This document shows, piece by piece, positions 1 through 50,831 of a DNA stretch of 50,831 bases. Origin of the DNA: an uncultured Peptococcaceae bacterium (lineage in GTDB: Bacteria > Bacillota > Peptococcia > Peptococcales > Peptococcaceae); contig CATJSX010000100.1 in the NCBI GenBank assembly GCA_949743265.1, positions 1-50,831 of the forward strand, read 5' to 3'. The position numbers and the translations under genes were made by a program. The notes under the pieces are model-generated. The model was not told the DNA's origin and ran no database searches. It saw only the letters and a list, made by a program, of their open reading frames with translations. Within the stretch, counting starts at the first letter, position 1; the number at the start of each line of letters is the position of its first letter.

Positions 1-227
1 AACATTTCATCATGGTCAAGTAACCACTCTGTTGTTGGGTCAGGCTTTGGCGCTGGCGGATTTTCTTTTAATTCCAGCCATACTTGATAGACTTCTTCTG
101 CACTCTGTCCTGTTTCATCGTTATCTGTGAAGACTTGACCTTCATCTGTGATATAAAATCTATCCCAAAACATTCTGCATGGTTCTACTTTTTCTAATAG
201 CGCCTCTTTTTCTTCTTGACTTATCAT
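1..227 (-). CDS. Small phage protein, 3' end outside window
   Basis: This open frame starts at an ATG at 225-227 and runs off the left edge of the window, giving at least 75 residues. A good ribosome binding site (AAGGAGA) lies 10 bases before the start. The product is hydrophilic, acidic and proline-rich near the cut end, with no membrane segment. I do not recognise the family. It lies directly downstream of the tail fibre on the same strand, where P2-like phages often carry tail-fibre assembly or other small late proteins, so a tail-related role is a positional guess only. Confidence 0.6.
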   Translation of the reverse strand, partial: MISQEEKEALLEKVEPCRMFWDRFYITDEGQVFTDNDETGQSAEEVYQVWLELKENPPAPKPDPTTEWLLDHDEM

Positions 228-390
228 TCTTCCACCATCTCCTTCCGTTTAACAGGATCAACTCTATTTTCTCCACTGGATTTTCATTCCAGCCACTAAA
301 AAAGGTATTCGATGTTCTACTCTTACCGAATACCCCTCCCCGATATAGAATACATGTTTGTGTTATCCATTGCTTCTTCATTTCTCTCAT
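160..390 (-). CDS. Possible small phage protein (doubtful)
   Basis: A 76-codon frame follows the tail fibre and overlaps the next gene by 68 bases. The central part (about residues 24-50) looks protein-like and ends in a basic stretch, but no convincing ribosome binding site precedes either possible ATG, and its 3' end lies inside the better supported gene that starts at 227. It may be a genuine small overlapping late gene or chance coding. No family is recognised. Confidence 0.25.
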   Translation of the reverse strand: MREMKKQWITQTCILYRGGVFGKSRTSNTFFSGWNENPVEKIELILLNGRRWWKNDKSRRKRGAIRKSRTMQNVLG

Positions 391-400
391 TGGTTTTTGC

Positions 401-1114
401 TTATATTGGAAAGCCGCCCTTGCCTATAATACTTACTGTTTCTGCTGTTGCATCATATAGCTTTATTCCTCCTCTGGCATTAACTACCGTTCTCATAGTC
501 GCTACCCCACCTTCTCCAATAACCATCATCGCTATATCTTTAGGGGGTCTAAATCCTTCCGGTAAAGCAAATAAAATGGTCCCTCTATCCGTTAGCCCTT
601 TTCTTATATCAAAATCCACATTGACATATCTGCCACTTTTCGTCACTATAGCAGCACCGTTGTAATTCTCCCAGCCGTTTAACGGTTCTACTGTAATTTG
701 CTTCGTTGTGGCTACTTCTTTAAACGGATAAAGCCTCATTCTGTCCCCATCTCGGTTGGCATAAGCTACTATCATTCTTTCTCTGCTTGCTCTAGGACTA
801 TCAACCATCAACTCAATTCTAATCGCATCCCATGCACTAGCGGTACGTTCCACTAATAAGTTAATATGACTTGAATCCACATAGTCATCAAAGTATTTAG
901 GTATATCAACAATTAACTGTTTCATCAATGATTTATGAAGATTAACATTGCCGCTTGCAATAACGGTTAAATGCATGAAAACAGCGTTATTACCAATTTT
1001 ATTATTGATTTTCGCTAAATTCCCCACAAAATCGTCCTCTGCCATGTCCGCATCACTTAATCCCCTTTGCTCCAATGTGGTATAAGTTTTCACTTGATGC
1101 TCTCTGTCATTCAC
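401..1114 (-). CDS. Tail fibre protein, C-terminal part (frame-shifted)
   Basis: The open frame has a GTG at 1114, but the readable protein continues upstream in this frame to the G-run at 1159-1164. The upstream residues (ADTAISFTGWTFWV) read like fibre sequence. This is therefore most simply the distal part of the tail fibre whose N-terminal part ends at 1149. Removing one G from the run joins the two into a protein of about 490 residues. The distal part of a fibre normally carries the receptor-binding region. No ribosome binding site supports independent translation from 1114. The end at 401 precedes small phage genes. Confidence 0.6.
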   Translation of the reverse strand: MNDREHQVKTYTTLEQRGLSDADMAEDDFVGNLAKINNKIGNNAVFMHLTVIASGNVNLHKSLMKQLIVDIPKYFDDYVDSSHINLLVERTASAWDAIRIELMVDSPRASRERMIVAYANRDGDRMRLYPFKEVATTKQITVEPLNGWENYNGAAIVTKSGRYVNVDFDIRKGLTDRGTILFALPEGFRPPKDIAMMVIGEGGVATMRTVVNARGGIKLYDATAETVSIIGKGGFPI

Positions 1115-1148
1115 CCAGAATGTCCAGCCGGTGAACGATATAGCTGTA

Positions 1149-1874
1149 TCAGCTAATACCCCCCACTCCAGAACGAATTTTCGTTAAGTTTAGGCTCCCT
1201 TGGGCTGATGGATAGACGCTGTTGGCTTGATTAACGACACAGTTAAGTATGCTGTTGGGCTGCATCGCTTGAAACAGCGTTACTATTGGCGTTGTAGCGT
1301 CAAAAGCTTCATTTACTTCAGCAAAAGAAGTATAGTGCTTATGAATCCGTTGATTGACAACTGCCACTTGGGCATCGGTATAGGCTTTACTGCTTTCTTT
1401 AGCAGCATTAACGTCTTGAATCGTTGCGATGATAGTTAACGGATTAACTTTTAAGGTAACATTTTCTGTATTGCTAACCACTGTCGTTATTTTTATAGTG
1501 ATATCTTTACTTGCTCCTTCATCAAGAACTGGCTTATAGCTTACTGGAACGGAAGCGACAGCAATCATGTCCCCTTCATCATCAAATAAACCCACTTCGC
1601 AAATGAAAAAACCGCCAATATCCGGCGGTATGGTCATTACGGTATTCAACCAGTTGGCATTTTCGGCATCAATTTCAATATAAGAAATATCACCGCGATA
1701 GCGTTCTCGTTTTAATGTTTCTTGTGCTTCCGAGGGCTGGTAGGATCCGCTTTCATCATCCTTGCCGCCATCTCCCAAAGCCATTTGTGTTATGACCAGT
1801 TTTTGGTTTAACGCTACTTTATTAGCCAATTTGGCTTTGCCAATATTGGTCCAAATCGAATAAAAGTCAGCCAT
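1149..1874 (-). CDS. Phage tail fibre, N-terminal (collar-fibre) part
   Basis: The start is the ATG at 1874, chosen because GGAAGGAG sits just before it and the protein then begins MADFYSIWTNIGKAKL, typical of the DUF3751 tail-collar-fibre N-terminal domain. That domain (about residues 1-150) attaches the fibre to the baseplate in P2-like phages. It is followed by an alanine-rich linker. The frame ends early at a TGA (1149-1151), just after a run of six Gs. One base fewer would carry the reading into the downstream 401-1159 frame. The gene begins 3 bases after tail protein I, as in P2-type baseplate operons. As it stands the product lacks its distal domain. Confidence 0.75.
   Translation of the reverse strand: MADFYSIWTNIGKAKLANKVALNQKLVITQMALGDGGKDDESGSYQPSEAQETLKRERYRGDISYIEIDAENANWLNTVMTIPPDIGGFFICEVGLFDDEGDMIAVASVPVSYKPVLDEGASKDITIKITTVVSNTENVTLKVNPLTIIATIQDVNAAKESSKAYTDAQVAVVNQRIHKHYTSFAEVNEAFDATTPIVTLFQAMQPNSILNCVVNQANSVYPSAQGSLNLTKIRSGVGGIS
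1159..1164 (-). repeat. G6 homopolymer at tail-fibre frame break
   Basis: Six consecutive Gs on the minus strand (Cs on the plus strand) sit exactly where the tail-fibre frame switches. With five Gs the two frames join without a stop; with seven the frame stops at once. It could be a slippage site, a fixed mutation or an assembly error. Confidence 0.7.
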
Positions 1875-1876
1875 AT

Positions 1877-2716
1877 TTATACTCCTTCCAATTGTTCTTC
1901 TTTGGGCAAAATGGTGATATTTTCGCTGCCTAACAGAAATCCCGTCAGACAAGTGTTCATTGTGCCAATATATTCTTTTTCAATTTTTGGCCATACTTCA
2001 ATCGTTTCACTACCCCATGTAAAACCGCTTATGCTAAGCAGCATATTAGCACTGTACTCTCGTTGACCTTTAGGGCAAACGGTGATGATTTCGCCGCTTA
2101 AAGAAAAGCCGGACAAATAGGTATTTATCTGCGCATTATGTGTTTTCACTAAAAAAGGAAATACCCGCAATGCTTCGCCGTTTTGCACACCCATGCCTAA
2201 AAAGAGAGGCAGATTATTTTTTAACTGAACCTTAAAACGTTCCAGATGTGAGCGAGCGTTTTTATTTTCTTGAATAAATAATTCCGCTTCATCCAGCTGA
2301 ACGCGGCTAAAGCCATTATTAGTTTCAATATCCACTTGAAACCGATACGGGTCACCGTCGTATTCAAACCACTCTTTAACCATAGCGTCTCCATTATAAA
2401 TAGCCTTGACCTTATCTTTAATGACTTTTGCTGTTCCAGAAAACAACTGATAAAGCAATCCGCTTTTCACCAGCTGACGCTTATTAACGATAGGCAGCGT
2501 ATTTTTGTATCCCTTTATTTTCCATTGAGCGGCTAACAAATCCAGTCCGCTTTCCGCTAAATGGTCAAGATCAGCATATACTTTAACCTTTTCGCTATGG
2601 CCTATAATCTCTTGAAAAGCAGCATTCAAGGCGGCGGAAAGAGCATGACAATGGGCTTTTGTTTTAAAATTCGGCGGCAATAAATCAAGCAGTGTGACAG
2701 TTTCTAAAGTTTTCAT
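1877..2716 (-). CDS. Phage tail protein I (P2 gpI-like)
   Basis: This baseplate protein of the P2 gpI family has the usual N-terminal region with LLPPNF near residues 13-18 and alternating aromatic and hydrophobic residues up to about residue 120. gpI links the baseplate wedge to the fibres. Here the family region is followed by about 100 residues with a thrice-repeated element (LSGFSLSGE, ISGFTWGSE and LTGFLLGSE, each followed by I-T-V-C-P or similar), suggesting a repeated beta-rich extension. It overlaps the gpJ-like gene by 4 bases at its start and is followed by the tail fibre, the standard J-I-fibre order. Confidence 0.85.
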   Translation of the reverse strand: MKTLETVTLLDLLPPNFKTKAHCHALSAALNAAFQEIIGHSEKVKVYADLDHLAESGLDLLAAQWKIKGYKNTLPIVNKRQLVKSGLLYQLFSGTAKVIKDKVKAIYNGDAMVKEWFEYDGDPYRFQVDIETNNGFSRVQLDEAELFIQENKNARSHLERFKVQLKNNLPLFLGMGVQNGEALRVFPFLVKTHNAQINTYLSGFSLSGEIITVCPKGQREYSANMLLSISGFTWGSETIEVWPKIEKEYIGTMNTCLTGFLLGSENITILPKEEQLEGV

Positions 2717-3843
2717 CGTGTTTCAAAGCCTCCGAACTCAGCATGAATAGCTGTGCATTTTGCCGTTTGTGAGGAGGTGATGACCGTATAACTCGGCTCA
2801 GCAATGATTAAACGCTTAGCGCCATTATCTAAGCAAATTTTAATGATTTCATCAGGGATAATATCTTTGCCAATTTGTCGGCTTAAGCTAGCGGTGTACT
2901 CCGCTAATCCCAGCTGAATAGCGGCTTTTATTGTTTCTGCTTCATTTTGACAGCTGTTATCGAGATAAAACGTTAAAGCAATGGTAAATTCTCTGACCTC
3001 CGGCGCTGCCACAATTAAATGGTCTGTTAACGGTCGCTGGTCAGTCATGGAATCTTTTAGCCCTTGCAAAAAGGCGTCCGTGGGTAGTTGTCCATCGTTC
3101 AAAATTATGCGCATATCGACGACGCCGGGCGTTGGCGAATCAACGGCAACATCACTAATAACTTGACTATAACTTTTAGCGAAATAACTATAAGCAGCCG
3201 CCGGACCAGCTACCGAAAAGCTATCTGGTTTTAACTCAATTCGTTGACGAAATCGTTCATCGTCTTCACGATCAGCGCCTCCCTGTGTCGGTTCAATATT
3301 TTCGACACTTGCCACATAAGGCAGCGGATCAACCAATGTATTTAACTGACCAATGGCGAATCTGTTGCCAATTAAACCAGCCGTTAGTGCTTCAACCGTC
3401 ACATCGACCCTTTGAGCACCGATGTCAATCACTTGCGGCGCTATGGTTTGAAAAAAGAGATCGCCGCCAGATGATACACGAGTACCAGCTGGAATCACTG
3501 CCGCCTCTTGCGCAGCTTCGGAGAGCACGAATCGAACGGTAGTGACAGCTTTTTGTGGAGCCAATCGTTTCACATTTAATAATGCGCCTAGCTCATCTAA
3601 ATAGCCGCCTTCTGCCCACTTGAGATAATTCATGCGGCTGTTATAGCTAATCAATTCGTACAGTTGATAAAACATGGGCAGCGTGCTAATAAGTTCAATA
3701 CGTGCGCTATCAGCGGGCTTTAATGTTTTTTGCTGGCCGGTCTGCTTATAATATTCTTCTTCATAGGCTTTAATCATAATACCTAACAACTCATCAGGTG
3801 TTTTCATCGCTTCTGGCCCAGCAAGATTGATTAAATTATCCAT
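2713..3843 (-). CDS. Baseplate J-like protein (P2 gpJ)
   Basis: This is a baseplate J family protein, a wedge component at the edge of contractile tails. It has the family's central region of beta-rich sequence (VIPAGTRVSSGGDLFFQT, residues about 115-132) and the GGADREDDERFRQRI segment typical of gpJ homologues near residue 190. I choose the ATG at 3843 over an upstream TTG at 3852; GGTGG precedes it. The length (about 376 residues) is normal. The gene overlaps gpW upstream by 8 bases and gpI downstream by 4, so the cluster is translationally coupled. Confidence 0.9.
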   Translation of the reverse strand: MDNLINLAGPEAMKTPDELLGIMIKAYEEEYYKQTGQQKTLKPADSARIELISTLPMFYQLYELISYNSRMNYLKWAEGGYLDELGALLNVKRLAPQKAVTTVRFVLSEAAQEAAVIPAGTRVSSGGDLFFQTIAPQVIDIGAQRVDVTVEALTAGLIGNRFAIGQLNTLVDPLPYVASVENIEPTQGGADREDDERFRQRIELKPDSFSVAGPAAAYSYFAKSYSQVISDVAVDSPTPGVVDMRIILNDGQLPTDAFLQGLKDSMTDQRPLTDHLIVAAPEVREFTIALTFYLDNSCQNEAETIKAAIQLGLAEYTASLSRQIGKDIIPDEIIKICLDNGAKRLIIAEPSYTVITSSQTAKCTAIHAEFGGFETR

Positions 3844-4144
3844 GGTATGCAATCACCACCTTCATCATCAATTGACCGTTTAAAGCGTCATCATGAGCAA
3901 AAATCGTATCTTTTACACTGACCTCCGGTTCGTATCGCCTAATAGCCTCCACGCATTCCGCTAAATATTTCACTTGCGCAATCGGCAGCGGCAGATCCAA
4001 AACACTCAAGTCAACACCAAATTTGCGATCATAACATACAGTACCTTTGGGCGTACTGAGCAAAGTTTTTAACCGTTCAATGACCTCTTGGGGGGCTTCC
4101 CCTTCAATTAAAGGTTCCATTTCCTCACCGTCTAACCTCTCCAT
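3836..4144 (-). CDS. Baseplate assembly protein W / gp25-like
   Basis: At 102 residues this is a small baseplate wedge protein of the GPW/gp25 family. The family signature is visible: an early stretch with LLSTPKGTVCYDRKFG (residues about 28-43) and a later I-x-x-Y-E-P-E-V motif near residue 70. It overlaps the gpU-like gene upstream by 13 bases and gpJ downstream by 8. An alternative ATG lies at 4120 but has the start too close to its purine-rich stretch, so the first ATG is kept with modest certainty. Confidence 0.85.
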   Translation of the reverse strand: MERLDGEEMEPLIEGEAPQEVIERLKTLLSTPKGTVCYDRKFGVDLSVLDLPLPIAQVKYLAECVEAIRRYEPEVSVKDTIFAHDDALNGQLMMKVVIAYHG

Positions 4145-4542
4145 GCTGTTGTTAAATATTCCTCAAACGTCAATTCCACTTTGCCGCTAATCACATGACC
4201 ATCTTTATCGACGATATCCCACATTTGGCTAACCTGTGTAATCTTCCATTTATCTACGCCGATAGCCGTACCGATGATTAACGTAAAGGCTTCACCACTA
4301 CGGCAATAGCTCAAGAATTTATCCATAATGACTTTCGGCTCTACCCCAAAGCGTTTATCAAGAATAATCGTAAGTGTCACAGTGTCTAAACCCGGTCCAG
4401 AGAATTCACTGACCGGTTTTTGTCCAATCACCTCTTGATTATTCCATCGACTGGCTATTTCGCGTTTAATTCCTTGCGGCGTTAGAATTTTATCCGCTGA
4501 TGTTTCAAAAATAATATCACCGAAACTGCCGATTTGTCCCAT
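4132..4542 (-). CDS. Phage tail protein, P2 gpU-like
   Basis: The 136-residue product begins MGQIGSFGDIIFETSADKIL, characteristic of the P2 gpU family, which forms the tail terminator that finishes tail-tube polymerisation. The region near residues 50-110 (TVTLTIILDKRFG, then a C-R-S-G-E-A-F turn and W-K-I-T-Q-V) fits the same family. In P2 gpU lies further upstream, between the tape measure and gpD. Here it stands immediately after a truncated spike gene and before gpW, an order found in some Bacillota prophages. About 90 bases without a gene separate it from the chimeric gene upstream. Confidence 0.75.
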   Translation of the reverse strand: MGQIGSFGDIIFETSADKILTPQGIKREIASRWNNQEVIGQKPVSEFSGPGLDTVTLTIILDKRFGVEPKVIMDKFLSYCRSGEAFTLIIGTAIGVDKWKITQVSQMWDIVDKDGHVISGKVELTFEEYLTTAWRG

Positions 4543-4633
4543 GAGCCACCGCCTTTCTTATTATTCTTTAAAGCCTAATGGCCAACATTGAATCTTTTAT
4601 CTTTAACTACATGAGCATCATCTGATTACTTAA

Positions 4634-5185
4634 CTAATGACCATGATGATTGGTATTGCCGCCGTCATCAATAATGCTGCCACTGGCGTGAATACTGCCA
4701 TTGACGTTAAAATTACCAGTGATAGACGTTTGGCCAGTCACATTTAAAGCAGCACAGTTAATCATGACATTACCAACAGTCGTAATCTCTACCGCTGCGG
4801 CTTGTTGTATGATCACTTTTCCTTTTGCGTCAATCGTTACATTTGCTTTGGCGTTCACAAGATTCATGTTGCCGCTATGGATGTCATACTCAAGATAGCT
4901 GTCGTCCTTATTTTTTTCCATGCGTCGGCGAATAACTTTCTTATTCAAACCGGGAATATCGTCACAATAGAATCTGCCCAAACAAAAGCCCCTTTCTGGC
5001 GCATTATCTGGTAATAATTCTTTAAATAAATAATACAAGTCGCACTCTGGAAAAAACTTCTTTGATATTTTTAACGCTTCGTCTAAATTTATAGAGCGTT
5101 TTCGTGAAAGTTTATAACCTAAAGTTTCCCTAGCAATACCAAGTTCTTGCGCGATATCTGTAATTGTAAGTTGTTTCCTTGCCAT
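4634..5185 (-). CDS. Chimera: Cro-like HTH fused to baseplate spike gpV C-terminus
   Basis: The first 55 or so residues form a helix-turn-helix (ITDIAQELGIARETLGYKL, then a FFPECDLYYLF segment) typical of small phage Cro-like or auxiliary repressors. From about residue 60 the sequence becomes the C-terminal half of a gpV/gp45 baseplate spike: GFCLGRFYCDDIP, a R-R-R-M-E-x-x-K-D-D-S-Y-x-E-Y-D segment, a beta-helical repeat region and the terminal HHGH (residues 180-183), like the metal-binding H-x-H of spike tips. The N-terminal OB domain of gpV is absent. The ATG at 5185 has a strong GGAGGTG site. The gene is divergent from the repressor at 5335, exactly where Cro belongs. The likeliest origin is an internal prophage deletion with its junction near 4990-5020. 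Confidence 0.75.
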   Translation of the reverse strand: MARKQLTITDIAQELGIARETLGYKLSRKRSINLDEALKISKKFFPECDLYYLFKELLPDNAPERGFCLGRFYCDDIPGLNKKVIRRRMEKNKDDSYLEYDIHSGNMNLVNAKANVTIDAKGKVIIQQAAAVEITTVGNVMINCAALNVTGQTSITGNFNVNGSIHASGSIIDDGGNTNHHGH

Positions 5186-5208
5186 AAAAGCACCTCCAAT
5201 TCATTTTT

Positions 5209-5221
5209 AACGCATTGCGTT
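5209..5221. promoter_or_regulatory. Phage operator O1 (13-bp palindrome)
   Basis: AACGCATTGCGTT is a palindrome around one central base. It lies between the -10 region of the leftward promoter and the Cro-like start codon. Together with two related copies it probably binds the divergent repressor and Cro-like proteins. Confidence 0.65.
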
Positions 5222-5234
5222 GCGTCTGTTATTA

Positions 5235-5262
5235 GATTATCATGCATTGCGTTTAATGTCAA
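5235..5262 (-). promoter_or_regulatory. Leftward early promoter of prophage
   Basis: On the minus strand a consensus -35 TTGACA (5257-5262) is followed about 15-17 bases on by a weaker -10 region (GATAAT or TAATCT, within 5235-5241). The operator copy at 5241-5253 lies between the two boxes, so repressor binding would block it. It would drive the chimeric gene and, in this arrangement, the baseplate genes behind it. Confidence 0.6.
5241..5253. promoter_or_regulatory. Phage operator O2 (imperfect copy)
   Basis: CATGCATTGCGTT matches the 13-bp palindrome perfectly in its right half and differs at three positions on the left. It sits inside the leftward promoter. Confidence 0.5.
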
Positions 5263-5271
5263 TATATTTTC

Positions 5272-5300
5272 TTGACTTTTTTCGCGCAATGCGTTATTAT
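5272..5300 (+). promoter_or_regulatory. Repressor maintenance promoter
   Basis: TTGACT (5272-5277) and TATTAT (5295-5300) are spaced by 17 bases and face the repressor gene at 5335. A copy of the 13-bp operator fills the spacer, suggesting that the repressor can switch off its own synthesis. Confidence 0.65.
5283..5295. promoter_or_regulatory. Phage operator O3
   Basis: CGCGCAATGCGTT differs from the consensus palindrome at its first two positions only. Its position inside the repressor promoter spacer parallels the autoregulatory operator of lambdoid switches. Confidence 0.55.
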
Positions 5301-5334
5301 TTTAATGTGATTTGACGCTAGGGGAGGATAAGCG

Positions 5335-6162
5335 ATGGACTTTTATGAAATCTTGCAAGATATAATGGAAGAAAAAAAACTAACCATTCCTGAAATTGCA
5401 CGTCGTTCTGGATTACCCGATTCTACAATTAGAAGTATGATTTCAAGGAAAAATAAGAGCATTGCGCTTGAAGTAGCTTTTAAATTATCAAAAGGATTAA
5501 ATGTATCACTTGAACGATTAAACGGAGAGAAAAGCGAAAGTTCTTTAATTGCAAACGATAATGATTATGATTTTTTTGCTGAAGGTTTTTGGCAAAAATA
5601 TGAACGTATAAGTAAGCATGATCAAGAAATAATCAATACTATTTTAGAAATTTCTTATGCTGAATATGAAAAAACGGTAATTAAAAAACAAAAGAAGAAA
5701 TGCGTTACAATAAAAGAATCTATAATTGAACCAACTTCACGTTGTCTTCCAAAAGGTATTATTTTACTTGAGGATTACAGGGAAGAAGATAAATGCGATA
5801 ATACGGTGAGTATGCCTATATACGACATTGGCGCTAGTGCCGGTACTGGTGTATTGCTTGACAGTCATTATTATGAAGTTGCCGCTATGCCTGATACTCC
5901 CATGACACGCAAAGCCAATTTTGCCGTCTGGGTAAGCGGTCACAGTATGGAACCAAAATTTAATGACGGTGATTTAGTGCTGGTGCGTACACAACCAGCC
6001 ATTGACATTGGCGAAATTGGTATATTCATTGTTAACGGCGATAGCTTTATCAAGAAGCAAGGAGAAGATAGGTTGATCAGTCTAAATCCAGACTATGACG
6101 ATATTATCATCAATGAATGGGACGAAGTTTACTGTAAAGGGAAAGTGTTAGACAAACTATAA
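5335..6162 (+). CDS. LexA-like (S24) prophage repressor
   Basis: The 275-residue protein has an N-terminal helix-turn-helix (residues about 16-40, TIPEIARRSGLPDSTIRSMI) and a C-terminal S24 peptidase-like domain. The catalytic serine is Ser204 in SGHSMEP and the general-base lysine is at about 240 (SFIKKQG). The probable self-cleavage site is the Ala-Gly pair at 169-170 (ASAGTG). Proteins of this design hold the prophage silent and cut themselves when RecA filaments form after DNA damage. The ATG follows GGGGAGG. It faces away from the Cro-like chimera across three operators and therefore very likely controls it. Confidence 0.9.
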   Translation: MDFYEILQDIMEEKKLTIPEIARRSGLPDSTIRSMISRKNKSIALEVAFKLSKGLNVSLERLNGEKSESSLIANDNDYDFFAEGFWQKYERISKHDQEIINTILEISYAEYEKTVIKKQKKKCVTIKESIIEPTSRCLPKGIILLEDYREEDKCDNTVSMPIYDIGASAGTGVLLDSHYYEVAAMPDTPMTRKANFAVWVSGHSMEPKFNDGDLVLVRTQPAIDIGEIGIFIVNGDSFIKKQGEDRLISLNPDYDDIIINEWDEVYCKGKVLDKL

Positions 6163-6186
6163 ATCGAAAAGGAGTTGATTTTAAAT

Positions 6187-6699
6187 ATGAATATGGCTCA
6201 AGAAATAGATCTAGTCACACCAGAAGAATTTGAAGCAATGGAGAAGGAAGAACGATTTAATTATGAGTTGATTAACGGTATAGTTATGATGTCTCCTAGT
6301 CCATCAAGAGAGCATCAAGTTATCTCTTTTCGCTTACAAGGAAATTTATTTCCATTTTTAAAAAACACTTCTTGTCAAGGTGCCTGCGAACTAGATATAA
6401 AATTCAACGATGATATTTTCAAACCCGATCTGATGATATTCTGTGACGAAAATGCCGAGTTGCCCGAAATCGTCTTTGAAATTCTAAGTCCATCTACTAG
6501 ACGTAAAGATTTAATTATCAAGGCAGTAAAATATGAGGAAGCTGGTATTAAAGAGTATTGGATTATTGATCCAAAAATAAAAACGGTTACTGTTCATGAT
6601 TACGTTAATCAAACAGCAGAAACTTATGCTGTCGGTGATATAATACAGTCTAACGCCAGACCAGAAATTATTATAGCAGTAGCAGACATTTTCAATTAG
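6187..6699 (+). CDS. Uma2 family (DUF820) nuclease-fold protein
   Basis: At 170 residues from the ATG at 6187 (AAAAGGAG lies 12 bases before; a TTG at 6175 is in frame) this is a Uma2 family protein with a PD-(D/E)xK nuclease fold. The pattern is visible: an acidic residue in IKFNDDIFKPDLMIF, the EIVFEILSPSTRRKD segment, and K-Y-x-x-A-G-I-K-E-Y-W-I-I-D-P. The family is common but its biological role is unsettled. Its place between repressor and integrase suggests a lysogenic accessory ('moron') gene transcribed with the repressor, possibly protecting the host or processing DNA. Confidence 0.85.
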   Translation: MNMAQEIDLVTPEEFEAMEKEERFNYELINGIVMMSPSPSREHQVISFRLQGNLFPFLKNTSCQGACELDIKFNDDIFKPDLMIFCDENAELPEIVFEILSPSTRRKDLIIKAVKYEEAGIKEYWIIDPKIKTVTVHDYVNQTAETYAVGDIIQSNARPEIIIAVADIFN

Positions 6700-6751
6700 A
6701 CAATATCGTCTTCTGTACTCTGTATTTACATTATTGATAGAGGTGAAGCGT

Positions 6752-8337
6752 ATGACAGATTTAACTCCTTATAAAATCATCTATGCGCGACAAAGCATAG
6801 AGGTGTATCTATCGATGCGCAAATTGAGCGTTGTATTATGCTGTGTCAAATGAATGGCTGGGAATATAAAGTTTATAGCGATACCGGTTTTTCTGGTAAA
6901 AACCTAAACCGACCAGCTTTCAAAAACGCAATGAAAGATATCGAATCTGGTAAGGCCGATATGATTATTGCCTATCGTTTTGACCGTATCAGTCGTTCTA
7001 TGGCGGATTTCACACAACTGATTGTTAAATTAGAGGAGCATAACGCCAAATTCACGTCGGCTACTGAAAACTTTGATACATCGATCCCATTTGGTCGTGC
7101 AATGGTGGGTATTATTATGATTTTTGCGGAGTTGGAACGTAATACAATTACCGAAAGGGTCGTCGATAACTATTATTATCGTGGCGATTTAGGATATTGG
7201 CCCGGCGGCACAGCTCCCTATGGCTACAAACTGATCAAGGTTACTGATAAACAAGGACGCAAACGTTCTGCTTTGGAGATTGATCCTATTCAGGCTAATT
7301 ACATTAAAGAAATGTTTGAAATGTACGTCCAGCCTGACGGATCCATTAGAAAAATTATCACCAAACTTAATTCAGAAAATGTACCGACAAACCGTAATTC
7401 TCAATGGACTTCACGAGTAGTAGCGGATATTTTAGAGCGTCCCATATATACATCAAATAGTATTGATGTGTATAATTATTACAGAGAGCAAGGTGCGAAC
7501 ATTATCAACCCTATTGAAGATTTTGACGGTCGATATTCTCTGAACTTATACGGCAAAGTAGGTAAAAATGTTAATCGTCATAAGCGCTGCCGAGAAGCCA
7601 ACGAAATGAAATTGATAATATTAAATCATATACCGATAATTGATTCTGATCTTTGGTTAAAAGTTCAGCAAAAACGCACTGCAAATGCTAAAACTCCTAA
7701 TAGAAGTGGCACTAGCCAAAACAGCTACTTAACAGGTTTGCTTATTTGTGGTGAATGTGGTCATCGTGTGTCTATTATAAAAGATGGCACTGGTTGGCGC
7801 GGTTATGTTTGCAGCACACGTAAAAACCGCGGCAAAGATATTTGTCCATTGCCGATATTAAATGCAAAGAAAATGGAGAGTATCGTTTGTCGTGATTTGA
7901 TTGAACATTTTACTGTTCCCGATGTTATACAGTCTATCAAGCAAGTGGCAGAAAGCCAACCTTTAGATTTAAACCCAGAAAGAGCATTTCAAAAAAATTC
8001 ACTAGAAACGCAGATCCAGAAAATTGATCAAGAAATAGAGACTTTGGTAACATCTATTGCTCAAGGAAATGATACTTTAATTAAGTATGCCAATATAAAA
8101 ATAGAACAGTTAGATAATCAACGCAAAGTGCTTGTACAAGAGTTATCAACGTTGGATTTAGAGCAATTTAGTGAGAGGACAGAAATTGAGAAGTATAGAG
8201 ATATTTACTATTTTATACAAGGCATTGATGTAAAAGTTACTGATGCAGACTTTGCGCAAATGAAGTTTATTTGTAACATGCTGATCGAATCCGTAACATT
8301 TTTTGCAGATGATGTAAAAATAAATTACGTTGTATAA
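6752..8337 (+). pseudogene. Large serine integrase, frameshifted near N-terminus
   Basis: Most of a large serine recombinase is readable from about 6802 to the stop at 8337: a resolvase domain (SDTGFSGKNLNRP, then YRFDRISRSMADF), a Recombinase domain, and a zinc ribbon with CGECG near 7750 and two later cysteines, followed by a coiled coil. The real start appears to be the ATG at 6752 (after AGGTGAAG), which encodes MTDLTPYKIIYARQS with the catalytic serine at 6794-6796. Between 6797 and 6801 the frame breaks. Adding four bases (a second copy of the ATAG unit) would restore the usual G-V-S-I-D-A-Q. The long open frame alone starts at 6838, after the serine, and cannot catalyse strand exchange. 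This enzyme would normally integrate and excise the prophage. Confidence 0.8.
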
Positions 8338-8354
8338 ACTCTTTTTGAAACAAA

Positions 8355-8391
8355 AAAGTTAAGGGATTTTCTGTGCTCTTAACTTTCTTTA
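8355..8391 (+). terminator. Terminator after integrase
   Basis: AAAGTTAAG pairs with CTTAACTTT across a loop of about 14 bases and is followed by TCTTT. It lies 18 bases after the integrase stop. Confidence 0.6.
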
Positions 8392-8402
8392 AGATTCTAA
8401 TG

Positions 8403-8705
8403 TATGACAGTAGCACTGTACAGGAATGGATGGACGCAGGCGGCAAAATCACCAGATTAACAATATGGTTTCATGATTTTCTTCCAGATGATGAGGCATG
8501 TATTATATTTTCCGATGCTCTTTCCAACGAACTTCCTAACGTCTATATCATTCTGTTTATGGGTTTAACATCAGATGGATACCAAGTGGCAATTAAACAG
8601 CAGGAAAATATTGTTTCAGTTTGGAATACACATCCAGATTGGCGCATCGGGCAAATACGGTATGACTGTAAAGATGATAAAATAACGCAATCAACAAGAT
8701 ATTGA
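8403..8705 (+). CDS. Hypothetical protein, possibly a remnant
   Basis: An open frame of 100 codons from an ATG at 8403 lies just behind the integrase terminator. The composition is protein-like, with no membrane segment or known motif, but no ribosome binding site precedes the start. It may be the 3' part of a host gene cut by prophage insertion. A short in-frame peptide in the decayed DNA downstream shares an R-Y-D-C-x-D stretch with its end. I do not recognise a family. Confidence 0.35.
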   Translation, partial: YDSSTVQEWMDAGGKITRLTIWFHDFLPDDEACIIFSDALSNELPNVYIILFMGLTSDGYQVAIKQQENIVSVWNTHPDWRIGQIRYDCKDDKITQSTRY

Positions 8706-9495
8706 TAGTCAAGGATTTTTTGCACCATGAATAAGGAGCGCGCAAACAATCAGTAAAAATGCTTGTGAGTGAGGAGCCTCTCCAAACTCGGCATTTAACG
8801 CATTATATGCAACTGTTTCAAGCCGTATATCACGGATTGTAATTAGATCTATTAGAATAATATTTAAATAGATATGATTGCAACGATACCTTTTTGCTAA
8901 AAAAGATTTTAAATAAAGGCTACGGATTGCTGGTCATTGGTCAACTTACTTAGTAAAAAAATTTTCTGCCTATAGTTAAGGACGATATAAATTGACAGAA
9001 TAATAAATTTTTGCGCTAATAAAATTCATTATGTTTTTATTATATATAAGTCTTACATAATACTATGTGCTGTTTAACAATCTTCTGTACTTGTTATTGA
9101 TTCACCAGCATGGCTGTTGATAATAATTATATTCTCTTTTTTATTCTGTTCTATATTCCATAAAAATCTTCAGCAATCTTTTTAATGGGCATCAGCATCA
9201 ATAATTCGCCATTTCAAAGGACTGGTTTCTGCGGAGATTCTTTTTTCAATTTCTTCTTTTTACCCACCTAGTACTAATCAATCAAGGACAATTAAAATAA
9301 ATTTTTCTTCTGGAGTCAGCTCAAGAAGGAAAAATGTTACCTGACAGCTCAACTAGTATTTCAAGCACTTGATTTTTTAGGCAAACGAACGAAACGTAAA
9401 AATGGTGCATTGAGCAGTTTTGTAGATACCATTTGCAAGTATGGTATGGGAAATTGAGAATACTCTTCGTTTCATGTTTTATCCTTAAAAATGGG
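8706..9495. other. Gene-poor decayed stretch
   Basis: About 790 bases hold no convincing gene. Short in-frame peptides (for example 8759-8839, MLVSEEPLQTRHLTHYMQ...) read like broken protein pieces, so this is probably decayed coding DNA beside the prophage end. The prophage attachment site could lie near its left end, but no duplicated core can be seen because the other end is outside the window. Confidence 0.5.
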
Positions 9496-9523
9496 TTGTC
9501 AATTTGAGGAGATTTGTTATAAT
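9496..9523 (+). promoter_or_regulatory. Promoter for chemotaxis receptor gene
   Basis: TTGTCA (9496-9501) and TATAAT (9518-9523) are separated by 16 bases, about 130 bases before the receptor start codon. Confidence 0.65.
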
Positions 9524-9650
9524 ATATGCGTAGCAATATTTTGGCAAACTGAAATAAAAACGGCATGTGTGAGAACAATAAAAACATGATGAAGGAAAGC
9601 AAATTCGAATATTTTCCGAAAATGCAAAATGAATGAGAGGAAGATGGTAA

Positions 9651-11597
9651 ATGGAATCAATCAAGTCAAAGATTTTAGTTAGTATGCTGTCAGTGGTACT
9701 GATTGGCTCGACGGTGATTGGCGCAATTACTGCTTTTTTGAATGCCAGTGGCATTGACATTCTGATGGAAAAAACATTAGGACCTGCTACGCATATGGCT
9801 GCTGACGCTGTTCAGTGGCGTATGGATAACTATTGGACAGCATTGCAGGAAGCAGCGGCTTCTGAAATTTTTCGCAATTCTGCGCCGGATGCGCCGGAGT
9901 TGGTTGCAATCCGTGATGATATTGCTACTCGAAACGGTTTCCTTTATACGGGCAAGATGGATGCTAACGGATTTGCTTCAACCGGTGTTAGCTATGCTGA
10001 TGAAGTGTATTTTCAGCAATGCAAAGCTACAATGCAGCCTTATATTTCGGATATTATGAATGATGGTCAACAAATGATTTTTCTTTTAGAAGTACCAATT
10101 ATTACAGATGGTCGTTTTGAGGGGGTTGTTTATGGTGGCATTAACGCTGATTTTTTAACTGATATCGTTGTTAATTTAGCAGTGGGTGATAACGGCGTAG
10201 CTTATGTTTTAGATCATCGTGGTAATGTTATTGGTCATCGGGATTCTTCAGTGGTAGAAAAGGGTTCTAATATGATTGAAGCTGCTAAAAGCGATCCCAG
10301 CGTGGCTGATGTGGCTGCAGTGAACCAACGTATGATTCAAAGAGAAACAGGTTTTGGCAGTTATAAATTTTATGGTGATAATAAACTTGTCGGTTTTGCT
10401 CCTATTAGTGGTAATCAGAATTGGAGTATTGCTATTGAAGCTAGCCAAAAGGAATTCAAATCTACTTTGGATCGAAGTATTTTTTTAACGATTTTGGTCG
10501 TAATCTTAGTGGTGTTGGCTTCCTTCCCTGTAGCAGTGTTGGTGGGGAGATCTATTTCCGGTCCCATTAAGACGTGTGTTATTCGGTTAGAGCAGCTAGC
10601 TGCTGGTGATTTTCATACGTCGATCCCAGAAACAAAATTTAGAGGCGAACCTGCCGATTTGATTAAAGCGTTAGAGGCTACCATTGTACGTTTAGGCAGC
10701 GTTGTAGAGGACGTTTCTTACCATTTGGGCAAAATGGCTGAAGGTGATTTTGGCGAAGCAATTACGAAAACGTATGAGGGAGATTTTGAGGTTATTGAAC
10801 GATCTATGAAAGGAATACATCATTCGTTAAAAGATACTCTTTCCCAAATTAGTCAATCAGTGGAAACTGTAGCGGCAAGTGCTGATCAAGTGGCCGGTGG
10901 CGCTCAAACATTAAGTCAAGGTGCTACGCAACAAGCCAGTACTGTTGAAGAACTATCTGCCTCTATCACCGATATTTCCAATAGTGCTGAGCAGACTGCT
11001 GTTGCTGCTACGGAAACAAGCCAGTTTGTTAATCAAGCTGCAACACAATTGGGAATCAGTGTTGATTATGTCAAAGAATTAAATCTTGCCATGAAAAAGA
11101 TTTCTGATTCCTCGGAGAAGATCAGTAAGATCATTGCAACTATTGAAGATATTGCTTTCCAAACTAATATTTTAGCGCTAAATGCCGCGGTGGAAGCTGC
11201 GCGAGCTGGCTCTGCCGGTAAAGGCTTTGCTGTGGTAGCTGATGAAGTGCGCAGCTTGGCGACTAAATCTGATGAAGCGGCTAAAGCAGTTAAAGAGCTC
11301 ATTGAAGAATCAATTGATGTTGTCACAGAGGGAATTCAAGCGGTGAACAATGTCACTGAATCGTTGGATAAAACTAGCGCTATTGCTGGAAATGTAACTG
11401 TTAAAATGGATGTTGTCGTAGAAGCGGTAGAAAGCCAAACGCATGATATTGCTCAAGTTATGCTGGGAATTGATCAGATTTCTGCTGTAGTTCAAGTTAC
11501 GTCTGCTACTTCTGAGGAAAGCGCTGCTACCTCACAAGAATTAGCGGCTCAATCACAGGATTTAAAACAGTTAGCGGGTAGATTTCGCTTAAAATAG
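9651..11597 (+). CDS. Methyl-accepting chemotaxis protein
   Basis: The 648-residue protein is a membrane chemoreceptor. Residues about 8-30 form the first membrane helix, about 35-275 an extracellular Cache-type sensor, about 276-298 the second membrane helix, then a HAMP linker and a long cytoplasmic signalling domain. The hairpin tip that contacts CheA/CheW is recognisable ([18 protein letters not shown], near residues 500-517). Its ligand cannot be told from sequence. The start has AGAGGAAG before it, a good promoter lies upstream and a strong terminator follows, so it is a single-gene unit. No other chemotaxis or flagellar gene is in the window. Confidence 0.93.
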
Positions 11598-11612
11598 TAT
11601 ACGTGATTATTG

Positions 11613-11640
11613 AAAAGAGGGCTATAAAAGCCCTCTTTTC
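11613..11640 (+). terminator. Terminator after chemotaxis receptor
   Basis: AAAAGAGGGCT and AAGCCCTCTTTT form a long stem with a 3-4 base loop, followed by more T. The stem begins 15 bases after the receptor stop codon. Confidence 0.85.
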
Positions 11641-11737
11641 AAAACGGTACAATTAGAAACAATCGCTAATTTATTTGATGGGTGCCATTTAGAAAAACTT
11701 GAAAACAATCAAAAATACTATGTTTGGAGAGGTAATT

Positions 11738-12805
11738 GTGGAGAGAATTTCAATAGAAGAAGCTGCTAATAGGTGGGAAGTTTCTGCAAAATATGTCGCT
11801 AAACTTTGTATTGAAGGTAAAATTGAACAAGCAATTTTAAAAGAAAAAATGTGGTATATACCTGCAAATACTAAAAAACCAAAAAGTATTCCAAGTGTCT
11901 ATTATGTTGAAGAGGAAAAAAAAGTAATAAAGCCTTTTTTAAAATGGGCTGGCGGCAAAGGACAATTATTAAAAGTGCTTGAAACATACTATCCTTTTGG
12001 AGAAACGATTACAAAATATGCAGAACCATTTGTGGGTGGCGGTGCAGTTTTGTTTAATATTCTTAGCCAATATGATGTAAGCGAAATCTATATCAGTGAT
12101 ATTAATGTTGAGCTTATCAATGCGTATTGCGTTATTAGGGACGAAGTGGATAAATTAATTGACTTATTAGCGTTATATCAGAATGAATATTTGCCATTAG
12201 ATACCGATTCACGTAAAACTTATTATATGAAAAAACGTGAAATTTTTAATGAGTTAAAGATAAAAAATTCTAAAATGAATAGTATTGAAAAAGCTGCCCT
12301 CATGATTTTTCTTAATAAAACTTGCTTTAATGGTCTTTATCGTGTAAATAGTAAAGGAATGTTTAATGTGCCAATGGGATCTTATAAAAATCCTTTAATT
12401 TGCGATAAAACTAATTTGAAGAATATTTCCAAGAAGCTTCAAAATGTGACTATTGTCTGCGGTGATTATCATCAATCGGCAGATTTTATTGATGAGCATA
12501 CTTTTGTTTATTTTGATCCGCCATATCGCCCACTGACAAATACGGCTAGCTTTACAGCTTATACAGAAACACTTTTCGATGATAAAGCACAAATCGAGCT
12601 TGCTCATTTTGTAGATGAAATGCATCGTAAGGGAGCAAAGATTGTTGTGAGTAATTCTGATCCTAAGAATTCACAAATAGAAGATGATTTTTTTGACAGC
12701 ATTTATGCTGCTTATAAAGTTGAACGTGTAGAAGCTACACGGATGATTAACTGTAATAGTGAAGCACGAGGAAAAATCAAAGAACTGGTTATATCTAATT
12801 TTTAG
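11738..12805 (+). CDS. DNA adenine methylase (Dam/DpnM type) with N-terminal HTH
   Basis: A D12-class N6-adenine methyltransferase that probably methylates the A of GATC. FLKWAGGKGQ at residues 67-76 is the SAM-binding motif and DPPY at 260-263 the catalytic motif, in the order usual for Dam and M.DpnIIA. About 45 residues ahead of the core form a MerR/excisionase-like helix-turn-helix (ISIEEAANRWEVSAKYVAKL), an addition seen in some phage and Bacillota Dam proteins. The GTG at 11738 is preferred because GGAGAGG lies 5 bases before it; a frame from TTG at 11699 is also open. It is followed by the remains of a DpnII endonuclease, so it began as part of a restriction system. Confidence 0.88.
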   Translation: MERISIEEAANRWEVSAKYVAKLCIEGKIEQAILKEKMWYIPANTKKPKSIPSVYYVEEEKKVIKPFLKWAGGKGQLLKVLETYYPFGETITKYAEPFVGGGAVLFNILSQYDVSEIYISDINVELINAYCVIRDEVDKLIDLLALYQNEYLPLDTDSRKTYYMKKREIFNELKIKNSKMNSIEKAALMIFLNKTCFNGLYRVNSKGMFNVPMGSYKNPLICDKTNLKNISKKLQNVTIVCGDYHQSADFIDEHTFVYFDPPYRPLTNTASFTAYTETLFDDKAQIELAHFVDEMHRKGAKIVVSNSDPKNSQIEDDFFDSIYAAYKVERVEATRMINCNSEARGKIKELVISNF

Positions 12806-12829
12806 AAGCTAAATTTAGACAAAAAATAG

Positions 12830-13300
12830 AGGACTGGTTTAGATTCTAATGGTCGAAAAAATCGCGGTGGTCATTTGATGGAAAATTTAGTAGAAAATTA
12901 TATTCAAAAAGCTGGTTATATAAAAGGTGAAAACTATTTTAAGGAAATGTATATTCACCAAATTACGGAAAAATGGGGAATAGATCTTTCTGCTATTTCC
13001 AATCAAGGTAAGATGGAAAAACGATTTGATTTTGTTATTAAGACTGACCATATGATTTATGGTGTTGAAACAAATTTTTATCGTAGCAACGGTTCAAAAC
13101 TTAATGAAACCGCAAGAAGTTATAAAACATTGGCTATGGAAGCTGATACTATAGAGAATTTTACTTTTGTGTGGTTTACTGATGGAAAAGGCTGGATAAA
13201 TGCACGAAATAATCTTGAGGAAACTTTTGATGTGATGGCGTGCATTTATAACAACATCAATGATTTGGAAAATGGTATTATCAGAAAGGTTTTTAAATAA
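12830..13300 (+). pseudogene. DpnII-type restriction endonuclease, N-terminal half missing
   Basis: The frame reads as the C-terminal half of the DpnII family: NGRKNRGGHLMENLVENY, a KRFDFVIKTDH stretch, then GVETNFY and GSKLNETARSYK, WFTDGKGW, NNLEETFD and a terminal NINDLENG. DpnII is about 288 residues; only about 155 codons remain here and an in-frame stop (12827-12829) precedes them. The candidate nuclease core (D in FDFVI, E in VETNF) is kept, but the N-terminal domain is gone, so a working enzyme is unlikely. Translation could begin at the ATG at 12878, but no strong ribosome binding site is seen. The missing DNA lay between this point and the Dam stop at 12805. The gene's stop overlaps the next start (TAATG). 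Confidence 0.75.
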
Positions 13301-14046
13301 TGGCCAAAAAAATTATCAAATGGGAGCCGGAAGATTTTGAACTAGAAATGACAACACATTGGTCTTTTCCAAAGCGTGGCGATTGGGCTACACATGATGC
13401 AAAATGGCGAGGAAATTGGTCGCCGTATATTCCACGAAATATTTTGCTTCGCTATTCTCAAGAAGGTGATTTAGTGCTTGATCAGTTTGCTGGAGGTGGA
13501 ACGACATTAGTTGAAGCTAAGTTGCTTAGTCGTAATATTATTGGAGTAGATGTTAATGATGTTGCCTTGGAGAGATGTAAAGAAAAGACAAATTTTGTTC
13601 ACGATAGGGCGAATGGAAAAGTTTATATTTGTAAAGGTGATGCTCGTCAACTAAATTTTATCCCTGACAATTGTATTGATTTAATCTGTACACATCCCCC
13701 TTATGCTAATATTATTCGGTATAGTGAGGATATAAAAAATGATTTATCACATTTAAAAATTAAAGATTTTCTTAAAGAAATGGACAAAGTTGCTAGTGAA
13801 AGCTACCGTGTTTTAAAAAAAGATAAATTTTGTGCTGTTCTTATGGGTGATAGTCGTCAAAAAGGGCATATGATACCCATGAGTTTTGAAGTCATGCGCA
13901 TTTTTAATGATGCTGGATTTCAACTGAAAGAACTTATTATTAAAGAACAGCATAACTGTAGGGCTACTGGATATTGGAAAACAAATAGTGTGAAATATAA
14001 TTTTTTGTTGATTGCACATGAGTATTTATTTGTTTTTAAAAAGTAG
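13300..14046 (+). CDS. N4/N6 DNA methyltransferase
   Basis: This 248-residue SAM-dependent DNA methylase has the SAM motif first (DQFAGGGTT, residues 61-69) and the catalytic motif second (THPPYAN, residues 131-137), and ends with a hydrophobic strand region. The order and the PPY motif place it among exocyclic-amino methylases of the N4-cytosine/N6-adenine group; its target cannot be read from sequence. It is not DpnA, whose catalytic D-P-P-Y comes first. The start codon overlaps the stop of the endonuclease remnant, so it is probably cotranscribed with the Dam gene. The following nuclease-fold gene lies 48 bases on. Confidence 0.82.
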   Translation: MAKKIIKWEPEDFELEMTTHWSFPKRGDWATHDAKWRGNWSPYIPRNILLRYSQEGDLVLDQFAGGGTTLVEAKLLSRNIIGVDVNDVALERCKEKTNFVHDRANGKVYICKGDARQLNFIPDNCIDLICTHPPYANIIRYSEDIKNDLSHLKIKDFLKEMDKVASESYRVLKKDKFCAVLMGDSRQKGHMIPMSFEVMRIFNDAGFQLKELIIKEQHNCRATGYWKTNSVKYNFLLIAHEYLFVFKK

Positions 14047-14094
14047 TTTGACCATTTAATATTTACTTGTAAGAATTTGTATATATAAAATGAG

Positions 14095-15000
14095 GTGGAT
14101 GAACTGACAGAGATAAAATTGTTTTCTTTAGGCAAAATAGTAGAAGAACGGACGCCGTCTGAAGTGATTCTTGAGAAAGAGATGCAAACGCTTATTGAAC
14201 AGAATATGGAAACTTTTTTTGGCGTGCGTTTTTTGGAAAGTGAGTATACTGTTACAAATGGTCGAATGGACAGTATTGGTATTGATGAAAATAACAGCCC
14301 TGTGATCTTTGAATATAAGCGTAGTCAAAATGAGAATGTTATCAATCAAGGATTATTTTATCTTGACTGGCTTTTAGACCATAAAGCGGATTTTAAATTA
14401 TTAGTTATTGAAAAACTGGGAATGGAAGCGGCGAATCATATTGATTGGTCGGTTCCCTGCGTCATTTGTATTGCACACAATTTTACGAAATATGATCTTC
14501 ATGCTGTTAATCAAATGCAAAAAAATATAAAATTGGTGAGTTATCGTAAGTATAACGACGATTTGCTTCTGTTTGAACATTTGAATACGCCAACTGCGAA
14601 ACCACTAGCGGAAAGCGGCGCTAACAGCAGTGATGTAAGAAATAACGCTCAGAAATCTCATATAGAAAAATTGGCTTCAGTATCTGAAGAAATAAAAAAA
14701 CTTTATTATGCTGTTTGTGATTTTATTGAATCTTTGGGAGATGATATTGTATCAAACCAACTGAAACTTTATTTAGCGTACAAGAAAGTACGAAATATGG
14801 TATGTATAGAAATTTATAGTAAGCAGATTATATTATTTTTGAAATTGAACCCAGAAACTGTTGATTTGCAAGAAGGCTTTACAAGAGATATGCGCAATAT
14901 TGGTCATTATGGCACTGGAGATTTACAAGTAACGATCAAAAATGTTGCGGATTTTGAAAAAGCAAAACCGCTACTGGAAAGAGCCTATCATGAAGCATAG
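14095..15000 (+). CDS. Nuclease-fold protein with DUF5655 domain
   Basis: The 301-residue protein has two parts. Residues about 20-130 resemble the DUF91/NucS-like PD-(D/E)xK nuclease fold: R57-M-D59, then EYK at 73-75 and a glutamine at 85 (NQGLFYLDW). Residues about 190-300 match the DUF5655 domain ('predicted transport protein'), with IEIYSKQIILFLKLNP and a final R-N-I-G-H-Y-G-T-G-D. The pairing is common near restriction systems and mobile elements, and the function is not established. It begins with GTG and a weak ribosome site, behind two DNA methylases, so a role in DNA defence or repair is plausible but unproven. Confidence 0.75.
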   Translation: MDELTEIKLFSLGKIVEERTPSEVILEKEMQTLIEQNMETFFGVRFLESEYTVTNGRMDSIGIDENNSPVIFEYKRSQNENVINQGLFYLDWLLDHKADFKLLVIEKLGMEAANHIDWSVPCVICIAHNFTKYDLHAVNQMQKNIKLVSYRKYNDDLLLFEHLNTPTAKPLAESGANSSDVRNNAQKSHIEKLASVSEEIKKLYYAVCDFIESLGDDIVSNQLKLYLAYKKVRNMVCIEIYSKQIILFLKLNPETVDLQEGFTRDMRNIGHYGTGDLQVTIKNVADFEKAKPLLERAYHEA

Positions 15001-15393
15001 TATATTTGGTTTGTTGTTTTCAAAAATAGAAACGCTGAACGATTATTTTGTTGGCAACCTGAAAAGCGTAAAAGAATTAGAACGCCACTCAAGTCAAGAT
15101 ACTGTTTTAGTATTTTGATTTTCGGGTGGCTATTATTTTGGGGAAATTTAATGTAGCAACAAAATTAGAGGTTATGGTTGATAATGGTCTAAAACACAAA
15201 TTTGGTGAAAAATTTGATGTTTAAGGAGAATCAGCGTATTTTAATCGGTTAAGCTATTGCATGCGGATTATAGAGCAACAGAAGCGTTTTATACACAAGC
15301 AACCATAATTAACTTTCAAAGCAAATCGTAAAATTTTGGAAAGTTTTATTGACGACATTTTAGAAAAGCATTATTTTTGAAGAAGAGTTCAAG
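15001..15393. other. Decayed intergenic DNA
   Basis: No credible gene is present. Short frames such as one ending V-K-E-L-E-R-H-S-S-Q-D-T-V-L-V-F near 15117 look like fragments of broken genes. The stretch is AT-rich like the restriction-modification genes beside it. Confidence 0.45.
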
Positions 15394-15451
15394 GCTGTTT
15401 TGAAAAATTAGAGAATTAAGCTCAGTTTTTTCAAAACAGCTTTTGATTTTT
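15394..15451 (+). terminator. Terminator-like hairpin
   Basis: GCTGTTTTGAAAAA pairs with TTTTTTCAAAACAGC, and TTTTGATTTTT follows. It probably ends transcription from the restriction-modification remnant. The stem is long and AT-rich. Confidence 0.6.
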
Positions 15452-15611
15452 ACAGTTACTTCAAAAAAATTAAAGGAAATTTCAAGACCTTTGCAGAAAT
15501 CTTTGATAGGTATATTATGGCGCTCAGACTAAATACTGTCGATATAAAGTATGTTCAAAGTGAACTCAAATTAGAACAATGAAAATGAACGGCTTTTCGG
15601 AGGGTTAATGT

Positions 15612-16031
15612 ATGGCAGAAATTCGATATGTACAAATGAAAGATAAACAGTTTTGGTATGAGCTGGATAAACACTTATCAGTACAAGAATTTGCCCATAA
15701 AGTTCGTGATAAGCAAGGCTACGTTTTAATAGAAAATAAGCAAAGAATTGGATTATTGCGGTATAATCTATTTTGGGATAATATTCCTTTTTGCACAATG
15801 CTTTATGTGAAACCGCAGTTTCAGCGCAAAAGTTATGGCAGAAAACTGATGGAACAATGGGAAAGTGATATGAAATCACAAGGGCATGCTATGGTTTTAA
15901 CTTCTACACGCGTTGATGAAGATGCGCAACATTTCTATAGAAAATTAGGCTATAAAGACTGTGGCGGTTTGACGATTGATATTTCAGGGTATGAGCAACC
16001 TATGGAAATGTTTTTGCTGAAAGTTATCTAA
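15612..16031 (+). CDS. GNAT family N-acetyltransferase
   Basis: The 139-residue protein has the GNAT acyl-CoA-binding signature: LYVKPQFQRKSYGRKLMEQW (residues about 63-82) contains the Q-x-x-x-x-G/S-x-G-K pattern of the pyrophosphate loop, followed by a strand with VLTSTRVDEDAQHFYRKLGY typical of motif B. The substrate amine is unknown. The ATG has CGGAGGG seven bases before it. It lies between the decayed zone and niaR and is followed by about 90 bases before the next gene, so it may stand alone. Confidence 0.85.
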   Translation: MAEIRYVQMKDKQFWYELDKHLSVQEFAHKVRDKQGYVLIENKQRIGLLRYNLFWDNIPFCTMLYVKPQFQRKSYGRKLMEQWESDMKSQGHAMVLTSTRVDEDAQHFYRKLGYKDCGGLTIDISGYEQPMEMFLLKVI

Positions 16032-16119
16032 ACAACGAGAATTATTTTTTTATAAAAACAATAAAGGATAGAATATTTAACAAGCCAATAGACTTTTTGA
16101 CAAAGTAGGTGATACTATC

Positions 16120-16650
16120 GTGCGCAGAACAGAACTTATTAAAATGTTAGAAGAAGCTAATCAACCGGTAAAAGGTGCTGACTTAGCAAAGCATTTTGCT
16201 GTCAGTCGGCAAGTTATTGTGCAGGATATTGCATTGTTAAGAGCGGAAGGGAGTCATATTATTGCCACACCACAGGGCTATATTTTGCAGAAAGAAGTTA
16301 AAGAAGTATGGCCGCAACAAATAATCGTGACGAAACATTCGACTATAGAAGCAATGAAAGACGAATTAGAAACCATTGTTATGTATGGTGGACATGTGCT
16401 AAACGTTATCGTCGAGCATCCTATTTATGGAGAAATTATGGGTAATTTATCTTTGACTGATTTATATGAAGTAGAAGAATTTATACAAAAAGTAGAGGAA
16501 CATCAAGTTAGTCCGTTGTCATTGTTGACTAATGGCGTTCATTTGCACACGATTGCCGCTAAAAATGAAGCAATTTTGGAGAAGATTATGCATAAGCTAT
16601 CCGGTAAAGACTATCTGATAAAAGCAGAAAATATGAAAAAAGAAACTTGA
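16120..16650 (+). CDS. niaR: Niacin-responsive repressor NiaR (3H domain)
   Basis: The 176-residue regulator has an N-terminal winged helix (residues about 1-60, with KGADLAKHFAVSRQVIVQDI) and a 3H domain marked by histidines in VTKHST (about residue 71), GGHVLNVIVEHPIYGEI (about 90-105) and NGVHLHTI (about 140). NiaR binds nicotinic acid and represses NAD-precursor uptake and synthesis genes in Bacillota. The GTG at 16120 follows GTAGGTGA. No NAD gene lies beside it here, so its targets must be elsewhere. The promoter of mecA overlaps its stop codon. Confidence 0.85.
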   Translation: MRRTELIKMLEEANQPVKGADLAKHFAVSRQVIVQDIALLRAEGSHIIATPQGYILQKEVKEVWPQQIIVTKHSTIEAMKDELETIVMYGGHVLNVIVEHPIYGEIMGNLSLTDLYEVEEFIQKVEEHQVSPLSLLTNGVHLHTIAAKNEAILEKIMHKLSGKDYLIKAENMKKET

Positions 16651-16674
16651 CAATATAGGGGATTACTTTATAAT
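16647..16674 (+). promoter_or_regulatory. mecA promoter
   Basis: TTGACA (16647-16652) and TATAAT (16669-16674) are both perfect consensus boxes with a 16-base spacer. The -35 box overlaps the niaR stop codon. Confidence 0.8.
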
Positions 16675-16708
16675 AATTGTGATTACCATCTGATTTGGAG
16701 GTGGAAAG

Positions 16709-17323
16709 ATGAAGTTTAATCGTGTGAATGATGATAAATTGCAGGTGATCATCAGCAAAGAGGATCTGCAAAAACATAATTTGAAAAAATGGGATTTTTT
16801 ACCGTATAATCCAATGGTGCAGAAACTTTTTCAGGATATTTTGGAAGAGGCTTATCGCGAATGCGGCTTTGAAGTCGGTTATGATACGCAGCTGATGATT
16901 GAGGCTTATCCCATGACTGGCGAAAGTATGGTGCTGACAGTAACCAAAGTGACCAGTTCCGGTAAAGGCTTATTGGAAATGATGGGTGCTGAAGGTGTAG
17001 AGGAACAGCTTTTTGGCGAGCTTTTTGAAGATGACGAGCCCATAGATATAGAGGCTGAGAGTATTGTCTGTTCTTTTGCTGATTTGGAGGACGCCATCAG
17101 CTACTGCAAATTGATTATGGAAGAATATGGCAAAGACAGCGTGCTTTATAAATATCAAGAACAATATTATTTGGCGTTGGAAGATCTGTCTTATCTTGAC
17201 GAAAAAAGTTATGGCTTGATGACGGAATACGGCGAGGCTGAAAATTTGGCTGAAGCGTTTTTACAGGAACATGCGCAAGTTGTCATTGCTGAAAAAGCAG
17301 TCGATGTTTTAGCCAAACTATAA
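16709..17323 (+). CDS. mecA: Adaptor protein MecA
   Basis: This is a ClpC adaptor that brings substrates to the ClpCP protease; in Bacillus it delivers ComK. It starts MKFNRVNDDKLQVIISKEDL, the typical MecA N-terminal substrate-binding domain, followed by an acidic linker (residues about 105-115) and a C-terminal ClpC-binding domain with SFADLEDAISYCK and a late EYGEAENL segment. The length of 204 residues is normal. GGAGGTGG precedes the start and a consensus promoter lies just upstream. DprA, a competence protein, is encoded two genes away, but a functional link is only suggestive. Confidence 0.88.
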   Translation: MKFNRVNDDKLQVIISKEDLQKHNLKKWDFLPYNPMVQKLFQDILEEAYRECGFEVGYDTQLMIEAYPMTGESMVLTVTKVTSSGKGLLEMMGAEGVEEQLFGELFEDDEPIDIEAESIVCSFADLEDAISYCKLIMEEYGKDSVLYKYQEQYYLALEDLSYLDEKSYGLMTEYGEAENLAEAFLQEHAQVVIAEKAVDVLAKL

Positions 17324-17337
17324 TTAAAAAGATAGCG

Positions 17338-17368
17338 CACGCGCTCTGCCCATAGCGTTGAGCGCGTG
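17338..17368 (+). terminator. GC-rich hairpin between mecA and nth
   Basis: CACGCGCTC and GAGCGCGTG form a perfect 9-bp stem with a 13-base loop 15 bases after mecA. The run of T after it is weak (TTAATAAAG), so it may be a terminator or an mRNA-stabilising hairpin. Confidence 0.5.
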
Positions 17369-17388
17369 TTAATAAAGGCGGGATTGCA

Positions 17389-18054
17389 GTGACAGAATTA
17401 ACAGAAAATCAAACCTTAGTATTGGCAAAATTAAAAGAAATCTATAAGAATATTGGAACCGCTTTGCGTTTTAAAACTCCTTATGAATTGTTGGTGGCAA
17501 CAATTCTTTCAGCACAATCGACTGATAAACAGGTCAATAAAGTAACTTATGAATTGTTCAAAAAATATCCTGATGCGGAAGCCATCAGTCGATTAACGCC
17601 AGAAGAATTGGCGGAGGAGATTAAAAGCATTGGTTTATATAAAAATAAAAGTAAGAATATTGTCGCAGCCAGCAAAATTTTGGTAGAAGAATACAATGGC
17701 GAAGTACCAGCTGATTTGGATAGTTTGGTGAAGTTGCCTGGCGTGGGGCGTAAAACGGCCAATGTGGTTTTGAGTAATGCATTTCATATTCCGGCATTAG
17801 CGGTGGATACGCATGTATTTCGGGTGGCCAATCGGTTGAAATTAACAGAAAGCAACGATGTGCTGACTAGCGAAAAGCAACTGATGGCAATTATTCCAGA
17901 GGAAGAATGGGCTGACGCTCATCATTGGCTGATTTGGCATGGGCGTTTATTTTGCAAAGCTCGCAAGCCTGCTTGTGAAAAATGTAAGCTGAACGATATT
18001 TGTCTTTCGGAAGAAAATACGGTCAAAACGACAGCAAAAGAAAATCAAGATTAG
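17389..18054 (+). CDS. nth: Endonuclease III (base-excision repair glycosylase)
   Basis: This DNA glycosylase/AP lyase removes oxidised pyrimidines. The helix-hairpin-helix is LPGVGRKTANVV (residues about 115-126) with the catalytic lysine in GRKTA, and the catalytic aspartate follows in AVDTHVFRV (about 139-147). The [4Fe-4S] cluster cysteines are present at the C-terminus with spacing C-x6-C-x2-C-x5-C (C-KARKPA-C-EK-C-KLNDI-C). It begins with GTG after AAAGGCGGG. The length of 221 residues is typical. Confidence 0.95.
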   Translation: MTELTENQTLVLAKLKEIYKNIGTALRFKTPYELLVATILSAQSTDKQVNKVTYELFKKYPDAEAISRLTPEELAEEIKSIGLYKNKSKNIVAASKILVEEYNGEVPADLDSLVKLPGVGRKTANVVLSNAFHIPALAVDTHVFRVANRLKLTESNDVLTSEKQLMAIIPEEEWADAHHWLIWHGRLFCKARKPACEKCKLNDICLSEENTVKTTAKENQD

Positions 18055-18202
18055 TTTTAGAATGTGAAGAAAAATTAAAATAACTACTTTAAAGAGAAAA
18101 ATTCAGCAAATAGTAGTATACAAATTTGTCATTTAATGCTAAGATGTATCCGTAGCAAAATTGCTAGTATTAAAAAAAATCGGGAATCAAGGTGGTGAGC
18201 AG

Positions 18203-19303
18203 ATGAATGACGCCGCTATTTGGAGTATTATTCATAAAGCATGGGGAATAACCGCCAAAGCGACCAAAGCGCTGAAATTGCTCTTGAGCACATCTTCTGC
18301 TGAGGAAATTTGGGGCATGTCAGAATCGGAATTTACCGACAAATTTTCATCGGTTTCCCACGAATTGATTGACAAGTTGTATCAAATGAAAGCGAAAGTT
18401 GATCCGGCACGAATTGATGATAATTTGAGCAAATATCAGATTCGTTTGATAAATTGTTATGATGAAGAATATCCTGAAAAGTTGAAGAATATTTATGATC
18501 CGCCAGTATTTTTGTACGTTAAAGGTCATTGGGCGTCATTGCCGCTTGCCATTGCTATGGTCGGTAGCCGCAAATGTACGTCGTACGGTGAGCATGTTGC
18601 GTTAGAGTTAAGTCGGGAACTTAGCCAAAATGGCGTTTGTATCCTGAGCGGTTTGGCGCGAGGCATCGATACAGCTAGCCATAAAGGCGCTATAGCCTGC
18701 GACGGCGGGACAGTGGCGATATTAGGCTCTGGTGTAGATGTTATTTATCCTAAAGAAAATCAAAAATTGTACTATGATATTTTAGCCCATGAGAAAGGTG
18801 CTATAGTTTCTGAATTACCGTTGGGCAGCGCGCCTCTTAAGCATCATTTTCCATTGCGCAACCGTATTATCAGTGGGCTTAGCGATGGGCTGGTAATCGT
18901 GGAAGCGGCTGTTAAAAGTGGAGCCTTGATTACTGCGGAATTGGCTTTAGAACAGGGTAAAGAAATTTTTGTGATTCCCGGACCTATTACCAGTCCTATG
19001 TCTGAAGGCGCTCATAAATTGATTAAAGACGGAGCGAAAATGACGACCTGTGCCGCCGATATTTTAGAAGAATATGGTCAACGATGTTTAATTGAGAAGA
19101 AAAACGTGCAGGATAAGGATACTCCGCTGGGTGAAGATGAGCAGAAAATCTTGGACTGCATCGGTATTGAGCCTGTGTCGGTAGAAGAATTGGCTATTAT
19201 TACCAAGCAGCCAATCAATCATATCGTAGCGATCTTGAGCATACTGGAGATAGAGGGTTTAATAGAACAGATCGTTGGACGAAAATATATCAGACTAGGT
19301 TGA
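18203..19303 (+). CDS. dprA: DNA processing protein DprA
   Basis: DprA binds incoming single-stranded DNA and loads RecA during natural transformation. The Rossmann core is clear: MVGSRKCTSYG, SGLARGIDTASHKGA, VAILGSGVDVIYP, FPLRNRIISGLSDGLVIVEA and SGALITAELA. The C-terminal winged helix (DML1-like) begins near residue 300. I start it at the ATG at 18203 (AAGGTGG before it) rather than at a TTG at 18161. It opens the conserved dprA-topA-trmFO-xerC-hslVU-codY block; topA starts within 11 bases of its stop. Confidence 0.95.
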   Translation: MNDAAIWSIIHKAWGITAKATKALKLLLSTSSAEEIWGMSESEFTDKFSSVSHELIDKLYQMKAKVDPARIDDNLSKYQIRLINCYDEEYPEKLKNIYDPPVFLYVKGHWASLPLAIAMVGSRKCTSYGEHVALELSRELSQNGVCILSGLARGIDTASHKGAIACDGGTVAILGSGVDVIYPKENQKLYYDILAHEKGAIVSELPLGSAPLKHHFPLRNRIISGLSDGLVIVEAAVKSGALITAELALEQGKEIFVIPGPITSPMSEGAHKLIKDGAKMTTCAADILEEYGQRCLIEKKNVQDKDTPLGEDEQKILDCIGIEPVSVEELAIITKQPINHIVAILSILEIEGLIEQIVGRKYIRLG

Positions 19304-19313
19304 GGTGTTTGTT

Positions 19314-21425
19314 TTGGGAAAGACTTTGGTTATTGTGGAGTCACCAGCGAAAGCAAAAACGATAGAAAAGTTTTTAGGAAAGAATAAATATGAAGTAGTT
19401 GCTTCATTAGGTCATGTTCGAGATTTGCCCAAGAGTCAATTTGGCGTCGATATTGAAAATGACTTTGAAGTTAAATATATTACCATTCGTGGCAAAGGCG
19501 AATTGATTAAGGAATTAAAACGGGCGGCTCATAAAGCTGATCAAGTGTTATTAGCGTCGGATCCTGACCGTGAAGGAGAAGCGATTGCGTGGCATTTAAT
19601 GGAAACGTTAAAAATTGATAAAGAAGCGCCTTGTCGCATTGAATTTAATGAGATTACCAAAGAGGCCGTTAAAACAGCGGTTAAAAATCCTCGTCAGATT
19701 TTGGTGCACCGTGTGGAATCGCAGCAAGCGCGTCGGGTTTTGGATCGTATTGTGGGATATCAGCTTAGTCCTTTATTGTGGCGCAAGGTGAAACGAGGGT
19801 TGAGCGCTGGACGTGTACAGTCGGTAGCTTTGCGGCTGATTTGCGAGCGGGAAGAAGAAATTAAGAGTTTTATTCCTGAAGAATATTGGACGCTGGAAAT
19901 GACTTTTGCGACTCAGCAGGGAGGAATTTTAGTCGGTAAGCTCAGCAAGATTGATGCTAAAAAAGCGGAAATTCATAATGAGCAGGAAGTTAAGGTCATT
20001 CTTGACGAGTTGAAAGACGCACAGTATCTTGTTAAAGAAAGTAAAAAACAAATTAAACAGAAAAATCCGGCGGCACCTTTTACAACCAGTACATTGCAGC
20101 AGGACGCTTCGCGCAAAATGAACTATACGGCGAAAAAAACTATGCGTATCGCTCAACAGTTGTACGAAGGCATTGCGTTGGGCAAAGAAGGTACCGTCGG
20201 CTTGATTACTTATATGCGAACTGATTCCACGAGAATTTCGGAAGTTGCGCAGAAAGACGCCAGAGAGTTTATCATGACGACTTTTGGCGAAGCCTTTGTA
20301 CCTAAGGAAACAAAGAATTATAAAGTAAAAAGCAACGCGCAGAATGCTCATGAAGGCATCAGACCAACTTATGTTACTAAAACGCCGGAAATAGTTAAAC
20401 CCTATCTTTCTCCAGAGCAGTATAAGCTCTATAAGCTGATTTGGGAACGGTTTGTTGCCAGCCAAATGGCAGCAGCTGTATTGGAGCAAACTACAGTAGT
20501 TATCGGTACAGGCAGATATGAATTTACCGCCAGCGGTACAATAATTGTTTTTAAAGGTTATATGGAAGTCTATGAAGAAAGTAAAGACGAGAAAGAAGAA
20601 AAAGAAAAGAAATTGATCGCCGTAGAGCAGGGACAGTCGTTAATTTGTCAGAAACAAGAGCCGAAACAACATTTTACTCAAGGACCACCGCGTTATAGCG
20701 AAGCTTCTTTGATCAAGACTTTGGAGGAAAAAGGTATTGGCAGACCAAGCACTTACGCGCCTACTATTGAAACCATCGTTTCTCGTAATTATGTGGTGCG
20801 AGAAGCCAAACAATTTTATCCTACCGAGCTAGGTGCTTTAGTTGTTGATTTGCTAAAAGAATATTTTGCCGATATTATGAGCGTAGATTTTACCGCTCAT
20901 TTGGAACGCCAGTTAGATGCTATTGAAGAAGGCGATTATTATTGGAAAGATATTTTACGGGAGTTTTATAAAACCTTTGAGGTAGAATTAAAAGCGGCTG
21001 ATGAGAAAATCGGTCCGGTTAAAATTGAAGATGAAGTTTCTGAAGAAGTTTGCGAAAAGTGTGGTCGCCATTTCGTGATCAAACTAGGAAAATATGGTAA
21101 ATTTCTGGCTTGCCCAGGCTTTCCAGAATGTCAAAACGCTAAACCTTTGCTGGAAACTATTGGTATAAAATGTCCCGTTTGTCATGAAGGCGATGTGGTA
21201 TTGCGCAGGAGTAAAAAAGGACGGGTGTTTTACGGCTGCAGCGATTATCCCGAATGTGATTTTGTCACATGGGATAAACCGACCGGCGAGATTTGTCCTA
21301 AGTGTCACAAAGGATATATGGTCGAGAAAAATACCAAAAAAGGAACCGTCGTTATTTGCAATAATAAAGAATGTAATTATGAATTAAAAGCAGATACGGA
21401 GAAAGTAAATGAAGGAGAAGAATAA
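19314..21425 (+). CDS. topA: DNA topoisomerase I
   Basis: This type IA topoisomerase relaxes negative supercoils. The TOPRIM domain is at the start ([33 protein letters not shown] about residue 85), the active-site tyrosine is in [13 protein letters not shown], and three C-terminal zinc fingers follow (CEKCG...CPGFPEC, CPVCHEG...CSDYPEC, CPKCHKG...CNNKEC). I choose a TTG at 19314, eight bases after GAGG, because it gives the canonical N-terminus; a GTG at 19305 is in frame. The 3' end overlaps trmFO by 17 bases. Confidence 0.96.
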
Positions 21426-22734
21426 TACGGTACGCGTTATCGGTGCGGGCTTAGCAGGCAGCGAAGCCGCTTGGCAGTTGGCTGAACGAGGCATCAGTGT
21501 ACAGCTATATGAAATGCGCCCTCAAAAGCAAACAGCGGCGCATAAGACTGCTTTATTCGGTGAATTAGTTTGCAGTAATTCTCTGCGAGCCAACAATCTT
21601 GAGAATGCGGTAGGCTTATTAAAAGAAGAGTTGCGTTTGAGCGGTTCGTTGATTATGGCTTGTGCTGATGAGCACAGTGTACCTGCTGGGGGCGCTTTAG
21701 CGGTCGATCGCGAACAATTTGCTCAATGTATCACTTACAAGCTGCAGACGCATCCGTTAATTGAAGTATTCAATGAAGAGGTAACCACCCTTGAAGGGGA
21801 TATGGTCACTATTGTTGCCACTGGTCCGTTGACTGACGGTAAAATGGCAGAATGTATCAAAAATCTGACCGGTCATGACGATTTATATTTTTATGATGCG
21901 GCGGCGCCTATTGTGACTGCCGATTCTATTGATTATGATAAAGCTTTTTGGGCATCTCGTTATGATAAAGGAGATGCTGATTATCTGAATTGTCCGATGA
22001 CAGAGCAAGAATATCACGTTTTTTATGAAGCGTTGTTAAATGCTCAGTGGACGCCGACGAAAGACTTTGAAAAAGAAATTTTTTTTGAAGGTTGTATGCC
22101 TATCGAAACCATGGCGAAAAGAGGACGACAGACGTTATTATTTGGACCAATGAAACCAGTGGGATTGAAAGATCCTCATCGAACAGAAGCGCCTTATGCA
22201 GTGGTTCAGTTGCGTAAAGATAACGCTGACGGCTCTTTGCTTAATATCGTTGGCTTTCAAACTCGCATGAAATGGGGCGATCAGCAAACCGTTTTGCGGC
22301 TAATTCCCGGTTTAGCCAATGCAGAATTTGTCCGTTATGGAGTGATGCACCGCAATACATTTATCAATTCGCCTAAATATTTGCTGCCAACCAACCAGCT
22401 AAAAACGCAGCAAACTATTTTTTTGGCAGGACAGATGACAGGGGTAGAGGGTTATGTTGAGTCGACCGCCAGCGGTTTGGTTGCTGGTATAAACGCAGCA
22501 AGATTGATTAAAGGACAGACACCGCTCGCCTTTCCTTTGGATACGGCTATAGGTGGTTTGGAAAACTATATTACAACGGCTAAAAGCAAAAATTTTCAAC
22601 CAATGAATATTAATTTTAGCCTTTTACCGCCTCTGACAGAAAAAATTAGAGACAAAAAAGAAAAAAATGGGTGCATTGCGCAGCGAGCCTTGATGTCGTT
22701 AAAGACTTTTTGGGCAGAATTAGAAGAGGGATAA
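21409..22734 (+). CDS. trmFO: tRNA m5U54 methyltransferase TrmFO
   Basis: This folate- and FAD-dependent enzyme makes 5-methyluridine at position 54 of tRNAs. The N-terminal dinucleotide-binding motif is [19 protein letters not shown], followed by the family's [11 protein letters not shown] segment (residues about 46-56), [12 protein letters not shown], and a C-terminal region with [18 protein letters not shown]. The length of 441 residues is standard. GGAG precedes the ATG, which lies within the end of topA. It sits in its conserved place between topA and xerC. Confidence 0.96.
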
Positions 22735-22736
22735 TC

Positions 22737-23639
22737 ATGGATCAGTTTGATGAACAGCTTCAGGCTTTTTTAGATTATTTAGCCATTGAGCGTCGCTATG
22801 CAGTCAATACCATTACGGCTTATCGACAGGATCTTTTGCAGTTGAAAGAATTTCTACAAAAAGACGGCGGTACGGCTGATTTAAAGCAGTTAGATTATCA
22901 TCACGCCCGTTATTTTTTGGTTTTTTTGCAAAATAAAGGTCTATCAAAAAGTTCTATTGCTCGCAAAGTAGCTGCGCTAAAAACGTTTTGTCGTTTTTTG
23001 CAACAGGATGAGGTGATTGAGGATAATTCTGTAGCGCTTTTAAGCACTCCTAAAAAGCCCAAGCGCTTGCCTAAAGTAGCCACAGAAACAACACTTAGTG
23101 ATTTTTTTGATGAATTGTCCAAAAGGGAAGATCCTACTTCGCTGCGAGATCAAGCGATCTTTGAATTGCTTTATAGTTCTGGTTTGCGGGTATCGGAACT
23201 GGCGGCGTTAAATGTTAGTGATTTTTCAGTCGAAGGGCGAATACTGCGCATTGTTGGCAAGGGCAAAAAGGAGCGTTTGGTGCCTATGGGGCGCAAGGCT
23301 ATTGCCGCTATCGAAAAATATTTGCAGCAAGGGCGTGCCTTTTTTCTCAAAGATCCTGACAATCAGGCGCTGTTTTTGAATCATCGAGGCGGACGTTTGA
23401 CTATTAGAGGCATTGAATATTTATTGGAAAGCTATATCAAGAAAGGTGCGCTTCATTTTCAGATGACGCCTCATGTTTTCAGACATTCTTTTGCAACCCA
23501 TTTATTAGATAACGGAATGGACATTCGTATCATTCAGGAACTTTTAGGTCATGAAAGTCTTTCCACCACGCAGATTTATACAGAGGTATCAAAAGCGAAA
23601 ATACAACACGTTTATTTTAAAGCCCATCCTAGGGCATAG
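22737..23639 (+). CDS. xerC: Tyrosine recombinase XerC (CodV)
   Basis: This recombinase resolves chromosome dimers at dif with its partner XerD. The N-terminal SAM-like domain is followed by the catalytic domain. Catalytic residues are the arginine in SGLRVSEL, the lysine in [12 protein letters not shown]-x-x-R in [13 protein letters not shown], the histidine in [11 protein letters not shown] and the tyrosine in QIYTEV. I start at the ATG at 22737 (GAGGG before it), just after the trmFO stop, giving 300 residues. A longer frame inside trmFO is open but unlikely to be used. Confidence 0.94.
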
Positions 23640-23652
23640 GAGGTCAAAAATT

Positions 23653-24186
23653 ATGTTTCATGCGACAACCATCGTAGCGGTAAAAAAAGGAACAAATGTG
23701 GCGATTGCCGGCGACGGTCAGGTAACTATGGGCGAAACGACAATCATGAAGCATACTGCCAAAAAAGTGCGCAGACTTTATGGTGGCAAAGTGATTACTG
23801 GTTTTGCTGGTTCGGTAGCCGATGCATTTACTTTATTTGAGAAATTTGAAGGCTATTTGGAATCATGTCACGGTAATTTATCCAAAGCTGCTATTGAATT
23901 GGCTAAAGAATGGCGCTCAGATCGCGCTATGCGTAATTTGGAAGCGTTATTGATTGTAGCCAGTCAGGAAGAAATGTTAGTTGTTTCTGGTAATGGTGAA
24001 GTAATAGAGCCAGATCACGGCATCGTTGCTATTGGTTCTGGTGGCAACTATGCGCTGGCGGCTGGTAGAGCTTTATTAGCTAATACGTCGCTTTCACCGC
24101 GGGAAATTGCCGTTAAAGCATTGGAAATCGCTGGTGAAATTTGCGTTTATACCAACGATCATATCACTGTAGAAGAATTAGCATAA
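23653..24186 (+). CDS. hslV: ATP-dependent protease subunit HslV (ClpQ)
   Basis: This is the proteasome-like peptidase of the HslUV complex. The start at 23653 follows AGGAGG and gives [13 protein letters not shown]. Cleavage of the short leader would expose an N-terminal threonine (TTIVAV), the nucleophile in Gram-negative HslV; Bacillus ClpQ uses serine. Further family marks are [11 protein letters not shown] and the [14 protein letters not shown] segment. The length is 177 residues. hslU follows after 12 bases, so both subunits are made together. Confidence 0.95.
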
Positions 24187-24198
24187 AGGAGGAAAAAC

Positions 24199-25584
24199 AT
24201 GGAAAATCTAACGCCGCAGCAGATTGTTGCTGAGTTGGATCGGTACATTATCGGTCAGGGAAAAGCGAAGAAAAGCGTAGCGGTTGCGCTAAGAAATCGT
24301 TATCGGCGCAGCTTATTGCCTATAGAAGCGCAGGAGGAGATTACGCCGAAAAATATCATTATGATTGGACCTACCGGTGTCGGCAAAACCGAAATTGCGC
24401 GACGGCTGGCGAAATTGGTTAAAGCGCCTTTCGTTAAAGTAGAAGCGACAAAATTTACCGAAGTCGGCTATGTGGGTCGCGATGTAGAATCTATGGTCAG
24501 AGATTTGGTTGAAGCAGCCATTCGGCAAGTTAATGAAGAAAAAATTACGCAAGTGGAAACACAAGCTGAAAAAAACGCCAACGAACGCTTGCTGGATTTG
24601 ATCGCGCCACTTCCGAAAAAGAAGAACGGTGCCAGCAATCCTTTTGAAATGTTTTTTCCGAAAAATGACGAGACAGAGACAGGCGCTAACGAAGATATCA
24701 ACGCCATTAAAGATAAACGAGAAATTTTGAAAGAAAAGCTGAAACGGTTAGAATTAGAGGATGATTACGTTGAGGTAGAAGTAGAAGATACCAATACGGT
24801 CAATGATATGCTTTCCAGCATGGGAGTGGATGATCTGAACGGCAATTTCGGCGATATGTTCAACAATATTCTGCCGAAAAAAATGAAAAAGCGTAAAGTG
24901 ACTATTGAACAAGCCAGAAAAATTTTGACTCAGCAAGAAGCGGAAAAGCTGGTTGATTTTGAGGAAGTTAAGCAGGAAGCCATCGCTTTGGCGGAAAATG
25001 CCGGTATTATCTTTTTGGATGAAATTGATAAAATCGCTGCCAAAGGCTCCTCCAGTGGTCCCGATGTTTCCCGAGAAGGAGTACAGCGCGATATTTTGCC
25101 TATTGTAGAAGGCAGCACCGTAAAAACAAAGTATGGCAATGTCAAAACTGATCATATACTTTTTATTGCTGCTGGTGCGTTTCATATTGCTAAACCCGAC
25201 GATTTGATTCCTGAGTTACAAGGTCGTTTTCCTGTTCGTGTAGAATTGGAAAGTTTAAGCGAGCATGATTTGGAACGAATTTTGCGTGAACCCAGTAATT
25301 CGTTGCTTAAGCAGTATGAACAGTTAATGAAAACGGAAAACGTCGATTTGCGCTTTACTGATGAAGCCATTAGCGTTATGGCAAAATTGGCTTTTGCCAT
25401 GAATGAACAAAATGAGAATATTGGCGCTAGACGATTGCACACCATGTTAGAAAAATTATTGGAAGATGTTATGTTTATGACCGCAGAAAATGAAACAAAC
25501 TATGTGGTTATTGATAAAGCGTATGTCGAGGAAAAATTAAACGATTTGATGGTTGACAAAGACTTTAGCAAATTTATATTGTAA
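24199..25584 (+). CDS. hslU: ATP-dependent protease ATPase HslU (ClpY)
   Basis: This AAA+ unfoldase feeds substrates into HslV. Walker A is [14 protein letters not shown] (residues about 53-66) and Walker [10 protein letters not shown] (about 270-278). The inserted I-domain with charged, lysine- and glutamate-rich sequence spans roughly residues 110-240, and the C-terminus ends D-F-S-K-F-I-L, the conserved tail that docks into HslV. The length of 461 residues is normal. AAAGGAGG precedes the ATG. Confidence 0.96.
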
Positions 25585-25616
25585 TAGGTTTAAACGAACT
25601 AAGGAGGAAGAAAAAG

Positions 25617-26393
25617 ATGATGACCCTATTGGAAAAAACACGATTGATCAACAAATTGTTGCAGAAAAATAAAGAAACAACTGTTGATTTTTCTGAAGTC
25701 ACTAAAATTTTGGCAGATATGATCCAAAGCAACGTTTATGTTATTAGTAAAAATGGCCGTTTGCTGGGAAGTTATTTCGTTGACGGTTTTAATTGTGCCA
25801 CTGTAGAAATGATGATTGCTGAAAATGGCTGTATGCCTGAAGAATACAATGATAACTTGCTTAGAGAAAATCAAACCAAAGCTAATATTAACGAAGATAG
25901 TAAAACATGCGTTTTCAATGGAACCAACTGCGATTTTGGCGGCAAGGTTACGACCATCGTGCCTATTATCGGCGGCGGCGAACGGCAAGGAACGCTGGTT
26001 TTAGCGAAATTTAATCAACAATTTAATGATGAAGATTTAATTTTGGCTGAATATAGCGCAACCGTTATTGGTATGGAGATTTTACGCAGCAAGACCGATA
26101 AAATTGAAGATGAAGCCAGAAAAAAAGCGGCGGTGCAAATCGCTATCGCTACGCTCTCTTATTCCGAATTGGAAGCTATTGAGCACATTTTTGCTGAATT
26201 AAACGGTCCCGAAGGGTTATTGGTTGCTAGCAAGATTGCTGATCGCGTAGGAATTACGCGTTCGGTTATCGTTAACGCTTTGCGCAAATTTGAAAGCGCT
26301 GGCGTTATCGAGTCTAAATCGTTAGGGATGAAAGGGACTTACATTCGCGTTTTAAATGATTATTTGCTGGATGAGCTAAAGAAATTAAGATAA
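25617..26393 (+). CDS. codY: GTP-sensing global repressor CodY
   Basis: CodY binds GTP and branched-chain amino acids and represses nutrient-scavenging and stationary-phase genes in Bacillota. The N-terminal GAF-like domain covers about residues 1-155. The C-terminal winged helix is plain: [19 protein letters not shown] then [20 protein letters not shown] (about 200-240). The length of 258 residues is standard. The start is ATG-ATG after AAGGAGG. It ends the hslVU operon as in Bacillus and probably shares its transcript, with a hairpin behind it. Confidence 0.95.
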
Positions 26394-26410
26394 CGCCATT
26401 GATTGAAAAA

Positions 26411-26462
26411 TGAAGTCCTATTGGAAGGCAGTTGCTTTTTGTCTCCGGTAGGCTTTATTTTT
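26411..26462 (+). terminator. Possible terminator after codY
   Basis: An imperfect stem (AAGTCCTATTGGAAG against CTCCGGTAGGCTT) with a T-rich loop is followed by TATTTTTAG. Several G-T pairs are needed, so support is moderate. Confidence 0.4.
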
Positions 26463-26662
26463 AGATAACAAAGAAATTGCGGTAAAATCATAAGAACGAT
26501 TTGCAAAATTGCCCTAAATGCGGTATTCTTATTAAAGAAACGGACAATACTGGTTGTGAGAGCGTTGTTCGAGAAAAATTAAGATAGACATGACAATCAA
26601 TGCTAATAAGTAAACCATAATTTTATCCGGTAATTTTGAAAATCAGGGAGGCTGAGCAAATA

Positions 26663-28294
26663 GTGGATAAATATCAAGCGAATGGGCAGATGCTCAAGCA
26701 AATGTTTTTAGCGGCAGTTAATAAATTGAATGCAGAAAAGGCCAGTGTGGATAGTTTAAACGTTTTTCCAGTGCCTGATGGCGATACTGGCACTAATATG
26801 TCGCTGACGTTAAATTCAGTGGGCAAATTTATTTCACGCATTGATGAGAGCAAGCTTACTGTCGGCAAAGTAGCCAGTGAAATGGCTTATGGAGCGCTAA
26901 TGGGCGCTAGAGGCAATTCAGGCGTTATTTTATCGCAGATTTTGGGCGGTTTTTCTAAAGCGTTAGCTCACGAGGAGGTTTTAACGCCTAAACTTTTGGC
27001 TGCCGCTTTTTCTGGTGGCGTAGAAGCAGCATATAAAGCAGTGGTAAAGCCGATGGAGGGCACAATTTTAACGGTTGCCCGTGAAGCCGGCGCTTATTTG
27101 AATGAAAAGCTAACCAATGAAAGTACATTAGAGGATGGTTTGCGTTTATATTTGGAAGAAGGCTATCGCAGTCTGGCTAGAACGCCGGAAATTTTGCCGG
27201 TCTTGAAGCAGGCTGGTGTCGTTGATGCTGGCGCTAAAGGGCTTTTAATTATGGTAGAAGGTATGCTTTCGGGACTTTTAGGAGAAAGTATTGAAACGAT
27301 AGCAACGGTGGAAGAAAACTTTAGCATGGCAACGGATGAACATTATTTCGCTAATCCTGACGATATTGTCTTTCAATATTGTACAGAATTGATTATTAGG
27401 AATAAATCGTCAGTGACAGTCGATGTATCGGCAGTCAAAGCATATTTGACTGAAGTCGGCGATAGCGTGTTGGTTGTTAGTACGAATGATGTGACGAAAA
27501 TTCATGTGCATACGAATAATCCGGGCAAAGTCTTAGAATATGGCATTACCATTGGGGATTTAAACGATGTCAAAATCGAAAATATGAAAGCGCAGGCGCA
27601 GGCAAATTTTGTTTCTACTGAGCCTGTTGTCCCAAAGGAAACGGCAATTATTGTCGTTAGTGCTGGTGAAGGATTGAATGAAATTTTTAAAAGTATGGGC
27701 GCCGATATGATTATTACGGGCGGACAGACTATGAATCCCAGCACTGAAGAATTTATTGACGCTATTGGTAAAGTTAATGCGAAAAAGATTATTCTCTTGC
27801 CAAACAATAAAAATATCATTTTGACAGCGGAACAGGCCGCTAAATTGACTGAAGATGCACAAGTTTTTGTCGTGCCATCCCGAACGATTGTGCAGGGAAT
27901 TTCTGCTTTGATGGCGTATAATGGTGAAAATGAAGTAGAGCATAATGTTCAAAAAATGACACAGGCGCTTTCGCAAGTAGTCAGTGGTGAATTGACTTAT
28001 GCAGTGCGTGATGCCAATTTAGATGGTCATACCATCAAAGAAGGACAGATACTGGGAATTATTGACGGCAAGATTGCGGCAGTAGGCGATGATGTGCGCT
28101 CTTTGCTCAAAGAAACTTTGGATTTGATGCCTGTTGATGATTACGAGCTGGTGACGCTATATTATGGTGAAGATGTTCAGCAAAAGGAAGCCCAAGAGTT
28201 GTTATCATGGCTGGAAGAAGAATATCCTGATATTGATTTTGAGCTTCATGACGGAACACAAGCCGTGTATTTTTATTTGATTTCAGCAGAATAA
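26663..28294 (+). CDS. fakA: Fatty acid kinase catalytic subunit, FakA-like (DAK domain)
   Basis: The N-terminal DhaL-type ATP-binding domain carries NVFPVPDGDTGTNM (about residues 34-47) and GARGNSGVILSQILGG (about 80-95). A middle domain and a C-terminal DegV-like domain follow, as in YloV/FakA. FakA phosphorylates fatty acids held by FakB partners so that exogenous fatty acids enter phospholipid synthesis. I favour the GTG at 26663 with AGGGAGG 11 bases before it; a TTG at 26636 is in frame. The next gene is a DegV/FakB protein 25 bases on, supporting the pair. The symbol rests on family and context. Confidence 0.88.
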   Translation: MDKYQANGQMLKQMFLAAVNKLNAEKASVDSLNVFPVPDGDTGTNMSLTLNSVGKFISRIDESKLTVGKVASEMAYGALMGARGNSGVILSQILGGFSKALAHEEVLTPKLLAAAFSGGVEAAYKAVVKPMEGTILTVAREAGAYLNEKLTNESTLEDGLRLYLEEGYRSLARTPEILPVLKQAGVVDAGAKGLLIMVEGMLSGLLGESIETIATVEENFSMATDEHYFANPDDIVFQYCTELIIRNKSSVTVDVSAVKAYLTEVGDSVLVVSTNDVTKIHVHTNNPGKVLEYGITIGDLNDVKIENMKAQAQANFVSTEPVVPKETAIIVVSAGEGLNEIFKSMGADMIITGGQTMNPSTEEFIDAIGKVNAKKIILLPNNKNIILTAEQAAKLTEDAQVFVVPSRTIVQGISALMAYNGENEVEHNVQKMTQALSQVVSGELTYAVRDANLDGHTIKEGQILGIIDGKIAAVGDDVRSLLKETLDLMPVDDYELVTLYYGEDVQQKEAQELLSWLEEEYPDIDFELHDGTQAVYFYLISAE

Positions 28295-28319
28295 CACTTG
28301 GGGTGAAAGAGGGAAAATA

Positions 28320-29177
28320 ATGAGCAACATTCGAATTGTGACAGATAGTACCGCTGATTTATCACAGGAAATTGTTGAGCAGTATGGCATCATTGTTGTG
28401 CCGTTGACCGTATTGATAGAAGGCAAAAGCTATTTGGATCGCGTTAACATTGATAATGAGACTTTTTATGGCATGCTGCGCGGCGCAAAGGAACTACCAA
28501 CCACTTCGCAGCCATCGCCAGCCGTTTTTGCTCAAGTATATCAATCTTTAGCGGCAGAAGGCGTTAAAGAAATTATTTCTATTCATATTTCCAGTGATCT
28601 CAGTGGTACAGTGCAAAGCGCTCGTTTAGCGCAAAATATGGTGGCTGATCAAGTCAAAGTGACAGTAATCGACAGTCGCAGCGCGACAATGGGTTTGGGA
28701 TTGGTAGTACTCAGTGCAGCAAAAGCCTTAAATGAAGGAAGGACTTTGCAGGAAACGCTGTTATTATTGGAAATGATAGTAGAAAAGCTGGATCTTTTAT
28801 TTCTTTTGGATTCTCTGGATAATTTACAAAAAGGCGGACGCATTGGCAAAGCCAGTTTCTTAGTAGGCTCTTTATTAAATATTAAGCCGATTTTGCGTTT
28901 AAAAGACGGCGTTATTCACGCCTATGAAAAGGTACGTGGCAACAAAGAAAATAAAGCCTTAGAACGATTGATTGATGTTTTGGCAGAGAAAATAGATCCG
29001 CAGAAAAAAGTTTATTGCGCCATGGGTTATTGCGATAATAAAGAAACCGCTGAATACATTGCTAACCGCCTTCAAGAAAAGATTAACTGCGATGATTTTG
29101 TTTTTATGCAAATTGGTAACGTAGTCATTACGCATATTGGCATGGGTGCAGTTGGTATGGCGTTTTATCAGTTGTAG
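28320..29177 (+). CDS. fakB: DegV family fatty-acid-binding protein, FakB-like
   Basis: At 285 residues this is a DegV protein, the fatty-acid carrier partner of FakA. It begins NIRIVTDSTADLSQE, the classic DegV start, and contains PTTSQPSPAVF (about residues 60-70), the SSDLSGTVQSA motif (about 90-100) that binds the carboxylate, and RIGKASFLVGSLLNIKPIL near residues 173-191. Which chain type it prefers cannot be told. The start follows GGGTGAAAGAGGG and lies 25 bases after fakA, so the two form an operon. Confidence 0.9.
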   Translation: MSNIRIVTDSTADLSQEIVEQYGIIVVPLTVLIEGKSYLDRVNIDNETFYGMLRGAKELPTTSQPSPAVFAQVYQSLAAEGVKEIISIHISSDLSGTVQSARLAQNMVADQVKVTVIDSRSATMGLGLVVLSAAKALNEGRTLQETLLLLEMIVEKLDLLFLLDSLDNLQKGGRIGKASFLVGSLLNIKPILRLKDGVIHAYEKVRGNKENKALERLIDVLAEKIDPQKKVYCAMGYCDNKETAEYIANRLQEKINCDDFVFMQIGNVVITHIGMGAVGMAFYQL

Positions 29178-29198
29178 TTTGTTGAGAAAATATTTTTT

Positions 29199-29223
29199 CT
29201 TGCCATTGTATAAAGTTGGCAAG
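29199..29223. promoter_or_regulatory. Dyad overlapping a -35 box
   Basis: CTTGCCA and TGGCAAG form a 7-bp inverted repeat separated by 11 bases. It brackets the -35 element of the promoter at 29206-29234. It may be an operator or the fakB terminator stem. Confidence 0.4.
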
Positions 29224-29234
29224 TGTGTTACAAT
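29206..29234 (+). promoter_or_regulatory. Promoter of small membrane protein gene
   Basis: TTGTAT (29206-29211) and TACAAT (29229-29234) have a 17-base spacer, 34 bases before the start codon at 29269. Confidence 0.55.
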
Positions 29235-29268
29235 AAATTAGTAAAATATAACGATGGAGGTCAGAACC

Positions 29269-29625
29269 ATGTCTAAAAAAACAGAAAAACAAAAATCAGG
29301 CGTATCGGGAAAAATGATCTTTGGCGTCGTTTTGGCAGTGGGTTCAGCGGTCGCAGCTTTTGTAGCGTCCAAATTTTTTGCCAAAAAGAATGAGTTAGCT
29401 CAACCTAATCCAACAGAAAACCAAGAACCAGATATGAATTTTGAAGTTACGGAGGATAATTATATCACTCTGGACAATGAAGTGGCTGAAGATATGGTAG
29501 CTGCTGATACGGAAGCTAATGAAAGCAAGGAAACTGAAGCGAATGATGTTGTTGAAACAATGGAAGAAGAACCATTAACAACAATTGAAGAAGATGATGA
29601 TGACTTAACGAAATGTATTAAATAA
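29269..29625 (+). CDS. Small membrane-anchored acidic protein, unknown function
   Basis: The 118-residue product has a lysine-rich start, one hydrophobic segment (IFGVVLAVGSAVAAFVASKFF, about residues 16-36) and then a long tail rich in glutamate, aspartate and threonine that ends in four aspartates. I use the ATG at 29269, where TGGAGG gives proper spacing. The layout suggests an inner-membrane anchor with a flexible acidic tail. YtxH-like and similar stress proteins have a related start, but no family can be assigned. It has its own promoter with an overlapping dyad and a short hairpin after it. Confidence 0.7.
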   Translation: MSKKTEKQKSGVSGKMIFGVVLAVGSAVAAFVASKFFAKKNELAQPNPTENQEPDMNFEVTEDNYITLDNEVAEDMVAADTEANESKETEANDVVETMEEEPLTTIEEDDDDLTKCIK

Positions 29626-29648
29626 TGAGGGAAAACCCTCATTTGTTG
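29624..29648 (+). terminator. Hairpin after small membrane protein gene
   Basis: AATGAGGG and CCCTCATT form a perfect stem with an AAAA loop overlapping the stop codon, followed by TTGTTG. Confidence 0.6.
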
Positions 29649-29676
29649 TGAACGTTTTGGAAAAAATTTTATCAAG

Positions 29677-29739
29677 AAGCCTTGTTAAAATCGTTAAATT
29701 GGTTAAAAAATGTACGATTTTGACAAGGCTTTCTTTTTG
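29677..29739 (+). terminator. Long-stem terminator
   Basis: An 18-bp inverted repeat (AAGCCTTGTTAAAATCGT against ACGATTTTGACAAGGCTT, one mismatch) is followed by TCTTTTTG. It is unusually long for a simple terminator and no gene lies between it and the previous hairpin. Confidence 0.65.
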
Positions 29740-29782
29740 TTGATAATAATTATTTACCATTGATAACGATAATAATATAGTG

Positions 29783-29817
29783 AGAAGACGGAAATTTATT
29801 TTCGTCTTCTTTTCTTT
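29783..29817 (+). terminator. Third terminator-like hairpin
   Basis: AGAAGACG and CGTCTTCT form an 8-bp stem with a 12-base loop, followed by TTCTTTT. It is the third such structure within 200 bases. Confidence 0.65.
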
Positions 29818-30007
29818 TAAAAATTTCAGCAATCGCTGTTTGATAGATATTTTAATGTGTAGCCAATGGTTTAAAATCGAATTTAAGTGTTTGATATGAT
29901 TTTATTTTCGAGGTGTTTATTTCTTCAAAAACGAAATGCTTGATGTTGTATAAAAAAATTTCCTTTGCATAAGATGAATTAAATGTATCTTTAAGGAGGA
30001 TTTTGTG

Positions 30008-30787
30008 ATGAAAATGGTCGTCATATCAAAAGGAAGAATTACCCGTTGGCTCGCGACAGCATTCCTTTTTATTGCGCCTTTTGTGGTTTTAGATTTGGAT
30101 GATACGCAAATAGCTAAAAGTGTCAGTGCTGCTGTGAATAAAGTAACGCCAATTTATTTTGTTTATACAGAAGAGCAACACATTGGTTTAAGTTTTGACG
30201 CTGCTTGGGGAGCTGAACATACAGAAGCAATTTTACAGACACTAAAAGCGCATGACGTTAAAGCTACTTTTTTTCTCACTAATATTTGGTTGAGAGAATA
30301 TCCTGAAATGGCGAAAAAAATTGCTCAAGAAGGTCACGAAGTTGCCATGCATAGTGTAAGTCATCCTCATATGAATGAGCTTTCCTCAGAGCAAATTGCG
30401 ACGGAATTAACAGAAAACGCTGCTATGATTCAGGAAGTGACTGGTTATACACCTGAATTATTCCGCTTTCCTTTTGGAGAATATAATAATCAATCAGTTA
30501 ATGAAGTGAAAAATTTAGGTTATTATCCCATACAGTGGTCGATTGACAGCCTAGATTGGAAAGAAGATCTGACCAAAGACGATATTGTAGCTCGAGTGAC
30601 CAAAAATTTGCACAACGGTGCGATTATCCTTTGTCATAATAACGGTCAGCATACAGCAGAAGCTATTGATGAAATTTTAAAAGAGTCCAAAGCAAAAGGC
30701 TATACCGTAATGCCTATCGGCCAAATGATTTATCGAGATAATTATATTACTGATCATCAGGGCGGGCAAAAGCAACAGAATGATTAA
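30008..30787 (+). CDS. Polysaccharide deacetylase, PdaB-like
   Basis: The 259-residue protein has an N-terminal signal or anchor helix (about residues 12-30) and a NodB deacetylase domain. Motif 1 is SFDAAWG (about 62-68), the form seen in PdaB/YlxY-type proteins, which lack the second aspartate of the usual T-F-D-D-G. Motif 2 is HSVSHPH with two metal histidines, and motif 3 is RFPFGEYN. Such enzymes remove acetyl groups from peptidoglycan or other glycans outside the membrane. The ATG at 30008 follows AAGGAGG at ideal spacing. The 3' end overlaps the convergent rlmN-like gene by 4 bases. Confidence 0.85.
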   Translation: MKMVVISKGRITRWLATAFLFIAPFVVLDLDDTQIAKSVSAAVNKVTPIYFVYTEEQHIGLSFDAAWGAEHTEAILQTLKAHDVKATFFLTNIWLREYPEMAKKIAQEGHEVAMHSVSHPHMNELSSEQIATELTENAAMIQEVTGYTPELFRFPFGEYNNQSVNEVKNLGYYPIQWSIDSLDWKEDLTKDDIVARVTKNLHNGAIILCHNNGQHTAEAIDEILKESKAKGYTVMPIGQMIYRDNYITDHQGGQKQQND

Positions 30788-31806
30788 ATGGTTTCATAAT
30801 CAGCCCGCAACTGACCACAAGCCGCGTTTAACGTTGCACCAAATTCGCGACGTATGGTGACAGTCAGGTGGTGCTGTTTTAAGATTTGGTAAAAATTTAA
30901 GCAACGGTCCCAATCGCTGGCATAAAAACCGCTGTTTTGCGTTTCATTGTAGCGAATTAAGTTTACCTGACAACGGCGGCGATTGCCAATAAGCCTTGCC
31001 AATTCTTCAGCGCAAGCAGAACTATCGTTAAGGTCTTTTAGTAAGATATATTCCAGCATAACCTTCTTTCGAGTATGAGCCAAATAGTCATCAACAGCAA
31101 GCATGAGTTCTGATAAAGGATAACGGCGATTGGCAGGCATCAATTGGCTGCGCAGCTGATCATTAGCGCTATGTAAACTGATGGCTAATTGTCCATGAAT
31201 TGGCTCATGACCGTATTGAATAATAGCTGGCACAATGCCGCAAGTGGAAACTGTGATATGTCTTAATCCAATAGATAAACCTTGTGCCTGACTGATGATA
31301 TGGATAAAAGCCATTACTTGTTCATAATTATCAAAAGGTTCGCCAATACCCATTAAAACAACATTGACGATTTTATTTTGCGTTAATTGTTCAACCGCCA
31401 ATAATTGAGCTGTCATCTCAGCTGCCGATAAATTACGTACTTTTTTGAAACGACCGCTTTGACAAAAAGCACATGCCATATTGCAGCCAACTTGTGTGGA
31501 TAAACAAAGACTAAAACCAAATTTTTGCTGCATTAAAACGGCTTCAATCAAATTACTGTCTTCTAAAGCAAATAAAAATTTACAAGCATTATGATCTGTC
31601 AATTGTGTTACCAATTTGGGCAATGTTAACGAAAAATCTTTGGCCAATTGGCAGCGCAAAGTGGCTTTAAAGGAAGAAATTTGCGCAAAATCGGTAATCT
31701 TTTCTTGATATAAACTGCGAAAAAGCAATTTTCCTTTGGCGGGATTTTCGCCTAAAGTGGTAAAATAGTTTTCCAGTTGTGTTAATGTTTGTCCGTAAAT
31801 ATTCAT
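30784..31806 (-). CDS. RlmN/Cfr family 23S rRNA A2503 methyltransferase
   Basis: This radical SAM methylase acts on A2503 of 23S rRNA or a similar site. It has the [4Fe-4S] motif CNMACAFC (about residues 109-116), the GIGEPFDNY segment, and the C-terminal catalytic cysteine in AACGQL. Several stretches look closer to Cfr than to housekeeping RlmN as I remember them: SLHSANDQLRSQLMPANRRYP, VNLIRYN, and VTIRREFG before AACGQL. Whether it makes C2- or C8-methyladenosine cannot be decided by reading. AAGGGG precedes the ATG. A PadR regulator lies immediately upstream on the same strand. Confidence 0.85.
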   Translation of the reverse strand: MNIYGQTLTQLENYFTTLGENPAKGKLLFRSLYQEKITDFAQISSFKATLRCQLAKDFSLTLPKLVTQLTDHNACKFLFALEDSNLIEAVLMQQKFGFSLCLSTQVGCNMACAFCQSGRFKKVRNLSAAEMTAQLLAVEQLTQNKIVNVVLMGIGEPFDNYEQVMAFIHIISQAQGLSIGLRHITVSTCGIVPAIIQYGHEPIHGQLAISLHSANDQLRSQLMPANRRYPLSELMLAVDDYLAHTRKKVMLEYILLKDLNDSSACAEELARLIGNRRRCQVNLIRYNETQNSGFYASDWDRCLNFYQILKQHHLTVTIRREFGATLNAACGQLRADYETI

Positions 31807-31929
31807 AAAGTGCCCCTTTGCTTGAAATCAATTCTATTAAAGCATGATCGAGTAGTTGGCGAGCGATCACGATAAAAATGAGATAGTTTATACAATAAAA
31901 AATTGTATTTATGGCGTGAAAAATGGCTT

Positions 31930-32460
31930 TTAAAGCTGCCAATCTTTTCTCATAGCAGCTAGCCATATTTCAATAGCTTCTATCAAAAGAAATTGTTGTT
32001 TTAAAACGCTCATTCCTTCGGCAGGAATGTCCTTCGCTTGTTCCTTGTCGTCAAGATTTTTTTGCATACGTTCCTTCAATATACGTATATTGTTTGTTAT
32101 CTGTTCCAAACATAGTTGTCGTTTTTCCCATGCAAGATTATCCAAATTAACGATTACGGCGTTAAAATCCAAAAAAATATGAATAGGTTTAGCAGAAATA
32201 TCGAGCATCAGTTCATCAAAAATTTTTTCGCCACTAGTTGTCAAAGAATATACTGCCTTTTCCATTTTTTTTCCGCTTTTAGTAAGGACACTTTTAATAT
32301 AACCTTTTTTCTCTAGTTGCAAAACTTTTTTATAAATAGAAGGGGTACTGATACGCACCCATTGAGAAATTTGACGATATTCTACTAGTTTTTGAATGTC
32401 ATAAGCGCTTAAAGAATCTTTTTTTAAAATTCCTAAGATAATCAAATCTATTGTCGTCAT
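31930..32460 (-). CDS. PadR family transcriptional regulator
   Basis: The 176-residue protein has the PadR winged helix at its start (DLIILGILKKDSLSAYDIQ; STPSIYKKVLQLEKKGYI) followed by a C-terminal region of long amphipathic helices (Vir-like dimerisation domain). PadR proteins respond to small toxic compounds and often control a neighbouring transporter or resistance gene. The ATG at 32460 has TGGAGG five bases before it. It lies 123 bases upstream of the RlmN/Cfr-like gene and 40 bases downstream of the sortase, all on the minus strand; regulation of either neighbour is inference. Confidence 0.88.
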   Translation of the reverse strand: MTTIDLIILGILKKDSLSAYDIQKLVEYRQISQWVRISTPSIYKKVLQLEKKGYIKSVLTKSGKKMEKAVYSLTTSGEKIFDELMLDISAKPIHIFLDFNAVIVNLDNLAWEKRQLCLEQITNNIRILKERMQKNLDDKEQAKDIPAEGMSVLKQQFLLIEAIEIWLAAMRKDWQL

Positions 32461-32500
32461 TGTTTCCTCCATTTCATGAGTTGGATTGATAGTGTAAAGT

Positions 32501-33277
32501 TTATTCTGTCGGTTTTTTACACACTGCTATTACAACAAATCGTCCATTATCAGTATGGTAACTGCATGTTGATAATGTTAGCAAACGATCGCCGTATACG
32601 GCTTCTACACCAGTATCATACAATGCTGATAATTTAACTTGCTCAATATATTCGGCAAATATATTAGGATCTGATAAATCGGTATATTGATAATAACGGA
32701 AAACATTTTCCTCATCTTGTCGATAAACACGGCTATAGAAAGCGGCTAAAACTTGATACTCTCTTTCTTCCGTTAGCGTATCAAAATGAATAACCGCATG
32801 TTTTTGCGCATAATCTGTTGATTCATATAATGGTAAGCTGCCAAACATAGTATGGTTTTTCATATGATGACCGTAAATAATGACATGATCTGTATCAGGC
32901 GAACAACCTTCGGCAATAAATAAACTGCCACTGGCAGAATAGCCGCCATCAAAAGCTCTGCGTAAATAATAATCTGGATCATCAGGAGTGTACATGACTG
33001 GATAATTAACTGGTGTATCATTAATCAATAACCAGCCGCCTAAATGATGATTTTGCTGCCATAGAAAATCATATTTGTTGAGTAAACCAGTTTCAGATAA
33101 TGTCTGCGATGTTTTATCTCTTCTTTGCACCTGTAAGGCTAGTTGTTCATAAGCATTTTGATCTTTTTTAGCTTGATACAAATCTTTTGCTAATAGTCCT
33201 GCGGAAATCAAAAAAACGACGATGCATATTAGCCACGCTAATTTTCTAAAAGTAAAGTAAGGATGTTGTGTTGTCAT
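32501..33277 (-). CDS. Class B sortase
   Basis: The 258-residue protein has one N-terminal membrane helix (about residues 13-32) and a sortase domain with IIYGHHMKNHTMF (catalytic histidine), TLSTCSYHTDNGRFVVIA (catalytic cysteine and arginine) and the class B style NDTPVNYPVM and D-D-P-D-Y-Y-L motifs. Class B sortases link surface proteins to peptidoglycan, often for haem uptake or pilus anchoring. I use the ATG at 33277 with AGGAGA eight bases before it. No obvious substrate with a sorting signal is encoded in the window. The symbol srtB is not given because function is unproven. Confidence 0.88.
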   Translation of the reverse strand: MTTQHPYFTFRKLAWLICIVVFLISAGLLAKDLYQAKKDQNAYEQLALQVQRRDKTSQTLSETGLLNKYDFLWQQNHHLGGWLLINDTPVNYPVMYTPDDPDYYLRRAFDGGYSASGSLFIAEGCSPDTDHVIIYGHHMKNHTMFGSLPLYESTDYAQKHAVIHFDTLTEEREYQVLAAFYSRVYRQDEENVFRYYQYTDLSDPNIFAEYIEQVKLSALYDTGVEAVYGDRLLTLSTCSYHTDNGRFVVIAVCKKPTE

Positions 33278-33454
33278 TGCTTGTTCTCCTGCGGAAAATA
33301 ATTGATTTGCTATAATCATTCTCTCTGAGTCGCCTCTTATCCTTCTCAAAAAATAATTGACTGTCAATTTTATTGTTTATAATATTGAAAGAAAACGGTG
33401 TTTTTTAATGAATCTTTAATGGAAATAGAGAAACACCATCATGAAGCGATATGG

Positions 33455-33495
33455 TAAAAATAGAAAAACGGCGTGTGCTGCAAACAACGCCGTTT
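33455..33495 (-). terminator. Terminator of the Ter island
   Basis: On the minus strand AAACGGCG and CGCCGTTT form an 8-bp stem with a 14-base loop, followed by TTCTATTTTT. It lies 24 bases after the HAD gene and closes the long minus-strand cluster. Confidence 0.8.
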
Positions 33496-33518
33496 CTTAT
33501 GAAAATTTCTCTGTCATT

Positions 33519-34280
33519 TTATTGACTTTCTGCCAAAACTTTTTCCAAGACGAATTCCCCAAACGTTTCATCAGGCGTTGTGCCAATCCATAGTTTTCTA
33601 TGATCACTCAAAGCGCTTATCAAACGTTCATTAGGCGCAATAATAGCAGTATCAGCTAAAAGCAGCATGGATAAATCAAACTCACTATCTCCTGCTGCGA
33701 TGATTTTTTGGGGCTGATATTGAGCGCATAATCGCTTTAAAGCGTTGCCTTTGGTCAAATTTTTAGGGAGTATGTATAGTTTTTCGCCGTTAGTTTGAAG
33801 TGATACTTTGGTTAAATCAAGTTGTTCTTGCAATCGTTTGAGAGACAGTGCTATATTTTGCGATTTAGCATATACAAAAGCGCTGTCAATAAAGGACGGC
33901 TGGAGCGTGATTGCCTGATCATGAGTTAATAAGTATAATGCTTTTTCTAATTCATCACCACTAGGCGCTATCAGCGCTTCCGTTTCTTGTTGCCAACTTT
34001 CATCAATAGCGCCATTTTTTAAACAAATAGCACCATTAGCGCAAAGCGCTATTGGCGGCGCTTGTGTATCAAATAATGTGATGCGTTGATATTGTGCTAG
34101 CGAACGCGTTGTTATCGGCATCAGCCAAACTTTTTGAGCCACTTCCTTTAACAATTCATAAGATTTTGGCGTCATATAAGATAGAGCTTTATCATTTTTT
34201 CTTTCTACGCAAATTCCGTTTGCGTATTTTTTGTATGAGAAAAGCAAAGTATTATCCAAATCGACAGCAAATAACAGCAT
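33519..34280 (-). CDS. HAD-family phosphatase of Ter biosynthetic module
   Basis: The 253-residue HAD hydrolase of the Cof/sucrose-phosphatase type has motif I FAVDLDNTLL (nucleophile and acid aspartates), motif II PITTRS, a motif III lysine near NLTKGNAL, and motif IV AAGDSEFDLSML. Such enzymes remove a phosphate from a sugar or nucleotide-like metabolite. In Ter-linked clusters this HAD protein lies beside two phosphoribosyltransferase-like proteins and is predicted to act on their product. It follows the StiP gene by 10 bases and has AAAGGAGG before its ATG. It is the last gene before the strong terminator. Confidence 0.85.
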   Translation of the reverse strand: MLLFAVDLDNTLLFSYKKYANGICVERKNDKALSYMTPKSYELLKEVAQKVWLMPITTRSLAQYQRITLFDTQAPPIALCANGAICLKNGAIDESWQQETEALIAPSGDELEKALYLLTHDQAITLQPSFIDSAFVYAKSQNIALSLKRLQEQLDLTKVSLQTNGEKLYILPKNLTKGNALKRLCAQYQPQKIIAAGDSEFDLSMLLLADTAIIAPNERLISALSDHRKLWIGTTPDETFGEFVLEKVLAESQ

Positions 34281-34290
34281 AGTTCCTCCT

Positions 34291-35343
34291 TTATAGATCA
34301 GCGCTCATATTTTTGATTAAGCCGCAAGCACGATAAACCTGTAAAGGATACCTTTCAACAGGAACATTTTTTTCAGCGGCTAAGCGCAGAATATGTTCCA
34401 ACCCTGTCATGTCTTCTTGCTCGCCAAGCAAAATCTTCCATGGCACACGACGCAAAAGCACTCTCGTCGTTTCTCCGACGCCGGGCTTGATGAGATTGAT
34501 ATCGCTAATAGCAAAATCGGCAGCAATTTTTTGCGTTTCCGTCATACCAGTTATAGAATTTCGGTGCGGTTCTGTTATGTCTTGAGCTAGCTGGAAAGAT
34601 TGCTCAATTGTGTCAATAAAATGATAAGACAAATCATCTTTTTCTAGTTGGTCATAATAAACAGCGCCGTGATAATCATGAGGACCGATTAAATGACGGT
34701 TCAAGATGGTGCGGCTGATTAGTCCTGATACTGTAGCGTTTAGACAAGCGCTAGGAATCAAAAAGTCTTCATGGGTACCACATAAATCGGTTAGTTGCGC
34801 AGGATCAGCCAAGACAGCCAACTGTGTAGAAATATGAGGATAATCAGCCAATGCCCTTTCTAATTCGTGCAAAATGGCTCCTTTGCCGGTCCAACCGTCA
34901 ACAAATTGAATAGTTTGCGCTTCATGTGACGCTAAGATTGTTTTCATGGCTTGATGATCAATTCCACGATCACGAATGATTGAAACGCCGTAATGAGGCA
35001 CTGAAAGCTGGTGATATTGGGCAAGGTAACGTTTGATCAAAATTCCTATAGGCAAACCCGCCCGCGCTAAAGAAACCAAAACTACTTGACGCCCTTTTTG
35101 AGCCAAAATTTTTTCGCTGACAATTTTGATGGCAGCCGCCGTTTTAATTTTAAATTTTTCCAGCGCTTCATGATACAGTGTCATATATTCCGCTGTCGGC
35201 GTATATTCTAACGGCAGCATTTCAGAATAATGGAGGCCGCTTTGAATTTTTTTCTCCCGACTGAAGGTATCTTCGGCAATAATTTGCTGAGAAACGTCTT
35301 TTAGCAGCAGTATCACGTCGTCTTGACGATAAGAAGTTTTCAT
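34291..35343 (-). CDS. StiP/PELOTA-domain protein of Ter biosynthetic module
   Basis: The main domain (about residues 1-260) is the StiP ('cysteine protease StiP' in databases) family, which resembles phosphoribosyltransferases; FVDGWTGKGAI near residue 150 looks like a PRPP-binding loop. The last 90 or so residues form the PELOTA RNA-binding-like domain (RVPWKILLGEQEDMTGLEHI, VPVERYPLQVYRACGLI). The protease name is not well supported; a nucleotide-metabolism role is more likely from context. Its ATG at 35343 overlaps the previous stop as ATGA, so translation is coupled. The following gene is the HAD phosphatase. Confidence 0.82.
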   Translation of the reverse strand: MKTSYRQDDVILLLKDVSQQIIAEDTFSREKKIQSGLHYSEMLPLEYTPTAEYMTLYHEALEKFKIKTAAAIKIVSEKILAQKGRQVVLVSLARAGLPIGILIKRYLAQYHQLSVPHYGVSIIRDRGIDHQAMKTILASHEAQTIQFVDGWTGKGAILHELERALADYPHISTQLAVLADPAQLTDLCGTHEDFLIPSACLNATVSGLISRTILNRHLIGPHDYHGAVYYDQLEKDDLSYHFIDTIEQSFQLAQDITEPHRNSITGMTETQKIAADFAISDINLIKPGVGETTRVLLRRVPWKILLGEQEDMTGLEHILRLAAEKNVPVERYPLQVYRACGLIKNMSADL

Positions 35344-36506
35344 GTAGTCACCCACCTTAGCGCTAAAATTTGACGACAACCAAACTGATGAAGACAATCT
35401 GCTAGTTCTTCTAGCCCTTTTTGGCTGTCTTCGTCACTATCAAAAAGAATCACCACTTGTTCATAAGCAGTCAAATTATAAACGAAAGTTGTTCGCAAAG
35501 GATCGTATAAACTGGTCAAATGACAGCCGTTGATGATAGGATAATCTGCCGTTTGACTACTGATTTTGATAGGGCTGCGCGTCGTAGCGTGAGTTTTAAC
35601 GGTCGCTTTCAAGGTATTCTGTAAAAGTTGTGCTGTTATAATAGCCGGATACATCAACTCTTCTGTACCCAAAACTAAAATTGTTTCTGGAATAGGTGCT
35701 TGGAGCAAATACGCTTTAACTGTTTGTGCCAAATTTAAAACAGCCTCATGGTATACGCCTATCACACAGCCGCTGCGACTATTGACTTTACCAGCAATTT
35801 CTTTATAAACAAAGGACGGCTTTTCTTCTAATAAGGGCATCATGGTCGATTCGGCAATTAAATCAGGATAAGGATTCCAAGCGCTGTCATATGCCAGCTT
35901 GAGTAAATAATGACACATTATACCTGCGGCGGATAATTTACTGAGCGATGCTTCATTTAAGCCGTTAACTAGAGATAACACTGCAAATTGTACTTGTTTA
36001 CGCAAATAAGGTAGTTTTCTCAGTTCTGCTACCAAATTTAAAATAGTTTGACCGGTGCTGATCTCATCTTCAACCAGCAAGATAACTTCTGCTTCTGCCA
36101 GCCAACGCTGAGGTTGACAACAATACAATCGCTGATTGACAGCATGGCTATGTTCTTCTTGAAAATCCAGCAAATTGATGCTATCTTTCAACGTTTCGCG
36201 AGTGGTCTGCAAATAAACTGTTTTTGCGCCTAAAACTTGCGCTACCGCCGCACCAATAGCCGTCGCTGTTTCAGCAAAACCGATAACTACCGTTTGGCGC
36301 CTATCATAAAAACGCTTAGCTAATTCACCCAACTGTTCAAATAGTGCCAGTGTTTGTGTAGCGTCGGTAGGTAAATGCTTGCCCTGTTTTCCATTGACTA
36401 ATAAAAATTGACGTTTTGAATTATTATCTCGCTGCGCTACATGAATTAGTTCCTCAAATGAAAAAGAAGATGCGTTAGTCAATACCTCAATATTATTGTT
36501 CATCAT
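35340..36506 (-). CDS. Phosphoribosyltransferase-TRSP protein of Ter module
   Basis: Residues about 35-210 form a PRTase_2 domain with a clear PRPP loop, VILLVEDEISTGQT (about 135-148). Residues about 270-385 are the TRSP domain, named for the motif visible as ATTRSPIK, preceded by LVLGTEELMYPAII. In Ter islands this pairing is part of a predicted pathway that makes a nucleoside-like metabolite. It overlaps the lyase gene upstream by 14 bases and the StiP gene downstream by 4, so the three proteins are tightly coupled. The enzyme's base or acceptor is unknown. Confidence 0.85.
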   Translation of the reverse strand: MMNNNIEVLTNASSFSFEELIHVAQRDNNSKRQFLLVNGKQGKHLPTDATQTLALFEQLGELAKRFYDRRQTVVIGFAETATAIGAAVAQVLGAKTVYLQTTRETLKDSINLLDFQEEHSHAVNQRLYCCQPQRWLAEAEVILLVEDEISTGQTILNLVAELRKLPYLRKQVQFAVLSLVNGLNEASLSKLSAAGIMCHYLLKLAYDSAWNPYPDLIAESTMMPLLEEKPSFVYKEIAGKVNSRSGCVIGVYHEAVLNLAQTVKAYLLQAPIPETILVLGTEELMYPAIITAQLLQNTLKATVKTHATTRSPIKISSQTADYPIINGCHLTSLYDPLRTTFVYNLTAYEQVVILFDSDEDSQKGLEELADCLHQFGCRQILALRWVTT

Positions 36507-37548
36507 TGTTTGTTGTCACTCCATAAATATCAGCCAGAGCTAATATTTTTTTCGCCCAGCGTTTGTGTACTCGTGTTTCGTTCATTCGCTTAGAGCCAAC
36601 TCCTTTAATGACGCCCAATGTTTCATCAGGTGACCATTGGACAATCTGCAAAGCGTCTTGATAATCTTCCTCGCTGACGAGCAGAGCGCGGTTGATCAAT
36701 GACAGCTGCGCGGGATGAATAGCAGTTTTGCCGATAAAGCCATTGAGCCGATCTAATTTTAGCTCTTCTTGCAATCCTTTCTGCCATGCCATTTCCTCAG
36801 CAGTACCGAAATATTCCCAGACAGGCGCTGAAACGACATAATCGCTGCCAAAAATATTTAAAATATCCATCAATACGCTGTTGAGCAAACCTATTTCATA
36901 GATGTTTTGGTGAATATTTCTGCGCAGAGCGAAACGATTGGCAAAATCATTGCCGCCAACGCGAATATTTAAAATCCATGGCTGAATCGTATCCAAATAA
37001 TCTTTCAAAATGCTTAGATTATCCAATCGTTGCCTCAAATCAATGATGCTTTCACTTTCTAAGATAGGCATCAAATACAACGGAAATTCTCTGTTGTGAT
37101 TAAGAGCTTTCAGCCATTCGCCGTAATCTTTCATATTTTGAGGCTCAAATTTCGGCGCAATAAAACCGGTGAGCAAATGATCATATGAGGCAATTTGGGG
37201 ATAAAATCGGGCAAGATGAGCCGCACTTCTGACGCGGATAAACAACAATGGCATATCGCTAATCGCAAGGCGTTTCGTTAAAACAGCATCATTAAGCTGC
37301 CGTAAAGAATCAACTAGCCGTTTTTCCGCTTCTAATAAACCATTTTCCTGAATAGAATCCTCCAAACAAAACGCCCATGCCTTTAGATGGGGGTATTTTT
37401 GCTCCAGCAAAGTTTGGACAATTTTTTCATTGGAGGCCGGCGTGTATAATAAACCGCCTAATGCGTATTGCAAACGTTCTTTATCAGTATATTTATCCCA
37501 TATTTCACCATATTTGAGTATGGGGATTCCTTCAAAATAATATTTCAC
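36493..37548 (-). CDS. C-C bond lyase, CitE/HpcH-like (Ter module)
   Basis: The 351-residue protein belongs to the TIM-barrel HpcH/HpaI-aldolase/CitE-like lyases (the C-C_Bond_Lyase family of Ter clusters). Marks are LLYTPASNEKIV near the start, CLEDSIQENGL (about residues 60-70), LFIRVRSAAHL, the LMPILESESIIDLRQRL segment and IGKTAIHPAQL near 280. These enzymes make or break a C-C bond in an oxo-acid, often with CoA and Mg2+. It begins with GTG after AAGGTGA. Its role here is presumably to attach or remove a small carbon unit in the module's product. Confidence 0.85.
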   Translation of the reverse strand: MKYYFEGIPILKYGEIWDKYTDKERLQYALGGLLYTPASNEKIVQTLLEQKYPHLKAWAFCLEDSIQENGLLEAEKRLVDSLRQLNDAVLTKRLAISDMPLLFIRVRSAAHLARFYPQIASYDHLLTGFIAPKFEPQNMKDYGEWLKALNHNREFPLYLMPILESESIIDLRQRLDNLSILKDYLDTIQPWILNIRVGGNDFANRFALRRNIHQNIYEIGLLNSVLMDILNIFGSDYVVSAPVWEYFGTAEEMAWQKGLQEELKLDRLNGFIGKTAIHPAQLSLINRALLVSEEDYQDALQIVQWSPDETLGVIKGVGSKRMNETRVHKRWAKKILALADIYGVTTNNDEQ

Positions 37549-37573
37549 TTTTGTTGATCACCTTTACTTGTTT

Positions 37574-38884
37574 TTATTCAGCGATTTCCAAACCATAACT
37601 TTGGCACAATCGTACCAAGCCGTCGCGATATCCACTGCCAACTGCATTGATACGCCACGCACCTTTATAGCGATAAACTTCTACGGCTACGATGGTACGC
37701 TCTAAATGCAAATCTTCAATGGTAAAGCGCACTTTTTCTTGTGTCTGATCCCATAGTTGCAATCCGATTGCCTGAAGCATTGAAAAATTCTTTCGTTCAT
37801 CATCGCCATAAATAGCATACGCTACAATAATACGTTCAATATCGGCATTGACCGCTTTGGGTGTAATAATTACTTTATGACTCTCTTCCTGATAAATAAT
37901 ACCACCACAAAGAGAACGCTGATTACCAAAAAAGATCAAGTCGTTATCACTTTGCGCTTTCTGAGCTTTATTGAGCAAAATCACATAAGGATCAATCTCT
38001 AATGGTTCGTGCCGTTCGGTATAAGTCAGCGTAAAACCGATGGTATCAGGGAAAAATTGCTCTACCGCTATACGTTCGCCACGACGAAGCGAATAAGCAT
38101 CAGCCGGTAAAGGCGTAATAACGGCTTTTGGATGTATTTCTTTCTTTTCATCGTTTAATAATTCCTGTTTTTCTTGATGTCGTTCGACGATAGGTTGATG
38201 CAAACTACTGCTTAATAACAGTTTTGTTTCTAAAGCGTTCTGTTCTGTGCTGCTTTCTGGCGTAAAAAGTAGTACTGCGCCATCGTGAGGTGTTTGTTGA
38301 ACAGCTAAACCGTTAAGAAAAATTGTGCGGATAAAATCGCCAACAATCACGATTTCACCATAAATAAACGTATCTGCTCGACAAGGTTCTAACTTAAGAT
38401 AAACACTATTACGTCCTTTAGTTAATTTTTCTGGTGTAATCGTCAGACCTTTGATATTAGAAAAAATTTCTGCCGCAGCAGGGATTTCGATTTCCATTTG
38501 ATAATCAGTTTGTTCTTGAGCGGCAAATTCGCCCAAGCTCAATACTTGCGGAATTTTCCATGCGCCCTCTTCACCTTTGACGCCTTTAACTTGTCCTAAA
38601 ATTTCAATATGCCGAAATTCTGTATCATCATATTGACTGACCAAACAGACACCATCAGCCGAATTAGGATCAGCTTCAATGACTTCCACGCGGACATTGC
38701 CTATTCTGACGCCATTGGAAGCAATAACCAATGCTGGTCCTTTTCTGCTCCAAATTGTGGTTGCATTGCCCACAACGGTGCAGGGTTTGCGAATATAAAT
38801 AGGTCCTTCAAATTCGCCGATAGGCAATTCTACTGTACTGTAAGTCATTCCATGATCAATAACTTCTTGTAAATTCACAAACAT
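37574..38884 (-). CDS. TerD-domain fusion with beta-rich N-terminal region
   Basis: Residues about 285-436 form a TerD domain (LRRGERIAVEQFFPDTIGFTL to AVGSGYRDGLVRLCQSYGLEI) that is diverged and lacks the D-N-L-T-G-x-G-D-G-D-D-E calcium loop of its neighbours. The first 100 residues (IYIRKPCTVVGNATTIW, GPALVIASNGVRIGNVRVEV) read like rungs of a right-handed beta-helix; the middle is a beta-rich region of unknown type. A longer frame starts at 38956, but the terminator at 38892-38933 lies within that extension, so I use the ATG at 38884; a GTG at 38878 has better spacing from GGGG. Confidence 0.75.
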   Translation of the reverse strand: MFVNLQEVIDHGMTYSTVELPIGEFEGPIYIRKPCTVVGNATTIWSRKGPALVIASNGVRIGNVRVEVIEADPNSADGVCLVSQYDDTEFRHIEILGQVKGVKGEEGAWKIPQVLSLGEFAAQEQTDYQMEIEIPAAAEIFSNIKGLTITPEKLTKGRNSVYLKLEPCRADTFIYGEIVIVGDFIRTIFLNGLAVQQTPHDGAVLLFTPESSTEQNALETKLLLSSSLHQPIVERHQEKQELLNDEKKEIHPKAVITPLPADAYSLRRGERIAVEQFFPDTIGFTLTYTERHEPLEIDPYVILLNKAQKAQSDNDLIFFGNQRSLCGGIIYQEESHKVIITPKAVNADIERIIVAYAIYGDDERKNFSMLQAIGLQLWDQTQEKVRFTIEDLHLERTIVAVEVYRYKGAWRINAVGSGYRDGLVRLCQSYGLEIAE

Positions 38885-38891
38885 CACCCCA

Positions 38892-38933
38892 TTTAAAAAA
38901 GGCAAACATCCGCTGTCTAGCGGAACATTTGCC
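38892..38933 (-). terminator. Intrinsic terminator inside the Ter cluster
   Basis: On the minus strand GGCAAATGTTCCGCT pairs with AGCGGATGTTTGCC around a short loop and is followed by six Ts. It starts 20 bases after the third TerD stop and ends a few bases before the next start codon. Confidence 0.8.
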
Positions 38934-38952
38934 TTCATGATCATGTCGTCAA

Positions 38953-39537
38953 TCAAACATTAACGCCAAAATTATGGCACAATGCTTCTAAACCGCCTTG
39001 AAAACCAGAGCCAACCGCGTTAAATTTCCAATCACTGCCGTTACGATAAATTTCACAAACAACAATGGCTGTTTCTACAGAAAAATCTTCTACCAAATCA
39101 AAACGCAAAACGCTTTCTCCGTCAAAATCATTTTCATTAGCCATTTTAGCCACGCGTACATAAGCGTTAGAAACTTGCCCAAAGTTTTGTTTGCGATTGA
39201 CTGCGTCATGAATAGTAACGGTAATGGCGATTTTTTTTACTTCCTGTGGGACTTTGGCTAAATTGATGACGATGACTTCGTCGTCCCCATCTCCTGCACC
39301 AGTTAGATTATCACCAGTATGTCTGACTGAACCATCTCTGCTTTCCAAATTGTTATAGAAAATGAAACTTTCATCATTTAACACTTTGCCGTTATCGCCA
39401 AGCAAAAACGCTGCGGCATCCAAATCAAAATCATAGCCGCCGTCATAAGTGTTGACATCCCAGCCTAAGCCAACCATAGCCATCGTCAGCGCTTTGTCTA
39501 AACTTACTCGCTGACCTTTTGCCAAACTGATTGCCAT
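38953..39537 (-). CDS. TerD family calcium-binding stress protein
   Basis: The 194-residue TerD protein has [24 protein letters not shown] (split here as GLGWD, then D-x-D-x-D around residue 40), the calcium loop [13 protein letters not shown] (about 77-89), and a C-terminal [14 protein letters not shown]. TerD proteins bind Ca2+ at two sites and are needed for resistance to tellurite, phage and other envelope stress by an unknown mechanism. GAGGAGG precedes the ATG. It is the third of three TerD genes in a row and the terminator follows it. Confidence 0.92.
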
Positions 39538-39558
39538 AATGATTTCCTCCTCTAAATT

Positions 39559-40173
39559 TTACTGGAACCGACGTACCATTTCAGCTACGCCATCATCAGT
39601 GGTACCAGAACCAATAGCGTTAAATTTCCATTCACCATTATGACGATATACTTCACCGAAAATAACTGACGTCATATTATCATAGTTGTCGGAAAGATTA
39701 TACTTGCACAATTCCTGATTATTGGTAGCGTCAACAATGCGGATAAATGCATTTTCAATCAAACCGAAATGTTGCTGGCGAGCTCTCGCTTGATAAATAC
39801 TGACAGTGAAAACGATTTTTTGATAAACGTCAGGAATAGTGGAAAGATTGACGATGATTTGTTCATCATCGCCGTCGCCAGCGCCGGTCAAATTGTCGCC
39901 CATATGTTGAATAGCGCCGCTCGGATGAGACAAATTATTGAAAAACACGACGTCTTCCACACGAGTAATTTTGCCGTTGCCATCGCAAACCATTGCCATA
40001 GCATCGCAGTCGATATCTTGAACATTTTTGTTGCCACCTAATAGACCGCCTAGAAAGCCACCTTTTTTTTGTGGTTTGGCTTCATCCCATCCCAGCCCGA
40101 TAACAATTTTGCTCAATCCTGCATTACCTTTTGTCAAATCAACTTTTTGTCCTTTTTGCAAACTTACTGACAT
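39559..40173 (-). CDS. TerD family protein with glycine-rich insert
   Basis: The 204-residue TerD protein keeps the family frame ([47 protein letters not shown]) but carries an insert of about 20 residues rich in glycine and lysine (KKGGFLGGLLGGNKN) after GLGWDE, where its neighbours have a tyrosine and two glycines. The insert is known from one TerD subgroup. The first acidic pocket is altered (DIDCDAMAMV). It may be regulatory rather than redundant. GAGGAGG precedes the ATG and the next TerD gene follows after 21 bases. Confidence 0.92.
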   Translation of the reverse strand: MSVSLQKGQKVDLTKGNAGLSKIVIGLGWDEAKPQKKGGFLGGLLGGNKNVQDIDCDAMAMVCDGNGKITRVEDVVFFNNLSHPSGAIQHMGDNLTGAGDGDDEQIIVNLSTIPDVYQKIVFTVSIYQARARQQHFGLIENAFIRIVDATNNQELCKYNLSDNYDNMTSVIFGEVYRHNGEWKFNAIGSGTTDDGVAEMVRRFQ

Positions 40174-40224
40174 GATAACTGCCTCCTCAACTATTTCGTC
40201 TTAATTTTATTCTGTTCATTTTAA

Positions 40225-40806
40225 TTAACCGACATTTACGCCATAGTTTTTGCACAAAGCATGAAGACCGCCTTCAAAACCGCTGCCAACGGCATTGAAT
40301 TTCCATTCGCCGTTGTGACGATACAATTCAGCGACAACAACTGCTGTTTCGATAGAGAAATCTTCTCCCAAATCATAGCGAATCAATTCTTCATTACTAT
40401 CATTATTGACGATACGAATAAAGGAATTGGAGACTTGTCCAAAATTTTGTTTGCGTACATCAGCATCATAAATGGTAACGGAAAAAGCGATTTTTTCCAC
40501 ATCAGCGGGTACTGCATTCAAATCAATCACTAATTGTTCATCATCACCGTCGCCTTCACCAGTCAAATTATCACCCAAATGGGTAACAGCACCGCTAGGA
40601 TCTTTCAAATTGCCATAGAAAATAAAATTTCCGTCATTGGCAACTTTACCGTCATCTGCTGTCAAAAAAGCGGCAACGTCTAAGTCAAAGGCGGAACCGC
40701 CGTCATATTTGTTGGTATCCCAACCCAAGCCGACCAAAATTTTGCTTAATCCCGGATTTGTTTTTGTCAAATCAACTTTCTGTCCCTTTTGTAAACTAAT
40801 TGCCAT
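40225..40806 (-). CDS. TerD family calcium-binding stress protein
   Basis: The 193-residue protein has all TerD marks: [31 protein letters not shown], an acidic first site (FDLDVAAFL), the calcium loop [13 protein letters not shown], and [14 protein letters not shown]. It is the closest of the three to classical TerD/TerE. I use the ATG at 40806, eight bases after AGGAGG; a TTG two codons earlier is in frame. It follows the Ca2+-ATPase directly, so a calcium pump and three calcium-binding proteins are made together. Confidence 0.93.
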
Positions 40807-40862
40807 ACTCAATTCCTCCTAAATTTTATTTATAAATAGTAATTTGATATATTGCCATCTGC

Positions 40863-40899
40863 CAAAGGCAGAAGGTATACTTTTTATAATCTGCCTTTG
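40863..40899 (-). other. Stem-loop at the end of the Ca2+-ATPase gene
   Basis: CAAAGGCAGA and TCTGCCTTTG form a perfect 10-bp inverted repeat with a 17-base loop spanning the ATPase stop codon. No T-run follows on the minus strand, so it is more likely an mRNA-stability or processing element than a terminator. Confidence 0.45.
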
Positions 40900-43535
40900 A
40901 CCAATACTTTGCGCAAAAGATCGACAGGAATGATCGTTAGCGCCAATAAAATGACTGCTACCCATTCGGAAAGTGTCAGACCAAAACAACGTAAAATTAC
41001 GCCGCCAAAATCAGTCATAATAATCTGTATGACTACAATCAGCAAAAGCACTTTCAAGAAACCAGTATTGTTACTGATATGATCAAAGAGATTCAATTGT
41101 TCGGTACGTGCGTTAAAAGCATTAAACACTGAAGCGAAAATAAAGAAGGTGAAATAACCGGTCAATTGATAGATATCTCCATCTGCTTGACGAAAAAGAT
41201 TATCAAATAACGGCGTCAGCAAAAAGATCATACTTAAAGCAAATACCCAAAAACTGCCCGTTAAAATTTGACTCCACATATAAGGACTGACAATATTTTC
41301 GTCCCGCCGCTTTGGTTTTTCTTGCATATAGCGTGCTAACGCCGGTTCGCCGCCGAAAGCTAATGCCGCTAATGTATCCATAACCAGATTGATCCATAGG
41401 ATTTGTGTAATAGATAAAGGATTTTCCATACCCAATAAAGGCGCGGCAAAAGAAACCAAAACAGCCGCTACATTGATGGTCAATTGGAAAATGATAAACT
41501 TGCGAATACTATTAAAGATCGTGCGGCCATATAAAATCGCTTTGTCAATAGATGAGAAATTATCATCCATAATAACAATATCACTGGCTTCTTTGGCGAC
41601 TTCAGTACCGCCGCCCATAGCAAAGCCTACATCAGCTTTCTTTAATGCCGGTGAATCGTTAACGCCATCGCCAGTCATGCCCACAACCAAATTTTCTTCT
41701 TGTGCAATACGGACAAATCGGCTTTTATCACTGGGTAAAGCTCTTGCCACGACACGAATATTAGGCAGCATTTTTTTCAATTCAGCGTCGCTGATACTCT
41801 GCAATTCATCAGAAGTCAATACCAAATCACTTTCTTTGGTGAGCAGACCTGATTCTTTGGCAATCGCCATGGCGGTATCTTTTCTATCGCCAGTAATCAT
41901 AACTACCTGTACGCCAGCATCTTGTACTTCTTTAATAGCGGCTATAGATTCTGGTCTGACTTCGTCGCGAATACCGATAACACCGACCAGCGTCCATTCA
42001 CCTGCTGGTAGCTGCTCATCAACAATGGCCTCATCCGCTACCGCCAGCGCTAACACTCTAATAGCCCGTTTCGCCAGATTATCAATTTGCTGATTGACAG
42101 CCACTGCGTCGTTTAACGGCTGCTTCTTGCCTTCTTGATCAAAATAATAGCGACAACTGAGCAATACTTTTTCTGGAGCACCTTTAATTAAAGTGCAGTT
42201 ATAACCACTACCGTCTACTTGTGTTGCTGAATATTTATTAGCGCTATCAAAGGGGATCGTATTGACCGTCTTAACATCGAAATTACTGCCTTTGCTGGCA
42301 ACAAAGCCTAACACGGCACGTCCCGTAGCATTATCGCCAATAATACGCATATGATCGCCTTCGCCAGTAATCATAGCATTGGTATTTTTATGAATGGACA
42401 ACGATAGCAACTGACCCAACTCACCAGCAACTTCGTCGATGGTGTGGTATTCATTACCTGCGCCGTCAACGAAAGTCACCGCTTCCAACTGTCCTTTGGT
42501 AATAGTACCAGTTTTATCACTGAACAAAATATTTAAACTTCCTGCTGTTTCAATACCGGCTATTTTGCGCACCAAAACGTTGTCTTTAAGCATCTTGCCC
42601 ATGTTAAGCGCTGAAACAATGGCAATCATTAAAGGTAATCCTTCCGGTACCGCCATAACGATAATGATAACAGCTAAAATAACAGCTTCTACCAAATCGT
42701 TTACTGGATTCATCCAGTTAGAACAATATATCATGATTTGCGTCCAATCGAAACCGTTGTGAATTACGATGCGCTGAAACATAAACGCTACCGCAATCGC
42801 CACGCCGCCAATATAGCCAAATTTGCTGATACTACCAGCTAAACCAGCTAGCTTGACTTTTAATGGAGAATCCCGTTCTTCATCAGATTGCAATTCGCTG
42901 GCAATTTGTCCATAAACCGATTTATCGCCAACTGTGGTAACGCAAAGTATAGCATTACCGGAACAGACAACGGTTCCTCGAAATACTTTATACTTATTGA
43001 GAAAATCCATAGAACCGCTTTCGTCAACATAATTTTCCGGCATTACCAATTTAGTCGCTTCTTTATTTTCGCCGTTTAATACCGACTGATCCACTTTTAA
43101 ATTGCCTTCGATCAAAACGCCATCAGCTGGAATCTTATCCCCTGTCTGCAACAAAACGCAGTCGCCGACCACAATGTCGTCTATAGAGATTTCCGTTACT
43201 TCGCCGTTACGATAAACTTTGCATTTGATCATAGACGCTTCTTCCTGCAATTTTTGGAAAGCGCTTTCATTACGGTATTCGGAAAACGTGGAAACGAACG
43301 TTGCCAAAATTACTGCCAAGGCAATTCCCACCGATTCATACCATTCTGTTTGTCCCAAAAACGCGAAAACCACATTGATCACCAAAGCGACACAAAGAAT
43401 TTTGATCATCGGATCGCCAAAGTTGCCGATGAGCTTCTGCCAAAAAGTTTCGCCTGCTACTTCACTAAGCCGGTTGTCGCCATATTGCTGCTTAGATTCT
43501 GCCGCTTGCTGATCACTTAAACCAACGTGCTTCAT
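40884..43535 (-). CDS. Calcium-translocating P-type ATPase
   Basis: The 883-residue P2-type ATPase resembles PMCA/SERCA pumps and exports Ca2+. The phosphorylated aspartate is Asp340 in FSDKTGTITKG. The ion site includes AVPEGLPL (helix 4, about residues 295-302) and NLVMDTLAALA (helix 6). MTGDGVNDSPALKKADVG is the hinge motif and SVLNGENKEA the actuator loop. Ten membrane helices fit the hydrophobic pattern. It sits between the kinase and TerD genes, 21 bases after the kinase's 3' neighbour position, with AAGGAGAG before its ATG. Its presence supports a calcium-based role for the island. Confidence 0.94.
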   Translation of the reverse strand: MKHVGLSDQQAAESKQQYGDNRLSEVAGETFWQKLIGNFGDPMIKILCVALVINVVFAFLGQTEWYESVGIALAVILATFVSTFSEYRNESAFQKLQEEASMIKCKVYRNGEVTEISIDDIVVGDCVLLQTGDKIPADGVLIEGNLKVDQSVLNGENKEATKLVMPENYVDESGSMDFLNKYKVFRGTVVCSGNAILCVTTVGDKSVYGQIASELQSDEERDSPLKVKLAGLAGSISKFGYIGGVAIAVAFMFQRIVIHNGFDWTQIMIYCSNWMNPVNDLVEAVILAVIIIVMAVPEGLPLMIAIVSALNMGKMLKDNVLVRKIAGIETAGSLNILFSDKTGTITKGQLEAVTFVDGAGNEYHTIDEVAGELGQLLSLSIHKNTNAMITGEGDHMRIIGDNATGRAVLGFVASKGSNFDVKTVNTIPFDSANKYSATQVDGSGYNCTLIKGAPEKVLLSCRYYFDQEGKKQPLNDAVAVNQQIDNLAKRAIRVLALAVADEAIVDEQLPAGEWTLVGVIGIRDEVRPESIAAIKEVQDAGVQVVMITGDRKDTAMAIAKESGLLTKESDLVLTSDELQSISDAELKKMLPNIRVVARALPSDKSRFVRIAQEENLVVGMTGDGVNDSPALKKADVGFAMGGGTEVAKEASDIVIMDDNFSSIDKAILYGRTIFNSIRKFIIFQLTINVAAVLVSFAAPLLGMENPLSITQILWINLVMDTLAALAFGGEPALARYMQEKPKRRDENIVSPYMWSQILTGSFWVFALSMIFLLTPLFDNLFRQADGDIYQLTGYFTFFIFASVFNAFNARTEQLNLFDHISNNTGFLKVLLLIVVIQIIMTDFGGVILRCFGLTLSEWVAVILLALTIIPVDLLRKVLVKGRL

Positions 43536-43556
43536 TTGCTTTCTCTCCTTAAACTG

Positions 43557-45035
43557 TCATCTCAGCCTATTGATAGTCACATATACCACTTTGCTGAATT
43601 TTTCTCTTGATAGCCGAAAAACCATTTTGTCCTCCAGCATCATACTTTCTCCCTTAGGAATTGTCTGTCCCCGCTGGCCAGTCATCTGTTTCAAGTTTCG
43701 ATTGACAAGATACCATTTATCATTTCGTTTCTCTACTTGTAGCAAAACAGTCTTGTCCGCCTTTTCATCGGCAAAAATATTACCAAACAAATGCCAGCCG
43801 TACAAAGCCATGCCATCGCTGATATCAATAACGCCGTCGTCAAGCCATTGTCCGCCTTTGCCTCTAATTTCGGTCTTTAAATGGAAGCGAATCACATCGC
43901 TTTTTAAACGAGTATGGCAATAAGGGCAGATAGGTTGATTTTCATCATACAGTACAAAATAGCCCATTTCACACTGCGGATTATCGCATTTATGCAACAA
44001 ATCCCATGTCTTGGCCAGCGCCCGTTCCCATTCTAAAGCGCTCGGTCTGGCTTGCGGATCGTGCAGACCGTTCACAAAAAGCTGCAAAAACAACGATTCC
44101 AAAAACGGACCAACATCCTTAATCGTTACAGCTAAATTTGTTGGCCGATTAGAAGAATCGTCAGGATCTTCTACAAACACCGCTTTTGGTCCTAATGCCA
44201 AAAAATCATTTTCGCCTGCTGAAACAGTAGAATGAACTTTGGGTCCCAGCAAAGGATGGCGAAAAAATAAATACTCGTAGAGCAAAACGCCGAGCGCATA
44301 AAGATCCGTTTGCGTGCTAGGCCGTCGTCGTCTGGGATCGCGATAATCTAACGACAGTGTTGCCAAAACTTCCGGCGCAATATACCCTCTAGTGCCAATA
44401 ACTTCTGGCGGAAACATATTAGGCACCACTAAAGAATCAATATCTATAATGATACAATTACCATCTTTTGGGCTAATCAAAACATTATTATTAGATAAAT
44501 CAGTGTGCGCTAGTCCCGCTTGATGCAATCTACGCACTGAACGCGTCAATAAAATAGCGATGCGCAGCATAGCTTTTAAATCGCCTCGCTCATCTTTGGA
44601 TAAAAAATCGCGATTCATCGACGTAAACCAATGACTTTTTTTATCTTTGCCTGCTAATTTTAGCTGAGGTGCTGAATGCTCAGTAAAGAAAAACTCATCT
44701 GGATAGGTAGGACAAACGATTCCTAACTCAGGAAATTGGACGATGGCTAACGGCCAACAAAACCTCTGCGAAAAGTATTCTGCTAAAATCTCACTATTCC
44801 CTGCTGCACCACCATTTTTTTCTGCCAAAGTTGGATTATATTGACCTAAAATCGCTTTCAAGCGCATACGCAACTGCTCATCACGAGAAGCGTTTGGATC
44901 ATTGTAAAATTGTACAACATAAGAACGATCCGGCGCAAAATACGTATATTTCATACCGCCGCGTGGCGGATTGTCTTCAATGACATAGGGTATCCGCCGC
45001 CCGTCTTCTAATACGGCTTCTGCAATGGTTCCCAT
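43557..45035 (-). CDS. Ter-linked Ser/Thr kinase-like protein with zinc ribbon
   Basis: The 492-residue protein has a kinase fold with catalytic loop HTDLSNNN (177-184) and DID (198-200) in place of D-F-G. The N-lobe strand expected to hold the ATP-binding lysine reads SYVVQFYND (38-46) without it, as in other Ter-linked kinases of the TerY group. After the kinase come a four-cysteine zinc ribbon (CDNPQC, CPYCH, about 345-370) and a C-terminal FHA-like beta domain. The ATG at 45035 has AGGAG nine bases before it. It follows the AIM24 gene by 12 bases. The usual PP2C phosphatase partner is not present. Confidence 0.85.
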   Translation of the reverse strand: MGTIAEAVLEDGRRIPYVIEDNPPRGGMKYTYFAPDRSYVVQFYNDPNASRDEQLRMRLKAILGQYNPTLAEKNGGAAGNSEILAEYFSQRFCWPLAIVQFPELGIVCPTYPDEFFFTEHSAPQLKLAGKDKKSHWFTSMNRDFLSKDERGDLKAMLRIAILLTRSVRRLHQAGLAHTDLSNNNVLISPKDGNCIIIDIDSLVVPNMFPPEVIGTRGYIAPEVLATLSLDYRDPRRRRPSTQTDLYALGVLLYEYLFFRHPLLGPKVHSTVSAGENDFLALGPKAVFVEDPDDSSNRPTNLAVTIKDVGPFLESLFLQLFVNGLHDPQARPSALEWERALAKTWDLLHKCDNPQCEMGYFVLYDENQPICPYCHTRLKSDVIRFHLKTEIRGKGGQWLDDGVIDISDGMALYGWHLFGNIFADEKADKTVLLQVEKRNDKWYLVNRNLKQMTGQRGQTIPKGESMMLEDKMVFRLSREKFSKVVYVTINRLR

Positions 45036-45047
45036 GCTTTTCAACTC

Positions 45048-45890
45048 CTAGCTTCTACTGGTATTCATATTCATGCTGCTGGTAGTGGTAGCGCCCATGG
45101 ATCTGGCAAGATTAAACGTATTATAAATTTTGATACTAGGCGCCATCCAAACCGAACCAGTGCCTTTGTACACATTAACCAATCCTTCGCCACTGACAGC
45201 AGAACCAATTAAAGTTTTTGCCGATCGCTCCACGGTAAAGGTAATTTCTTCGCTGCGTAAAATGACAAAATTACCGTCGACCTTAAGCGTTTCGTTATTC
45301 AATTCCATTACATCAATTTCGCTAGCAGGAACTGGCGATTCTAATACGACCAAGCCGCTGCCACTCAAACGAATCTGGAAAATGCCTTCCCCGCCTAATA
45401 ACGCGGAAGAAACGTTTCTCTGCATAATCGGCTCTACTTTAACACCCGCCTGTGCGCAATAAAACATGCCTTTATCAACAACAATATCTTCTTTTTCTAG
45501 CTGCAAAACTAAAAAATGTTTAAATGATGGTTCCAAAACAACAACGCCGGTACCTTTATATTCTGGCTGAGCAATGGCTTCGCCTGTTGTCACGCTGGAA
45601 AAAACTCTGCCCAAAACATTGCCGGCCGTTACTCCGGAAACCATTTCAATATTGCCTTTGAAATAACTCATAGCTCCCGGCTCCAGAATAACAGCGTCGT
45701 CATTGAGATAAATGGCAACTTGTCTGGCGCGAATGTTTTGTTTCTCCATAAAGTACATATCCATTACGGCATTGGTATCTGTACTGCCTAATAATTTTTG
45801 ATACTCCATTACTTCTATTTTCATACGACCGTTTTCTGCTTGGTCAATAATCTTGATATTTTCTCTCGTTCCAATGGCACTACTAATCAT
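45048..45890 (-). CDS. AIM24 family protein (DUF124)
   Basis: The 280-residue protein belongs to the AIM24/TIGR00266 family, a trimeric beta-rich fold. It has repeated glycine-hydrophobic rungs (GNVLGRVFSSVTTGEAIAQPEY, then GTGVVVLEPS, GGEGIFQIRLSGSGLVVLES, GEGLVNVYKGTGSVWMAP). The family occurs near TerD, VWA and kinase genes and may scaffold membrane-associated complexes; its activity is unknown. The ATG follows GGGGGA. It lies between the VWA gene (18 bases) and the kinase gene. Confidence 0.85.
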   Translation of the reverse strand: MISSAIGTRENIKIIDQAENGRMKIEVMEYQKLLGSTDTNAVMDMYFMEKQNIRARQVAIYLNDDAVILEPGAMSYFKGNIEMVSGVTAGNVLGRVFSSVTTGEAIAQPEYKGTGVVVLEPSFKHFLVLQLEKEDIVVDKGMFYCAQAGVKVEPIMQRNVSSALLGGEGIFQIRLSGSGLVVLESPVPASEIDVMELNNETLKVDGNFVILRSEEITFTVERSAKTLIGSAVSGEGLVNVYKGTGSVWMAPSIKIYNTFNLARSMGATTTSSMNMNTSRS

Positions 45891-45908
45891 CTATCTGTTT
45901 CCCCCTTT

Positions 45909-46436
45909 TTAGTTGCGCTCATTCCAGATACAATATTGACTAAAACTACCAATAGATAAATTATTCAGCATGATAACAGGTTTCGCCAATGCGGCTATGT
46001 TTTGTTGTTCAACTTTGGCTCCTGCCGCGCAAAGAATCAGCTCATACGGCTGATTCTGACAATAGCTGCGCAAGTCTTCGACCTTTTCCAGCCAACTGCC
46101 GTCAGTAAACAAAAAAACGATAGGTTTAAATTGAGCGCCCCATTTTTTTTCATCGCGTTTAAGACATTCTTCCAAAAGTTTTAACGCGGGTAAAAGCGCT
46201 GAAACGCCGCCCGCATACAAATAAGGCAGCGTAACGTCTTTTAAAGCGGACGGCGCCGATGCTTCTCTAGCGATAGAGTCAAAAATAATCAATGATAAAC
46301 GCGCATCATTTCGCGTTTGGGCATCGTTTTTTAACTCTGCCAGCATAGCTTTTACGCCTTGCTTCATGGCTTCCAACGGTTCTCCTGCCATAGACGCTGA
46401 ACAATCCAAAAGCCCGTAAATCAACAAGTGCTCCAT
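45909..46436 (-). CDS. VWA domain protein, TerY-like
   Basis: The 175-residue protein is a single von Willebrand A domain. The metal-binding MIDAS motif is LLDCSASMAGEP (residues about 9-20), with the supporting TDG at about residue 110. TerY proteins of this size act with a kinase and, usually, a PP2C phosphatase; here the kinase is three genes downstream in the same operon and the phosphatase is absent. It follows the TelA-like gene by 21 bases. The start has only a weak GAGAAAAG site. Confidence 0.88.
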   Translation of the reverse strand: MEHLLIYGLLDCSASMAGEPLEAMKQGVKAMLAELKNDAQTRNDARLSLIIFDSIAREASAPSALKDVTLPYLYAGGVSALLPALKLLEECLKRDEKKWGAQFKPIVFLFTDGSWLEKVEDLRSYCQNQPYELILCAAGAKVEQQNIAALAKPVIMLNNLSIGSFSQYCIWNERN

Positions 46437-46457
46437 CTTTTCTCACTGCTTTCTCAT

Positions 46458-47594
46458 TTATACATTGCTGGTTTGTTGGATTTCTTTTTTCATTTTTTCT
46501 AATTTAGCCGTGTTATTAGCGCGTGCATTACGGTTTTCTTCTTCAATAGCTTTGGTTTGTTCGATTCCTTTCATGATGGTTTGCCATGTTTTTTCCAACG
46601 TTTCCAACTGTACCGAACTACCGCTGGCCATGCGAGCAATATTTGCCGATTGACGAGACATATTTTCCGCGTTGCGCAATAATAACTCATTGGTTTTCTG
46701 ATCCAGTGCCTCCATGCTTTTGGCCTGCAATTCCTGTCGCTTCAGCATAACGGCTTGTGTCAAACATTGTTTAAAAATGGGCAGCGTAATCACAAACGCC
46801 GAATTGATCTTGCGGCTCAAATTATAGTTGCTGTACTGAATGCCTTGTATCATGGGAATAGTCTGCAAAGCAATATTTTCCGCAATTTGCAAATCATAAA
46901 CCCGCTGCGAAAGCATTTCTCTGGCATGTCTCAAGCCTTCTACTTGTGTTGCCTTCATAGGATCGCCAGAAGTTTGCGCTTCCTGTTCATATTGAGGAAT
47001 CAAATCGTTGTCTAATTCGTTCATAGCGATTTCACCGGCAACAATATATTTTTCCAGCAGCTGGTAATATTCAATATTGTTGTCATACATCACTGAAAGC
47101 GCTTGATTAGCCTCTTGAATCTGTCCTTCATATTTTTTCAAAATCACATAAACTTTATCGACTTCCGCACCCATTGTTTCATATTTACGGAACAAATCTT
47201 CAATAGCGTTTTGTGCTCGGTTAAACAGACGCTTAAGCGGATTGGGATCTTTGGGGTCTTTTAATTCTTTGATGTCAAATTTGTCCATGATTTTCGTTAG
47301 CTGCACGATCATTTCGCCGGCTTCTTCACTGCTGACCGCTTTCATGTTGGCTAACAGGTTATCAGAAACCTTAGAAATTCCTTCTGTCGCTCTCTGACCG
47401 AAATTCAAAATCGTATTCACATCATCAATGTAAATTTCGCTGGTCATCTGCTCGACTTCTGGCAATTTTCTTAGCTTATCTTTGTAGCTCTCGGTATATT
47501 CTACCAATTCCGCTTCTCCGATAGGCGAAAGTTCACCTGCCGTTTGTTCAGTTTTCATACCGTCCATGATTCTTGACTCTAAATTGATTGCCAT
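46458..47594 (-). CDS. Toxic anion resistance protein, TelA/YceH-like
   Basis: The 378-residue protein is a largely helical, coiled-coil-rich cytoplasmic protein of the TelA family. Marks include NTILNFGQRATEGISKVSDN near residue 60, an NPLKRLFNRAQN segment, the conserved YDLQIAENIALQTIPMIQ stretch, and QTIMKGIEQTKAI near the end. TelA/YceH proteins are linked to tellurite, bacteriocin and membrane-stress resistance. AAGGAG precedes the ATG. It directly follows the YceG-like gene, the same order as yceG-yceH in Bacillus subtilis. Confidence 0.9.
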   Translation of the reverse strand: MAINLESRIMDGMKTEQTAGELSPIGEAELVEYTESYKDKLRKLPEVEQMTSEIYIDDVNTILNFGQRATEGISKVSDNLLANMKAVSSEEAGEMIVQLTKIMDKFDIKELKDPKDPNPLKRLFNRAQNAIEDLFRKYETMGAEVDKVYVILKKYEGQIQEANQALSVMYDNNIEYYQLLEKYIVAGEIAMNELDNDLIPQYEQEAQTSGDPMKATQVEGLRHAREMLSQRVYDLQIAENIALQTIPMIQGIQYSNYNLSRKINSAFVITLPIFKQCLTQAVMLKRQELQAKSMEALDQKTNELLLRNAENMSRQSANIARMASGSSVQLETLEKTWQTIMKGIEQTKAIEEENRNARANNTAKLEKMKKEIQQTSNV

Positions 47595-47617
47595 TTGTAA
47601 AACTCCTTTTTTGTTAA

Positions 47618-49159
47618 TTAGTCACCGAAGATTCTTTGCAGAAAAGAACGCTTTTCTTCTGTACGCTTCTCATCAACCAACGGCAAATTCTGTACAAATT
47701 CTTCCAGCTTGATGATATTGATAAAGGCGTCTTCTATCACTAATTCTATATTATTTGCTCCATTAGGGGATAAAATAACAATATCAAAACCAACAAGATT
47801 CAAAAAACCTAACAAAAGAGCGTCATCTTTTCCCAAAATTTCTCGATCCTTCAAATAAAATATTGCTTTAGGAATATCACCTGTAAAATCATAAGCTTCT
47901 ATTAAATTCAGCAAGGCTTCCGGTGCATTTAGTACCGCTGCTATTAACTGAATTCTTTCTTTGTTAGTAATAGGGAACTTAAAATAACCTTGTTCATAGT
48001 TAATAAATAGCTCATCCAGTTTATTTAAAATGAACTGCTGCATATCGCTGCGATACGTCAGCATACGCTTGTACAATTCATGTTTCTTTAATGCTTGACG
48101 GTCAATGGTCTTATCTGGTTTTAGACAAAAATCCAAGGAATAAACTGCCTGTCTGTTCTCCATTTCTGGCGCAAAATCAAGGCTTTCGGCAAAATAAACT
48201 AGTTTGGTCGAACGTAAATCGTTAATCAGTTTGAAATAAACGTTCCTTTGACGATGGACGCCTAAAATTTTCGTTAAAAACACTGGCGTATAAACGGTTT
48301 TGCCCACTACTTTGAATCCGGTCCGCAATCTAGCTTGAACGTTCCAATAAGTTTCAATATCTTCAAAAGCCGCATTGATCAATACAGGATGAGTATTACC
48401 ATCGGCAAATTGCCACGGTCGAAACATGCCAGTACCATTATAAAGGATCTCGTCTAATTCATCCGTAGCCCGTTTTGCCTGCGTTGTTACTTTTTCAACA
48501 GCAACGCCGTTGGCAATACGTTCTTGTAACGTTTTCACGGTTTTAGCGTTGTTGATGATAATAATTTGCGCTAATTGTTCTTGATCAATTCTAGCTAGTA
48601 AAGGCTCCTTTTGAGGCGAAAGCTGCAAAACGTCAAGACCGGCAATAGCCAAGAGCATCATAAAATATATTTCGTGTTTTTTGGGCTGACCGTAAAAAAT
48701 TGCTTTGGGAATCTCTGTACGCGATAAATGATAATTATTGAAATAACGATTAGCCCAAAGTAGCATTTTGACGATAAAATTATCTCGAATACTAGTTGAA
48801 GTAAAATGTTCTTTGTTGATAGCGAAAGGAATAACAATATCGAGCGCTTCTTTTAATTTTTGGTTTAAGGCACTATCTGCTACTAAAATCAATTCTTCCT
48901 TTTGATAATATCCAATGCTCATGGTCGGCAGCTGCTCCAAGATGCTTTGAATCAAAACCCGATTGTCTGGCGCAGCCAAAGGAAGCGCTGTCAAAAGCAC
49001 CATTTCTGAAGGGTCTTTTGATTTTTTATGCGCCAGCGCCAAAAAATCATTGTATGATTGTTCGTCATCTATACCTTGCATCTGACAAAAATAATTGCCG
49101 TTACGCGTTTGCGCCTGCCGAAATAAATCTTCAAAAATATTCATTGCCTTGATGATCAT
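47618..49159 (-). CDS. YceG-like protein (Ter biosynthetic-module component)
   Basis: The 513-residue protein matches the Bacillus YceG family, annotated as a putative component of the Ter 'biosynthetic module'. It contains an internal duplication: residues 149-182 (IPKAIFYGQPKKHEIYFMML, then A-G-L-D-V-L-Q-L-S-P) and 428-466 (IPKAIFYLKDREILGKDDAL, then V-G-F-D-I-V-I-L-S-P) share a long pattern, implying two related domains. No catalytic motif is recognised. It is the first gene of the island. GGAAGGAG lies 12 bases before the ATG used here; an ATG at 49144 is an alternative. Confidence 0.82.
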   Translation of the reverse strand: MIIKAMNIFEDLFRQAQTRNGNYFCQMQGIDDEQSYNDFLALAHKKSKDPSEMVLLTALPLAAPDNRVLIQSILEQLPTMSIGYYQKEELILVADSALNQKLKEALDIVIPFAINKEHFTSTSIRDNFIVKMLLWANRYFNNYHLSRTEIPKAIFYGQPKKHEIYFMMLLAIAGLDVLQLSPQKEPLLARIDQEQLAQIIIINNAKTVKTLQERIANGVAVEKVTTQAKRATDELDEILYNGTGMFRPWQFADGNTHPVLINAAFEDIETYWNVQARLRTGFKVVGKTVYTPVFLTKILGVHRQRNVYFKLINDLRSTKLVYFAESLDFAPEMENRQAVYSLDFCLKPDKTIDRQALKKHELYKRMLTYRSDMQQFILNKLDELFINYEQGYFKFPITNKERIQLIAAVLNAPEALLNLIEAYDFTGDIPKAIFYLKDREILGKDDALLLGFLNLVGFDIVILSPNGANNIELVIEDAFINIIKLEEFVQNLPLVDEKRTEEKRSFLQRIFGD

Positions 49160-49190
49160 TGCGCTGCGCCGCTCCTTCCTTATTTTTTGG

Positions 49191-49223
49191 GCATTTACTT
49201 TCTTTTGTAAATGCTCTTTTTTT
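49191..49223 (+). terminator. Hairpin at the head of the Ter operon
   Basis: GCATTTAC and GTAAATGC form a perfect 8-bp stem with an 8-base loop. Seven Ts follow on the plus strand, so it would terminate rightward (antisense) transcription. On the minus strand it forms a hairpin in the 5' leader of the operon, just after its promoter. Confidence 0.55.
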
Positions 49224-49232
49224 AGTATACCA
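49224..49232 (-). promoter_or_regulatory. Extended -10 promoter of the Ter operon
   Basis: On the minus strand TGGTATACT is an extended -10 element (TG-n-TATACT). No good -35 box is at the right distance, as is usual with extended -10 promoters. It lies 65 bases before the YceG-like start. Confidence 0.55.
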
Positions 49233-49417
49233 TAAATTTAATCAGTTGTACGGCAAATTTTCTTAAGAAAAACGAAAATTTTGTCATAAACTTAACAAGC
49301 CATACAACGCTGGGAAACAATCAGATAGAAAAAATGTTAAAAATTTGTATCTGTGAAAAATTGGCGTTTTTAGACCATGCATTTGGAAATACAGAATCAA
49401 TGATTTACTTTTAATGC
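49233..49417. other. Intergenic DNA with no gene seen
   Basis: This AT-rich stretch between the Ter promoter and the putative rightward promoter holds no coding frame or clear repeat. Confidence 0.5.
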
Positions 49418-49446
49418 TTGACATGCTATACTGTCATAAATATTAA
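49418..49446 (+). promoter_or_regulatory. Possible promoter upstream of ychF
   Basis: TTGACA (49418-49423) and TATTAA (49441-49446) are spaced 17 bases apart. A terminator-like hairpin overlaps the expected start of transcription. Confidence 0.5.
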
Positions 49447-49470
49447 AGCTCTTTTTGAAAAAGGGCTTTT
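49445..49470 (+). terminator. Terminator-like hairpin next to ychF promoter
   Basis: AAAGCTCTTTTT pairs with AAAAAGGGCTTT (one G-T pair) with a very short loop, followed by TA. Given its overlap with a promoter it may be a leftover or a regulatory leader structure. Confidence 0.4.
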
Positions 49471-49523
49471 AGTTATGGGAAAAAATTAAAAGTCTATTGA
49501 CTAGCGTGACTCTATAGGTTTAC

Positions 49524-49664
49524 ATGACAGAGAACGAAAAACATAAGGAAATTAAAAAATTGCAGCATCTCTCAAGAAATTTTAAAAATTGGTGTGCAGC
49601 TAAAATCTTGAAAGACGATGGCTCAATAGAATCAAAATTTTTAAGGAGGATATCAATAAAATGA
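49524..49664 (+). CDS. Possible 46-residue small protein upstream of ychF
   Basis: An ATG at 49524 opens a 46-codon frame that ends on a TGA overlapping the ychF ATG (ATGA). The product is lysine-rich with a short KNWCAAKILKDDGS stretch. Its own ribosome site is weak (ATAGGT), and its end is read through the ychF ribosome site. It could be a small coupled protein or a leader peptide; chance is not excluded. Confidence 0.3.
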   Translation: MTENEKHKEIKKLQHLSRNFKNWCAAKILKDDGSIESKFLRRISIK

Positions 49665-50752
49665 AACTAGGAATCGTCGGTTTGCCTAATGTTGGCAAAA
49701 GTACGCTGTTTAATGCGTTGACTAAGGCTGGCGCTGAATCGGCAAATTATCCTTTTTGTACCATAGATCCTAACGTTGGAGTTGTAGCTGTTCCTGATGA
49801 ACGGTTGGATGTTTTGGCAAAATTGTATGCCACTGAGAAAATTATTCCTGCGCTAATCGAATTTGTCGATATTGCCGGCTTGGTTCGTGGCGCCAGTAAA
49901 GGGGAAGGTTTGGGCAATCAGTTTTTGTCTCATATTCGCGAAGTTGACGCTATCGTTCACGTCGTTCGGTGTTTTGATGATGAAAATATTGTCCATGTAG
50001 ATGGTTCTGTCGATCCTATTCGCGACATTGAAACCATCAATTTGGAATTGATTTTTTCTGATATGGAAGTAGCCGATCGTCGGTTGCAAAAGGCTATTAA
50101 AGCCGCTAAAGGCGGCGATAAAACGGCTGCCAGAGAAGCTGCGCTGTTAGAGCGCGTGATTGCTCATTTGGAAGAAGGCAAGTGTGCACGTTTATTGCCT
50201 ATTGAGTCGGAAGAAGAAAAATTATTTTTGGATAGCTGCAATTTGCTGACCTATAAGCCTGTTCTATATGCGACGAATGTTCAGGAAGATGATATTGCCA
50301 CTGGCAATGATTTCGTACGCCAAGTAGAAACCTATGCTGTGGCGGAAGGCTCGGAAGCATTTATTGTTTGTGCGCAAATTGAGCAAGAAATTGCCGAACT
50401 GGATGATGAAGAAAAACAAATGTTTTTAGACGATTTGGGTGTATCACAAAGCGGGCTGGATCGTTTGATTGCTGCCAGCTATAAATTGTTAGGACTTATT
50501 AGTTTTTTGACAGCTGGACCGAAGGAAGTTCGTGCTTGGACGATTACCAACGGAACAAAAGCGCCTGCTGCGGCTGGTAAAATTCATTCGGATTTTGAGC
50601 GGGGGTTTATTCGAGCAGAAATTGTTTCGTATAATGATCTGATGGCTTGTGGCACATACAATAATGCCAAGGAGAAAGGATTAGTCCGTATTGAAGGGAA
50701 AGAATATGTAGTCAGCGATGGTGATATTATTCTGTTCCGATTCAATGTATAA
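49661..50752 (+). CDS. ychF: Redox-regulated ATPase/GTPase YchF
   Basis: The 363-residue Obg-like P-loop protein binds ATP in preference to GTP and associates with ribosomes and the oxidative-stress response. G1 is GLPNVGKSTLFN (residues 6-17), followed by YPFCTIDPNVGVV, the G3 region with DIAGLVRGASKGEGLGNQFL, the variant G4, and a C-terminal TGS domain (RAWTITNGTKAPAAAGKIHS, then FIRAEI). The start has AAGGAGGATATC ideally placed. Its length is standard. Confidence 0.96.
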   Translation: MKLGIVGLPNVGKSTLFNALTKAGAESANYPFCTIDPNVGVVAVPDERLDVLAKLYATEKIIPALIEFVDIAGLVRGASKGEGLGNQFLSHIREVDAIVHVVRCFDDENIVHVDGSVDPIRDIETINLELIFSDMEVADRRLQKAIKAAKGGDKTAAREAALLERVIAHLEEGKCARLLPIESEEEKLFLDSCNLLTYKPVLYATNVQEDDIATGNDFVRQVETYAVAEGSEAFIVCAQIEQEIAELDDEEKQMFLDDLGVSQSGLDRLIAASYKLLGLISFLTAGPKEVRAWTITNGTKAPAAAGKIHSDFERGFIRAEIVSYNDLMACGTYNNAKEKGLVRIEGKEYVVSDGDIILFRFNV

Positions 50753-50787
50753 ATCAAAAATTTGTTCGTTTTATGGGGGAATGATTG

Positions 50788-50831
50788 ATGGCTATAGGTG
50801 AACAATACGACGAACGTATTGCACATATTAT
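50788..50831 (+). CDS. Start of another gene, 3' end outside window
   Basis: An ATG at 50788 follows GGGGGA with seven bases between, and 14 codons (MAIGEQYDERIAHI) remain open to the window's end. It begins 36 bases after ychF and may share its transcript. Too little is present to name a product. Confidence 0.5.
   Translation, partial: MAIGEQYDERIAHI

Follow-up and report, generated by a model that had tools for sequence, protein, structure and literature searches.

A Cro-type regulator fused in frame to the C-terminal half of a gpV-type spike in a cryptic prophage remnant of an uncultured Peptococcaceae bacterium

Analysis of the window (the whole stretch of DNA studied, 50,831 nucleotides of contig CATJSX010000100.1 from an uncultured Peptococcaceae bacterium) raises the question of how a single gene at 4634-5185 came to start as a phage regulator and to end as a baseplate spike, and what such a gene could do. 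A sequence-only reading had described one uninterrupted frame in which a helix-turn-helix (HTH) regulator turns into the spike near residues 57 to 62. Open reading frame analysis of the window revealed 183 codons with an ATG start on the minus strand, and matches to Cro-type and gpV proteins fall on separate halves of the product (Table 1). The two halves were aligned separately, as had been suggested, and the first part retrieved phage HTH proteins and the last part gpV. BLAST alignments to gpV homologues from syntenic phage loci (L013 to L016, L019, and L020, of which L014 and L015 carry one and the same gpV protein) start at residue 57, further loci behave alike, and the Cro matches stop at residues 54 to 57. 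This result places the junction where it had been proposed.

Table 1. Features of the prophage remnant, ordered by position in the window
Feature	Position	Strand	Evidence or remark
Minor-tail-like protein	401-1114	-	phrog_3285, E 4.2e-7
Tail-collar fiber protein, N-terminal region	1149-1952	-	PF12571, E 8.4e-47
Tail protein I	1877-2716	-	PF09684, E 1.9e-19
Baseplate J protein, 379 aa	2713-3852	-	PF04865, E 3.3e-52
gp25/gpW-like baseplate wedge protein	3836-4144	-	phrog_43, E 8e-13
gpU-like tail protein	4132-4542	-	PF06995, E 3.9e-22
Chimeric ORF, 183 aa	4634-5185	-	Cro-type HTH head and C-terminal half of gpV-type spike
gpV C-terminal half, residues 63-183	4637-4999	-	Last OB strand, beta region, HxH tip
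Junction zone, residues 57-62	5000-5017	-	gpV matches start at 57; Cro matches stop at 54-57
Cro-type HTH part, residues 1-56	5018-5185	-	E2 ORF29, 48% over residues 1-54; Cro HMM, E 4.7e-19
Shine-Dalgarno-like GGAGGTG	5191-5197	-	Just upstream of the chimera; read from the sequence
Operator-like palindrome ACGCATTGCGT	5210-5220		11 bp
Possible cro-type promoter	5236-5262	-	TTGACA (5262-5257), 15 bp, GATAAT (5241-5236)
Operator-like palindrome ATGCATTGCGT	5242-5252		Inside spacer of cro-type promoter
Repressor promoter-like TTGACT-17-TATTAT	5272-5300	+	Promoter scan; chance matches common there
Operator-like palindrome GCGCAATGCGT	5284-5294		Inside spacer of repressor promoter
S24-type phage repressor, 275 aa	5335-6162	+	PF00717, E 3.6e-20; HTH_3, E 2e-6; phrog_4; looks intact
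Uma2-family gene	6175-6699	+	PF05685, E 8.1e-27
Large serine integrase	6751-8337	+	Frame broken just past catalytic-serine codon; main frame open from 6838

The N-terminal part of the chimera is 35 to 48% identical to members of the E2 ORF29 family. The highest of these values belongs to ORF29 of Geobacillus E2 (64 aa), and identities of 47% to Javan206_0005 and 43% to PG1 were obtained with the N-terminal 54 to 57 residues. The Cro-family HMM matched no gpV protein better than E 0.9. The small HTH genes E2 ORF29, Javan206_0005, and PG1_26 are each divergent from a repressor gene and encode a full HTH, as does the chimera, but their products stop at 64 to 71 aa, whereas the chimera continues into gpV. 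A motif like FFP..D..YLF is found at residues 44 to 54, and the relatives (64 to 78 aa) stop a few residues past it, which indicates that very little of the Cro half is missing. An AlphaFold model of low confidence shows three helices in the HTH part (residues 8 to 15, 19 to 28, and 34 to 44). An HTH of the E2 ORF29 family, divergent from a repressor gene and sharing operator-like palindromes with it, marks this part as a Cro-type HTH domain.

The C-terminal part resembles the gpV-type spike of contractile tails. TIGR01644 (phage_P2_V) matches residues 92 to 183 at an E value of 6.8e-10, a match that does not reach the curated whole-protein cut-off, and profile searches retrieved the solved gpV-type spikes of R2 pyocin and P2 (4s37, 4s36, 3qr8, and 3aqj). 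In an alignment of the chimera with nine gpV segments (31 to 41% identical), residues G66, L69, G163, H181, and H183 are invariant, and the two histidines form the HxH tip characteristic of gpV/phage_P2_V spikes. The identification of a C-terminal gpV half ending in HHGH is thus borne out. It had also been stated that gpV normally carries an N-terminal OB domain, and an OB-domain HMM was positive at the N terminus of 19 of the 22 gpV-type ORFs (15 distinct proteins); a Cro domain was detected in 0 of the 22. No match to the OB HMM was obtained for the chimera, in which only the last OB strand remains; from that strand onward its gpV half is complete. It therefore shares the C-terminal region and the terminal HxH tip with the P2 and R2 pyocin spikes but has a Cro-type HTH instead of the N-terminal OB domain.

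Two further analyses of the chimera were less informative. The AlphaFold model has a mean pLDDT of 58 and an unreliable linker, and Foldseek with this model gave weak spike matches (best E value, 0.03). The maximum-likelihood break in composition lies after codon 61 (range, 54 to 93) and fits the junction; since 380 of 2,000 codon shuffles reach it, it is not significant alone and was rejected as independent proof. The sequence comparisons with both families confirm the gene as a chimera of a nearly complete Cro-type protein and the C-terminal half of gpV.

The chimera occupies the position expected of cro. In the 149-bp gap between it and the repressor gene, an 11-bp palindrome (ACGCATTGCGT or a close variant) occurs three times, in agreement with the earlier proposal of operators in front of the chimera. 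The possible cro-type promoter was read by eye; its spacing is suboptimal and it is not among the promoter-scan listings. Judged from the sequence, the repressor gene, the chimera, and the three palindromes between them have the usual anatomy of a lambda-type switch. Behind the repressor gene, the N terminus of the integrase is encoded in another frame (6751 to 6838), and in the alignment with the integrase of Paenibacillus phage phiERICV, the main frame is matched only by residues 15 onward of the phage protein. This frameshift agrees with a cryptic remnant; it could also be a sequencing error.

The region beyond the repressor gene contains further features. The 3' end of the integrase gene and the sequence beyond it (8150 to 8405) are 78% identical to an intergenic stretch beside a pyrB-like gene (L054 on contig C72, 3748 to 4001), which may be what is left of a related element, or its attachment site. 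The Uma2-family gene matches the PADLOC candidate defense family PDC-S03 and a gene at 14095-15000 matches the candidate family PDC-S18; a small defense cluster possibly separates the prophage remnant from the core genes. A type II restriction enzyme gene (PADLOC REase_II, 12875 to 13300) matches only positions 154 to 289 of a 290-position model; the nuclease is probably truncated and lies between two apparently intact methyltransferases, as in a two-methylase restriction system. The Dam-type methyltransferase at 11699-12805 carries about 75 extra N-terminal residues, preceding its Dam domain, that resemble a small DNA-binding domain.

On the other side of the chimera, the genes for U, gp25/W, J, I, the fiber, and the minor-tail-like protein are co-directional with it, and their frames are open. 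The contig starts at base 1 of the window, and the left end of the prophage lies off the contig. The order gpV-U-gp25-J-I is kept in intact phage loci, in which gpV has its OB domain and follows the tape measure and gpD genes. Between the gpV part and the repressor gene of the window, the gpD, tube, sheath, and tape measure genes present in IMG/VR locus L016 and in phiERICV are absent. The window therefore does not encode a tailocin or another contractile injection system, as it lacks sheath, tube, and tape measure. No replication, head, sheath, tube, or tape measure genes adjoin the remaining genes, and together with the frameshifted integrase gene this indicates a cryptic remnant.

Comparison with phiERICV (CP019719) revealed what is missing. 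The first part of that genome comprises a serine integrase, a repressor, cro (2035 to 2235), early and replication genes, terminase, and head genes; the later part comprises sheath, tube, tape measure, gpD, gpV (31553 to 31987), U, W, J, I, and the fiber. Integrase, repressor, the divergent small HTH gene, and gpV-U-W-J-I-fiber are ordered as in the window, and the tail block order is also common to Bacteriophage Lily, whose late gene order, like that of L016, agrees. phiERICV keeps about 29.5 kb between the two ends, with separate genes for cro and an OB-bearing gpV, whereas the window has neither. Thus, the window corresponds to the phiERICV order minus exactly the stretch from cro to mid-gpV, and the internal deletion joining cro to gpV that the sequence-only reading had put forward is well supported. 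The protein at the cro position of phiERICV is not closely related to the Cro half of the chimera. The closest intact relatives are only 30 to 50% identical, so that the exact breakpoint and any microhomology are not readable.

These results indicate that the chimera very probably arose when a contractile-tailed prophage of phiERICV order underwent a large internal deletion, or an illegitimate recombination of equivalent effect, and that it is an inert or weakly autoregulatory scar. In this account, the loss from a temperate contractile-tailed prophage would have started at the end of cro and reached to mid-gpV, and the two truncated genes would have met in frame by chance as one cro-gpV gene. 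The repressor gene, the operators, the frameshifted integrase gene, and the baseplate/fiber block would be what was left as a cryptic remnant. We infer a single deletion event, and by analogy with phiERICV its size would be about 29.5 kb. Such decay has precedents: in incomplete prophages, the genes for replication and packaging are reported to disappear while those for tails and integrases survive (PMC7744054), and grounded prophages are prone to deletions (PMC6379469). The window resembles cryptic prophages generally in the loss of replication and packaging genes, in the kept repressor, integrase, and tail genes, and in the broken integrase (PMC7744054, PMC6379469), but its join has left a chimeric gene whose frame is open and which immediately follows the immunity switch.

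The missing modules were also sought in the organism's own genome, of which five contigs were read, all with matches. A search of this 98%-complete genome for relatives of the L016 capsid, sheath, tube, and gpD came back empty, which is weak evidence at such a distance. The sheath gene on contig C128, the genome's sole Pfam sheath match, was rejected as the missing part; it adjoins a tape measure gene and xkdP/xkdQ-type genes and belongs to a PBSX-like prophage.

Several fragments of prophages that share stretches of sequence do exist in the genome, among them those on contigs C23 and C125, so the integrase-repressor-cro end of one prophage might have recombined with the tail end of another. 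The product would look almost identical to that of a single-phage deletion. Consistent with two donors, the Cro half is nearest to siphophage-type regulators of Geobacillus, Streptococcus, and Paenibacillus whereas the tail block is contractile, and the repressor side has the lower GC content. However, early regions rich in AT are frequent within single phages; moreover, one intact phage, phiERICV, has both flanking orders, which makes a second donor unneeded. A join of two prophages is therefore considered unlikely. The two contigs show rearrangements of their own. On C125 (L053, 6699 to 7974), the start of an xkdQ-type gene, about 80 residues long, leads straight into a tail gene that is a relative of the one at window positions 401 to 1114; the usual intervening tail genes are missing, a comparable internal deletion that is apparently out of frame. 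On C23 (L051, 15432 to 16025) there is another S24 repressor gene, whose HTH differs from that of the window repressor; its last ~100 bp on the contig are 90% identical to window positions 5773 to 5874, and the contig stops at that point, as though broken at a shared repeat.

A trivial explanation would be a contig assembled from two pieces that lie apart in the chromosome, as the draft consists of 208 contigs and other prophage contigs end in shared repeats. The sequence at the junction, however, is unique: the best matches to this part within the genome are 19 to 35 nt long, with chance-level E values, so no repeat is long enough for a misjoin. The join also connects co-directional genes at domain borders and in frame. 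An assembly artifact is extremely improbable.

A search for the same junction in other genomes had been called for, an architecture conserved in intact prophages being incompatible with an origin by deletion. The whole 183-aa architecture was not found in 84,980 species genomes, IMG/VR, INPHARED, PLSDB, or 398 genomes of the phylum, where only separate halves were detected, and no conserved copy came to light; these searches used peptide patterns or samples, so that rare copies could be missed. IMG/VR viral contigs were additionally scanned with the gpV alignment, and scans of viral contigs gave 0 loci for gpJ and 0 for the Cro part by itself. Two candidates were rejected. The match in L056 over residues 5 to 90 has no regulator or spike context, and that in CHPC954 over residues 4 to 134 spans a 67-aa HTH gene and the gene that follows it, not one fused gene.

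With regard to function, the chimera might be a working new regulator or structural protein under selection, in which the spike would trimerize the HTH head on the three operators. The frame, the Shine-Dalgarno sequence, the operators, the repressor gene, and the downstream baseplate frames are all present and open, and gpV-type C-terminal halves have been solved as separate domains (4s36, 3aqj, and 3vto), so that folding of the spike part may not require the OB domain. The fusion is, however, conserved nowhere among the sequences searched, the integrase is broken, and the linker was modeled with low confidence. The open frame across the join is unremarkable: genes in the same orientation join in frame in about 1 of 3 cases by chance, and the frame is therefore not evidence of selection. 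Because tube, sheath, and tape measure are absent, no tail can form. A working chimera is thus very unlikely. Less likely still is that it is expressed as a trimerized operator-binding protein that sets prophage immunity anew, a regulator born by deletion. Cro proteins usually act as dimers, and a trimer formed via the spike half, although conceivable by analogy, would be an awkward fit.

The chimera is most likely inert, possibly weakly autoregulating, an ordinary scar of prophage decay. Upon inactivation of the repressor, transcription from the presumed cro promoter would cover the chimera together with the baseplate genes, and the product would, at most, bind the predicted operators and repress its own promoter. 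The surviving repressor may give the host immunity to related phages. In annotation, such a gene risks being named a spike or a regulator, though it is neither in full. The locus is a clean example of how, as a prophage decays, a structural domain can come to follow a DNA-binding one under a phage switch, and joins of this kind are a possible route to new proteins.
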